Shown one piece after another: positions 1 through 64,000 of a DNA stretch of 64,000 bases (positions are counted from its first letter, which is position 1; the number at the start of each line of letters is the position of its first letter). This DNA comes from Alentia gelatinosa (Eukaryota; Annelida; Polychaeta; Phyllodocida; Polynoidae). Under the pieces are notes generated by a model. That model saw only the letters and a list, made by a program, of their open reading frames with translations. It did not search any database and was not told where the DNA came from. The position numbers and the translations under genes were made by a program. The stretch covers positions 25,393,469-25,457,468 of the forward strand of contig OX465584.1 of assembly GCA_950022655.1 (NCBI GenBank), in the 5' to 3' direction.

Positions 1-1344
1 CAGAAGTACAAAAAAAAGGGAGCCTATTTCTCCTTTGATGAAAACACAGACTCACAGATCGAAAAAGGTTTATCTGTCATATTTACTTTGAGACATGGTC
101 GGACAGACAATCCTTCAGTCTCCAAATTTGCAATCGTAGAAAGGCCAAATGGACAGAAGATGAAGCTTCGGGAGATAATACAAGTTGTGAAGCACAGACC
201 TGGACAGAAACGGCATGATTCGAGTATCAACCCAGTAGACAAACTGGAAATAGAAGCAGCAGATGGACAACCTGATACCTTGCAAAAGTTCCGTATTTTG
301 CCACAGCGCCAACTTGATTCTGGTGACCCATTAGATCTCAACTTTCGAATTGCAGAGTCACAGTTCTTGAGGTTGGCTCAAAAGGCTGGGAAACACTATG
401 AAATTGAGTCTATAATGTATTACGTGAACCCTGTCCTTGTGCGACGTTTCAGAGAAGTACAACGTTGGTTTGAGATGAAATTTGAAAATGGTCCTAAGTC
501 AAAGCATGTCCTTGCTTTTCATGGGACTAATGAGAGCAATATTGAAAGTATTGTCGCTGGTAATTTCCAGTTAGAGTGCTGCCAACGAAGCCTCTATGGC
601 AAGGGAATTTACCTGTCAGAATTCCCTCATGTCAGCATTGACTTTGGCAAGAGTTTACTCTTATGCAAGGTTCTACCTGGAGACAGCTGTGACGTTAATG
701 ATGATCTGATAGATTCCCCTATAGCAGATGGTTTTAACTCGCACCGTGTTAAAGCAGATAAGGATGGTTATGGTTGGGCAATAGTTGTCAAAGATCCAGA
801 TCAAATTCTGCCATGCTATGTCATCAACTACAAAGAGATTGCCAAACGATCGATACATACAAATTCTCACACCAATGCTTCAGCACAACTTTCCCAGCCT
901 CAGAAGTGGCCTTCTCTCAGTTCAGTCGCTCCTAAGTCCAAACGATCGATCCATACAAATTCTCACACCAATGCTTCAGCACAACTTTCCCAGCCTCAGA
1001 AGTGGCCTTCTCTCAGTTCAGTCGCTCCTAAGTCACAGGTCAAGCAGCCCTCCCGTCCTCAAATGTCAGCTACTCCTCTCTCTTACAAAGCACCCAACAA
1101 GTCACAGGTCGCCCAGCAGTCACCCCAATCACCGACCTTACCGCTATCCACTGATGGGCCTCCCAACACCAGTGATACAATGTCGCAGGTCAGGCAGCCT
1201 CCCACCTCTGAATGGGTACTTCTTGATGCCGGACAAGATCAGATCCAATCTGCCTCATCATTTGATTTGAGAAAGCAGGCGAACCTTATAGATTTACACA
1301 ATCGCCTACATAATAAGAAAAAGAAATCTTGTATTGTTATGTAA
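1..1344 (+). CDS. PARP-type ADP-ribosyltransferase, C-terminal part, with CaaX box (5' partial)
   Basis: The frame is open from the first base to TAA at 1342-1344, so the gene begins upstream. The PARP catalytic domain lies at about 340-840: LNFRIAESQF leads into it, the nicotinamide-binding HGT is at 520-528, and the second conserved motif YGKGIYLSEFP follows at about 595-627. Near the domain end the sequence is PDQILPCYVINY. The glutamate of the H-Y-E triad of poly-ADP-ribosylating PARPs is not evident there, so mono-ADP-ribosylation or weak activity is more likely. The 90 residues upstream match nothing I recognise. A Ser/Pro/Gln-rich linker follows, containing a 96-base tandem duplication. 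The protein ends KKKKSCIVM, a polybasic stretch plus CaaX box with terminal Met, which is a farnesylation-type signal for membrane anchoring. No intron is seen in 1.3 kb. It could be a large last exon, a retrocopy (an A9 run follows at 1399-1407), or element cargo. Confidence 0.85.
   Translation, partial: QKYKKKGAYFSFDENTDSQIEKGLSVIFTLRHGRTDNPSVSKFAIVERPNGQKMKLREIIQVVKHRPGQKRHDSSINPVDKLEIEAADGQPDTLQKFRILPQRQLDSGDPLDLNFRIAESQFLRLAQKAGKHYEIESIMYYVNPVLVRRFREVQRWFEMKFENGPKSKHVLAFHGTNESNIESIVAGNFQLECCQRSLYGKGIYLSEFPHVSIDFGKSLLLCKVLPGDSCDVNDDLIDSPIADGFNSHRVKADKDGYGWAIVVKDPDQILPCYVINYKEIAKRSIHTNSHTNASAQLSQPQKWPSLSSVAPKSKRSIHTNSHTNASAQLSQPQKWPSLSSVAPKSQVKQPSRPQMSATPLSYKAPNKSQVAQQSPQSPTLPLSTDGPPNTSDTMSQVRQPPTSEWVLLDAGQDQIQSASSFDLRKQANLIDLHNRLHNKKKKSCIVM
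844..1035 (+). repeat. 96-bp in-frame tandem duplication in the PARP linker
   Basis: Two copies, 844-939 and 940-1035, each encode 32 residues starting KRSIHTNSHTN and ending SVAPKS. I see one mismatch (ATACAT versus ATCCAT), so the duplication is recent. It keeps the reading frame and lengthens the low-complexity spacer between the catalytic domain and the CaaX tail. Confidence 0.95.
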
Positions 1345-1529
1345 TCATCAGGATTATACCTACTATTAGATTAGTGTGCCTAATTGGTAGCTTCACTTAA
1401 AAAAAAATGGCCGACGTGTGAACACGCAGGTCCGAGCGGTGTGAGCTACCGACCCTGAATAATAGTGGTTATTTCATTGTGTGGATCCTCGGATTTGAGC
1501 AGCAACTCTATAAACATAGGAAGAACACC

Positions 1530-2924
1530 ATGGCCGGAAAAAATCACCGTACCAGATCGAAGTCAGTCACAAAACAAACAAAAATGCCAGAACAAGACCC
1601 CCAACAACAAGTAAGTGACGAACCCACGCAGCCGCCACCGCTTCAACACGTGGCGGTAGTTAAAACGCCGACCCTATCGCAGAATGCCACGACCATTCAG
1701 TTGATACAAAAGATAAATGAATTGGAGGTAAGGCTTGACACTCATGATCAAATGATTAACACCTCGATTGATAAGCTAAATACGCTTAGTGAAGGGCTTG
1801 AAAAAAGTGATAAACTTCAAAATACAACTGCAACTCTACTCAAAAGTATTTCTGACAAGCAAGAATCTGACAGGACCGACATAAGTGGGATAAAAGCAAT
1901 TACTGATACTCTAGCAGAGGATATAAGTGATATGAAGCAAATTGCAGATGATACTACCAAGGGTTTCTGTGACGCTGATGAAAGGTTAACAAGGATTGAA
2001 AGCGCAGCACGGCGCAAAATTTTGATTCTTGAAGGGGTAAAAGAAAGCCCAGTTGAACATCTACGTGACCTATTTGATCAGCTACTGAATGACATGGGGT
2101 TGATTGCCACTGAAGTGGCTGTTGACTCTATTTATCGAAGGGGTCGACCCAATCCAAACAGGACACGCTCTATTTGTGTGCACCTAGCCAGCAGTAACGC
2201 CAAGGGTCTGTTATATACAAACGTGAACAAGCTGAGGGGGCAGGATAAATGGAGAAGGGTAACTCTGACTGATGAACTCTCACTAGAAGATAGGCGTAAG
2301 AACCAAGATTTGAATGCTGTTAGGGCTGTTGCAAACAAAAAAGGAGTTAAATGCCAGGTAAAAGGCACGCGTGTAATAATAAATGGAAAACCCTACACAT
2401 ATGAGGAGGCCACTGAACTTCCTCATAACTTGGGCCTGTCACAGATCAAAACTGTTGCAAATGCAAACAGAATCTTTTTCCAAGGCAAACATTCTATGTT
2501 TTCAAATTTGTATCCAATCGAGCTCGTGTACAATGGCAAGCAATTTAACTCAGCTGAGCAATGTTATCAATACACGGCGGCAGTTGCGGAGGGGGAGAAA
2601 GACCTGGCAAGCAAAATCATGAAGACAAGCGACCCTATTGATGCGCTATCATTAGTAAAGCAATCAACGGAGTCTAGATAGTGGGCGGCGACCAAGGTTG
2701 CTGCGATGACCGTCATAGTAACGGCCAAGTTCTCGCAAAGTGAAGAGCTAAAAGCCAAGCTACTGGAGAGTAAGAACAATAACCTGTACGAAGCAACACA
2801 CAACTCCTACTGGGGCTGCAGCTACCACCTGGGTGAGCTGGCTAAATTTGACGCTGATGACTGTAAGCGAAACGAACTGGGCCAAATACTCCAGAGGGTG
2901 AGAACCAAACTGGGAGAGGACTAG
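1530..2924 (+). pseudogene. LINE ORF1: coiled coil + RRM-like + C-terminal domain + NADAR domain, one in-frame TAG
   Basis: Start at ATG 1530 (MAGKNHRTRSK, a basic N-terminus). The frame runs 464 codons and is broken only by TAG at 2679-2681 (codon 384). Residues 56-160 look like a coiled coil (LIQKINELEVRLDTHDQM and on). Residues 162-245 (RRKILILEGVKE through DKWRRVTLTDEL) and 246-300 resemble the RRM and C-terminal domains of L1-type ORF1 proteins, which form trimers and bind element RNA. Residues 314-440 are a NADAR domain: FFQGKHSMFSNLYP, FNSAEQCYQY, then past the stop TAKFSQSEEL, LYEATHNSYWG. NADAR enzymes are known as glycosidases that remove ADP-ribose from guanine in nucleic acid. The sequence past the TAG keeps the family motifs, so the stop is a recent mutation or is read through. 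Confidence 0.82.
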
Positions 2925-2933
2925 TAGGACTTT

Positions 2934-3728
2934 ATGGCAGATAATGGCGGGGAGAAAAGGAATACCCACCCACTATCGCACAACATTATGAAGCAGGAAA
3001 ATGCACTGATACGGACCTGGTCACCCGGACCGAACCATGTGATCATTGGGGACTCGAGAGTAAGGCGACTCTACGAAGCCCTAGCCCTTAACAATACAAA
3101 GGCACAAAGGTTTAACTTATATGCTTTTCCTGGGGCCACACTCAGAGAGTTAATTGTGCTAGCGAATAACCATCTGCTACATCAGTCAAACTCAGTAGTG
3201 TACGTAATGGGAGGCACCTGTGACCTAACAGAAAAAATCTGAGATCCGAGCGATCCAGAAAAACGCATTTTAATCATGCCATGGAAGGATGAATATACAT
3301 TGTGTAAAACCCTAACAAGCTACGCAAGTGCGGGATTTGATTGGCTAGAGGCAAATCACCCACAAGCAAGTTTTGTAATATGTCCCCTGGTTTGTACCTA
3401 CTTACCTGATTGTATCAACATCACGACCAACGAGGATGACGAAGAAACCAAACTACATAAAAAGAGGGAACTTCTGATAAAACAAGATTTAATCACAAAC
3501 GCTGTGCTACAATTTAACAAGAACTTAACTGCTATAAACTCCCGACGAAACACCAACTTCCCATGGCTAGCGAATAACCCGCATAAGTGGAGAAAGGGCA
3601 AGTACAAACACTTCTGGAGTCTACTAAAAGATGGGATTCATCCGACCATGCAGCAGCTGGATCTCTGGGCTAAGGAACTGCTCAAAACCTTCAAACTGAA
3701 CATTCCCATCCCTGTACCGCTGGAATAA
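2934..3728 (+). pseudogene. LINE SGNH-hydrolase ORF, one in-frame TGA
   Basis: ATG at 2934 lies 9 bases after the ORF1 stop codon and in the same frame, so translation could reinitiate. The ORF covers 264 codons and has a single TGA at 3240-3242 (codon 103). Before it come IIGDSRVRR (residues 37-45), which is SGNH block I with the catalytic Ser, and MGGTCDLTEK, which corresponds to the GxND block. After it comes DGIHPT (residues 233-238), the block V Asp/His pair. All catalytic motifs are therefore present on either side of one stop. SGNH esterases in LINE ORF1 regions are known from CR1/L2-type elements, where lipid or membrane binding has been proposed. The function here is inferred. Confidence 0.8.
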
Positions 3729-4374
3729 CTCAGCAAATCACAGAGGCGCCCCGCAAACATAACTAGATAAATGTTTAAACTACCCTGGCTAAGGCATGCT
3801 ATTTATCTGTTGTTACCTATAACGGATAAATGCATTGTTACACCAGTGGTCTTATATGGTAAGGTTAGTCTAATATTATTATTATATATCAACTACTGGC
3901 ACCATGATCTCGATCGCAAACTGTTACCTATGGGATGCGAGCGTGCATGACTCCAGGAGTCGTATTGGGGGAAGGTGGGTGGGATAAACCTATAAATACT
4001 TCTATGTCTAGCCTATGTCAAAACTACTCCCCATACCAACGATTCTATTATTTGGCCAAAAGCCTGCAAAGAATCACAATTAGTTACGAGGTAGCTTATG
4101 CAAGGCTTTAAAGGAGGGTCGGGACAAGCATCCCATAGTACCTGCTCACTAAATGAAATTTTATTTGACTTAATTTTTTTCTGTAACAGAATGAGTGTAA
4201 CGGCTGTAATGGCCGAGGTTACCTTCTTCTCTAAGATGATTGAAATAATTTTTTGTTCATATTGTCAATGGCTACACGTCAAATGTGGTGGAGATTCACT
4301 CAGACATGACCAAATTGTTGCGTTAAGTATGTACATGTGTTCAGCAAAATACGAAAAAATTATGTTTCTAATAT
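3729..4374 (+). other. Spacer between SGNH ORF and EN/RT ORF, with a degenerate PHD-like zinc finger
   Basis: About 650 bases without an intact ORF. At about 4195-4345 a PHD-like pattern is visible across two frames: CNGC in one, then CSYCQWLHVKCGG and a later MYMCS in another. PHD-like fingers directly before the endonuclease occur in some LINE ORFs, so this is probably the frameshifted N-terminus of the following ORF. Confidence 0.5.
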
Positions 4375-7273
4375 ATGTATTCTATGTTCATTGAAGACAC
4401 AGAGGTAGTCAAGAACAAAGGTTGCAAAATGATACATATGAACATACGAAGTCTTAGGTCTGAATTTGAAACATTGCAGATGGAAGCAAAGAAAAATAAA
4501 TGGGATATAATAACAATATCCGAGTCATGGTTGACGGACAACGACGCTGATTCTTCTTATCAGTTATATGGTTATGCTAGATCAAGGGTGGATCGAAAAT
4601 GGAAAAATAATATAAATGACTTAAAACCAAAAATTGGTGGTGGACTATGTGTTTACTTTAAAAGCGATTTAAAATGTGATACCTCAACCCTATCGCATCT
4701 GAATACCAGTACGAAGGATATCGAAATACAGGTTATAGAATTAACTAATAATAATAATAAAAAAATAGCTCTTTGTAACATATATAGGCCCAATGATGGG
4801 AGTATTGACATATTTATCCAATGCTTAACAGATATTACACAAGAAGTGAACAACATTGTGATGCATGAGATCATACTCATGGGAGATTTTAACATAAATG
4901 TGACTGACCCTAATGAACTAAATGCAGATAAGTTAATTATAGAAATGCTCTTAAATGGGCTACAACAACAAATCAAAAGTCCAACGAGATTATCCAAAAA
5001 TAGCTCCATTATAGACTTAATATTCACAGAGGATGCAAGTAACAATAAAGCGGGCGTCTTGTCGACTGCTATTAGTGACCATCAACTAATATTTCTAATT
5101 ACTAATAAACTGAAGAAAATACCTAAGAAAAAGATTGAATTTTATGGTAGATCATATATAAAATATAGTAAAGCTGATCTAGCTGAATACCTAACACAAC
5201 TAAATTGGGATAGCTATTTTGATATGGCCTCACCGGAAGATAAATGGAATGAAATACTAAAAACCATAAATACCTTTTTGGACATAAATTGTGGATATCG
5301 TAAATTCAAGATTAGAGCTAATAACGAACCCTGGATGTCAAATCAGCTTTACGAGCTAATCAGAGATAAAAATATGTTATGGGCAAAGGCTAAAAGGGTT
5401 AATACACAAGCAATCAGGGACAAGGCCCGCAAAGCACGGAATCATGTCATTAATATGGTTAAACAAGCCAGACAACTGTACACTATGAATGAGCTGGATA
5501 GAAATTGTAATAATCCCAAACAGTTCTGGGGAAAAATAAATAACATCTTACCTGGAACGGAAAATAAGTCAAGCACACCTATTCAATTAAAGGATGACTC
5601 AAAAAACGTAATAAATGTAGATGAAACAGCCTCATATATTAATACCTTTTTTAATGAGATAGGAGAGAAGTTGGCCAAAAATATGCATATATGCCATGGA
5701 TGTCTTACCAGGAACAAATCTAGAAACACTACCAGATATGGTTGTTGAAGCTTCTGAGGTGTTAAAGGTGGCAAAAGATCTGAAAATACATAAACAGTCA
5801 ATGTTAGAAGGTATTCCCTCATATATCTTCAGAGACTGCTTACTATTAGTCCCCCATGTTTTTGTGGAGTTGTAAAACTGTACTTTTAGCTCTACCACAA
5901 TACCAAAAAGTTGGAAACTGTCGATCGTTGTCCCAATTCCGAAAGGGGGAGATCCCTATGATGTCTTGAACCTAAGACCTATTGCACTGTTACCAATAAT
6001 TTCAAAGGTAATGGAAAAGATTGTACATGCCAAATTGTATACCTTCTTATGTGACAACGAAAGACTTGATTTTTGTCAATATGGTTATCGTAAGGGACTG
6101 TCAACCGTTGATGCGGTTTCGAATTTTACTGATGATGTATTGTTGGGAAAAAATGTAGGACAGGACACTGTGGCGGTGTACATAGACTTTAAGAAAGCCT
6201 TTGACACTGTGAACCACAGAATTCTACTAAAAAAGCTGGAATTAAATTGGGTCAAAGGTGTAAATTTGGCCTGGTTTAACAATTATCTAAGTGGGAGGGG
6301 ACAGATGGTTATAGTTAATAATTGTCTTTTGGCAGATAAATCTGTGGTTCACGGTGTCCCACAGGGGTCCATTCTCGGACCGCTGATGTTTATAATTTAT
6401 GCGAACGACTTATCAAAGGTTGCCAAAAAATCGAAGGTTGTACTCTACGCCGATGACACGGTTGTATATATTCAAGGTAAACTAAATAGAGCTTTATATA
6501 AAAATTTGCAGGATGACCTAGACAAAATCCACATATGGTGTACTCAAAATAAATTGTCGGTCAATATAAAAAAGACGAAACATATGGTATTTTCCTCAAG
6601 AAAGAGAAACAACTGCTATAAAGACACTCTTAAAATGAACAACGACATATTATCTGAGGTTATTTCTTATAAATATCTTGGTATTATTCTAGATACAAGG
6701 TTGGATTATCATTTTCATTTCTCCAATATTGTGAAAAATGTATGTTATAAACTATACCAACTAGGAAAAATGAGATCATATATATCGAAAAATGCTGCTG
6801 TTAGAATATATAAAACCGTCATCTTACCCTATATGGATTACGGGGACATTATCTATGGAACTAGTCTAGGAAAATATTTAGGAAAATTAAAAAAGCTCCA
6901 AAATTGGGCGCTTCGTATTTGTTTTAAGCAACCGCGACATACCCCGACTATTAACATGCATAAGAACGCAAATATAACCCAGTTAGAAGATAGAAGAGCC
7001 TCCCATGTTCTCAATTACATGTACAAAAGGCGTAGAACCAAACGTTATCTGAATGATAGAGTAAACTCTACAAGAAAGTTTGATGCTCCTGTTCTGTTCA
7101 GAAACAAACCAAACTGTTCAAGTTACATGAAATCTGTACACTACTACGGTAGTAATCTTTGGAATAGCCAGACATCTCAAATTAGGAATACGGAAACGTA
7201 TGCCATGGACAAATCCCTCACCAAAAGAAGAATATTGCAAAATCTACTTGAAACACCATATAAGGAGGTTTAA
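4375..7273 (+). pseudogene. LINE endonuclease/reverse transcriptase ORF, one frameshift and one TAA
   Basis: Frame 1 (4375-5690) encodes an exonuclease-endonuclease-phosphatase domain with MNIRSL (Asn 23), SESWL (Glu 50), IYRPN (Tyr 137), GDFNIN (Asp 171, Asn 173) and SDHQ (234-237), so every catalytic block is present. The frame shifts near 5685-5695. The second frame runs from about 5696 through TAA at 5873-5875 to 7273. It carries the reverse transcriptase: VPIPKGGD and LRPIALLPIISKVMEKI, DFKKAFDTVNH, GVPQGSILGP and LYADDTVVY (YADD at about 6443-6454). The C-terminal part has the usual LINE extension (KYLGIILDTRLDYH, LPYMDYGDIIYG). No RNase H domain is visible. A CR1/jockey-type placement is likely from the motifs, but the clade needs a tree. 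Confidence 0.88.
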
Positions 7274-7539
7274 ATAAGATATAGCTGCCTTTGTTATACT
7301 TGACTATATGAAAAATGAACAATATTTAAGAGTGAGGACTGTAGCATTGTTTTGCTGAAACATATCCCTATAACATGTATGACCTGTAATAGATAATAAG
7401 ATATCTAACCTTGTTTGAAAATGGTAACAATGAAGACCTTACTTTAGGTGTATAGGCAATAAGACATATCAGTTTGTTCTAATAGAAATTGATGTTTGCA
7501 TCAGCACATATAGACAGGACTATACACTCCGAGCCCACG

Positions 7540-7601
7540 AGACTATTCCTCAATTACTTCAATATGCATATATGCATATTGAAGTAATTGAGGAATAGTC
7601 T
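7540..7601. repeat. Perfect 62-bp palindrome
   Basis: Two 31-base arms without a spacer, centred between 7570 and 7571. The left arm begins AGACTATTCCTC and the right arm ends GAGGAATAGTCT. It lies about 270 bases after the LINE RT stop codon. Confidence 0.97.
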
Positions 7602-7747
7602 TCCAGAAACTGCAAAATAAGCACATTGGCAACAGCACATTGGGGAGCATAAACTGAGGTATGAATGTAAGTAAAATTATGTCTTTCGATCATCATCTCT
7701 CACCCATCATCAACCAGTACATTGACAGTGTAGAATACTAGAACTAT

Positions 7748-7922
7748 TATTTACTATATACCCATGCCGTATATACTGTAAATACGCACCGTTTCGGTAT
7801 ATGACGTAAAAATACTGTACGGACCAAAATACGGACTACCTACCCATACACATTTATTAAAATTTTGGTTGTTAAGAAAAATTAAATTGATTTTTCTTTT
7901 AATTTTGGGTATATAGTAAATA
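7748..7922. mobile_element. Small TIR element (MITE-like), ~175 bp
   Basis: TATTTACTATATACCC at 7748-7763 is matched by its reverse complement at 7907-7922. The interior is AT-rich and noncoding. No clear target duplication is seen. Confidence 0.6.
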
Positions 7923-7948
7923 TATAACGTCCAACCATGCTTGTACAA

Positions 7949-8043
7949 GTCACGGAACTCGATGATAATTTACCGTTTGTACGGAACTCGGCGTAAACGC
8001 CTCGGTCCGTACAAACCATAAATTAACATCTCGTTCTGTCACT
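7949..8043. repeat. Imperfect ~95-bp foldback palindrome
   Basis: The left arm (CACGGAACTCGATG... GTTTGTACGGA) pairs with the right arm (TCCGTACAAAC... CTCGTTCTGTCA). The core GTTTGTACGGA/TCCGTACAAAC is perfect, with a short centre around GGCGTAAACGCC. It follows the preceding TIR element closely, so the two may be one compound element. Confidence 0.65.
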
Positions 8044-11000
8044 TATACAGCATGGTCAGGACGTTCTATATAATTACCACAATATAACAGTGACTGACAT
8101 ATTTTGATATATCATAAGACTGTACATGTGTATTTTTTGGTTCTTGTATGTCACCAGCAGGTATAATGGATTAATACATGTCCAAATGCATTCTGAAATA
8201 GTATCAATACGAAAATCCCTATCCTTGCCTAAAAAAGCTTGTTCTGCTTCTCCATTATACATGAAATGTGTAAGGTGTGATGCATGCAGGTCAAGAGTGA
8301 GGACATATGTCCTGATGATAATGTGGTTGCCTGCAAGGTCAGGCTCTTAACTTTGACCTATAAAGGCAATGTCAGGGTCTTGATGCAGATAATGCTCAAT
8401 ATGCAACAAAGGTATGACGACTAATGAATTCCTTTGAAGCCAAACAAAGGATTCATTCTTATAAGGTCATGAAGTAGCAACGCGCGCACGGCCGTCATTC
8501 AGTGCAACAAACAACAAATCTGTCAATAATTGTTCTTCAAATGGTCCCCAACAAGCAGCCGTTCATCACATCTACAATCAAAATACACCTGCTGAAAGCT
8601 GAGATTCAGGGCTTTCCTGTGAATATAGATATAGATGTAATAGGGTATAGTTTCTTTAGAAACCCCTCCCAGAATCACTTTTTTCAAAGGAATTGGTCTG
8701 GGCCTACACCCTAGTCCATGGCACCTGCTCTGTCAGACACAGTATTTAGTTCATCCATTTGCTGAGTTCTTCTGCCAGTTTAAGTGCCAAAACACTATTT
8801 TAGCCATTCCGAGGATATATTGGGCTTCACTTTAGTGCTAGCACGAAATTTCTATGACCAGAATAACTTGATCAAGCACCAATTTGAATAAAAGAAAAGC
8901 TCATCACACAAAAATGAATAAATCAAACAATTCCGTGCCTATGCCATTACAAAGGGCATACTCAGAGGATTAATTTGATATATGATATGCCATAGTTTGA
9001 CAAGTGTATAAGGTCAGCATTTTGAAATAACTACACTGAAAAACTGAATTTATCAATTCTCTGATCCATTTGAAGACTTCAGGTTTAAGATAAATTATGC
9101 AAATTAGCTGTTCAAATTCCTATTTACAAGTCAAAGATATGTTTTTCCTTGTATGACATGATCTATATTAGAGAGAAGTATTATTCGAGTGTTTTTTTTT
9201 CAGAATTTATGCATCATTATTACAGATTTCCCTATTAATATGCAAATTAAGTATGACATCATCAATATACATGAAAATAAATATCTCCATTGGATTCAGC
9301 ATGTTAATATATCCATGTATGCTGAATATCATGTCCCTACCATCAATATCTAAAGAGTTATTGTAATAAATCCGAGTAGGTGACAATCGTAAAACTCAAA
9401 TGTAAACATAATGCAATGTAATTAGAGCGAATGGAAAAGTTGACAGTCAATAAAAACAATTTTCTGAAAAAATCTGTGCTAATCCGTGCCCTTGTACTGT
9501 TTTCTATATACTTGAGTTCCTCAAATTCAATCTTAATTTGACTAGATTTTCCTTCATAATTCTTGTATTACTTGACTGATTTTAAAAATTAAAGTATCTT
9601 TGTAATCCTCTCTTTCCAGGCTATCTTTTTCATATATTATTCTAATTATAGATATGAAATTCCATTTTTCATTCGCTTAGCTACATGAAGTCCTTGTATT
9701 CTATTTTTCTTTTGTATTTCTGCATGGTTTCTACTTGATATAACTTATCAACATTTTCATTTGCATTGTCTGTCCAATTTTTCCTAGTCCTAATATCTGT
9801 CTAATGGCTTGTGTCATATGTAGATAGTTCTAAGATGAAAAAAGGGGGGGGGGAGAGAGAGACATCTTCATTTATGATATGATAAGTCATAAATGATGAA
9901 GAGTGTTTGAAATAACTACCCTCGTAAGAATCTTGATGGACTCCCCAAAGAGGAATTTCAATGTCACTTGCATTTGCATGAATAAATTTCTTTAAAATCA
10001 CTAGAGAATGAACGGTTGATTAATTCAATGCTGTCAATATTTAATCTGGCTACAATCGAGTTTAAAGCACTTGGTGTCATCCTTTTCATTGTGGAATAAA
10101 GGGAATTTACCTTTTGAAAAAAATGAGCTTAATACGTTCAGGCATAAAACGAGAATGACTAGCATATCTTTTTCTTAACATTTTAGGTGTGCAGTTATGC
10201 AAGTTATTTTATGACATAATGGTGATATCTGAATTTAATTATATGTCTACATAGGGTCTTAGATTAGTTTCCCAAAGTGTTGTAAAGTGTACTCCCCTTC
10301 TTATTCTCAGGATGAATTTGTGCTCCATTCAGAACTCTTAGTACTTGATGACATTATATAGGACAGTAACGGTGATCATTCTATAATTTTTATTTTTCAA
10401 GACCCATATGATGTACCAATGCTAAACACATTTCATTGAGGATCAGCGTTGAAAAATGCAAATTGATAAGAAGCACAATGTAAAGGTAATAAGCTTAACC
10501 TAGCTTATTGTCAGACAGGGCAGACAAGGACAATTATAGTAGAAAGGCACATATTTTCAGTGTAGTATGAAATGGAACTTTGTACATGTATATAAATTTA
10601 TATAGTATAACATGAATATAAATGTTAGTTTCATAACTCAGATTTCAGAGTTCATTTATAATGATGAAGTGATGACACTGATAGAAATGTCATATAGTTA
10701 GGCTTAATATAAATAATTATAATGTTCCTTAAGCTTCCATTCCATGTATTTCCGCTAGGATGATATTCAATGTTTTTATCAATTATGCAATATATATTAT
10801 AGTTATTGTTATGCTGCAGCGAGTCATCAGTGAACCACAGTTCCTCAGGAAGTTGATAAAAGTATCTAAAAATGTTTCTTTTCTCATTTCTCGATTAACA
10901 CTTATATTCTATTTAGAAAGTTGTAACAATTTTCAAATAATTGCTGGTCTTCATCTATAGGGGGATTATAACTGATGCAATTAAGGGGCTCTACGGTCCA

Positions 11001-11104
11001 TTACTCTCAAAAATGTCCATAACTATCAAAAATGACTTGCTTTGAGACTTATGGACATTAATCATGTCCATAACTATCAAAATTTCCATAGCTATCAAAA
11101 CCTC
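8044..11104. other. AT-rich intergenic sequence, no gene recognised
   Basis: Only short chance ORFs are seen. There is a G/GA-rich run at 9845-9863. The phrase TGTCCATAACTATCAAAA recurs at about 11013 and 11069, with a variant at about 11088, forming a small degenerate repeat. Confidence 0.6.
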
Positions 11105-11264
11105 AAAACCTTAAACAGTGCTTAAACTAACTCGATACTGTATTCGCGTTACATTGCGTTACTTTCCGTTACACTCCAACTCCGTTACGCTACCTAAGAA
11201 AACGTTACAGATTAAACCATGTTACATTCTAAATATGTTATGCTACCTTATAATGCATTATATT

Positions 11265-11399
11265 TGTTGTATTGTGTATTACATATATACTGCCATCTGG
11301 TGTTAACTGCCAGTACTACTAAAGATTGTCGGGGAGAATAAAACTCACTTCCAGTTTTGCCTAGTCAGGTGTTCAGACTCAATACTTGATAACACAGCA
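11265..11399 (+). mobile_element. Solo LTR, 135 bp, of the Gypsy family at 45-48 kb
   Basis: Begins TGTTGTATTGTGTATTAC and ends GATAACACAGCA, with TG..CA ends. It matches the 3' LTR at 47940-48074 along its whole length with only a few differences, and the length is identical. It contains an AATAAA (GGAGAATAAAACTC). The flanking five bases (ATATT and GAATT) do not form a perfect duplication. Confidence 0.85.
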
Positions 11400-12590
11400 G
11401 AATTTATGTCCGTAACCTAGTTACCACATTACCGTTACTGCGTTACCATTCCGACCCGGTTACCACATTACCATTCTAACCCGGTTATGGCTTTACCGTT
11501 ACTGCACTACCATTCTAACCTTGTTACCGCGTTACTGTTCTAACTCATAACCAACTTACCATTCTAACCATGTTGCCATTTTACCGGTACTGCCTTACCA
11601 TTCTAACCCCTGACCACGTTTGAACGTTAGAAGGGTTACCATTACTCAGGGATGCCAGTTTGTAGGATTTTGCCTACATGTAGGATTTTCATTTTAGTCT
11701 CAAAGAGATGAAAATTTAAAGAAATTGTATGTTTTGAGAACAATATAGACTCCAGGTTCCCTAATATCTAAATCATAGATAGACTTGTTCTGTTATCTTT
11801 CAAAATTCTGAATTCCGCTACCCTCAGCACACTCAGTCAGAGAGCTTAAATACTGACATCTGATTGGCTTAAAATATGTCAGGTGAGAATAGAATTATTA
11901 AAGCATTACAAAGTCTAAAAGAAAATATCAGAGGAATGACTAATGAACTTGTAAAGATATTCTGCAGAATATAGAACTGATAGTGTGTGGTAATCTTTCA
12001 TAAATGATATTTTTTGAAGAGTACCCCATTTAGTGCAGAACTACACATATACCCACTCTCATAGCAGATATCTAGATATCCTATACTGGCCATCCAGTCC
12101 CAAGGATCAGTTATGAGAGTGATGGGGATTCCCCATACACCATGTGCGTTTTAGGTGATACATAGACTGGCCTCAGTCCTCATGTAGGAATTTTTCCTGA
12201 CCCCAACTGGCATCCCTGATTACTGAGAGCTCTGTTACCACATTTATTTTACCGTGGTACAATTATTGCATTTCTTACCCCATTACAACGTTACTGTTCA
12301 AACTGCATTACAATTCTAACCCCGCTACCATGTTACAAGGGTTACCATTACCATATTATCGTAACCGCGTTACTGTTCTAACCCCAATACCACAATACCA
12401 TTCTAACCGCATTATAAGGGGCCCCTCCCACCTACTACCGATTTGCGATATAACCAGGTTACCATGTTACCATTCTAACCCCTACACTGTATTAGTACCG
12501 TGACTGATTTAACCCCTTTACCATGTTACCTCATTAACACGTTAGATTTACCCTTCTAACCCTGTTACCGCGTTACTGTTCTAACTGCAT

Positions 12591-12907
12591 TACAGTAAAA
12601 CCCTGTGTAAGCATTGGATCAGAAGTTATTAAACCTTGTGCTATGTTGTACAAAATGTATTTTTTTCTATGAAAATACTCAACATACTCATTGATAAGAC
12701 AAATTGATCTATTTTTGGTAGGGTGTCCATCAGAGGGGTTTTAGGCCTTTTCGTACCGAAATAACTGTCCGCTTATGCTGGGTGTCCGCTTACGCGAGGT
12801 TGCTGCTTACACGGGGTTAAATTAAACATCTAATAGAGGGGAAAATTTTCGTTCCGAGCAAAAGTGTCTGCTTACGTTGGGTGTCCATTAGGCGGGCTTC
12901 TTCTGTA
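12591..12907. mobile_element. pogo/Tigger-like nonautonomous element, ~317 bp
   Basis: The left end TACAGTAAAACCCTG and the right end GGCGGGCTTCTTCTGTA are degenerate inverted copies of a pogo-type terminus, with TA at both edges. The interior repeats GTGTCCGCTTA motifs. A matching left terminus also occurs at 15819 (TACAGTAAAACCCTGC). Confidence 0.55.
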
Positions 12908-13410
12908 CATCTTATTCCTGTAAACCACGTTACCATTCTAACCCCATTAACGCGTTACTGCTCTAGCCACGTTACATCCTAATACTGTAACCTCATAACT
13001 GTAGAGTTACCATTCTAACCCTGTTACCACTTTACCATTTCTAACCGCGTTACTGTTCTAACTGCATTACATCTTAGGCCCGTAAACCGCCTTACCATTC
13101 TAACCCTGTTACCGAATTACCATTTCTAACCCCGTTATCATTCTAACTCTGTTACCTGATTACCGCGTTAGAGTTACTGTTCTAACCCGGTTACCACGTT
13201 ACCATTTCTAACATTTCTAACATTTCTATTTCCAACAGCCAGCATTGTTGAGTGAGCGCTTGGTGGGTGAGGGCTGGTGAGTGAGGACTGGTGAGTGAGC
13301 GCTGGTGAGTGCTGACTGGTGAGTGCAGACCTTTTAGTGAGGACTGGTGAGTGAGGACTTGTGAGTGAGAACTGGTGGGTACTGTTGATTGAGTACCGTT
13401 GGGTGAGGAC

Positions 13411-13741
13411 TGGGACCTGTTTTCACTAGTTTCGTGACATGTCTAAATGGTGTGACATGTCTAGATGGCGTCTAGATGGTGTGTCCGGTTTCATAAGAAC
13501 TATACATTAAACTTCATTTTGTGCATTCTTGCTTGCACTGTTGGTGCCGCTTTTCATGTCTGTCTAACACTTTTGTCACAAAACTAGTGAAACAGGTCCA
13601 TGATGTGTAGATTTGTCTAATTCCTATGTTTGGGGTCTGTCTTTTCCTAAGTGCAGCTCCTTGTGTTGACACAAAACCAGACAACCCAATCTGTCTGTAT
13701 GGTGTCACAGACATGTCACAAAACTAGTGAAACAGGTCCCT
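13411..13741. mobile_element. TIR element (MITE-like), ~330 bp
   Basis: GGGACCTGTTTTCACTAGTT at the left is the near-exact inverse of AACTAGTGAAACAGGTCCC at the right, and the match extends to GTGACATGTCT. A third copy of the motif lies inside at about 13575-13605, also oriented as the right end. Inserted in the GTGAGT minisatellite. Confidence 0.75.
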
Positions 13742-14042
13742 GTTGAGTGCAGACTGGTGAGTGAGGACTGGTGATCGAGGACTGGTGGGTGAGGGCTCGT
13801 GAATGAGGCCTATTGAGTTAAGACTGTAAGTGAGAACTGGTGGGTACTGGTGAGTGAGTACTGTTAAGTGCAGACTGGTCGGTTAGGACTATTGAGTGTG
13901 GACTGGTGAGTGAGGACTAGTGAGTGAGTGGAGAGTAAAGTTAAACGAGGACCGGTGAGTGAGTACTCACATATGAGTGTCACTCCCATCTTGACCAATT
14001 CTGAGTGACACATATTGAGTGACTAGGTACTGGTGAATACTG

Positions 14043-14247
14043 GTAAAGCGTGTGATCCACCAAAATAGACACAGCAGAAGCTCAGCAAACGCTTCTACAA
14101 CAGGATGTTACCTTGTAGTCAATGATCCTCAATCCTCAATGACAATTGTTTTTGGACGACAATTATCGCAGACTACAGCCGACTACCACATGGCTACCAC
14201 ATGGTCATCTGTTGGCTCTAGCTCAGGTTTAGTGGATCACACACTTT
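14043..14247. mobile_element. TIR element (MITE-like), ~205 bp with TA edges
   Basis: AAGCGTGTGATCCAC near the left edge and GTGGATCACACACTT near the right edge, flanked by TA on both sides. This is consistent with a Tc1/mariner-type target duplication. The interior has a further weak inverted repeat (GACAATTGTT and GACGACAATTATC). Confidence 0.65.
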
Positions 14248-14289
14248 AGTGAGTGCTGGTGAGTGAGAACTGGTGAATGAGGACCTGTA

Positions 14290-14545
14290 AGGAAGAATGG
14301 GTAATGGTACGTTGGAATACAGTAACAAGGTTAGGATGGTAACACGGTAAGTGTAACACGGTAGCAAGTTTAGAATGGTAACACAGTAATGGTAATGCGG
14401 TGACTAGGTAAATGGTTGGTCAGGAACTGTAGGGCGGTAAGAATAGTAAGGCGGTAAATGTAACATGGTAATGGAGTTAAGATGGTAACACAGTAACGCA
14501 GTAACATTGTAATGCAGTAAAATGGTCAGAAACGCAATAACATGC
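14290..14545. repeat. Minisatellite, inverted arm of the GTTACC array
   Basis: Units such as GGTAACACGGTAA, TAGAATGGTAACAC and AGTAATGGTAATGCGG are the reverse complements of the units at 11.1-13.2 kb. The locus therefore has two arms in opposite orientation around the GTGAGT array. Confidence 0.75.
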
Positions 14546-14881
14546 AGCCAACTACGAGGAACCGAAGGTGCTAGTCTACACTTAAATTATGAGTTATCTA
14601 TAACGACCAATGCCAGTGGCAAGTGTTAGCTTTGCCAAAGGCAGAATGTTGCACAGTCAACGCATGTGCAGGGATAAATTATTGAGATTCCTCCGGAACC
14701 GGCGAATCAGAGAGCATTGTATATGTACCTGGCTTTATATATATATATGAGTGTATATCTCAACCACAATGTCAGCAAACACTCTCAGCCGGTGACTTCC
14801 AGAGACCCCTATTGGTCAGTAGCATAGTCACTGGGGTTATAGAAACCTTGTCTTAGGAACATTGTTTTCATTGTTAACACC

Positions 14882-17800
14882 ATGGAACTAAAGATGAACG
14901 CTACACTGAACGAGATACCGGACAACTCCACGAACGAAGGATTCTCTTTGGATATGTTGAACAGGGTACATGTCGTTGCCATGGTGAATCTTTCCAGCAG
15001 CATCATAGTAAGTTAATCACAAGTTTTATCTTCATTTTATAGTCACTAACTAGTTCTTTCTGATATACGTAGCTCCATCCTGTACTTCCTGTGTACATTC
15101 AAACTCGCAAAAGATGCACTAAGACAGGCATCAATGTACAAATTTGGCTTGTTCTAGCAGGCTTCAATTTTTAGTACTAATCTGGGTTAAAAGAAAGCCA
15201 ACACAAATAATCACTTTTTTCATGATAACATTATTAATAAATGAATAAAATGGTATAACATTCGTTTATATGCAGATCAGCATTCTGGTAGCGGGTTACA
15301 TGGTGAAGAAACACAGGAATATCTTCAAGCGTCCCATAGGGGAGCGCCTTGTGTTTTACCTGGCCATTGGAGATTTGTGTTTCAGTATCTCTCACCTGAC
15401 GGACCACGCCATTGTACTTCATATGGCAAATGAGCCGCCAATGATGATCTGTCGCGTTCTCGGATTCTTCATGACCACCTACTTCAACTCACCCGTAAGT
15501 ATGCCAATTTACTTTTACCATTGAATAAGGACTCATATTGAAACCGTTTGAAACTTAGATGAACTTATTAACAAATGGGTTTTCTTGATGAACGGATCAT
15601 GAAGCTAGAGTCATTGAGTGTGACTCTGCACTTTAAAACAAGTATATTCCTCATTTAAAAGACAAATATGCAATATGTTGTTACCTACCATATACATATA
15701 GGGACAAAATAAACCAGACCTAGGGTTTGAGACTGATGTGCCTCGAGAGTGAGATTCTCGTATTAAACTAAATTTATTTATTAAATGATTAACGTATAGA
15801 GTAGGACAGTGATTATAGTACAGTAAAACCCTGCTTCCCAGACACCCAGCTTAAGGGGTCACCCCACTTAAGGGGTCAATTTGCTCGGAACAGAAACGTT
15901 TCCTGTTTATGGTGTGTGAGGCAGGTAGACTGGTGTCTACGCAATCTAGACTGTCTAGACTCCAGGCAATGGCCTGCGTAGGCTCATGTAGGCATCAGGT
16001 AGGCATCTGGGGGGTTATCTATGTGGTCATAACAGTATCTCTAGGCCATAATATCACCTGTATAAAGGTATCATATACTACATAGCTTAACCATCCACAG
16101 ACTGAAAACCCTGGTTGAGAGGACACCCAACTTAAGGAGATGCAATACTTATCTCACCCCTGGTATTTTGTCTCGTAGGTTTAACATTGGGAACCCGTTC
16201 TCCATGCCCCTATAAGTATTGCAGTCCGTTCTCCATGGTATATATCCTGTATGTTGTACATTCTTTTAGTATGTACAGGGGTGAGATAAATACAGAGAGC
16301 AACACGTTTTAGTCAAAGAAGTCCTTCTCCAACTCATTTGAATGCTATCACTCCGCATCAAACTCATGGAGAACGAAGACTATGACCAAAACTTGTTGGT
16401 TTCTTCTTTAGTATATAACACCTGTAATCATTCTGATTGAATTTGACAATGGTGTATCTTGTGAATGATAAATCTCAAGGAAACGACTACTTTATGAGAA
16501 AATCAAATATATCGACCGACATATTTGATTTTCTCATAAAGGTGCTCTAGCTATGTTAGTTTCAAAAGACCAAAATTTTGTACTGGGTCCCAATATATGC
16601 ATTTGAAAAAGTTTGAGCTTCATATCCTACAATAGTAGTAAAAACTGGCGCCTGTCTCAGTAAGATATCTGCCGTTTCAGTATTCACTTTGGCTCCATAC
16701 AGACAAGAAATGAAGTTATAAGTAGGTAATTTTGTAGGGCAACATGAATGTGCATTAAAAGAGGCGTAATATAAATGCAAGGTGAACATTCTTTTAAAAA
16801 CACATCGATACTAAACCGTTTTGGATTGTACCCACAGTGTTTTTAGATTTCCATCTCAGTTGATATCATTGCACGAGAACCACTATTTTACATATATATG
16901 CGCCCAGCGTATATAGATATGCTTTTGCGTATACAAGGTCGTCCTATTCCCTGTGTGTATACGCTTTATCTATTAGCATATATAGGCCAGCATAGATTGT
17001 GTCATGTATACGCCCAATTCCGTGAGCGACTATACAATAATTCTGATCTCTGCACATAGGGGACACCACTGTATCATATCTCATTTATCATTAGTCATTA
17101 AGTCTGTATTATATGAAAAAGGCAATCTTATATTACCAATTTATTTTATAAAACCTTTATATAACGTGATTGAGTAACAAAAAGGCGGGGTGGTCGGCAG
17201 GTTACGATTCTTTTTCTTTCTTTTTTTTACCTACCACATATAAAACGTGTAAATTTCTGTAATATCCTCTTGGAGAGTCTCCCGCACATAGAGACATAGT
17301 GAACCGGACCTAGGAATGGAGACTGAAGACCCTCGAGAGTGAGAATCTCGTGGAGGGTTGAATTCGAACCTGCTCCTCTTTTTTCTAGATCGATAGACAG
17401 ACATGCTTTCTCTCTTATGATTCATCTCGATCCATGCCAAAATCAAAGTTTACTATTGTAGTTTTCTTATCTACTTTTCTCATGAGAAACCAATGAGATC
17501 TCAACTTTCGCTGGTATCAATCCAAATAACTCTGATCGCAGATGATCAGCTCAAACACCTGTGTCTCGCGAAATGATTACCATGAATTTATCTTAGTTTC
17601 CCATTCACCCACTAGGCGGCACGACGGCAGTTAGGAATCATTAAAGGAGGAGGTGTTAAAAGTAGGGGCACCACTAATTACGACACGACGAAGTCGCTAG
17701 TATGAGGCCTATTCCACCAAAAAGGGCCTCAGCAGGCGGGTTTTTGCCCTCCATCCGGTGTTTGCCGCCAGGGCCGGCCGTCCGGCCGCCCGTAAACCCC

Positions 17801-20800
17801 TAAATTCACCGAGCTGTTCCACCAAAGCCCCACGAGGCGACCAACAGGTATACACAAGGTGCCCGGTGAGCGCTCATAGAGCCGGCCGGACCCGGCGCGG
17901 CGATACACTCGCAGTGGGTTTCGTATTGCCGTCTGGTGGACGTTGGCGGCACTAACGCGCAAGCCCGCGGTTCTCTATTGATCCGATAGGCGGCGCGGCG
18001 TGCGGCGATACACTACGACACTCTGAACCCGCGAAAGTCGCGTATCGAGCAAAGCAGTGTGTCAGCGTGTCGGGATTTGCACAGGAACGGTCAGTAAACG
18101 TCAAATAACCGCGGAATTACAGGTTAAATCGAACAATGAAGGTAAATAAAGATAAGGATTGATGTTATGAATGTGTATATTTGACACTGGTGCTTATATT
18201 TTGCCCAAACTGCCGCAACTGCCCAAAAAATCGGTGTCCGCGTATCGGGATACCATCCGCGGGCCTGTATTGACGGTGTATATCGTAGTATATGCCGGCG
18301 AGCGGTCAACGTGCGCCCGGGGAACAACTCTCCGCGTCAGGCTCTTGGCACGCCGGCCGGCCTGCCGGGGGCTTAAAATCAAATGAACCAGTTTTCCTCT
18401 GGCAGGGCTTGCGGGGGACGTTGCGCTCATAATGCCCGGCCGCCCGCCCTGCCTTCTCTGTGGTTATCACTATATTTTGGTGGAACACCTCCAAAATTGG
18501 CTATTGCAGAGAATTGTCCCCGGCCGGCCGCCGCCGGCCACCAACAGGTCAGCCAATACTGGCCGGCTACTGGGTTTTGGAGGCACGGTGGCCGGCAGGG
18601 GACGGCCGTGTGGGGCCTTTAAGCTTAATGAGCTGTTCCACCAAGCAGATCACGCCGGCGGCGGGAGGTTTGGGCCGGCTATTGCCGCCGATCACCAATA
18701 GGCGACCACAAGGGGCCCTGCCTGGGCTTGTTCCTGCTTGGTGGAATAGGCCTCTATCATGTATACGATGTTGCACAGAGGATATTTCCTCTTGTATACG
18801 CCAGGTGTGAAATACAGCCAAGACACGTCCCTATTCCGAAGGAAACAGTCTTGTATACACCTCATACGCTGGCGCGAAATATCGATGAATATATATGAAA
18901 ACAAGTCTATATTCAGCCGATACATGCACTTCTGTGATGGCGTATATAGAAGTAAACTGGTTAGTTTCGTGCAGTGTATACAACACATGGCCTTATGATC
19001 AAAAGAGCACCATTCACTTTGTTCTGGGGAAAGATAAGTAACATTTATGGTGTGTTTTCCAGTAACTTCCGGTTAACCAGTAACTCCCTTCTGGTTTACT
19101 CTGCGACAACCACTGGTATTTAGGTTTAATTCTAAAATGCCTAAAAAACGATTGTTTGTATGCTCGGTTTTTTTTTCAATTTACGAGTTGTTACTCACCA
19201 AAAGGGATATATTATACATCACAGATTACCTGTTCTTGGAATTAACCAGCTGCACCGTGGTGACATTTACTTGTACCTTTTTTTGCACTTACATCTCGCA
19301 ACGTGTCCATGGACAGGTGGTCATGCCTCTTAAGACAAGGGCAGCATATAGAAAATCAGACCCTTATTTGGGATTGTCAACAGATGATGACCCATCTTTA
19401 TGTGTATGGCTGTTAATACCTATGGCACATCAAAGCTTCCGCACATCCTTACAAAAATCAGTTGTCAATATAATACCTAATACAACCTTTCTACAGAGGC
19501 CGTTAGTATTGAGCGAAGACAAGTCCAAGCAGCATCCATTAAGCTATTACCCGGTGTGAAAACTGTGAGCAAGTAGCAGATGTTGAGTAATTATTTTCTC
19601 TCTCCAGATTGAAGTAAGGAGGACGTATATTCTTTATCATTTGTGCAAAGCTTTTTCCTATTTACAGTCCAACTGCCCGAGGTTGTGTTTGGAAGACCAT
19701 CAATCAAGGGTATGATAAACTCAGTGCCTGTTTCCAAGGTTGGATTTGGGTTTAATCTATCCCTAAAACAGCTTTAACGTCTAAAACATACTCGATTTTA
19801 TTATCTTAACAATATGAATTATGTACAGGTGATGATCTCTTCGTCACTGGAGTGTGGTATTCAATGTGTTCTTCCCTCTCGATTTGGAAAGACCTGCCCT
19901 TAGTACAAGTCAAAGTTTGAAAATTCTGTCATGTTTAGATCTGCAAAAATCTGGAATTTGCAAGATGTTGACCTAAGAACAACTACTGAAGAGAAAACAT
20001 ATTAAAGTTTACGGTCAAAGCTCATATCCCATCGAGTTTGAATAGTGTAGTAATTCACAAAGCGTAGCCGCGTGAATTATGTAGCGATTCAAACAAGATG
20101 AGGTCGAGCTCTGACAGTAAACTTGAATAGCCTGTTTCTGAATCTCATCCCTCACATTGACTAATCGGCTAACATTTGTGACATAATCCCCATTGAGTAT
20201 ATTTTTCTAAATTATACTCCATGGGCGTTGAGTGCGATTCCCTAATATTTAGTTAATAGGGAACATATACCAGAGATGAGATAATAATTTGTGTGTGCTT
20301 GAATATTTGAATAACCAGCAAGCATCTTATATCTATAAACTAGGCTGAGGTCATAAATCAATTTTTCACGAAATAGTGCCCCCTTGGTGCACGAAAAACC
20401 AGGACCTGGAGCCATTTGGAAAAAGCCAGTACGACTGGGCCTACAGCTGACCTCCAGATTGTATGACAGGCGAGAGAGCCTACATTTTTCCAGCTTGGAT
20501 AAACGAACTAAGAAAAAAAAGATTAGATAAAAGGTATAAAAAGTTGTTTCTATGATAATTAAGTTCCAGAGGTAGAATAAAGACATAGTCCTCTCTCTCT
20601 CTCTCTGTTGTTATGATACATCAAGTAAGATATACAAGTTCGTTCTCGACATAGTGATTACTGTTTCATGTGTATGTTGATATATACCATGCGGAAGTAC
20701 TTGGTGCCGGAAAACTGGTGTTATATGTGTTTTTGGGCGTTGACGGAAGAATACTGTTGCTAAAAAAATAACATACAGGTTTCTGGTCTTCTGATCGGTA

Positions 20801-22904
20801 CTGGTATGTCGTAAAACAACGGGTCAGGAGTTGAGACTTCGAAGGATGTTGATTAGCTGGGAAAATGTCCTTAAGTCAAGTGAATCACTCTCCAAATATT
20901 CATCATTTTCCTTTTGATAGGTATAGACTGAAACTAAAACTTTGCAGAGAGAGTGAGAGTAAGTTTGCCATTGTAGGTAGCAGGGAGGGGCACCTAGCAC
21001 ACATTGTCTAAAATTGTTCGGCAGATAAAATTGGACAGTCAAGGGCATCATGGCGTATACTTGCAATCATGCATTGCTCTTTGGGAGTGTGTAATTCAAT
21101 GGACGGAGATATTTTTCAATAGAATTTGTTTTCTGTAGGTAACTACTAGGAATGCTCGATCCTATTCTCAGTAGGCCCAAGGGTCAATTACGGGTGGTCG
21201 TAATCTCCGGCCTACACATATAGCGGAGGTTACGATAAACCAGTCCTTGTGTATAAGCCTGAGAAGATTGGCGGTCATTTTTACTTTTTTTACTCTACGT
21301 AGTATCCTCGCTTTTGCTTGGATATTACTACACATATAATCCTCAGAGATTACGGCTACTTTTATCTGAAACAAGTTAATATTTTTTCTGTATTCTGACA
21401 CGCTCTTTAATTGTGTAGATTGTATAAGGAGCCAAAGTGGACCCGCTAAAACCGCAGATACCGTGCTCAGAACACCATTTCCGGGAGGTTAAGAAAGAGG
21501 CTTTGTGCTTAAGCTATGGGGGTTCGAGGACATCATTTCATTTTTGGTCTCATTTGCTACTACTGAAGTGTACATTCCTACTATTGTCCCTGAATAGGTT
21601 TGTCACTAAGTTACGATAACAGTTGTTGAGGTTATTGAAAAAAATGCATTTAAAAGATTGGAGACACATATAATCTCGGACCACATCTAATCAAAGTACT
21701 GAGCGCCACTATCTGGAAATGGTGTTTTGAGCATAGATATTGATCAGTGGACTCACCTTGGCTCCCTTGTTTTGTCAGCCAGTTATGTTATGTAAAAGGA
21801 AACTTGGTCTACCTGCAGTGTGTGGTGGTAGTGGTTACTGCGGTCAACGCATTCTTCATGGTTGTCCTGCAGAAGAAGATCTATCTGGGTCGGTACGACT
21901 GGAAGCTGCTGTTCGGAGCATTTGTCGCCCCTCAGGCCCTTGGATTCATCTTTGCCTGCTTTGGATGGCTTGGATCTACAGGTGTCTGGTTTGTTGACAA
22001 ATTGTGTGCTCAGCCTTTCATTCATTATTATGTACTTTAGAAATATTTGTTCTTCAAATAAAGAAATATGACAGATCGAATTTATCTATATTTCTGTATA
22101 TTTTTCACCTACTTCATCATACGTTTTATCTTCTTTAAGAAAATGTATAATCAATAAAGTAGTTTTAAACAAGTACAACTTAAGATCTGCCCAAGTCGGT
22201 TTGATGGATGGTTTATTGCTATGGTGTATAATCATTTTTGATCTAAAGAAGATATGTATTTCTATTTCGTTCTTTGTTTTTATGGTGTGTGATATATACA
22301 CCCTTTACACACTCACTTTGTTCTTTTAAAAAAAGAACAATATATACTGAAAAGACAAATATTCCTGAACACAAATAATTTTGACGAACATTAAACAAAT
22401 ATTTACCCATGCTCTTTTTCTCCACTGATCAGGTGTGGCTTCAACTACAGCACAGCACAGGGCTTGTTTCTCGGGCAGTTTAATGCCATCATCAACATCA
22501 TCATCTTTGTTGTCAACCTCATCTGCTACATGTTCATTTGGTGTAAAATACGCACAGTCGCCAAGCAGATCAAGGGTGACCAGACAGGGAAGGCCGCCGA
22601 GTCGGCTGCCAAGTACCACAAGTCAGCCCGGGTTATGATGATTTTTGTCGTGTCCTACGTTCTACAGTACTGGGCCATCACCATCTATTACTCGTGGGAG
22701 TTCTTCGGGGAGCCTCATATCAGCATCGTGTTCCTCACTGTCACCTTCACCAACCAGGGTGGTCTGTTTAACTTCTTCGCCTACACCTACGTACGTAGGA
22801 AGTACTCGAGCACTGGAGGTGGCGGCGACGGGTTGACGACCACGGGCGGCGGGACAACGGTCATGAACGTCAGCACAGTGGAGAATGCGTCCCGAATTCA
22901 GTAG
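14882..22904 (+). CDS. Orphan seven-transmembrane G-protein-coupled receptor, 4 exons, 328 aa
   Basis: Exons 14882-15007, 15276-15494, 21819-21988 and 22433-22904 join in frame with GT/AG sites (donors GTAAGT, GTAAGT, GTTTGT). N-glycosylation sites NAT and NST lie in a short N-terminus. Seven hydrophobic segments are visible: TM1 around IISILVAGYMV, TM2 LVFYLAIGDLCFSI, TM3 starting at the conserved Cys in MICRVLGFF, TM4 FGAFVAPQALGFIFACFGWL, TM5 AIINIIIFVVNLICYMFIW, TM6 MIFVVSYVLQYWAI and TM7 VFLTVTFTNQGGLFNFFAY. A Cys in loop 2 (GVWCGFNYS) can pair with the TM3 Cys. I chose the exon 3 acceptor at CTGCAG|TGT (21819) because it puts NAF 24 residues after the TM3 Cys, where DRY belongs. An upstream acceptor at 21783 would add 12 residues. 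The tail is Gly-rich. No opsin lysine, ligand unknown. Intron 2 (6.3 kb) hosts a TIR element. A TATA-like stretch lies at about 14736-14749. Confidence 0.82.
15508..17690. other. Receptor intron 2, first part: repeats, no gene
   Basis: Holds a pogo-like terminus at 15819 and a second similar start at about 16103 (GAAAACCCTGGTTGAGAGGACACCC), the 21-bp inverted repeat at 16490-16541, and two copies of a ~50-base sequence containing CCTCGAGAGTGAGA (15715-15761 and 17297-17350). No coding exon is recognised. Confidence 0.55.
16490..16541. repeat. Perfect inverted repeat, 21-bp arms, 10-base loop
   Basis: The left arm 16490-16510 starts CTTTATGAGAAAATC. The right arm 16521-16541 ends GATTTTCTCATAAAG. 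The loop is ATCGACCGAC. Intronic within the receptor gene, transcribed on +, so the pre-mRNA could fold here. Confidence 0.95.
17703..18754. mobile_element. GC-rich nonautonomous TIR DNA element, ~1.05 kb, TAT target duplication
   Basis: The ends GAGGCCTATTCCACCAA (17703-17719) and TTGGTGGAATAGGCCTC (18738-18754) are perfect inverse copies, flanked on both sides by TAT. The interior is far richer in GC than its surroundings, with GGCCGG and GCCGCC runs. It repeats subterminal motifs such as GAGCTGTTCCACCAA and CACCAACAGGT. No transposase is visible. The 3-bp duplication would suit a PIF/Harbinger-type partner, but that is inference. Confidence 0.82.
18755..21818. other. Receptor intron 2, last part, no gene recognised
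   Basis: Contains open stretches (for example 19137-19559 on + and 20242-20586 on -) with no recognisable domain, and a CT microsatellite at about 20591-20606. I see no supported gene here. Confidence 0.5.
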
Positions 22905-24623
22905 AATTTCCACAGTGTATGTCGTCATGTGTGTAGTTTGTAGGAAAGCATGTATAGAGGTATGTTGTGTGAATGTGTTTGTGTATGTTGATTTAAGTAC
23001 ATATCTTATCATTCTTTTTGTATCCTGGATAAAATACGACGTTTATGCTAGGTTTACACCATCACCTCGGCAGTCCCGGCAATGGATTTTGGCAGAATCT
23101 TGACTTGGTACTTTTGTGGCATTTTTATGGTTTTTGCCTCCTTGGCCCCAAATATCCCGTCGACTTAAGCCACACCGCGTCGAGTTGAGACTGTTGTATC
23201 TCGACTTGGTCCCATCAGGGTCTGGTCAGAATGACACCATTGCTCCGCCGTACGTCCACTTACAATCGAAACCCGACAGGTCGCCGGCGCGTTCAAGTCA
23301 ACCTAAGGCTGCTTACAACTTTAACGATTCAGGTCCTGTTCACTTAAGATTAGTTAAGCTCACTTTTAATACACAGGTCGAGTTAATGAGACTTAAGCCC
23401 AGTTACAGAGGAATGTGATGCTTTGCTCCCTGTTCCTCCATGGCGCCTTGCCAATAGCTGCCTCCGTGTATAGAAATGCGCTCTGCAAAGCTTTTCCTTA
23501 GTGTGTTCCAGTGGTTTGAAGAAGCAGCACCATCTACATAGAACACAGAACCAACCACAGCTGTGCTTTTCTGCATGATTGTGACAATGATTATTGAGAA
23601 GCAGAAGGAGAACCCTCACAAGCATCACCAAGTCTTGGATAACGAAGCTGCTCTTCGGCAAGCCAGGCACCATTTAAGGAGATGCCAAGCTTGGCGGGCT
23701 GGAGAGTAAACCTGCAATGATGTCTCATCTCATCTCCTACCCGATGAAGGCAGTGCAGACATATGGTACTCCTTCCTCTGTTGCTGACAATTCCTGGAAC
23801 AGTCGAGGGCTCTATAATGCTACGCAGATTCCAGTGCTTCTGCTATTTCGATGAACTTTTTATTTGGCAGGCGATGCTTGTGCTGATAACGGTGACAATC
23901 AATCGCTTATTATTATGAGGAATACTGCTTTATGATTATTACCTCTTTGTGTGTGTTAGATTTAACATTAATCTGGGCTATTTGGTAGAGTGCTCTTGTG
24001 TTCATATACTTTCTACTGAAGGCGCCGTCTTGGGGTTCTTCCTTTTGACTTGCTCTGGATAGGCACTGCTGTTTTCAAATAAATTTTGCTAAAGTATTTA
24101 ATGTCTCTCCTCCTTTACTCACCTAGGTGTTACTTGTATCATTATATCTTCACTTGCATTATATGAGGCCCTAGAATTAAGTGTTGGATTTGAAGTACTA
24201 ATTAAGTGGTAAGTTCTATGTTATTGCAAGAAAGTTATCTTGAGGTACTACTGTTCGATCGGTATGCAAATATCTATGAAGAAGAATGATGAGAGTGAAC
24301 TTAAGTTAAAATATTTATTAAGAATAAACATCTTGGATAATATGTACAATACTGAGACTCATCACATATCACATCCACAAGGTCAGATCCACAAGGTATC
24401 AGTTTCACAGGGCAACTCACAAGGCAACAAGGAGACATCAACAATATGTACAAGTCAGCAATAGCATGGTCCGAGTACATAACAAGGTTATAAATATCCA
24501 ACGCCCATGTAGGAAAATGTCCATGTAGGAAAACACACTTTAAAGGACATCAGCCACTCTCTGAATCAGATAATTCTGCTGAATCATTGTCAGAACTATC
24601 ACTCTCAGAGATGCTTGTGCAGG

Positions 24624-25418
24624 TTATTGTAGAGGTTTTTGTGCAGCCACTGTACAGGAAGCAGCAGGTGTACAAGAAACAGCAGGTGTACATGAAGAAG
24701 CCGGTGTACACAAAGCAGCAGGTGTAGAGGAAATAGCAGATGTACACGAAGAAGCCGGTGTACAAGAAACAGCCGGTGTACACAAAGAAGCCGTTCTGCA
24801 GGAAGCAGCAGGTTTACAATAAGCAGCAGGTGTATAGGAAGAGGCTGGGGTACAGGAAGCATCAGATGTACAAGAAGAAGCCAGTGTACAGGAAGAAGCA
24901 GGTGTACAGGAAGCACTCTTCTTCCACTTCCTGGTGCGTGCCAGGTCTGCCAGGTGCGGCAACAGGAACTGAAACTGATCCCAGATCCATTTGTCCCGAG
25001 GCTTCAAATTGTCTGCACCACAGCCCCAGATGCCCTGAACCAGACGAATTTGGTAGAGTCGTATCCACATACTGAGGTGCCAAGTCCGTATTTTCCCAGC
25101 AGGCCTGCCGATGCATTTTGCCTGCTGTTCCCACAGCAGGTCTTTGTGGTCGGTGTACCGGAATGCAGTGGACTGCTTGGCATATAGTTCAGGATTATGT
25201 CGAAGGAAGATGATTATTTCCTCCTTCTGTTGGTCATTAAATTTGGTGACAGCCCTGTGAAACTGGCAATGTCCGCTGCCATCAGGAGTAGAAGGTGCAG
25301 GGTCGGTATTGGCTCCTTGATCACCAGCAGCATTCTCTGGGGTGTGTGGAACAGCATCTGGTGCATCTGGTGTTGCGTTTGGTTGGGCAGGCTTGCCAGC
25401 AGGCATGTCAGCAGGCAT
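24624..25418 (-). CDS. MADF-domain protein with C-terminal cysteine hexapeptide repeats, 264 aa
   Basis: The ATG at 25418 is the first in frame after an upstream stop. Residues 1-55 are Pro/Ala-rich. Residues 62-155 fit a MADF (Adf-1-like) DNA-binding domain: EEIIIFLRHNPELYA, DHKDLLWEQQAKCIG, a Trp-rich middle (WHLSMWIRLYQIRL) and the end KWIWDQFQFLLPHL. A basic bridge RTRKWKK follows, then about 15 copies of a six-residue unit of type SCTPAS (residues 169-258), most with one Cys. Encoded by an 18-base minisatellite, the repeat has no stop in several frames on both strands. Proteins with MADF domains bind DNA in insects and are paired with Harbinger-type transposases elsewhere. The Cys repeat is unlike any domain I know. 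It could be a transposon accessory protein or a captured gene. Confidence 0.68.
   Translation of the reverse strand: MPADMPAGKPAQPNATPDAPDAVPHTPENAAGDQGANTDPAPSTPDGSGHCQFHRAVTKFNDQQKEEIIIFLRHNPELYAKQSTAFRYTDHKDLLWEQQAKCIGRPAGKIRTWHLSMWIRLYQIRLVQGIWGCGADNLKPRDKWIWDQFQFLLPHLADLARTRKWKKSASCTPASSCTLASSCTSDASCTPASSYTPAAYCKPAASCRTASLCTPAVSCTPASSCTSAISSTPAALCTPASSCTPAVSCTPAASCTVAAQKPLQ
24645..24914 (-). repeat. 18-bp minisatellite encoding SCTPAS-type repeats
   Basis: About 15 diverged units of 18 bases, on + of the form GTGTACAGGAAGCAGCAG. Because the unit is a multiple of three, each frame gives a six-residue repeat. The MADF-linked frame on the minus strand is the one attached to a recognisable domain. 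Confidence 0.85.
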
Positions 25419-25985
25419 GTCAGCAACAGCATTGTGGGTCCTTCAGTGTGTATGTGTATGTGGAGGCATTGTTGGGATGAATATGAAGTGGTGTGTCATG
25501 TTGAGCTGCTCAAAGTGGAATGAAGATCACTCTGCCATGCCGTCTTATATATACCAAATGGGGACGCAAGGCGACTGGAATAAATAAGTAAGTTGACCTA
25601 TTGGGGTTTAGGTGGACTTGAACATCCAGCAAAAGTAGTCATAAGTCGTCGGGCTCCATAACCCCCTGGGATAAGTATTGCCTGCAACAAACTTGGCAAG
25701 ACATAAGTGGTCAGGCTTCCCGTTGGGACTGGACCTCAGTCAAGTTAAACCCTGTGCCGAAAGCCCCGCTAAGTCGAATCCTGACGGTCATAAACCACAG
25801 GGGGTTGCCGGGACTGTCGTGGCAGATTCATTGACAGTCAGAAATTTGTCTCGGCAATGCCCCAGCAGCCAAGTCCACTTATGATTTGCATTGCAGATGA
25901 CCTAAGACCAACTACGAAGTACGAGTCGAGATACGGCGACGGCATTTTGGGGTTGCGGGACTGCCGGGGTGGTGGTGTAAACCTA

Positions 25986-28240
25986 TCATTAGCCGGTGTG
26001 ATTTTGTGAGAATATAACCATGCGAGAAAACGACCATGCAGACCAAAATCATGGAAATGATGTATTTATTGTCCAACATCCCAAATACCAGTTATTAAAG
26101 TAAGCATAAAATCTCCAACAGAATTCAGAAGGTTGTATATATATGAAACCAGTCAATATTGTGTAAGTATGGATGCGTTTGTGAAGGTTTATCTATTTAT
26201 GTGAATTCCCTTGCCACAAAACAGGCTTTCGATAAATATATGTACATTTGTCTCTACACCTATATGGACTGGATGCAAGCAAGAAACACGTAATAGCGCC
26301 ACCACAATGAATGGTATATACGATTGTCATTAATGTTGGAATAGTTAAGAGATTATCTCAGTTTCAAAAGGATAGCGAGTCTCCAGTTATAATATTCTTC
26401 AATATCATCAATGCTCCGTTTTCCCCCTAATTCATAGATATAGAAGTACCCATATATCATTGTATCCATTATGTATATACGTGCAATTATCGGTGAATCT
26501 ATATATCAATATGCGTACATGTACGTTAGTGCTTGATCGACAGATTTGAATTGGGCAGAAGCATGCTGAGAAGCCACCTTTCTTTCAATATATTGAATAA
26601 TGTCTCTCTTTGACATCTTTATTTCCTGTATTGGAATTCCCGAGATGTATTTAATTCTATATGTAAATGAATTATTCAAGCATCAATAGTATTGAATTTA
26701 GCATTGACACGTCATGCGAAGAATGCGTCCCTGGTGAATAAATGCAATATTGGCCAACAAGCAAATAGTGCCCAATGAATTTAGATTTTATCATCTACAT
26801 ATCCACCATAGGACAGCATAGTGATGTTTTTTCTTGCAGATCTATGGTAACATGATGTCTCGTGCTGCAATCATGCAAGAAAAACTCTGGAATCCATAAT
26901 GAATAAAACATGTTTTTTAATCAAAACTGTGTAGAGGAAGAGTAAACGTAGATTATGGATAGGACATGAGAAGAAATAAAACCTGTAAGGCCGCCCTTTA
27001 AGAATTAGGAACTACAACATGTGAATTTGTATAAAAACCATCAACAATATATCGTAAAACAGCACAAAACTGTAGAGTGAATATCTTCATTTCCGTGGGG
27101 GTGCTTAAACCGTGAACCCGCTGCGCTCCCGATACACGCTAATAGGACTTATGGTTGACTTCCTGATTTAAATGAAAAATTTGATTCATTGACCATCGTG
27201 TCAGGTATTTCATTTGTAGTGTGTCGGGAGGTCCAACATGGTGAATTGGCGGCAATGGGTGCATGGCAGAAGGCAAGAACTTCGATAACGATTAATTAGT
27301 GTTGGTTCCCATGGTCCCGAATCTTATCCGTGAGACAAAAACGATGGTTACCATCAGACTCCCAGAAGAAGCAAGTATTGTTTATTGTGGGGTTATGAAT
27401 CCTGAGCATACTTGGACATCCCATGATGAACCGAACGAGAAGTATCCACTGTATACTAGAAGCATAAGGGCAGGAACAAATCAACGACGATGCAGAAATT
27501 TAGACCTCTCAATGCACCTCGACAACGCAATCGTCCGTCGTAAGGCGCGTAGGGGTGCATCAGAAGCCCGGTGGGTTCAGGCTTTTAACCCTCTAAGGAC
27601 GAACGATGCCTTAAGGCATCCACCGGCCCTGGCCGAATGATGCCTCACGGTATTATTTCTCAAAGATTTACAGAAATATTGAATCAATAAACATAATTTG
27701 TCGGCCTAGCATTGTAGATGTCTACACTAATAATGAATGTTCGGAGTTTGGCGAGGCAATGTCAACAGAAATATCGGTTTATGAGCAATGTTACCAGTGC
27801 AGGTGTCCGATGGAAGCAGGAGGGATTTGACCTTGGGGTCGTGATCTTATGACATCTCTGAACAATGGTATTCCCCTATCTGATTTGTGATGACGAAGAG
27901 AAGAATGAACATGGAATCCCGATGACTGTGCCCATCTGGTTGCCCACACGGTTTGTTTTATATCCGTTAAAGAGCTATTTCCTTTACTGCTTATATTCTA
28001 GTTGTATATATGTGTGTGTGGCATATAGTATGGTGTTGTTAGTCTTATGGCAAATAGGCTAAGATCTAGAATGGAACATTGTGATGGAAAATATAGAGAT
28101 GTGATAGATTCCACAACGATCGAAAAAATCCTCAACCTCACATAAAATTGTTCACTCCTGAAAAGTACTGCAATGTAATGACGGATGTTGAATAAACAAA
28201 ACAAATTATGTGTTGTTCTTAGTACTGAATACTTTATTAG
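25986..28240. other. Intergenic, no gene recognised
   Basis: AT-rich sequence. An open stretch at 27299-27640 (+) shows no recognisable domain and I do not call it a gene. Confidence 0.5.
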
Positions 28241-28248
28241 ACTATTAG

Positions 28249-29300
28249 ATGAAAAAAATAATCAGTGTGAAAGAAAATGGTGCCAAAGAAATGGTTTTGA
28301 TTGGTGATTGTAATATGAGTTTTGCTAACAAGAAAAATCAATCGATCCAGCACTTAAAAAATGAAATAAATAAGATAGATGGTATGTCACAATTCATTGA
28401 TAACTACAGGAGGCTATCGGAGAACAGCTCGATTATTGACCTGTTATTCACTTCTTGTAGAGATATTTATAAGGCTGGAGTCATAGTAGATGCATTTAGT
28501 GATCATCAGACTAAATTTTTTGTCAAAAAAACATGTTAGAATTGAAATTTGAAAAATATATATATATGGTAGATCTTGTATAAACTATTCAAAGACACAC
28601 ATGAATGACTTTTTAAATGGACATGATTGGGATGATTTTTATTTGTTAGACAACTCTAATGATAAATGGGATTATATTATAAATACTGTCAATAACGTTT
28701 TAGACCTATGTTGCAAATATAGAAGCTTTTATGCTAAAGAAACAAAACTTACAAGGGACAAAAACATACTGTTAAAAAAAGGCATGAAGGACAGGCAATA
28801 GAGATCGTATCAAAGCCCGAAAATCTCCTAACCACGTTAACAATGTTATTAAATAACAGGCACGAGTAAGGTTTACTGTGAATGAGCTTAATAAAAAATC
28901 TAAGGATACAAAAATTATTTGGCGTAGTATCAACGGAATTTTACCGGGATGTGTTGGGAGTGAATCAAAGGACTTTTTTTTTTTAAATGGTCGGAATAAT
29001 GACATTGATCTCACTGATACTCCCAGTTTCATTGATAACTACCTTAGTGATATTGGAGAGCAATTATCTAACAAAATGTATATGCCATGGAAGAGGTACA
29101 ATACTGAAAGCATTGATGTACTGCCAGATTGATGCTGAGATTCTTGATATAGGAAGAAATATGTGTATACATAAACAATCTATGTTAGAGGGTATACCTA
29201 TGAGAATTTTTCGGGACATGCTAATTATACCTCATATATTAACAGAATTAATCAATTGTGTCTTCAGTTCTGCTGATATACCATTATCATGTAAAATACT
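28249..29300 (+). mobile_element. Decayed CR1-like LINE, endonuclease to start of RT (5' piece of split copy)
   Basis: The fragments read like the LINE at 4.4-5.9 kb: LIGDCNMSFAN corresponds to the GDFN block, SENSSIIDLLFTS and DAFSDHQ to the SDH block, then FIDNYLSDIGEQLSNKMYMPW and SMLEGIPMRIFRDMLIIPHIL. Several stops and frameshifts break it. Homology stops near 29300 at ADIPLSCKI and resumes at about 34815, so this copy is split by the minus-strand LINE between. Confidence 0.8.
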
Positions 29301-30037
29301 CAATTTATTTTGTTTGCAAAAACTTTATTCAGCTTAACAAATGTACAAGGTATATTTTCTTCGCGTCCATCTTTCCAGAATTATGACCGTACATTTTAAG
29401 TTTGACAGATGTGCTGTCTCAATCATGATCATGGTTTTGCTTCTTTTTTTATTTTTTTACTTTTGATAATCACTCTAAATTGGCAAAGAAAGATTGATCT
29501 AACTGAGACCTGACTGACTATTCTATCATTTGTTCTCTTATGATTGCCACTCTCATATCTCTAGCTTTAAGGAGTTTAGATAAGCCAGCGACCAAAGAAA
29601 AAGATAAGAGTTCATAACCAAGGAAAGCAACTGGATTACCATTTATAAAGGAATTCTTACATCGTTGCTAACCAGAATCAGTGTAGTTGTGGCTTGCTGT
29701 GTGGTATCAAGTCATAAGGTTCAAACACCGGAACATCTATCCAAGGCCAATACATGTAATGTTGCATTCATTGCATGTTCTTTTACCGAGAGAATCTTAA
29801 TCTGACAATGGCTTCCTTTTTTAAAGAACATATAGGTTTTCTGGGCACCAAAGTGTATTGTTCCTAAGAAACATTTTGTTCAATAAAGTTAAATAACATG
29901 AAATATATAAGGGTTTGAAGCACATGACAAAACAGAGACAAGACAATTAACTTAAGTATAACATACAAAAAACTGTCTGCAAAGTGATCCATCTCTCTAC
30001 AACTCAGCAATGGGAGAATTAGTTAGATATAAAAGAA

Positions 30038-32493
30038 TTATAGAGCTTTCCAAATTTTTTCCAGGAACACAAATTTCCTCTTACAGTTCTCCACGTCACA
30101 TACATACTTTTCTACCTGCATTTTTTGTTTAAGTTCTTGTAAAATCAGGGTGATGTCGAATACATTATCATAGAAGAGTCTCCTCCTATGTACAAAGGCC
30201 TTGCCATATAGAAGGGTGTAATTGATCAGTTTTGCCTTATTCTTATTGATCTCTGGGTCAATAACTCCAAAAACAACTTCTCTGGTTGTATCAGGAAAAA
30301 AGTTTTCACCTGTGATAACATAGAACCAATACTTCACCATGTACCAGAACCGTCTGACATCAGTGCAACCATGAAAGAAGTGAAGTACATTGTTTTTTTA
30401 TTGCAGTAATTACATTTGGTGGTGTTCGTTATTTTCCTTTGGGCTAGAAATGAGTTGCAGGTTATGGTGGCATGAAAAATACAGGACTGAAAGTATTGAA
30501 CCCTGGTATCCCTGATTGTCCTTAAAGGTATTTGATACATTTCAGGCCACAGTTTGCTGTTGTACTCTAAATAGGATAGATTTGTTCCCAATACCTTGTG
30601 GAGGTGGGAAACATTGCGATTCTATTATGCAATACGTTATATACCCTTTTACTATTGAGACTATATATTGAGACTAGAATATCTATGGGATCCTTCCCTG
30701 GTACTTTAAATAATATAGTTGTTCTTTCCTCTAAATTAATGGGTTCAACAATTCTAAACCAATTCTAAGCTAATCTCATGGCCAGAACATGTAGAAAAGT
30801 AACTCTTGAATCATAGATCTAATATATCTCTGTGTACGACATCATACTGCTACTATTTAAGACATGTTTGACCTGAAATATACCACACTTTTCCATATGC
30901 GCAATCTTAGACTCTGACAGCCCTGTCTTAATATACATGTACCTCGGCCAATAATTAAAACGGAAGCTCTCATAATATAACGGATGATTTATTTCTTGTG
31001 TGACATGTTCGTAGAAATATTCGTCGTGAACCACCGAATTGAATTCTTGTTCATGTGTCAACCATCGAAAACCATCGTATAAACCATCGTATAAACCATC
31101 GTAGAGAACTGGAAAATACAGAACAGGTAGCACCTTGACAATAACCAGTTAACTACACTATCTTGTTGAAACTCTGGTTATAATACAACAAGTCTGCATT
31201 GAATATTCTCTACTCTTGGATTTGTCACTAATAATACTCATATGGTAGAATATGGTAAAACTACACAGACTTCTTTACTCAGTAGGGTGAAATAATATTC
31301 AGACACAGATTTTACTTATTTGTACACCCTTTTACATACTTGAACGCAAGGCCCATGGCTTAAGGCCTTAAATAATAATGGAATAGCCTCATTTGGGCTC
31401 ATAATCTACTCCTTATATGATAATATTCATTCATGTCTCGACTCATTATACTTTTAGGCTCACATCATGGAGCAAGCATGTTTCAAGTAGTCACATGTTC
31501 AAACCAAAGTCATTTAATATGGGCCATAAACACATAATTATCCAAAATATCTTCATTACGCAAATTCTGGGATACATCATTTTTATGATACATACCTCTG
31601 TAGCACCTCAAAGGCCTTGGTAGTTACAAAAGAGGAGAAAATTGATTTCACACAGCTTTCCACAGCTTTGATTTGGATCCCCTAACATGATGGGGTTTGA
31701 TTCCACTTTTTTTTTATTAAAATCACCAAACATAGACAAAACATAGATCATAGATCATGACTCACAAAAATATAAATATTCTGATAGAAGTACACAAAAA
31801 ATATGCAAATATATATATAAATATATAAAAAATAACTCACACTAGAGAGATCAGACTGTCAACATGGCTCCTCAGAGCTAACAGGTCAAAGCAGGGGAAC
31901 CAAAATCAAGTCCAATCTGAGCAAATTACATAGAATTACATCAAACCAGCACAGGATTACACTCAAAAGGCAATGAGGGATGTATCCTGGTATTTTTTGT
32001 GAGTTGACAAATAACCTTTTTCACTTTAATGAGAAAGATTCGCTCAAATCCCCTATTATCACCCGGTTGCATGATCTATGTTTTTAATTGTTCAGTACAA
32101 TACATGTTGTTTCTCAGCCTTTCATTATAGAATTTAATCTCATCCCTAGGGGGAGCATTATAATGTTTTTTTCCAGATTCTGAGGACTTCTTTATAAAAC
32201 ATGGATCCTTGCACAGGAATAGTCCTCTTACACTTGGTTAGAAAGAAGTGAAAGTTTGAACCCTTTATGGCAAAGTTCTTGTAGACCCAATTCATTTGCT
32301 GTTGGAGCACCAACCTCTTAACCCACGACAATCGGGCAGACTCCACCATTAATTCTAAATCCAATAGTTTTAAGCCACCATCTTTGATTTCTAAAATTAA
32401 ATGATCTTTTGTAGTAAAGACCTGAAATATGAGTTTGTTATCAAAATTGTTTTTTTCAAGGTTAAGAAAATACCTAATTAGTTTCTCACCCAA
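30038..32493 (-). pseudogene. Tx1/L1-like ORF2 pre-RT and C-terminal fragments, RT core deleted
   Basis: 32493-32158 joins YFLNLEKNNFDNKLIFQVF (before the RT) to DGGLKLLDLELMVESARLSW (after the RT), so the catalytic core is lost by an internal deletion of probably more than 1 kb. 31133-30340 holds DGFRWLTHEQEFN, LSYLEYNSKLWPEMY, RVQYFQSCIFHATITCNSFL and CNYCNKKT. This is the C-terminal region with the FQ..I and Cys motifs typical of these elements. 30340-30038 continues (MVKYWFYVITGENFF). Several frameshifts are present. Confidence 0.65.
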
Positions 32494-32850
32494 GCTATAC
32501 CAGCCTTAGACCAAAATATTGCCGCTACTTCCCTTTTCCTACCGATGTCTTCTAGTTCATGTTTTATGGATTCCCTTTCCTCAACCAGATCAGAGTTTTG
32601 GTCGTCACATGTGCCCTCATCAATTAGTTTCCCAAGTGTTAACAACCTTGATTCCAGTGATTTTTTTCATTTTATTCTGTTCCAGAGTTTTTTTCTTAGT
32701 AAATCCCAATGAATATTTCTTAATTTTCAAATTGAGGAAATACGATCTCACCATAGGATCAGATGTGTCTGTCTCAGAGAGATTTCCAAGAATAGTTTTT
32801 TCCATTCCTAGAATATACTTTTTATCACTAAGAAGGGAGTTGTTGTGCTT

Positions 32851-33500
32851 TCAAAACCCGGGACCATGCTTCTTCTTCTTCATTTTGAGGGAGATATTTA
32901 CACGATTATGGTTGGACATGAAGGACAATCCGATAGAGCAATCACGAAGTGTGTTCTTAACTTCATCCGACACCAACCAATAATCTAATCTCGAAGCTTG
33001 TACATCTCTGTGAAAAGTATATCTCCTTGTACCAATGTTCCGTTCCCTCCAAATGTCCACCAAGTTTAGTGCTTGCATGAATTTATTGAGTCTATCTTTA
33101 TATCTTTGTGAGTTGTATGGAGCAGAAATGTTTTTTCTATCTAATAAGGGATCGATAGATATGTTCAGATCCCCACCCAATAAGATGGGAATATCAGCAA
33201 ATTTGCTCAAGTGATTAAAAACCCTATCAATAATCTCTATCTGCTCATTTTCCCGATTTTGTGTGGGGGCATAGATATTGGCAACAACAAATTCATCCGC
33301 GTTTAAAGCTAGTTTGATAATCAAAAACCTTCCCTGTGAAGGTTTTCATTGAAAAGGATTCCTACTCCTCTGGAATTAGAAGTACCATGAGCCAGACAAA
33401 TGTCATAATTATCTCTTATCTTCTGAAAATAGCCCTTCCTTTCATCGTAAGCAGTAACTTCCTTCAGTAGGTTGTAGCCTAGGCAGGCTAATCCCCAACA
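32851..33500 (-). pseudogene. Tx1/L1-type endonuclease of ORF2, N-terminus lost
   Basis: Two overlapping frames. The first gives NYDICLAHGTSNSRGVGILF (33420-33350). The second, 33324-32851, gives VVANIYAPTQNRENEQ, ILLGGDLNISIDPLLDRK, RRYTFHRDVQASRLDYWL and SFMSNHNRVNISLKMKK. These are the YAP, GDxN and S..DY/SDH-type blocks of L1/Tx1 apurinic endonucleases. The N-terminal Asn and Glu blocks are not found. A C-rich stretch at 33508-33528 on + lies where they should be. Confidence 0.75.
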
Positions 33501-33723
33501 TCCCTCCCCCCACCCCCCACCCCCCCGGAATTTTTTTTTTCCAACACTTAATACTATAACGCATCTGTACCCAGATTTTGGACAAAATCCTGTCAAGAAG
33601 AGGGAACATATCAGTAAGAAGTAATCAGGTGAGGGCCTTGTCTCCCCACTCAACCAGCTAACCAACAATGTCTAGGAGGAAGAAACAAGCTCGTTCAAGC
33701 AGGTTCACAAACCATGCCTGAAC

Positions 33724-34533
33724 TTAAAAGGCATTTTTTTCTTTTTCTTTCTCTCTTTCTCCCCACTTTTTGTCTCGAGTTGCTTCAAATAGTTGTTTCG
33801 GTGTAGTACTCAGACGTTTCTTCTCCAAAGTTGGGTTTTGAGAGAATTTGGCTGTCACTATATATTTCAACACCTGTTCTTTCATCTCTGCCCATTCATT
33901 TGTTGAATTCAGACTTAACAAAATTCTCTTAATATGGGTCAGACGTTTTCAATATAAGAGGATGTAAATCTTTTCCATCACAGACATTTGCTTTCGTGCT
34001 ACATAGACCTGTTCAGCTGAGAGAAATTTCTGCCCCCCTAGAGTAATGTCACAAGAGTGAAAGTTTGAAAGGGGGGAGTGTCTCCATTAAAAGAAAAAGC
34101 CCTCCTCATTTTCATGCGAGTGGACTGTCTCCAGAGAAACTTTTTCTGACAACGTGTCAATATTGGTGCTGTCATAAACAATGTTATTTAGAACCAGCTT
34201 TTTTCCACCACAGACCAGCCTCGGATTGAAACCTAGCTCTTTAGCTTTTTCATTTACTAACTTTAAATTGGCTCTGAGATCTTTTTCCTTACCCTAATTT
34301 CCTCTTTTTTTGCAGAATAAGTTCTTTGTCAGATTGATGCACAAAGGAGTCAGTCGTTCAGCCTTATAGATGTTTTTGAATATTTCCAAAAGGTCAGAAG
34401 AACTCCCAGCTGACCTAATCTCTCTCTTATCTGCTTTGTGGCACCATCTGGACCTCTGTGTATGTATATATTGGCGTTCACAGACCAAGTAGAAACGAAT
34501 AGCTATAATTTTGAAATTAAGTAAAAGTTGCAA
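33724..34533 (-). pseudogene. LINE ORF1 remnant: L1-type C-terminal domain + NADAR, several stops and a frameshift
   Basis: On the minus strand, 34290-34180 reads LRANLKLVNEKAKELGFN and PRLVCGGKKLVLNN, matching the C-terminal domain of L1-type ORF1 proteins and its counterpart in the LINE at 1.5 kb. After a stop near 34080 the NADAR half begins: HSPLSNFHSCDITLGG, then KFLSAEQVYVARK. A frameshift follows, and 33905-33740 gives EWAEMKEQVLKYIVTAKFSQ, then NPTLEKKRL and LFEATRDKKWG. These are the typical NADAR blocks: LSNF, saEq, AKFsqNp and Eat..WG. The gene is dead, but the domain order equals that of the other LINE despite low sequence similarity. Confidence 0.78.
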
Positions 34534-34790
34534 CTATATTGCAGCATACCAGGCCATTATGAGCATGACCCACTTGTTGCCACAACTTACGTTTTTGCCG
34601 CGCAATCTGTGTATGTGTAACATCATGAGTATTACAGTTGGGTGTAATTTCACAAATTTCAAACCTTTTGACATCAATCCTGCTTGTGTGTATTCTCCAG
34701 TACTTTATGTGTAAGCTAGACAAGTTTGATGTGAGTATTCTGCTGTGATAACATTTAGATTGGCTGAATTTGAAGAGTACTTTTTACACC

Positions 34791-34993
34791 AGATGTCCAT
34801 GCTACGGCGGCCCAGAAGCCTCTCGAAATCCTCTATTATTGTTCCTATGCCTAAAGGTGGAGACTCATCTCAAGTAACAAACCTGCATCCAATGTCTATA
34901 TTACCCTGCATATCTAAGGTAATGGAAAAGATTGTACACAATCGTTTCTACAGTTTCTGTGTTGAAAATGAATTGTTAAACCCAAACGAGTAA
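34791..34993 (+). mobile_element. 3' piece of the split CR1-like LINE (RT start)
   Basis: KSSIIVPMPKGGDSSQ and SKVMEKIVHNRFYSF match VPIPKGGDPYDV and SKVMEKIVHAKLYTF of the LINE at 5.9 kb. It continues the fragment ending at 29300. Homology fades after LLNPNE. Confidence 0.78.
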
Positions 34994-35184
34994 TTGGATT
35001 GCATAAAACCAAAATTATATAAAAATCAATGGCCAAATGCACTCGAAACTGTCGTTAGTCCATGACACCTCAAGTGGTGTTGTAGCCAAATTCTTTTTAC
35101 ATAATAGAGGCTTTGTTTGGGCGATAACACAGCAGGAGCACTTGATAAACCAAGGTAACATGGGAAAATCACTTCGGAACAGAA

Positions 35185-35382
35185 ATGCCACCAGTTTTAA
35201 GGAAAAAGAAGGAAGTTTACCCGAGAATCAACCCTATGGATCTCTTTAATGATGAAAAGTTTCATCAACACTATCGCCTGTCGATGGAATGTGTTCATCA
35301 ACTGTCTGCAGAGTTCCTGGCTTCAGGGTATTGTTCAACTAAAGGTGACAAGAGAGCCGGTGGTCTGTCAGTGCAAGAGAGG
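35185..35382 (+). pseudogene. Harbinger/HARBI1-like transposase, N-terminal exon
   Basis: Encodes MPPVLRKKKEVYPRINPMDL, FNDEKFHQHYRLSMECVHQL and RAGGLSVQER, then a GTAAGT donor at 35383. This is the N-terminal pattern of PIF/Harbinger nucleases (short basic start, NP..fnd..F...yR.s...v..L, then the l...q.l helix). A matching downstream exon lies 6 kb away at 41364. It may be one disrupted intron-containing transposase. Confidence 0.6.
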
Positions 35383-35399
35383 GTAAGTGTTTTGTCCTA

Positions 35400-36776
35400 A
35401 ATACAAATATCTAATGTATACATAAGAGATAAATAGTTATTGCAAAATTGGAGATGAACACAAAGAATTTCAAGAAGGTTCATTATTTGATAATTGTAGT
35501 AGGATGTCTTTGATGATATGTACAAATTGAAACTATCATCAGTGCAAAAAGATGATATATATTGATCACAATTTATCTATTTACCATAGAAGAACGTTTT
35601 AAATCCTTGTGTTATTAACTGTCCATAAATTATGTAACACTTAGGGGGTGGGGGTATATTGAAAAGTGTGACACAGCCCAAAAATCTTAGGGGGGGGGGG
35701 GGTGTCCAGAGTTGTGTGACAGAACACACATCACCTAATTCTGAGACTTTAGAGGCAATAATTTAGTGGCAACTTTGCCCATGCTGAAAAGGTGTTGCAA
35801 AAAGTATGATAATAAGCAGTTATGGATGGATATCCTGTTGCATACACAAATCCACTGAAATTGTCAAACACCTAAGGAAAAGGCAGCCAAATAGGAGAAT
35901 GTCCAGATCAAGGAAGGTCAGTACATGTGCTACAAGTGGTTAAGTGTGACTGCATAGAGTGCAGTTACATTAGGAAGAGTTCCTGTTTCTGATCAATGAG
36001 GACAGGTTTCTGCAAGAGATTCAAGATGCCTATTACCACATTTTCACCTGATTTTGGCTGATTATGGTATCTAGCACTACCCACTGACTATTTGACACTT
36101 TTGGGCAGATAATAGGTGTACTTACTTTGGGTCTGTTAAAGGTACAAAATTGAAACTTTCCATCTTAATTATGTAAGACATGCGCCTTCTATCAGAAGCA
36201 TTCATTTTTTTAAGAGAACATTCTAATTACCTTTTAATGGTGAATTTTAGGGGTCAAAGTAGGCTGGTTTCAGTCCCTGTACCCCTCCACCTACCCCACC
36301 CCTCCTTGCCACAATACAGGGACTGGTAAAATCTGTAATTGTGTCTGGTTTCTGGTTTGATGTAGTGCCATGCATGCCCGGCACTCTCGCTGGAGAGGTC
36401 CCAGCAACTTATAAGAAAATCTGCTAGGATGACCTATATCTAGTAGATATCCCCCAATCAGCAATCTCTCTTTCTAGTTGTTTGAAACTGGAAATGTTGA
36501 ATTAAGGTGGGAGAGGGGGTAGATGATTAAACTCAGATTATTGAGATACTATTTTCCAGACATGATTAGTTTTTGTAGGCATATCTATTCATTAGATTTA
36601 TTACCCACCTATTACGGAGTCTCCATAGGAAATGTATAGAGCACCTGGAATCACCTACCCGGAGATTCTGGCATGTCGGAATCTACTGCAGGATATTCTG
36701 GAAAAATAGTCCCATTCAAAATTATATCAAATCATCACATACTTCAAAATAAGTTCATCTAATGTTCATTCAATAT
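35400..36776. other. No gene recognised
   Basis: Noncoding. A G run lies at 35690-35701. Nothing else stands out. Confidence 0.5.
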
Positions 36777-38330
36777 ATTTTTTTTTTATTCAAGGAGGTT
36801 TATGAAGGACAGGTTACATTCGCTAAACTATGGTAGCGTTCTTCCATGAAAGGTGTCCATAACAGTGTACAATACGATACAATACAATACAGGACATACT
36901 GGTGCAGCGACACAAAAAATAGGTCGAAGGAGGTGCATACAATAGGTGATATAGTTATAGAATTCTTCTTGTGAGATAAAGTCATTCACATTATAGGTCA
37001 TATGACTCTATAATGTCGGCCTTTGAAAGTTTGTGTGTGTATAGTGCTCTTTCTTGTTTCAGATAGCAGTTCACCTCGTTGTGTGTAAGGACAATTCACA
37101 AAACATAATAGACGACACAATTACATTTACAAAAGAGTATCCAGATCCTGACTTTCCAACCATGGATATTAAATCACTTTTTGGGTGTAGAAAATAGTGA
37201 TACTTCGACTCCATTCATTTAACTCTATTTTATAGTGGTACATTGGGTAGTATCTCCTGAGTTAATATGAAGCTTTTTAAATAGTTTTTGAACATCTCGT
37301 TACTATCTAACCTTTGTACATCTGCTGGCAATAAGTTCCAAAGCAGCATGCCTTGATACACAGGGGAATTTATATACATTTCAGTTTTTGGTCGTATAGT
37401 TCTAATTTGGATCTTGCTAGTCATTCTCGTTACTCTAGTGCTAACTTCGAGTATATTCTTGGGTGACAGGGACCACCATTTTATAATACTAAGAAGGTGT
37501 GTTGCTCTTCGTATATATAGAGGTTGTATTCTACATCTTTCGTAAACTTCAGTTAATGGCACATGCTCAGATCTTTTCACTTTCAGAACAGCTCTTAAAC
37601 AGTCATTCAGACATAATGGCAGTTTCTGCCTATCTACTTTTCTGACCAGATAGAAAACAAAGTCTACATATTCCATAATAGGCATAATCATAAGTTTCAC
37701 TAGCTTACATGCGGTGTCTTGGTTCATCAAATAGCGCAATTTTCGCAGTTTATACAGTTTTTTACGTACATTGTTTACAGTTTTCATAAGGTGATCTTTC
37801 ATTTTTAGTTTGTTATCTATCATTATACCCAGATAATTATAAACCTTGTCCGTTTCCATGGTGACATTGCCAATAGTGCATGCGGGCCCCAGATTACCAT
37901 ATTTCACCCTAGACACCCACATGAGTTTTGATTTCCCAACATTAACTGTTAGTAAGTGCTTTTTGAACCAGGTGGTCATCTTATCTAGATCATATTGCAT
38001 GTTTGTTATCACCTGTTCTTCAGTTTTTCCTGAGACAATCATCACCAAATCATCGGCATACATAGTCGCATGTGAGTATTCAAATATGTCGAAGATACAA
38101 TCCACAAATAAAATAAACATCACCGGACCCAGTACCGATCCTTGTGGGACTCAGTAATTGTTTCCCATATAGTTACTTAGGGTACTGTTGCATTTCACTC
38201 TTTGAGATCTACCTGTTAAGTACGATTTAAAAAGCTGTGTAGTATTTACACCCATTCCTATATTATTAAAACATTTTATCATAAGGTTATGGTCGACAGA
38301 ATCAAAGGCCTAATATCAATTATTTAGAAT
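36777..38330 (-). mobile_element. 5'-truncated LINE with A tail
   Basis: On minus, the RT ORF (below) is followed by a 450-base 3' UTR and ends in GAATAAAAAAAAAA at 36780-36795, an AATAAA signal running into an A tail. The 5' truncation is near 38330, inside the RT domain. Confidence 0.8.
37230..38330 (-). pseudogene. LINE reverse transcriptase, C-terminal two thirds, one in-frame TGA
   Basis: From the truncation, minus reads FDSVDHNLMIKCFNN, YLTGRSQRVKCNSTLS, then TGA at 38153-38151, then VPQGSVLGPVMFILF and ATMYADDLVMIVSG (YADD at about 38065-38052). It runs uninterrupted to 37230 through NYLGIMIDNKLKMKDHL and the LINE C-terminal region. The TGA directly precedes VPQG, where most elements have CG or HG. 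A different lineage from the other LINEs in the window, judged by the RT wording. Confidence 0.82.
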
Positions 38331-39649
38331 CAGTTATAATAATATCATTTACCATCAAAACTCACTGTTATAAAATGTTTTGTATGTTAAAAACACAGGA
38401 AAAATATGAACTATATACTGGTGTATATTTACACCAAATTACCACCATGCCTGACATTGCTTTAGTATTATGGCGTTATCTGGAGGTATGTGCATTGCAA
38501 TAAACCTTTTATTGCAATATCCTTGTTATCAATCGTGTAGGTGGATAATAAATACAATAACGACTGGTTTTGTGTACGAGTGGCTGTAATCTCCGAGTAG
38601 TTGACGCATAGTAATATCCGAGCGACAGCGAGGATATTGCATCGTCAACTACATCATCAACTTATTGTGTATTGATAAAAACTCAGATGGATAAATGGGG
38701 TGGGGGAAGGGAGGAATAAAAACGGGGAAAAGATTAAAAAAAAAAAAAACTAGCTCTGAAGGAAGGCTGCAGAAAATGTTTCCTCAGATAGTAATTAGGC
38801 CATAAGGCCAAGTAACTAAGGGAATGATCAATATTAAGGGGAAATAGAATTAGCTTTATGGTATTGTTTTGTAAAACCCAGACTTCATAGGCTGGTTTCC
38901 CAGTCCAAAGTTCGGCCACAGGCAGGATCTATTGCTCTGGTAACATAGCATCCAGGGAACTGGAGGGGGGAAGGGGTACTGGTGAAAGGAAGTGTAGAGC
39001 TATAGGGAGCGGCTCCGGTTACACTTTACAGGCATTTTAGGGAGTGGAAATTGTGATGTTTTTCTTCCTGAATCGGATCTGCTTGCGTTTGTTGAATAGG
39101 ATATTGAAAAGGATATGGGGCTATAAGTAGCTTAAGTAACATACACTCCGTAGTGTGTTTTCACTTCCCATTTTTTAAATTACTGCGAAAATGTTCAAGC
39201 TGTAAAACAATATAAATCACTTTTAGTAATCTATAGATAGAATTATGTCATGTCTATGAATTTTACTTCTGTATTCTAATATTCTTAAACTATATATTCA
39301 GATGTGATATTTCTCACTGTAACCCCCTGAAATGGTCATTTATCATTCTAGATTGGGGCAAAGGTCAGATATAGAAGTTGAATGTACAAACAAAATAGGC
39401 TTACTTTATTGTGCCATGGTGTATCAGCAATGAAATGAATTAAAAGGTGTAACTGATCAAAAGGGGTATGACATGGTATGATAACATAACTACTGTAGAA
39501 CAGAATCACATTCTCTCTATAATTGGCTATTGATCTATATTCAAAGAAAATAATTTTTAGATCAAGGTAATTTATACAGTACAGATTTTGGATTTGAACC
39601 CATACACTCTGGATTGAGAAAGCAAGCTGACCTATTTCAGTAAGATAAC

Positions 39650-39885
39650 TGGGAGCTGTTTCAAAAGTCGTGTGAGGTCTCGCCAGCGGCACGTCACATT
39701 TTGAAAGCGGGAGGCCGCAACAGCGAGTGGCACTTTGAATCGAAGCGGCAGCAAAACCACTATCAATACCCAATAGTGAGCAGCACCTCCACCTCAAAGC
39801 GACGCCTCGAAGTGCCATCGTTAGCTCTCGCTTTGGTGATGAGTACTCTCGTTTAGCACGCTCCCTACTTTTGAAACAGCTCCCA
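39650..39885. mobile_element. TIR element (MITE-like), ~236 bp
   Basis: TGGGAGCTGTTTCAAAAGT at the left and ACTTTTGAAACAGCTCCCA at the right are perfect inverse copies. The interior is GC-richer than its surroundings and holds a second inverted pair (GTGGCACTTTGAATCG and CGAAGTGCCA). No clear target duplication. Confidence 0.75.
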
Positions 39886-40024
39886 GATCTATGATGTGTG
39901 GGAGAGCTTGTGAGCTGTTACCTCTAATTTGACTGTAGAGGTACCACGCTTGAAACTGTAGGTAAGCCCAGTCGCAAGGTACACACAAATATGTATGTGA
40001 ACCAATCGCTTTGCCATACATTTA

Positions 40025-40600
40025 AGATACATTTAAAGAATTCAATTTTTCATAAAAAATGAATGATATTTGTTGCCATGGCAAACGAAAATATAAAAGA
40101 CAGACTACAGATAGATTCTACTTTTCGTATGCGAATGGAATCAAAAGAATCTAACAAGGCAGCATAGTATAATGAACTTCCAAACTTGACACGCTTCTTT
40201 ACTAGATAACCCCATGGGAGACACTTCCTCTCTTGCTAGATATTAGATGAAAATGTTGTGTTGAGTATTTCAGTTTCTTTAGCAAACTAAGGCTCCAAAG
40301 TGGTGTGCATCAGCAGTCTGAACTTAGAATCCTGACCATTATAGCCGAGATATATGACAGTATTATCAAATGACTGCCATTTCCTTGAAAAACTGTTAAG
40401 AAATTCAATTTATTGTCAAAAAGAATTAAATTGGTTGCCATGGCAATTGAAAATTGTAAAAAAACAGACTACAGATAGAATTTACATATCATGTAAGAAT
40501 AGAAGCCCAAGTTTGAAAGGAATCTAACACAGCATTATGAAATAACAAACTTCCAAACTAGACACATATTTTTACCAGATAACCCCATGGGAGGCTGGTA
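40025..40600. repeat. Diverged ~200-bp direct repeat
   Basis: 40025-40225 and 40396-40600 share, in order: AGAATTCAATTT-type start, GTTGCCATGGCAA, ACAGACTACAGATAGA, GAATCTAACA, AACTTCCAAACT and AGATAACCCCATGGGAG. Spacing is similar and indels are many. Confidence 0.75.
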
Positions 40601-41363
40601 AGGAAAGTGTTAAGTAATATGGCACCACCTGAGGATATTTTAGCTTGCCAATTAAATGTATCTGGATATATTTAATCAGTGACAGACTGCAGTTTCACAC
40701 TCTCAATTCTTCAGTGGTCAACTCATGAAAAAGAGGGCCTTTCCCTATGTGATGATGATTTCTACCATAACCCTATCTTCAGGTTTCTCTGTCTCTATCA
40801 TCCTCCCCCAACCAATGAAGTAAATGCTGAGCAATAAGGTGGAAATGGTCTGTTGATGGGGTTGATGATTGTGCACTAGAATAAATCCCCAAATGCACCA
40901 CCTGCCAATATTGTACAGTGCCCATTTCATGGGCAGGTTGAACTCATAAATGTGTTTCATCATATAATTGGAGAAGGAAGATGTGGAGCACCACCAGAAT
41001 AGATTAGGATAGATGAGATTTCTGCTTGATCAAAGTTCAGTACTGCATATGATTGGTTGGTCTAAAATGACAATTACTGCAGTAAAGTATGGTGAAATAT
41101 CAATAGGTTTTCAGTGAATCAGGAGTTTTGTCTCATGTAATATCTCCCACTAAATAAGTGGTGTATTACAGTAGCTTAGTCAAAGATGTAATAACTGTTA
41201 TGTTATGCTAAATAAGACAAAGATGGGGGGGGGGTGTTTCGGAAAATGTTACATAATATTTTGGGTGGTGGTATGAAATGTGTGACAAAGTGTGACAGGG
41301 GGGTGAGGGGGGGGGGGTCATAAAAATGCCCTAAAAACTTTGCCTGGCCCTATGGTATTTCAG

Positions 41364-41577
41364 AACTGGATCTTTGCAAAAAGTTGCTGGAGATATCCAG
41401 CATGTGCACTGTTCAACCATGGCAAGGGCCATTAATGAGGTGTCAAACGTCTTCTACTTCGGCCAGCAGAGGTATATATCCCTCCCCTATACTGTACCTA
41501 TGCAGATGGAGTCTGCTAGTCAATTCAACTCAAAATTTGGAATGCCACAAATAATAAGCTGCATCGAGTGGCAGTAA
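41364..41577 (+). pseudogene. Harbinger/HARBI1-like transposase, second exon remnant
   Basis: After an AG acceptor (TATTTCAG) the frame reads TGSLQKVAGDIQHVHCSTMA, RAINEVSNVFYFGQQRYISLP and FGMPQIISCIEWQ before a stop. HARBI1-like proteins have the same order: tGsfQ..vgd..g.s..t..r.v..v, then the linker, then F..ipgviG.iDgt. The expected catalytic D-G-T reads E-W-Q here, so the copy is inactive. The phase does not join directly to the exon at 35382, so a short intermediate exon or an indel is needed. Confidence 0.65.
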
Positions 41578-42059
41578 TCTTTTCAGGACCGGTTTTATGC
41601 AAGCGAAACAGTAACCGTTTCCGAAATTTTACATTAACAATGACGAAACCTTTTTTCGTTACACCCCTGTATACAAACGGCCCCTGGTGGGCAGAACTGC
41701 GTAGCCGCCTAGCGGCTGAGCGGAAAATTAGCGTGGCATACAAACCATATCTGCATGGAGTTGTCCCCCTGCATCAACTGCCATATAAGGAATAGAGTAG
41801 ACCCAGTAGCCAATAACTGCATTCGGAGCAAAGTACGACCTTCACCCTGACCTCCTTACATGATATTTACAGCACCTAGGGACGGTTCTACAATCTATAG
41901 TTGACCTAAATCTAGTGCGCTGAAACCACCCTCATTGAATAAACACAGGTCATCCATACGTATGCAGCAAGGGTGGTGGGGGTTTAGAACAAATGTGTAT
42001 AAAAGGATACTGGGGGGGGGGGGGGACATATTGCCTCTCACCATATTGGCTTTCATCTT

Positions 42060-43660
42060 ACTGGCCCTCAAGGAAATTGTCCCTCAACCTTACTGCTCCT
42101 TCACAATACTACCCCTGAATCAAATTACATCAAACCATACTGCCCCTCACTACACTGTCCTGAAGCTATACTGCCCTTGACCATACTGCCCCTCAAACAT
42201 ACTTTCATTCAACCATACTGCTCCTAACTATACTGCCTCTCACCCATACCACCCCTTCACCATGCTGCTCCTCACTATACTGTCCCTTAACCATACTATC
42301 CCTTAACCATACTGGCCCTCACCAGAAATGCTCCTGAATCATATTGCCCCTCCACAACCCAGCCCCTCTACCATACTTCCCCATAACGATACTGCTCCTA
42401 AATGACATTGTCCCTCAACAATACTGCCCCTTAACCATACTGCCCCTCCACCATACTGCCCTTAAACCATACTGCCCCTCACCATAGTACCCCTCCACCA
42501 TACTGCCCTTCAACTATACTGCCCCTAAATCACATGGTCCCTCATCATAGTAACACTATGAGGGCCAGTATAGTTTGGGTCAGTATAGTTGAGGGGCAGT
42601 AATGTGAAGGCCAGTATGGTTTAGGGCCAGTATGGTTCAGGGCAGTGAGGTTGAGGGGCAGTATGATTTAAGGGCAGTATGGATTAAGGACAGTATGGTT
42701 GAGAGACATTATGGTAGAGGAGCAGTATGGATAATGGGCTGTATGGTTGAGAGGCAGTATGGTAGAGAAGCAGTAGGGATTAAGGGCAGTATGATTGAGA
42801 GGCAGTATGGTAGAGGAGTAGTATAGTGTAAGGGCAGTAAGGTTGAGAGGAAGTATTGCTGAGGGACAATATAGTGGTTGAGGGAAAGTATGGGTAAGGT
42901 ATCGGTATAGTGATGGAACAGTAGGGTAAAGGGGCAGTATGGTGGAGGGACAGCATTGTAGAGGGGCAGTATGGCGGAGGGGCAGTATAGTAGAAGGGCA
43001 GTATGGTGGAGGGGCAGTAGGTTCAGGGGCAGTATGGTGGAGGGCAGTATGGTGGAGGGACAGTATAGTAGAGGGGCAGTAGGGTTGTGGGGTAGTATGG
43101 TAGAGGGACGGTATAGCAAAGGGGCAGTATGGTAGAGGGGCAGTATGGTAGAGGGGCAGTATGGTAGAAGGACAGTATGGTGGAGGGGTAGTATTGCAGA
43201 AGGGTAGTATTGCAGAAGGGCAGTATGGTAGAGGGGCAGTATGTTGGAAGGACAGTATGGTGGAGGGGCAGTATGGTGCAGGGACAGTATGGTGGAGGAC
43301 CAGTATGGTGGAGGGACAGTATAGTAGATCGGCAGTATGGTAGAGGGGCAGCATGGTAGAGGGGCAATATGGTAGAGGGACAGTATGGTGGAGGGGCAGT
43401 ATGATAGAGGGACAGTATATTAGAGGAACAGTATGATGGAGTGGCAGTAAGTGGAGGGGCAGTATGGTTGAGGGGCAGTATGGTTGAGGGGAAGTATGGT
43501 CGACGGGCAGTATGGTCGAGGGGCAATATGATTCAGGAGCAATTTTGGTGAGGGGCAGTATGGTTAAGGGGCAGTCCTGTTGATGGGCAAAAGTGTAGTT
43601 GAGGGAATGTATAGGTGAGGGTTGAGGAGCAGTATGGTTGTGGGACTGTTGTTAGATTGG
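42060..43660. repeat. Two 17-bp minisatellite arrays head to head
   Basis: 42060-42545 repeats units of type ACCATACTGCCCCTCA. 42555-43660 repeats the reverse complement, GGGGCAGTATGGTAGAG, in about 60 diverged copies. The centre near 42550 is a small palindrome (CATAGTAACACTATG). The 17-base unit is not a multiple of three, so open frames on either strand show a 17-residue period (for example YCPSTILPLYHTAPLP). I regard these as translation of repeat, not genes. Confidence 0.9.
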
Positions 43661-44880
43661 GATGTATTCCTGGTCTGAATGGTAGGGACTTAGGGTTAAT
43701 AAGGGTAATTGTTCCCAACAAATTCCAATCCCAAATGAGATTTTGATTTCAGACATGTTTAAAATTTATAGGGGCATTTATGTGAGACAGATGTACCCGT
43801 TCCCTGAGAATCCTGAAAATGAACACCCTGCTGCTAGATTTCTGTACTGGGGAAATTTGTCTGAGGAAAAGATGTGAAGTACACCTCTCTAGGGCAGGGA
43901 TGACAGTTGGAGTCAGGAAAAAACCCATTGAAATTCATTACATTTGGTTTATGCATTATACTTCAAATTGTCATCAATTTAGGGCGAGTACAAGTACCCA
44001 AAATCAATATTTGCACTCGCAAAAGTGTGTGTGGCCCCTATTATCACTCACTGTCACTAAGTGAAAATTTATGGCAAATTAAATAATAAAAACACCAGCA
44101 GCTGCTGTTGGTATTGGTTACAAGATATTTCTGATAATTACTTACATTATCAAGCTGAAACTATGACTATATACCATCTTTAGGGAATTGCCATGTCTGC
44201 AGTTCCTCTGTCTGCTAATCCATGATGTCGGCCTCCACAACAAGCACCACATTGATTGGTGGCAGCAGTAAACTATTCAAATGAAAAAAAATGAAAAAAA
44301 GACACTATTTTTTCAGAAATTGAAATCATGAAACACTGAATGGTGTATCAATAAGGATATGTACACATATTTTGCACACAAAGTGGGGTTTTGTTAGATC
44401 TATCATTGAATAAAACTTGTCACTGAATTTTGACCAATCAGAGCCATTGTCTGTTTTCAATCCATGTTGCCCCATTGAATTGAGGCCTTGCATTTTTGGT
44501 CACAGGGAGAACCTTGAAAATGGCAACGGGGTGAGGCTGAGGGTATGTGTGTGTGTGTGTGTCGGGGGCGGGGGGGGTGTTTCAAGGCATCAGGGGAGAG
44601 ATTTCAAGTTTTACATGGATATATGGGTCGGATTTTTTGAACCTGCTAAATTAAGCTTTTTTCCTTGGGACCAGACACTTAAAAATTAATTTTAGAATAA
44701 TACTTCTTTTTATATTTTATATTAGTCTCCTGCTAAGCACTTTCAGAAAACATTATTCCAACAAAATCAGGCGAATGGTATAGTTTGGGGATTCTTTTGA
44801 AATTGTGTATGATACTGCATGTTGTCCACCCCCTAAAATATTTGAAATTTCAAGAAACGTTATTAAAGCTTATAATTTGA
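43661..44880. other. No gene recognised
   Basis: Noncoding sequence with a GT/G-rich simple repeat at about 44545-44578. Confidence 0.5.
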
Positions 44881-44985
44881 GGTGGGACTGCTGAATCACT
44901 AGCAGTCAAAAAGAAGTCCTTTCCTCAGAAGAAAAAGCCTAACCTTCAAATTGCCAAGAAGACCCAAGGTACATCCCAAACATCA

Positions 44986-45100
44986 TCAGAATGTCAGTTT
45001 TGTGGTAGAGGGTCACATCCTCGTGCAACCTGTCCTGCAAAGAATTCTGTCTGTCATCACTGCAAACTCAAATGACATTTTATAAAGGTATGCCAAAAAA
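44986..45100 (+). pseudogene. Gag zinc knuckles
   Basis: CQFCGRGSHPRATC is a knuckle of CX2CX4HX4C type, followed by CHHCKLK, a stop, then HFIKVC, which is a second knuckle with one in-frame TGA. Located directly before the protease, as expected for the Gag-Pol junction. Confidence 0.75.
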
Positions 45101-45126
45101 AGTCTGTCAACCATGTTGCAGGTAGC

Positions 45127-46106
45127 ATGTCTGATGACACCTCATGTGTAGACTCCTCTCAACCACAAGAGTTTTTCTTGGGTATGGTGATAACCGACAA
45201 CGAGCCAGTTTCAAAGAAAATCTTTCAAGTCTGTGTCAATGGCGTCTCAGTTCCCATACGCATTGATACTGGTGCAGAAGCAACTTTAATTGACACCAAT
45301 CTGTTCAAGAGACATTTCTCGAAGGAAATACTAAAGCCATCAAATTGCATCTTCAGAGGTGCAAAGCGGCAGGAATTCACCGCTCATGGGTATTTCCCTA
45401 CAACACACAGATATCAGGACCACACTCATGTGGAAGATATCTACGTCATCAAAGATCCCTTTCATTTGCTCAGTTGCAAGGCCTCAACTGCTCTTGGCAG
45501 TTCAGTGTATTCTGAGAAATTTCCTTCACTCTTTAATGGCCTAGGTAAGATGGTGCACCTCTACAAGATAAAACTCATGTACAATGCTGAGCCGTATGCA
45601 GTTCACACTCCATGTCGTGTGCCCCATCCAATCTTGCCTAAGCTGGAAAAGGAACTCAAGCAACTCCAGGACCTCGATGTCATATCTCGAGTGACCAGTC
45701 CCACAGAGTGGTGTGCTCCAATAGTGGTCATTCCTAAGCCTAATGGGAAAGACATTAGACTCTGTCTGGACTTGACAAAGCTGTGCTCCATCCATGTTAT
45801 ATCTTGCCGTCTGTCGATTATGTGTTAGGTCAACTTGGGAATGCCAAGGTGTTCTCCAAGCTCGATGCCAATATTGGGTTCCACCAAATAGTGCTCACAG
45901 AGGAATCTAAGCTCCTCACTACATTCATTACGCCATTTGGTTGTTATGCTTATAATCGACTGCCATTTGGGATTACATCAGTGCCCAAATTCTACCAGAG
46001 GCAGGTATCACAGATACTGGCAGGACTGAACAAAAGTTCCGTGTCTATCTGGTTGGTAATAGGTTTCTCATCGAGACTGATCACAAACCACTTGTACCTC
46101 TCTTAG
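45127..46106 (+). pseudogene. Gypsy protease and N-terminal half of reverse transcriptase
   Basis: 45220-45310 gives VPIRIDTGAEATLIDTNLF, an aspartic protease with DTGA. 45600-45790 gives VPHPILPKLEKELKQLQDL and WCAPIVVIPKPNGKDIRLCL, the RT fingers. After a frameshift near 45790, 45795-46040 gives LPSVDYVLGQLGNAKVFSKL, DANIGFHQI and TPFGCYAYNRLPFGI. The frame then jumps near 46038 to RNase H sequence, so the YxDD catalytic block is gone. Confidence 0.85.
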
Positions 46107-46450
46107 GACGGAGTGACTTAGACCAACTCCCAGTGCGAGTCCAATGGTTCAGGATGTGCCTGATGTGGTTTGATTATCACATAATTCATGTTCCTGGGAA
46201 GGAGCTCTACACTGCATATACTCGTGAGAGCCCCAAGAAATGGTCCATCGCTGATATATCACTCCAGGATGAGGTGACAGCATATGTTAATGCAGTGCAT
46301 GCATCCCTCCCCACATCTTATCGCTGTCTCGATCACATCTGTGATCATCAGTGGGAGGATGACATCTGCCGTCAAGTGTGCATGTACGTACAGAGAGGGT
46401 GGCCTGATAACCCTTCACTTAAGAGTATCGTGAAGAAGTATGCACCCTAA
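46038..46450 (+). pseudogene. Gypsy RNase H end and linker
   Basis: EQKFRVYLVGNRFLIETDHK, then PLVPLLGRSDLDQLPVRVQ and HIIHVPGKELYTA match the end of the Gypsy RNase H and the segment before integrase. Joined directly to RT block C by an internal deletion. Confidence 0.75.
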
Positions 46451-46499
46451 AAGTCTGATCTCACCATCGTCAATGACCTTCTACTTATGGGAGCTCGGA

Positions 46500-47478
46500 T
46501 AGTGATTCCCTCAAGCTGGCGACCGGAAATGCTCTACAAGTTGCATGAAGGTCATCAGGGCATAACTAAATGCTGTCAACTCGCCCGTGATGCAATTTGG
46601 TGGCCAGGCATCAGTTCTGACATTGAGGAGCTAGTCAGTAGCTGCCACCATTGCAGATAGAACAGACCAACCCAGTTTGATCCATTGATTCCATCAACTC
46701 CTCCAGAGCAGGCATGGTTCAAAGTTGCCACAGATCTCGTTCAACTTGGCAAAGACCAGTATATTGTTCTAGTGGACATGTACTCAAGATTCCCAGAATA
46801 TGCCAAGCTGGAGGAGACTACATCTAGTTGTGTGATTAACCATCTGAAGTCATTCTTCGCCTGCCATGGTATTCCACAAATACTGTGCTCTGACAACGGT
46901 CCACAATACAGCAGTCAAGAATTTGCTGCGTTTGCTACAGACTATGGCTTCACTCACATAACTAGCTCTCCTTACCATCCCTCAGGAAACAGTGCTGCTG
47001 AGAGAGCCATCCACACCGTGAAAGACCTTGTGAAGCAACTGGATCCATACATCGCTCTGCTCAACTATAGGAATGCTCTTCTACACAATGGGTTCAGCCC
47101 AGCTCAATTGCTGATGAGTTGTCGCCTAAACACCAAAGTACCAGTTCTTCCATCTAAACTGGAACCGGATCTGCCAGAGACAGTGACTGTCCGAACAGTG
47201 AGGACAAATACCGGGAAAATATGAGTTCTGATTATGACCAGCGTCATAATACTAGGCCACTCACAACCCTCCAGCCAGGCAGTGCCATATGGATAAAGGA
47301 TAGGGGTGAGACAGATACTGTTGAGGACAAAGGTGGGCATGATAGGGCATATGTAATCAGTACCCCCAAGAAGACATACATCTGTAATCGTGTTCAGTTG
47401 AACGAACTACCACAAACAGTTAATGAACTCCCCTCAAGTGTGCCTCAGGCTGCAGCCGAACCTGTGGCCATTGGGTGA
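46500..47478 (+). pseudogene. Gypsy integrase
   Basis: 46525-46660 holds the zinc-binding HHCC (LHEGHQGITKC and SSCHHC), followed by an in-frame TAG. 46685-47224 holds the catalytic core. The first Asp is in VATDLVQL, the second in LCSDNGPQYSS, and a Glu in SAAERAIH comes 35 residues later, so the DD35E spacing is intact. After a frameshift near 47215 the C-terminal domain follows (TRPLTTLQPGSAIWIKDRG). Confidence 0.85.
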
Positions 47479-47559
47479 AGGCTGCAGAAAACAGTCCAAA
47501 ACCTGTATCTACCCCAAATACTGTTGTAAAGACTAGGAGTAGGAGAGAAATAAATACTC

Positions 47560-47750
47560 CCTTTTTTTTTTTTTTTCAAATCAGTTTCTTTATTGGGTCC
47601 AATAGGGTATACAACAAAGTCATCGTTTAGATATAAACGGTTTACACAAATAGGGTGCCCAATAAAGTGGGAGAGCCTCAATTGACTTAGCAATTCTTCC
47701 ATCTAAACTGGAACCGGATCTGCCAGAGACAGTGACTGTCCGAACTTGCG
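47560..47750 (-). mobile_element. A-tailed retro-insertion fused to a copy of integrase sequence
   Basis: On minus a short sequence with CCCAATAAAGAAACTG ends in an A tail of about 17 (T run at 47563-47577 on +). At its other end it joins a 53-base copy (47693-47746) of integrase sequence also present at 47146-47199 (TTCTTCCATCTAAACTGG and on). It may be a LINE 3' fragment inserted during reverse transcription of the element. Confidence 0.5.
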
Positions 47751-47925
47751 CTACCAAGACTAATGAGACTGTCCATAATTTTATTTCAGCTTGAAACATT
47801 TTAGACATATGGTCTATGTTTAGTTCAATATATTTCAATCTCATATCACTGTATCTATCAAAACCTTAAATGGTTATTAGCCGTTGGTGCTACATATAAA
47901 AGTTGCATTCTCCTCGTCATCTTCG

Positions 47926-48074
47926 AAAAAAGAGGGAGATGTTGTATTGTGTATTACCTATATACTGCCATCTGGTGTTAACTGCCAGTTCTACTAAAGA
48001 TTGTGGGGGAGAATAAAACTCACTTCCAGTTTTGCCTAGTCATATGTTCAGACTCAATACTTGATAACACAACA
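47926..48074 (+). mobile_element. Polypurine tract and 135-bp 3' LTR
   Basis: The purine run GAAAAAAGAGGGAGA ends at 47939, exactly before the LTR start TGTTGTATTGTG at 47940. The LTR ends ATAACACAACA at 48074. It contains GGAGAATAAAACTC as polyadenylation signal. It matches the solo LTR at 11265-11399 over its full length. Confidence 0.9.
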
Positions 48075-48890
48075 AATCTAAACAAGTGTGTGCAAAAAGG
48101 TTAATACTGCCCACCAGGGGATAATCTGGTCACTCACTGATGTACACTGGCCACCAGAGCAAACTCTTGCTATGCAGTCAGAACTAGTGAACTTTTGGCC
48201 CCCTTGACTGCCGTTATCCCAACTGATGCTCTTACTACCATAATTAGAATCTCTGCTGGAAGAGTGAATTGTGCTCCACCGCAGCCGAACCTGTGGCCAT
48301 TGGGTGGAGACTGAGGGGAAATCATGTGGTCGCTCATCAATTGGTGCTAAATCTTCAGTAGTGGAGGAGCTGTAGTGGAGCTAGGGACACGATCATCAGC
48401 ACATGATCGCAGTAGGATCTCTTCTTATTTTTGACTGGTTCTTGACTAGATCTTTGATTGAGCTACCATCACCCCATTCAGAAGCAACTTCCTTGTTCTT
48501 AGTGCTCAGGATATGGGGAAGAATTGCTCGAGATGTCATTAAAAAAATCAGATATGGTACCCCCACAAAAACATAATATTGGAAGGTTCTGACAGAATTT
48601 TATCACCAGAGTGTGCTATACACATTCATAACATCAACACTTTTTATTTACCTGCCTTATTCAATTGACTGCAATATTCAGCAGAAAATTGATGAGCAAT
48701 GCATCCACGAGCTTTCGCGACATGAGCATTGACAATACGCTGCCAATACTGCAACAGATGCCATCAACATGAACTGTCATAACCTGCGATGTGCTAACCT
48801 GCGGGCAGAGAAGGAAAATTCTGACAGCTGGAGCAGTTTGGGGATAATTTTAGCGTAGAGTATGCTTTACACATTCCTAACATCCAGGAT
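48075..48890. other. Gypsy-related sequence beyond the 3' LTR
   Basis: 48279-48307 (GCAGCCGAACCTGTGGCCAT and on) repeats 47452-47480 inside the element, so internal sequence continues outside the LTR, as in a tandem or recombined copy. The rest is unrecognised. Confidence 0.5.
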
Positions 48891-48894
48891 TAGA

Positions 48895-49541
48895 CCGGGC
48901 ACCCACCAATGCCGACGCTAGCCGATACAAACTGACCATATTGTAGTGCGTCAGGAGCCACATTGTAGCATATCGGTTCGCGATGACTCGCGTTGGTGCG
49001 CGTCGTAACGTGTTGGGAGGGTGCATGAAAAAGGTGCCATGGTCCAGATACACCACGATATAGCTCACGATGCAACCAGTGTAATTACTATATTGCCTTT
49101 ATAATTCCAGAAATAATGCATATTTAAGATTGATATTTTATCTATAGATACAAAACGATATTATATGGTATCTGATAATAATATCTAATGAAAAAAAAGT
49201 TCCAAGTTAAAGTATAAAATGATCGATTTGAGACCCTTATCTACTATCGAATTTCACCATTTTAGCAGAGCCGCATGAGCATTGTATATTCTAGGTATTC
49301 CGAAAATTTCCTAATATTCCATCGATTATTTCATATGATTTCTCATTTAAAGTGTCATCTATACACACCGACGCGCTACTACAATCGATACATGATCGAC
49401 TGTTGCTTTTTTATCGGTTTGCGTCGGTAGCATTATCGTAGAGACCTGACCAACTGCCCCGATAAGCTCTACGATTTTGCTACGATATGGATTTTGTATC
49501 AGGAGGGCAATATCAGGGCGCGTCGGTTCGCGTCGGGAGCC
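48895..49541. mobile_element. Possible TIR element with GTCGG-rich ends, ~650 bp
   Basis: The left end CCGGGCACCCACCAATGCCG is an imperfect inverse of the right end (reverse complement CCGGGCTCCCGACGCGAACC). The ends repeat CGCGTCGG and TCGCGTTGG motifs and are GC-rich around an AT-rich middle. No ORF. Confidence 0.42.
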
Positions 49542-49544
49542 CGG

Positions 49545-52500
49545 TGGACAGCCCCCCCCCCCCTTATCCTTATTTACCTGCATTATTCGATTAACAACAA
49601 TATTCAGCCAAGATTCACGAGCTGACGTTCACCCTCCCGTACAAATCCAATGTGGCGGACACTACGCCGATCAATGCACCCCCTATCGACTCACTTATAG
49701 CACATAATGTGGACACCGTCTACCAGACTGCTGGAGAGTAGGTATTTCTGCGATCGCATATTAAATGGAGCCCAGTAGAGCAACATCTCCGATCGAGCGC
49801 TGATCGAGGAAAGATTGACAAAAAAAACAACTCTTGCGCTAAAGGAGCAGCGCCACCAGTTAGGGTAAGAACAATTCGGGTGGAGAACAAGAGTCAGTGC
49901 AGTGGATCACTGCCTTTAATCTCACAGCAGGTCTTATGTTTTACTTGGAGAGTGCATAGGGCTGTCAGTACTTTCTTTTCTTTTTTGCATATTTTGATAA
50001 AGAGACCAGGAACTTAAAATTTGTTATCAATTAGCTAAGCTAATAATGTTTTGTAGTCAGTATTCATGGTTTATATTCCACGATTTCCAAATGTGTATGC
50101 TGCTCATCAACCAGCCTCTAAGTCTCAGTGACACATCACGTGACATTGCAATTTTCCAAATAAGACGTTTGATATAGGAAGGCTGTTGCTGCAGGCAATA
50201 CAGTGAAATGCTGTGCAAGGGAACTAGTGGAAACGGTTAACGAGTTTTAAAAACGTGCTAAAAGACATACACCTCAAAGCATTTCATTTGGTGTTAAATG
50301 TGTTAATGAAAACATGGTGACTGGTGTGCACACACTCATGTGCAGTACGTCGATGAAGGTTCATTTTCATGAAAGACATTTCAATAGAAGTTTACTCAAT
50401 TCCTCCCAGTTTCAGATGTATTTTACATTTGAAATGGTCTTTCTCTGCCAATGAAAACTAGATGTTTATAATTTTGAGAGTAGACCTAGACGAAAAATTA
50501 CGGTTGCACATTCACATTACATATCAAATTCATCTTTTTGTGCATTTTTTTAACAGAAGTAAACTCCAATGGACTGACTCAGACCAGAGGCCCACAGCAG
50601 TTTCACGGTTTTCGGGATAAATCACAATGCAAAATTCCAAATTATTTGTTTCGAGTAAACAAATGACGATTTCATTCAGAATTATTTGTTTTATTTCTGC
50701 CGAACAGATGACGACACAACGAGCACCCACCTCATCGCTGTCATGACTTAGACGACCAGTTCAACACAGATTATTGTACAACACTTCAACATATGGAAAG
50801 ACTGAATATGATGCCAATGGCAGAATTTTCTTCACTTCTATCATCATTCGTCCACATGTGGTGAGTTTTAGAGGCAAAAATCTGGTCTTCGCAAGGCGAT
50901 ACCTGGTTTGAAATTTTTGTAGCTGCAGGCACACTTTACTTTGCGATAGTTTTAAGGAGATTGGAAGTAATGCAACAACGCATTCTGTATTTTGCGATTC
51001 ATTATATGGTTTTTCATTGTAACTTGTGAATACACTTATCTATTAGATGGAAAACAATTTATTTAGATTTTAATGGAGACAATTATATTTGATTGTGTTT
51101 GGGCACACAACACCAACGCGGGTACTTTTTAACATGTCAAACTGAAAGTATTTACAAAAACATTCTGTAAATTACAAAGTCAAATTACCAACAAGCAATT
51201 CATGTGCTTTAAGATTTATGGTAATTTGTAATATACCTAAGAACTTAGAATGAAATGACTAAAACGGGATGACAGAAATGGCTGAAACCGGGATGGCATT
51301 ATCAGGAGTCATAATTACATAATTAGTACTTGGTCCCCAAAATGAGCATAGCCTACTAGAAATGAGATGATATGGGCTGAAGAAAGTTGGTGAATATACA
51401 TGTATTTGAGCAAGTTCTGAAGTCAACAAATGGGCACATTATCATGATGTGACTGATGAAGAAAAAGCTCGTTAAACATACAAATCTAAAGAGCTTCCCT
51501 GAGCCCCCATTTGGTAAACTGGTACACATATTCTGAAACTACAAAAATAAGCTTAAAGATTAGTGTGATCTTGTATTCTATATCATGAGGGACTGGGTCT
51601 ATCGTCAAGTTACTAAGTATCTGAATGTAGGTCGAAATTCGATCCTGGCATAAGTTGATGACAGAAACGACACTATAATCCTTTGCCACACCTAGTTTCA
51701 TAATAAAATCTAGTGTGTATGATTTAATACCGATGTGATACTAACTGGAACATGTAAGTGGTGTACCTCACTTATAACATACGGTGTATCATTGCTTAAT
51801 GAACTGGTACCGATTGAATTATGAAGATTCTTCATGAAATGAGATGAAAAGCGTTCCTATGTTTAAAAACAAATAGGGGTACCCATTTTACCATGAGATG
51901 ATTTGTATTACGAATGAGTAAATCCTCCACCTTCTTGTCATAAATATACCGAGAAACTTATCACTTCTTTTCCTAACATTTCATAATTATTTACTGACGA
52001 ACGTTAGAGGAAATTACACCGACGACGTGAACGTAGGTGAAATAAACTTAACAGGCTGTCGTACCCTGGAGCTCATGACTAAAACTATCATCCAGGGGCG
52101 TGCACAACGAATCATTAACAAGTGGTCCGATGATATTTGTGTGTACACACTACATGTAGCAACACTTACATCAGCCAACATGAACAGTCGAAACAGCATT
52201 ATCAAAAAACACAATAGCAATACGGCTCCACAGTTAATCCAAACACCGGCCCATTTGCATCTGGCCATTTATCTCACAGACATTATACGCACTCTTTTCT
52301 TCTTGTCGTATTTGATGTCTCTACTTCGTGTTTCATCCCTGAAAATACAGCGATGTGTGCCACTGAGCTAAAGAGGATGCAGAAATGAACGATTGGTCAT
52401 ACTAGGAGGGTAACTAGCTGTGCTGGCTGTTTAACAGACAGTAAGAGCCGTCAGTTCACATCACACACTGGAGTTATACCTAACAACTTGTCACTGAAAA

Positions 52501-53170
52501 ATAGCTCTGCCTCTGCCATGCACACACAGTAGCCGAGACATCCGCAGCAAGTGAAAATCTCTTCTACTATTAGCTACTTGTTTACAAAGATGAGTTTTCC
52601 TCTGCTAAATTTCAGAACGTTACCAACAAATTCAGCATCTAAAGCAAAGCAGACAACTTCCAAACAACAAAGTTTTTGTAGAAACCCAAGTTCCGACACA
52701 CGCCGACAGGGGGCGGCACTGTAGAGCAGGCGCCCCATCTTGGATGCAGAGTAACAGAAGCCTCAGGTTAACCACCGTGGGTTACCTGAGAGAGAAGAGC
52801 GAGGTTCTCATAGTCTAATCTGTATTAGCCGCACAGAACTCGTCGTGCGGTCGTTTGCCAAACTCAAGCTGAATATGTAACTGACGGAGTGGATTCTGCT
52901 AGCAACATAGACTACTGGCCCCGATGGGAGTTGGCCGCCGCCTCCACTGGCAATATCTGGCGAAGGACGTCCTATGCACAACAGGCATTGATGATCCACA
53001 ATTCATAAAGCGTACCCTGTTATTGGATTAGATTTTGTGAGGTGCTTAGACCGTACTAACAGCCACGACCAAGTTCCCCTGGTTTTGGTAGGGATGATAT
53101 GTGCGTAGAGATATCCTACCACCTCCTCAGGAATCCTATTCTCGCTCGAGCCTAGAGTGCGGTGCGTGTT
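49545..53170. other. Intergenic, no gene recognised
   Basis: A C run lies at 49550-49563. Short ORFs only. The right edge is the presumed 3' UTR of TMEM183 (minus strand), without an AATAAA that I can place with confidence. Confidence 0.5.
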
Positions 53171-56100
53171 CTACGTGGGTGTTGAGGGAGCGCTGTGCTG
53201 CGGGCCGTTGTTGCATGGGTAGGAGGGGTTATACCAGCTCAACACGCGTACATTGACCACAGGGTCCATCACCAGTACCACCCCGTTGTCCTGTGACAGC
53301 CTCTCAGCCCCAACATTGCCTTGAGTAAAAATCAGTCTCAGCTTGTGATAGCGCATGGCGTGGCCTACGCTAATGGCTGCTTTACGAAGCTTGTATCCCA
53401 TGGTAACCGGCAGCTGGATGAAGTCGGTGCTGACGATCTGGAGCACGCTCGAGTGCTCCTCGTCGTTGTTGTAGATGTCGGGCACAAAGTGCCACAGGCG
53501 GTCGCGCCGGTCGGGCTGCGTGAAGACACACTCCTTGTGACCCGAGCGCCTGAACTTGAAGAAGAAGTGCCAGGTGGCCTTTACCTTCTGGTACCACATT
53601 ATGGTGCAGAGGAGACCTTCGAGAGAGTCCAGCTGCTGCTCGAAGGGCACCAAGGCCTTCACTCTCTGTACAAAGGGTGGGTAGAGGTAGAACAGCGAGC
53701 GTACGATGCGTGTGCGCAAACCGTGGATCTTTCCCATGTAACGCGGCTTTAACTCCTTCGGCAGGAGTGCATCAGCGCTGTAGAACCTGTCAACCACAAA
53801 CAATGCCGTGATTAGTGCTTCATTTTACCATATCAAGTGACTTTGTTGTATTGTATCAAGTGGAAAGGAACACGTACATAGTATACATTTAATAATATGT
53901 AATATTAAATTGTTTTGTTTTCTCTTACAATATATGCTCGATTTCATACAAAATGTATCTTAGGTAATTAGGCTAACCTGGGAATAGTCTACTAATAACC
54001 TAACATAGAATAAACTAGCAGTGGAAGATCTGCCCTTGTGCACGACTGTCGTTTCCTGAATAAAGATAACCCCCCAAAACCCTGAAGACTGGCATCTCTG
54101 GTGTTACATGGCGATTCTCTAGTTACATGTAGATGTAAGCATGCAGGGATGCAAGTCATAGGTAGCCAAAAAACATAGTAAATAGAATCTAGGCCAAAAT
54201 TACAACTGGACAGTTTGGGAACTGACACTAATGCATGTTCAGAACTGTGGGGTGTTTGTATGTAGATCAATAGTGTGCATGTGAACAATTCGGATATTCA
54301 GCATACCGTGTATAGAGAGAATTCCAGAAGCGTGCCGTGTGCACCACCATATGAGAGCCATCACAGATCGCCGAGAAAGTGGCTACAGCCTCCGGAGCGA
54401 TCCACTCTCCGATTAGAAACCACAAGTCGACCGGGTACTGCACTCCGCCCTCAAAGCGAGCTTCTCTCACCTTCCGCTTCACCTTCGCCCGAGGAGATCC
54501 TGCAATGTAGTCACATACGAGTCAGTTATGGGTATGTTCTCGATAGATCAATCTAACGAGATGTGGGCCCTACATTGCCCCCCCCCCCCCCCCCCTACGC
54601 GAGCAGCTAGCATGGAGCTGCCGTTGCTTTTGTATATTTGATATAACGTTCAACAATCGTGAGTAATCGTTATCAGATATTTGTGGTTTAAACTACTTTT
54701 TTAAGTTTCATCGACAACCAGTATCGGGTACTCTGCCTGGAAGGTCCAGGCATTGTTCTGGTATCTATATCTTCTCCTTTAGTGCTATGGAAGGGTAGTT
54801 CTAAGATACTACAAGAGGCCAATAATAACAGGTATATCTAATAAGTGAAAACATTCCTTAGATATAAATATCCTTTTTTCCGAGGCAGCTGCTCTTACAT
54901 TGTAGATCTTGCGTTAGTCACGTCCTCTAGTAAATTTAAATATTCAGTTTCAAATATTTTCTTTTTTTTGCTGGAGTACAGAGTATTCATTACCTTCCTC
55001 ATCGTTCTCAACCTCCTCGGCGTCCGGATTACTTATCACATCGAAGTCCGATAAGTCCTTTTCATCCCATGCTAAATCGGACTTGTCTTTGGCCTCTCCA
55101 ATCAACTCTTTTCCTGAAAGCAACAAAAATATCTTTCCTTACAGCAAATTCAATATCGCGATAAATACTGGTTTACGACCTATAGGTGACTCGTTCGGAT
55201 TGAAATAAGTTGTCTGAGAATGGTGTCCATTTATAAAATAACATATGGACAATTCACTTTTTGACTATGCATCAATATTAACAGATGGAGCTAACAAGAT
55301 ATGGTTAACTAAATTACAAAGATGCAGAATCGGGCCCTCCGGATGATACTTGATGATGGGGCCATAGTGCACACTGTCGAGCAACTTCATGATTTAGCAA
55401 ATGTCAGGACGTTGATCAGGCGTAGGCAAAAGCTGTTATTGTCTAGAACTGAGTTCTATAATAAGTTGCCTGATTACAGGTGTCGCAAATTACGGAATGC
55501 ACAGACAAAAGAACTGAAGGAGATGCAAACGAAGACTGCATTTAAAAGCCATGTGAAGTCCCTTAGTATATAGAGTATAAAATAATATATTATAAGATCC
55601 AGATATCAAATTATAACCTCAGAGTATAGCAAATCGGTTGCACTGTGCCATGATATTTGTGTTAAGCTGAGATTGACCATGTTTGGTATATCATACACCC
55701 GCTGTCAATATGTGTACACGAGAGCCTTGCATTTGTATACAAACTATCTTGAACAATGGTTATAATTTTATGATATTTGTGCCCATCATGGGCATCATTG
55801 TGCCCTTCAGTAAGTAACTATCAAGTCAAACTACTCCATTGTCATTATCATCAACCAGTTATAAATAATACTTGTATTATGTGGCTAGGTCTTATCTATG
55901 TGGCAGCTACCGCTCAAGTGAGCTCGGTGTTGTCATTGGCTGATATCACATGTCTGTTCGTTCGATTACGACATTGTTGACAGCAGCGTAATTGTGGTGA
56001 TTTGCTTATTGTCAGTTTGTTAACAAATGGTCTGTGGAGGTCACAAACAGGTATGTCATGGGTTGTCATGGAGTGGGCATGACAACTACAGCGGTTTAAT

Positions 56101-58394
56101 CCATGGGAACCCTCAGGATGCACTGATGGATATGGATTATGTTGAAATGTGTTCATGTCAACAAATCCTCCATCATAAAGTGGCCCAGTCAATCGATGTG
56201 ATTTCAGAAAATAAACATGACTTGCATTTCTTTGTTGAAACTGGGTAGTGATGTTTATTGTTGGTGACCTGAATATGTTTTTAGGTTTATTAAGGTTTAC
56301 TCACAGTGTGGTCTGTGTGTAAACAAGTGATGGCTTGCAAAGTTTACAGGCCTAGAACGAACAGGTTTTACCAATTACTGTGTGAAGGTAAGTGACAATA
56401 ATTACGAGAGGAGACGGCTAATCATAGGTATAATAATAATATAATCATTTATCTATACAACTTACTATGCAATATGTACTATTGTGGAAATGATAGAGAT
56501 TATAGAGTTGATATGAGAATACCCGGACAGGATCAGGCCGGTTGAAAACCAAATGTATATTTGAACTGATGCCTAATAAAGAAGAAACCTGTAAAAGAAC
56601 TATGTCAAGAAATATCACTTACTTACTATCGCATAGGATATAACGCAGGATTGATTTCCTCAAACTTAAAGCGTGATACTTGTACATATTCCTGCACATT
56701 ACTCTCTCATAGGTTATTTTAAACAATTCGAGATTATCTAAATAATTACGTCTTCCTAAATGATATCATGACAATGACGTACCATTGAGTTTCACCGAAC
56801 CTTTCTTCATCCGACCTGATTTAGCGGCCGCCGGGTCGGCATCAGCAAACTGGGCCAGCGTGAAATCTGAAATGGAGAAAGTCGACAAGTGTATGACGTA
56901 TTCATCCCAGGAGCTAAATAGAAACCTAAAGTAAAATGCATTCTTACCGTAACAGTTACTGTAATTAACGAGAGGTGTTTTCTGGATTGACCACGGCAGT
57001 CATATCAAGGCTCCCACTGAGCCACTTTGCTATTATACGTAGAGCATTGCGAAATGTTCTCTACAGTGTTGTGCAACAAATGAGCTACGTGAGCGAGCTG
57101 CGCCGCGCGTCACAACAAAGGATGTATACGTAACCCCATTCCATTGTACCACACAGTGCTGCTACTATATCATACGGCGTACAACGTCCAGTAAATATCG
57201 TATTATAACTGATATGAAAGAGTGATGAGTTACACGATCTTTGAACATTTTATATGAGAGAAGTGAAATCGCAAAAGTTGCTAGTGTACGTGGTTATCAT
57301 TATACCTTCACTATACAAACCATCAGCTTGCCATAGAGGGGTTTTAGCCTGGTTTCACGATGTTCACTAAAGCCTAGGTCTATATAACCACGGACTTGGA
57401 TACATAGGTCTCTGATATAACAAACTTTATATGACTCCCCAAAAGATCGTTTGTTAATCCCAAACCAGGATTATTTTTTCAAACCAGATTTCTTTGACAC
57501 AAAAATTGATGCATACGAAACAGATGTATCTAACTTTAATAGCAGGAGTCTTATCCAACACTTTTTCATTTTCAGGTCATCTTAATTCCTTATCTATGCT
57601 ATCTTATCTGTTGGACTTCCATATGAAAGTACATGTCTTTTCATTTGGAAACTCATTGGATTGCTATTCTTCAACGTTACATGGGGAGTTAATGTCAACT
57701 CATTTAACTTATTGTGTGCGTTGCATTGTAGACGCATACTGTCACAGGGGCAATGTGTATATGTCTGGAGATGTGAATTTGTTTACTCCATGCGACCCTC
57801 CAGTCCCTAAGTCGGATATCGACTATAAATATAATCGAGGCCACACAGGACAGCTCAGAATGTCAGATTCCGAACCCGTCTCCCTCTATCGTTAGAACTC
57901 TCACCATACGCTCTATTGCAAAGTTTATTTAGCTATTGTTTCAAACGTCTGACGTTCTCGTACTACCACTAGTTCAAGTTAGGTGAGGGTCTAATCCTGC
58001 ACAGCAACTAAAAATTAGAGGAAGCCACACAGGCACTCACACCAAGGCTTGTGCAACTTGCAAGTGCAACTGGTCATAGTCTACTGACTGACGGGACTGG
58101 CCTCTTGCATAACATCACCGACGTGGGTCTGTGTGTCACAACTTTATCCATCAAACCAACCAACGGTGGTTATGAGGAGACAGGGTGTTCTGTGACTAGA
58201 CTTAATAACCTTGAATTTTGATGGACTGAACCTTATTATGTATGATGAGCGAGCCGAATGAAAACCGGAACACCCAACGAAACAATCGGGCGATGGGTCG
58301 GCACCAGCCGGTAGGATAACTTACCAGTTTGGGCGCCCGACTGACCCAATTGCCGACCTTTTTGCGGCCCCGCCTTCTTTGAAGACTTCGGCAT
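53171..58394 (-). CDS. TMEM183: Transmembrane protein 183 homologue, 5 exons, 360 aa
   Basis: Coding exons on minus: 58394-58325, 56866-56783, 55113-54994, 54499-54307 and 53786-53171. All introns are GT/AG and the phases agree (1,1,1,2), giving 360 residues against 376 in human TMEM183A. Start MPKSSKKAGPQKG resembles human MPKRGKR. Exon 2 has FADADPAAAKSGRMKK like the human DSDP..RSGRVKK segment. Exon 3 is acidic. Exon 4 has YPVDLWFLIGEWIAPEAVAT and FWNSLYTR, an F-box-like region. Exon 5 has LLPKELKPRYMGKIHGLRTR, IVRSLFYLYPPF, VLQIVSTDFIQLPVTMGYKL, MRYHKLRLIF, VLVMDPVVNVRVLSWYNPSY, close to the human C-terminus. The hydrophobic QLPVTMGY segment of the human protein is less hydrophobic here. 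The cellular role is poorly known. Head to head with liprin-alpha, probably sharing a promoter. Confidence 0.93.
54577..54594. repeat. Poly-C run in TMEM183 intron 3
   Basis: About 18 consecutive C on + (G on the transcribed strand), 80 bases upstream of exon 4. May be a G-quadruplex former or an assembly-sensitive site. Confidence 0.8.
55270..55573 (+). mobile_element. LINE RT C-terminal remnant in TMEM183 intron 2
   Basis: GANKIWLTKLQR, a frameshift, then MQNRALRMILDDGAIVHTVE, QLHDLANVRTLIRRRQKLLL and a LINE-like end. The KLQ..QNRALR phrase followed by a helical tail is typical of the C-terminal end of jockey/CR1-type reverse transcriptases. Antisense to TMEM183. Confidence 0.7.
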
Positions 58395-58883
58395 CCCGCC
58401 TGGTCTTCTAATATCAATGTCCTCCTTCGAGTATGATCCATTTTAGCAAAGTTTCAAGAGAGGTTTCATGGACGTCACGTCCTCCTCCGGGGTCTGCTGC
58501 CATTTTGGATTCATTACGCGTGCGCGTGCGCAGAGCGGCACTAGAAAAGTGCATGCCGGGAATGACACACTTTTTCATTGAGGAAAATGGCTCCCTAAAG
58601 ATGGCGATTTTCGGCAATGAGTAGGAGCGGGATTGAGGGATAATATCATTACCGGAGGAGGTCCTGTTGTGTTTTGAGTTCCATAGTCGGACTACGGAGG
58701 TATTTCTTGAGGAGGATATGCGTAAATGCGGTTCTCAGGATGTAACAGGCCTCCGGAATCGAGACCGCAAGTTGAGCCTGTACCGAAGGAGGGGGAATCG
58801 CTTCCACTTGGCGAGGCCGATGATTTTGGCTTCGATTTGATCATATTTGTCGTTTGTGTTTTGGCACAGGAAAAGCCGTCAAA
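58395..58883. promoter_or_regulatory. Candidate bidirectional promoter, TMEM183 (-) / liprin-alpha (+)
   Basis: 490 bases separate the two start codons. The region is CpG-rich and has TGCGCGTGCGCA (58521-58532), which fits the NRF1 consensus, and CATGCCGGGAAT (58552-58563), whose reverse complement ATTCCCGGCATG resembles the ZNF143/Staf site TTCCCAGCATGC. No TATA box is seen. TTTTGGCACAG at 58859-58869 could be a splice acceptor, so liprin-alpha may have an upstream noncoding exon that starts in this region. Confidence 0.6.
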
Positions 58884-59123
58884 ATGATGTGCGACGTGAT
58901 GCCCACTATCTCCGAGGATGGGTCCAACGACAGGGACTCCCAATACTCGGGAGATGAAGCCAACTTTGAACAGTTGATGGTGAACATGCTCGACGAGAGA
59001 GACAAGCTGATGGAAACACTGAGGGAAACGCAGGAGAAACTTGCTATCTTTCAATCCAAGCTAGGAGAAGCTGAACGCGAGAGGGACACATTACAAAAAC
59101 AACTGTCTGCAGACGCTCCTCAG
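58884..59123 (+). CDS. PPFIA: Liprin-alpha, first coding exon (80 codons, gene continues beyond window)
   Basis: Encodes MMCDVMPTISEDGSNDRDSQ, then NFEQLMVNMLDERDKLMETL, RETQEKLAIFQSKLGEAERE and RDTLQKQLSADAPQ, followed by a GTAAGA donor at 59124. Vertebrate liprin-alphas begin MMCEVMPTI and have EQLMVNMLDERDRLL..LRETQE and DSLQRQLNSALPQ at the same places, including the same exon end. Liprin-alphas are coiled-coil plus SAM-domain scaffolds of presynaptic active zones that bind LAR-type phosphatases. The residues here are the start of the N-terminal coiled coil. No second coding exon is seen in the remaining 4.9 kb, so the first coding intron is large. Confidence 0.93.
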
Positions 59124-62100
59124 GTAAGACTAGCTCTGTTTTACATCAGATCAAACCCGCGATATAGGATAGTTTTATTGGCAAGTGGCCCAATTGCTAT
59201 ATGCCGGGATTCCACTGTGGTACATGGATTCATAGAAATATGATGAGCAGCCTTCAGCCAGTCACAGTAGCACCAGCCTCCCTGCTTCAGCAGCGACGGC
59301 GACCCGGAGCCGGGTATTCTACTGCTGATTTACAAACATTTCCTTTATGTTGACCTTATCAAGGCCCAAGTACGGATAGCTGGGTTATACTAGATGTGCT
59401 ATAGACTTTAGTTATACCCGAATGTGGGGACACAGATTCAGAGTCGAGTCGATGCAGTCTGGATCTAGCTTGGAAGAGGGTCACACTGACACAGTGACAG
59501 TGTGTCACTTGCATTGGGAATGCCTGGTACTAGACTACACTGGAAGGAACTGTGTCTGTCAGTCTTTAGTGTCAACCGGCACGGTTAGATCAGGTTATTT
59601 GTTAGACCTAGCCTTCTAACCCAGCCAACTTGTGTCGTTATCAGGCTTTATACAATACTGTGGCACAAGGGTTCACCAATGCACTGATAACTTATTGGCT
59701 CTGTCAACACACATCCATTTAGGATCTGATAGGGACTAATCTGGCTTCATCTCATACTAGTCGTAGCTTCAAGTACCGGCACCTGCGCATGGTCGGTTGT
59801 TTATCATGTATTTCAGACTTTGATATAATATTCATATAAAAAAGCAACTTTCTCAAATAAACCTTCTATTTTTAGTAAAATACTTGATTATACTATCAGT
59901 ACTAATTTGGTAATACAGATGTATACATGTTCATAGTGACATATTATATATTAGACATCCATTCTAATTTCTAATTCTATTTAGAATTTTATTTCGACGG
60001 TGTACACGATGTTTCTCATGATATATGTAGCCCTGTGGGAGAACTGTAAGGATAACATGAACTTTACATAGATGTACCAGCATAATGGCATTTCCTGGCT
60101 TATCAAAGAGCTCAACAAACTGATGGCTATGTGCTTGTAGAGAACTTGTGCATATGTACGTTTTATTAATACTTGTATATATAAATTATAACTCAATTTA
60201 ATCCATATAATTTAATTTATAAAACCTAAATCTCTTCGTACTGTAATTATAGAACATCTTTGACTCTAATAAATTTCTATGTTTGATATGTTATCTACGA
60301 TAGGTAAAGTAGTAAAATTGTATCGAATGCCATTATGGACCCAGGATTCTTTCTAACACATCCACATAAATGCCACCCCGATGATTTGGCAATGTATAGT
60401 GACTTGGCTCCAGAATTCATGAGCACTATGTCTGGTGGGAACATTTACATAGGTATGCTGCTGTTGACACATGTACATGACTGACCACATGTCCAGGCAT
60501 TGGCCAAGGCTGAACATATAGTAGAACCCTGTCGACCACCACCGGTCAGCATCCGAACTTGAGGTATCTAAACCTCATGTAGCACCGCTTGTTAATACCA
60601 AAGATATAGGTGGTATTGGATCAAAAGCTTAGTTACCATATGGCTATATTATACAATTTAAATGTTATAATTATAGACCCAAGTTGAGTAGCAATTATAA
60701 TGTCCAGGGAACTAGTTATTAGCTCTGGAATTGAGGCCAACATTTAAACAACGTAGTTAGATAACGAGTGCTCGTTCGTTTGTATTTTTAATTGCTATGT
60801 AGAGTTCCTTGGATTGTTATGTGAGGAATATGTGTTTTATATTTCTAACGAGGTAATTCTATAAGATCGGTACCAATAATTTACAAACAAACCTGAGGCT
60901 ATTTCATTACATTGATATATAGGCTTCGTAACTTACAAGAATTGATAAATCGCTGTCAAGGAAACATTTATGAACCAGGTTGGGGTCACTGAATTGTAAA
61001 CATAGCTTCCTCGGTGGCGTTGTTGAAATAAAAGTAAAACATAGATGTGATAACCTATGGTAATGCATAATCGCTCCATAAATTATCTCGTCATTTCACC
61101 CTACACTAAATAAGGTCAATGTCTGGTTGGCCTCAACTTGACCTCAGTGACCTCAGACCTAAACCCATTATATGGTCCAGGCACATTAGACCCCTATACA
61201 ATGTTAGCCTAATTGTATACAAGTTCACCGATGACGAACGAGTTTCAATTTAGAAGACAGGTGCTTCCGTGCCCCTGCAGACATGGTATTTTCCGTATAG
61301 ATAATTTCAATAACCATAATTAGGGTCAGTCGCTGCCAACATATTTGAATTTAACCCATTACATTCTATACTTCCCACCATCGCCTGGTGTACACATTTT
61401 TCTGTCATGTTCAAATCATCTCTTCTGGGTTTATGGTCGTTGCCTTTGACCAGGCAGCATTTAGGGCTATACATGTATGTTATTCTAGACTACATGCTTT
61501 ATAAACCTATATACATTATACCGGAAATAAAAACATGATATTCTTAAATTTTATATACCATACGTTTACCACCCAGTAGGAAAAATGTTTCACCAACATT
61601 TGATGGTTATTGTATAGCTGGTAGTACTCCATGGGTAAAGCTTTAGTTGCGGAATGTAATATTTGTCTACCTTTTCCCCATGCCGCTGCGGAGCCGGAAG
61701 TGAGTAACGCCCAACTCATGCGGACAGGCATATGAACTAGCAAACTATACCTCTCAAAAAGAAATGTACTCTAGATTATAAACGATAATCTCGACCATCT
61801 GGTCCCGTCTAAAGCAATTGGTGCAACGGCTTACACTTCTAGAATTTGATCGAAATACATCTGAGGTGAGGTATGCATGGATTGGACAAAATCATTTGTT
61901 GGACACACAGTTTAGGATACATACGCTCTCTAAGACAAGCAGGCACTAGCGTCTGGGGTTATTTAACTCTGCGATGTATAGTAGCACAACGTGTGGTTGT
62001 CACATGGTATTCCTCGTAGGTTGTCTGACCGCCTTTCGCATACACCAGATCCGAAGGTGATCACCTGAAGATGGCGCGGCGATAGACACGATATGTGAAC

Positions 62101-64000
62101 AGTTATTTACGATGTGCGATGTAAGGATAGTTATGTGCAGCGACTGTGAAATCTCTGAAGTACCAGCAGCGTAGGTTTGTTGATAATCCGCAGATAGTAT
62201 GTTCCAAAATGATGGGGAATCAAATAAACTACCAGATCTTAAAGAATATCCTCAATTGATTTTAAAGTAGTGATGTATTTGGGGCTCTTTTTTATGATGT
62301 AGTCGGAGTAGAGGAGGGGTCTGGTCGCATCCAGCAAGCTACACACGCCACGGGATCACATTAGCGGTAACTCTAAGAACTAAGTTACACTGCTTCACCT
62401 GAAAACCCATGCGGACCTGTTTACTAAGAATTATTCTTATTAAGTTGTCACTCTCTCTCTCTGTCACCCATAGAGATGTATCGAATTACCAATACTCAAA
62501 CCCGAACGACTTCCTTCTTCTATTTTTATAACCCCATAATCTGATGGGGAAAATATCAGAAAGAGACAGATTAGTGTACATATCTCCGGGATAATGCAAG
62601 TAGATGCGGCCGTTTGATTGACCGACACTAAATTTGAATAATGCAGCTCCAGCCCTGCTTTATATAGGTTTATAAAACTCTGGCCAGCTGTATCTGTCAT
62701 AGCTCCAACGTGGGTTACTCACTGAGGTCAATCCGCACATTGCATGTTCGTTTTGCAGTGACTCAGGTAGTGGTCTCTATAATTTACCAATGAGTGTTGT
62801 GAGCTGCTCGTAGTCATCTAAACTCTCGCTCTCCATGCGGAAACCAAACCTCTGGAGGCAGAGGGTGAAATTCTGGTAGCGACTGACTCAACATCTCGCT
62901 CTTAGGACGGCGTCAAATGCATGGTGATGAGAAAATAAATCTTGATCGATGTTTATCAAGTTATGCCAGATGCCAGGTGGAATCATTTGAAGGGTAGTGC
63001 AGAAGATGATCTGAATAAAGAAAAAAAGGTTTGGTGCGTCAAGCATGACTTACAGTTGGGGTTTCCAAGCCGCTCATTTTGTGTCCTGCTTTTACCACTC
63101 AGTCATGTGACAACAGGTAGTACATCAAGAAATGTTTGCTCTGATCATTTATCAGAAGAGTGACACTTTACTCTCAGACACGTAAAAATGAAATATCTTT
63201 TAAGGAAACACGAACTAATTCGGTCTCCATAGATTAATCTGAGATTATGGTTCACTAATTCTGGATAAGTGGAAACAGAAGCAGGTTCAAATTCACCATC
63301 TCTAGGTGAAGTTTCATGTTCTATTTGAATCCTGTTCGTGTTTCAACTGAAATATGATATTCACAACGTACAGAATCGGACCTTGCTTTAATGCATTCAG
63401 GCGCCATCAAAAGTTTACCCAGTGAAAGCCTGCTTTGGATGAATCAGTCCACAATAGCAAAAGGCGATCTGAGGTTCCGTCCTATTTTACCATTCAGTAT
63501 TTACAGAAGTAAGTCAGCGAGCCATGACTGACACAAGACCCACTTTCCTATGATACAAATAAGGTACTTTTGCAGCATTAGCTGAATTGGGAAACAAACG
63601 TTAGTCTGTTTCAGTTGAATTGAGAAAGAAATATCTGCTCTGCTACTGAACCATAGATTACCCTCGGCTTGAGGTGTCCTCATTATGTGAATAGGTTCCG
63701 CCTTATTTGAGCCCGACCTGGCTATGATTGACGTGGGTTCATACTATGTGGCAACTGGGAGGGTTATGGGTTGGGGAGGGAGTCGGATTAACCTGTGGCC
63801 ATGTACTAGGATGGGCTCTGCACACACGGTGACGTAGAGGGCGATGTGTCACACTTGACACATCACAGGTAACTACAGGTAAACACAGCAGTTTACGACG
63901 GGCCCTCTGATAAATCTACCCACCACCTCGCTACATGTGCACATGTAAAATATATGAGAAATTCATGAAGTATAAACGGACATGAGGCCGCTGAGAAGTG
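59124..64000. other. Liprin-alpha intron (partial), no other gene recognised
   Basis: No exon with liprin similarity and no other domain is found to the window end. CT microsatellite at about 62448-62463. A weak B-box-like GGTTCAAATTC at about 63284 is not enough for a tRNA or SINE call. Confidence 0.55.

Follow-up and report, generated by a model that had tools for sequence, protein, structure and literature searches.

What is a NADAR domain doing at the end of the first protein of a retrotransposon, and does it belong to the element at all? NADARs are enzymes described as reversing the ADP-ribosylation of guanosine in RNA and DNA (PMC11833690, PMC11543638), and the window analyzed here (the whole 64,000-nucleotide stretch of Alentia gelatinosa DNA) carries on its forward strand a decayed LINE in which such a domain closes ORF1, followed in order by an esterase-like ORF, an endonuclease (EN), and a reverse transcriptase (RT). 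A first-pass annotation had read the ORF1 product as a coiled coil, an RRM-like domain, an L1-type C-terminal domain (CTD), and a NADAR that could clear ADP-ribose from the RNA or cDNA of the element.

ORF1 occupies positions 1530 to 2924 (+ strand; 464 codons plus the final stop, with one in-frame TAG), and the NADAR makes up about its last 145 residues. From the N terminus, the protein consists of a coiled-coil helix (residues ~49 to 161, positions 1674 to 2012, +, predicted as long helices at low confidence), an RRM-like domain and CTD of the L1 ORF1p type (residues ~164 to 308, positions 2019 to 2453, +, assigned with Foldseek and similar in the related proteins P0002 and P0003 described below), and the NADAR itself (PF08719; residues 320 to 461, positions 2487 to 2912, +, with the profile match running over 2454 to 2921), which is recognized by profile and by its relationship to the structures 8bau and 2b3w. 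The TAG (2679 to 2681, +) breaks the NADAR of this copy. Downstream lies an SGNH-esterase-like ORF (2943 to 3728, +) with GDS and DGxH motifs and a TGA break at 3240 to 3242, for which there was no Pfam match and no esterase profile match. ORF2 follows as an EN part (4372 to 5748, +; PF14529, E = 2.1e-11) and an RT part (5876 to 7273, +; PF00078, E = 7.7e-35), its frame broken between the two, and 5' of ORF2 is a possible but weak PHD-finger remnant (4095 to 4391, +; PF00628, E = 0.15, below the cut-off). The window copy cannot act because of the stop in the NADAR, the stop in the esterase ORF, and the frame break in ORF2; it is dead.

The surroundings of the element hold further features of their own. 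A perfect palindrome (a 61-base exact self reverse-complement match) lies at 7540 to 7601, just 3' of the RT; an 18-base tandem repeat with 13 registered copies spans 24633 to 24938; and over 42274 to 43590 a 16-base unit is repeated in long arrays that have numerous inverted partners. On the other side, a 447-amino-acid (aa) frame that is open at the window edge (1 to 1344, +) ends just 5' of the LINE. This frame encodes a PARP catalytic domain (PF00644, E = 2.2e-10) and includes, at 842 to 1033, a 96-base tandem duplication that is 99% identical. That a gene of the ADP-ribosyltransferase (PARP) type adjoins a NADAR element is probably coincidence.

The identity of the terminal domain is firm. 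With the TAG read as Q, window ORF1 matches PF08719 at 87.4 bits (E = 1.6e-24; curated cut-off, 35.1 bits); taken alone, the piece after the TAG is above the cut-off (49.5 bits, E = 7.7e-13) and the piece before it is below (23.3 bits, E = 8.4e-5). The NCBIfam model TIGR02464, searched with the stop as X, gives 81.6 bits versus a cut-off of 73.7. Among solved structures, those closest in sequence are the Phytophthora NADAR 8bau (E = 1.1e-9) and Escherichia coli YbiA (2b3w, E = 1.2e-5), and the mark of the YbiA subfamily, a Glu in the E125 position instead of Asp or His, is present in the window as E421. The five blocks on which the first-pass annotation had based its call (FSNLYP, SAEQCYQ, AKFSQ, LYEAT, and YWG) all occur in window ORF1, and the profile search that it had put forward as a check, with the stop read through, yields a significant match, so that its placing of a NADAR at the end of ORF1 is borne out by both profile models and by the 8bau and YbiA relatives.

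For the remainder of ORF1, a search with Pfam Transposase_22 gave no match at E ≤ 1. The structural model of window ORF1 was built from three sequences and is weak (mean pLDDT, 59; pTM, 0.34); all nine of its PDB matches in Foldseek at E ≤ 0.001 are human LINE-1 ORF1p (1.1e-5 to 1.2e-4), and no NADAR appears among the 50 structure matches listed. The P0002 model, also of low confidence (pLDDT 62), has as its top PDB matches 8bau (1.1e-4) and then YbiA 2b3w (1.3e-3), with the LINE-1 RRM-CTD in fourth place at a nonsignificant 0.33. Between them, the two models support, at low confidence, each of the predicted coiled coil, RRM, CTD, and NADAR folds, and the coiled coil-RRM-CTD reading of the first-pass annotation agrees with the LINE-1 ORF1p matches of the low-confidence window model.

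Whether the fusion is an accident of this one copy can be judged from its relatives in the same genome. Searched with P0002, the 1.23-Gb genome of the window returned 3279 first-look candidates, and all of the best 130, which were scored, span both the ORF1 core and the NADAR at E < 1e-40; a PF08719 query returned 3137 candidates, the best 150 of which were scored and are all above the cut-off (these candidate counts are not copy numbers). From the best 130 of the 3279, we fetched 20 copies of 10 kb, with preference for stop-free matches. Downstream of ORF1-NADAR, these contain the esterase in 20 of 20 (by tblastn), EN in 19 of 20, and RT in 18 of 20, in one common order and with similar spacing. 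Seven of the 20 are fully open, with minimum stop-to-stop lengths of 435 aa for ORF1, 230 aa for the esterase ORF, and 956 aa for ORF2, and in these ORF1 measures 435 to 493 aa and ORF2 is a single frame of 956 to 981 aa. In a three-frame pattern scan, the esterase regions of 19 copies show a GDS-like pattern and those of 18 show DGxH, motifs that agree with the S/D/H triad described for the zebrafish L2 esterase (PMC3905857). The window element belongs to a large, very diverse LINE family with three ORFs, whose RT has motifs that tentatively place it with the CR1/L2/Jockey kind.

The NADAR accompanies the other parts of the element when these are used as the starting point. An RT query from one member gave 32876 candidates, and 92 matches were compared against 96 ORF1-NADAR places plus 28 of the best 130 from the P0002 query: 25 of the 92 have a listed ORF1-NADAR upstream and in the same orientation (in 23 cases at a distance of 2.6 to 3.0 kb from the RT), and the controls gave 0 downstream and 0 on the opposite strand. 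The other 67 have no ORF1-NADAR among the matches listed, incomplete listing and 5' truncation both being possible causes. A query with the ORF1 core only gave 2309 candidates, the best 150 of which were scored and compared against 96 NADAR-including places plus 22 of the best 130; 107 of the 150 (and 73 of the top 75) have a NADAR-including match no more than 1.5 kb away, and 43 are unmatched. Inspection of six of these 43 revealed a NADAR in five, whole in L055 and L056 and frame-shifted or cut in L057, L058, and L060; in the sixth, L059 (G000:C15:29070400-29071100), the family ORF1 core passes into unrelated sequence exactly at the NADAR border, which could reflect an insertion, a truncation, or a variant that has no NADAR. 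Genomic copies lacking the domain were what the first-pass annotation had named as the sign of a chance neighbor, and, because core-only matches mostly carry a NADAR nearby, this check did not overturn its claim. The NADAR fusion is a real and regular trait of this LINE family.

It is also a trait that has been maintained. NADAR identity among 30 genomic copies ranges from 28 to 99% (median, 40%), and most NADAR pairs are close to saturation at synonymous sites; we used pN versus pS because dS is saturated outside three close pairs. pN is lower than pS in 435 of 435 NADAR pairs and in 434 of 435 pairs of the ORF1 core, which, with synonymous sites near saturation, implies that the NADAR was kept while the family diversified. 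In the three close pairs, dN/dS is 0.18, 0.34, and 0.45 for the NADAR and, in the same pairs, 1.20, 0.71, and 0.89 for the ORF1 core. By these substitution patterns, the NADAR of the family is under purifying selection. NADAR and RT distances are correlated (r = 0.868; 0 of 2000 permutations as high) across 15 elements with RT identities of 37 to 99% (16 RTs were extracted from 21 elements, and one more was dropped because it had no NADAR row), a pattern indicating that the NADAR has traveled together with the RT. That the domain is a chance neighbor, i.e., a NADAR pseudogene adjoining the LINE or read through by it, would suit the window copy with its stop inside the NADAR, but the in-frame fusion in many diverged copies and the co-divergence with RT have already refuted this idea, and we give it practically no weight. 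The NADAR is almost certainly a selected structural part of the element.

Two proteins from sources other than the window genome show the same ORF1-NADAR fusion: P0002, which has 304 aa and lies on a 384-kb contig, and P0003, which has 475 aa and occurs on three contigs. They are 36% and 29% identical, respectively, to window ORF1 over RRM/CTD and NADAR jointly. P0002 was found with the NADAR part of the whole protein as query and P0003 with a two-row alignment; a protein search with the full window ORF1 (X at the stop) gave no match. We found no relative among the GTDB contigs and no relative of P0002, P0003, or the RT in IMG/VR, where an alignment query returned one stand-alone NADAR, L001, amid genes that look phage-like by eye.

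Within the window genome, two further LINE types carry a NADAR on ORF1. In L044 (G000:C7:34359500-34366500), an ORF1 ending in NADAR (E = 2.9e-32) is followed by EN and RT; this RT has the motif GTRQGCCLSP, by which its clade is presumably Tx1/L1-like. L043 (G000:C7:38806500-38812500) has a long ORF1, a linker, a NADAR (E = 4.3e-33), then a separate ORF that by eye resembles an esterase, and an RT that has the motif GVPQGSILGP and is, by its motifs, presumably CR1/L2-like. In identity, the window RT is closer to the RT of L043 (36%) than to that of L044 (23%), and with GVPQGSILGP versus GTRQGCCLSP it does not appear to be of the Tx1 type. Together with the 20 fetched copies and the window (two of which have no RT match), L043 and L044 are the NADARs seen in LINE context, in each case on an RNA-binding type of protein.

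The genome also contains a canonical stand-alone NADAR gene, L042 (G000:C11:13148800-13150300; E = 8.8e-53), which among the rows compared is closest to a Bacillus plasmid NADAR (57% identity). In the NADAR tree, L042 and four bacterial NADARs are split with 100/99 support from all other rows, namely the LINE-family NADARs, L043, L044, six more NADARs with context unread, P0002, P0003, and L001 (L020, L028, and L034, whose C ends are frame-shifted or truncated, were left out). L001, the sole viral row, sits on a long branch, and long branches also separate the LINE types. Descent of the LINE NADARs from the host stand-alone NADAR is not favored, since the 100/99 branch separates L042 from them. 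Elsewhere in the genome, L047 (G000:C5:15169791-15170351) is a NADAR within a 1040-aa open frame.

What the domain does is a separate question, on which the active-site residues, mapped on 8bau and counted over 32 aligned ORF1s (window included), bear most directly. The equivalent of E43, a contact of the distal ribose, is E in 32 of 32 (window E343, 2556 to 2558, +); that of E125, the YbiA-type catalytic Glu, is E in 30 of 32 (window E421, 2790 to 2792, +), with K in this place in P0003 and L015 and, among five further copies, in L056; and that of W133 is W in 31 of 32 (window W428, 2811 to 2813, +), with Y in P0002 and, among the further copies, F in L055 and L056. The D130 place is occupied 22 times by D, seven times by N, and three times by E among the 32 (window N425). 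The phosphate-coordinating K50 is K in just 7 of 32 and is replaced in 25, by A350 in the window (2577 to 2579, +) and by N in P0002, and the five further copies (L055, L056, L057, L058, and L060) are also without it. P0003, with K50 kept and Lys at the E125 place, has in addition a low-complexity C-terminal tail. In a joint alignment of the tree set, only 5 of the 27 family members keep K50, the other 22 having another residue in its place. It is kept in L043 and L044, as in all nine other NADARs (eight of the window genome, with LINE context seen for L043 and L044 only, plus P0003), and likewise in all five from the host or bacteria and in the single viral NADAR. Loss of K50 is a trait of the window family and P0002, because all other NADARs aligned keep it. 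According to PMC11543638, the source of the residue roles, the E43 and K50 equivalents are largely conserved across the NADAR superfamily, and in the E. coli C7 NADAR the counterpart of K50, K95, is needed for efficient hydrolysis and for rescue, a K95R variant being active in vitro without rescue.

Our best explanation, to which as a whole we assign a probability of roughly 45%, is that a selected NADAR tail hydrolyzes a guanine adduct at the LINE ribonucleoprotein (RNP). We infer that ORF1p would bind the RNA of the element as an L1-like trimer, and that this binding would hold the NADAR within the RNP, where it would hydrolyze an N-glycosidic ADP-ribose (or related ribosyl) adduct on guanine of the element RNA or nascent cDNA and in this way protect the element against host or foreign ADP-ribosyltransferases. 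The NADAR is somewhat more likely than not to be enzymatically active in the family, and removal of guanine ADP-ribose by it is plausible; the naming of guanine-ADP-ribose on the element's own nucleic acid as its substrate is tentative, and we put it at a little short of even odds. To our knowledge, ADP-ribosylation of LINE RNA or DNA has not been reported. Guanine-specific transferases are described from butterflies and shellfish (pierisins and CARP-1; PMC11543638), and every NADAR tested in vitro, YbiA included, is reported to reverse ADP-ribosylation of guanosine in RNA (PMC11833690).

The K50 loss speaks against simple guanine-ADP-ribose hydrolysis, because K95 is needed in the E. coli C7 NADAR, and it may leave room for a changed substrate. 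The family NADAR could have ceased to be a guanine-ADP-ribose hydrolase and act instead on another ribosylated substrate, or serve as a binding or oligomerizing module on the RNP. Besides the replacement of K50 in 22 of the 27 family members and its retention in 9/9, 5/5, and 1/1 of the other NADARs, such a change of activity is in keeping with the action of YbiA-type NADARs on riboflavin intermediates and with the use of NADAR domains in an RNA-protein machine by Caenorhabditis elegans SNA-3 (PMC9303266). A mere scaffold, however, would need none of E43, E125, and W133, which persist at 32/32, 30/32, and 31/32 despite NADAR identity down to 28%, and we regard a changed activity as a serious contender that is nonetheless somewhat unlikely. 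The domain could, alternatively, work in trans, with ORF1p destroying a small ADP-ribose-derived host signal or altering a host protein modification so that the element is tolerated, much as has been proposed for phage NADARs (PMC9503650). Against this stand the position of the NADAR on the element's own RNA-binding protein in 112 of the 113 core matches checked (107 by list and five of six by sequence, of 150 scored) and the argument, made in the same source, that in animal RNA viruses the NADARs are directed at macromolecules; we find action in trans improbable. The presence of the domain on the RNA-binding protein of the element favors a job at the RNP.

A broader conjecture, which we consider unlikely, is that the group to which the host belongs restricts retrotransposons by ADP-ribosylation of nucleic acids, that a NADAR on the ORF1 of at least two RT clades is a cis-acting antidote, spread among them with a common ORF1 or captured independently, and that the window family has re-tuned it, dropping the phosphate-binding lysine. 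Clam CARP-1 is a guanine ADP-ribosyltransferase known from shellfish. If active, the ORF1 NADARs would be the first hint known to us of retrotransposons meeting and undoing ADP-ribosylation of their RNA or cDNA; they make the role of eukaryotic NADARs a directly testable question, and the natural loss of K50 provides a variant series for dissecting substrate choice.

The novelty implied by the first-pass annotation was overstated: the ORF1-NADAR fusion is not new, because several Tx1 LINE ORF1 proteins of the oyster Crassostrea gigas (from Repbase) are already described in print as apparently holding YbiA-family NADARs, and the same is said there of Pol in one Gypsy lineage of Ectocarpus (PMC12477816, 2025). 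That source treats the LINEs in one sentence and gives neither copy numbers nor an analysis of selection or residues, and our literature search on NADAR/YbiA/DUF1768 together with LINEs or transposable elements found in print no non-Tx1 family, nor its range, diversity, evolution, selection, or K50 loss. The oyster elements resemble the window family in having a YbiA-kind NADAR on an animal LINE ORF1, with processing of an RNA intermediate as the suggested role (PMC12477816). The window family differs from them in its separate esterase ORF and in its RT, which in two members is 23 to 27% identical to the Tx1/L1-like RT of L044; the window and 11 of the 20 copies have the GVPQGSILGP motif, by which the family is also unlike L044, and the motif was not found in the other nine copies (two of these without an RT match).

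Other known systems share parts of this arrangement. The type II ORF1 of L2/CR1 lineages, as described in PMC4120745, has the coiled coil, RRM, and CTD of human L1 ORF1p, as does window ORF1, whereas the esterase of those lineages sits in a different, type IV ORF1; the terms NADAR and DUF1768 occur 0 times in the main text of that paper on CR1/L2/Jockey-group ORF1s. DarT1-NADAR toxin-antitoxin systems and YbiA/YarT (PMC11543638, PMC11125620) have the same fold as the family NADAR, which keeps the E43 and E125 equivalents but, unlike them, is fused to a LINE RNA-binding protein and has mostly lost K50. A further parallel comes from invertebrate RNA viruses whose polyproteins include a NADAR (PMC9503650), in that there too a mobile element carries its own NADAR beside its replication proteins, the element in our case being a retrotransposon instead of a virus.
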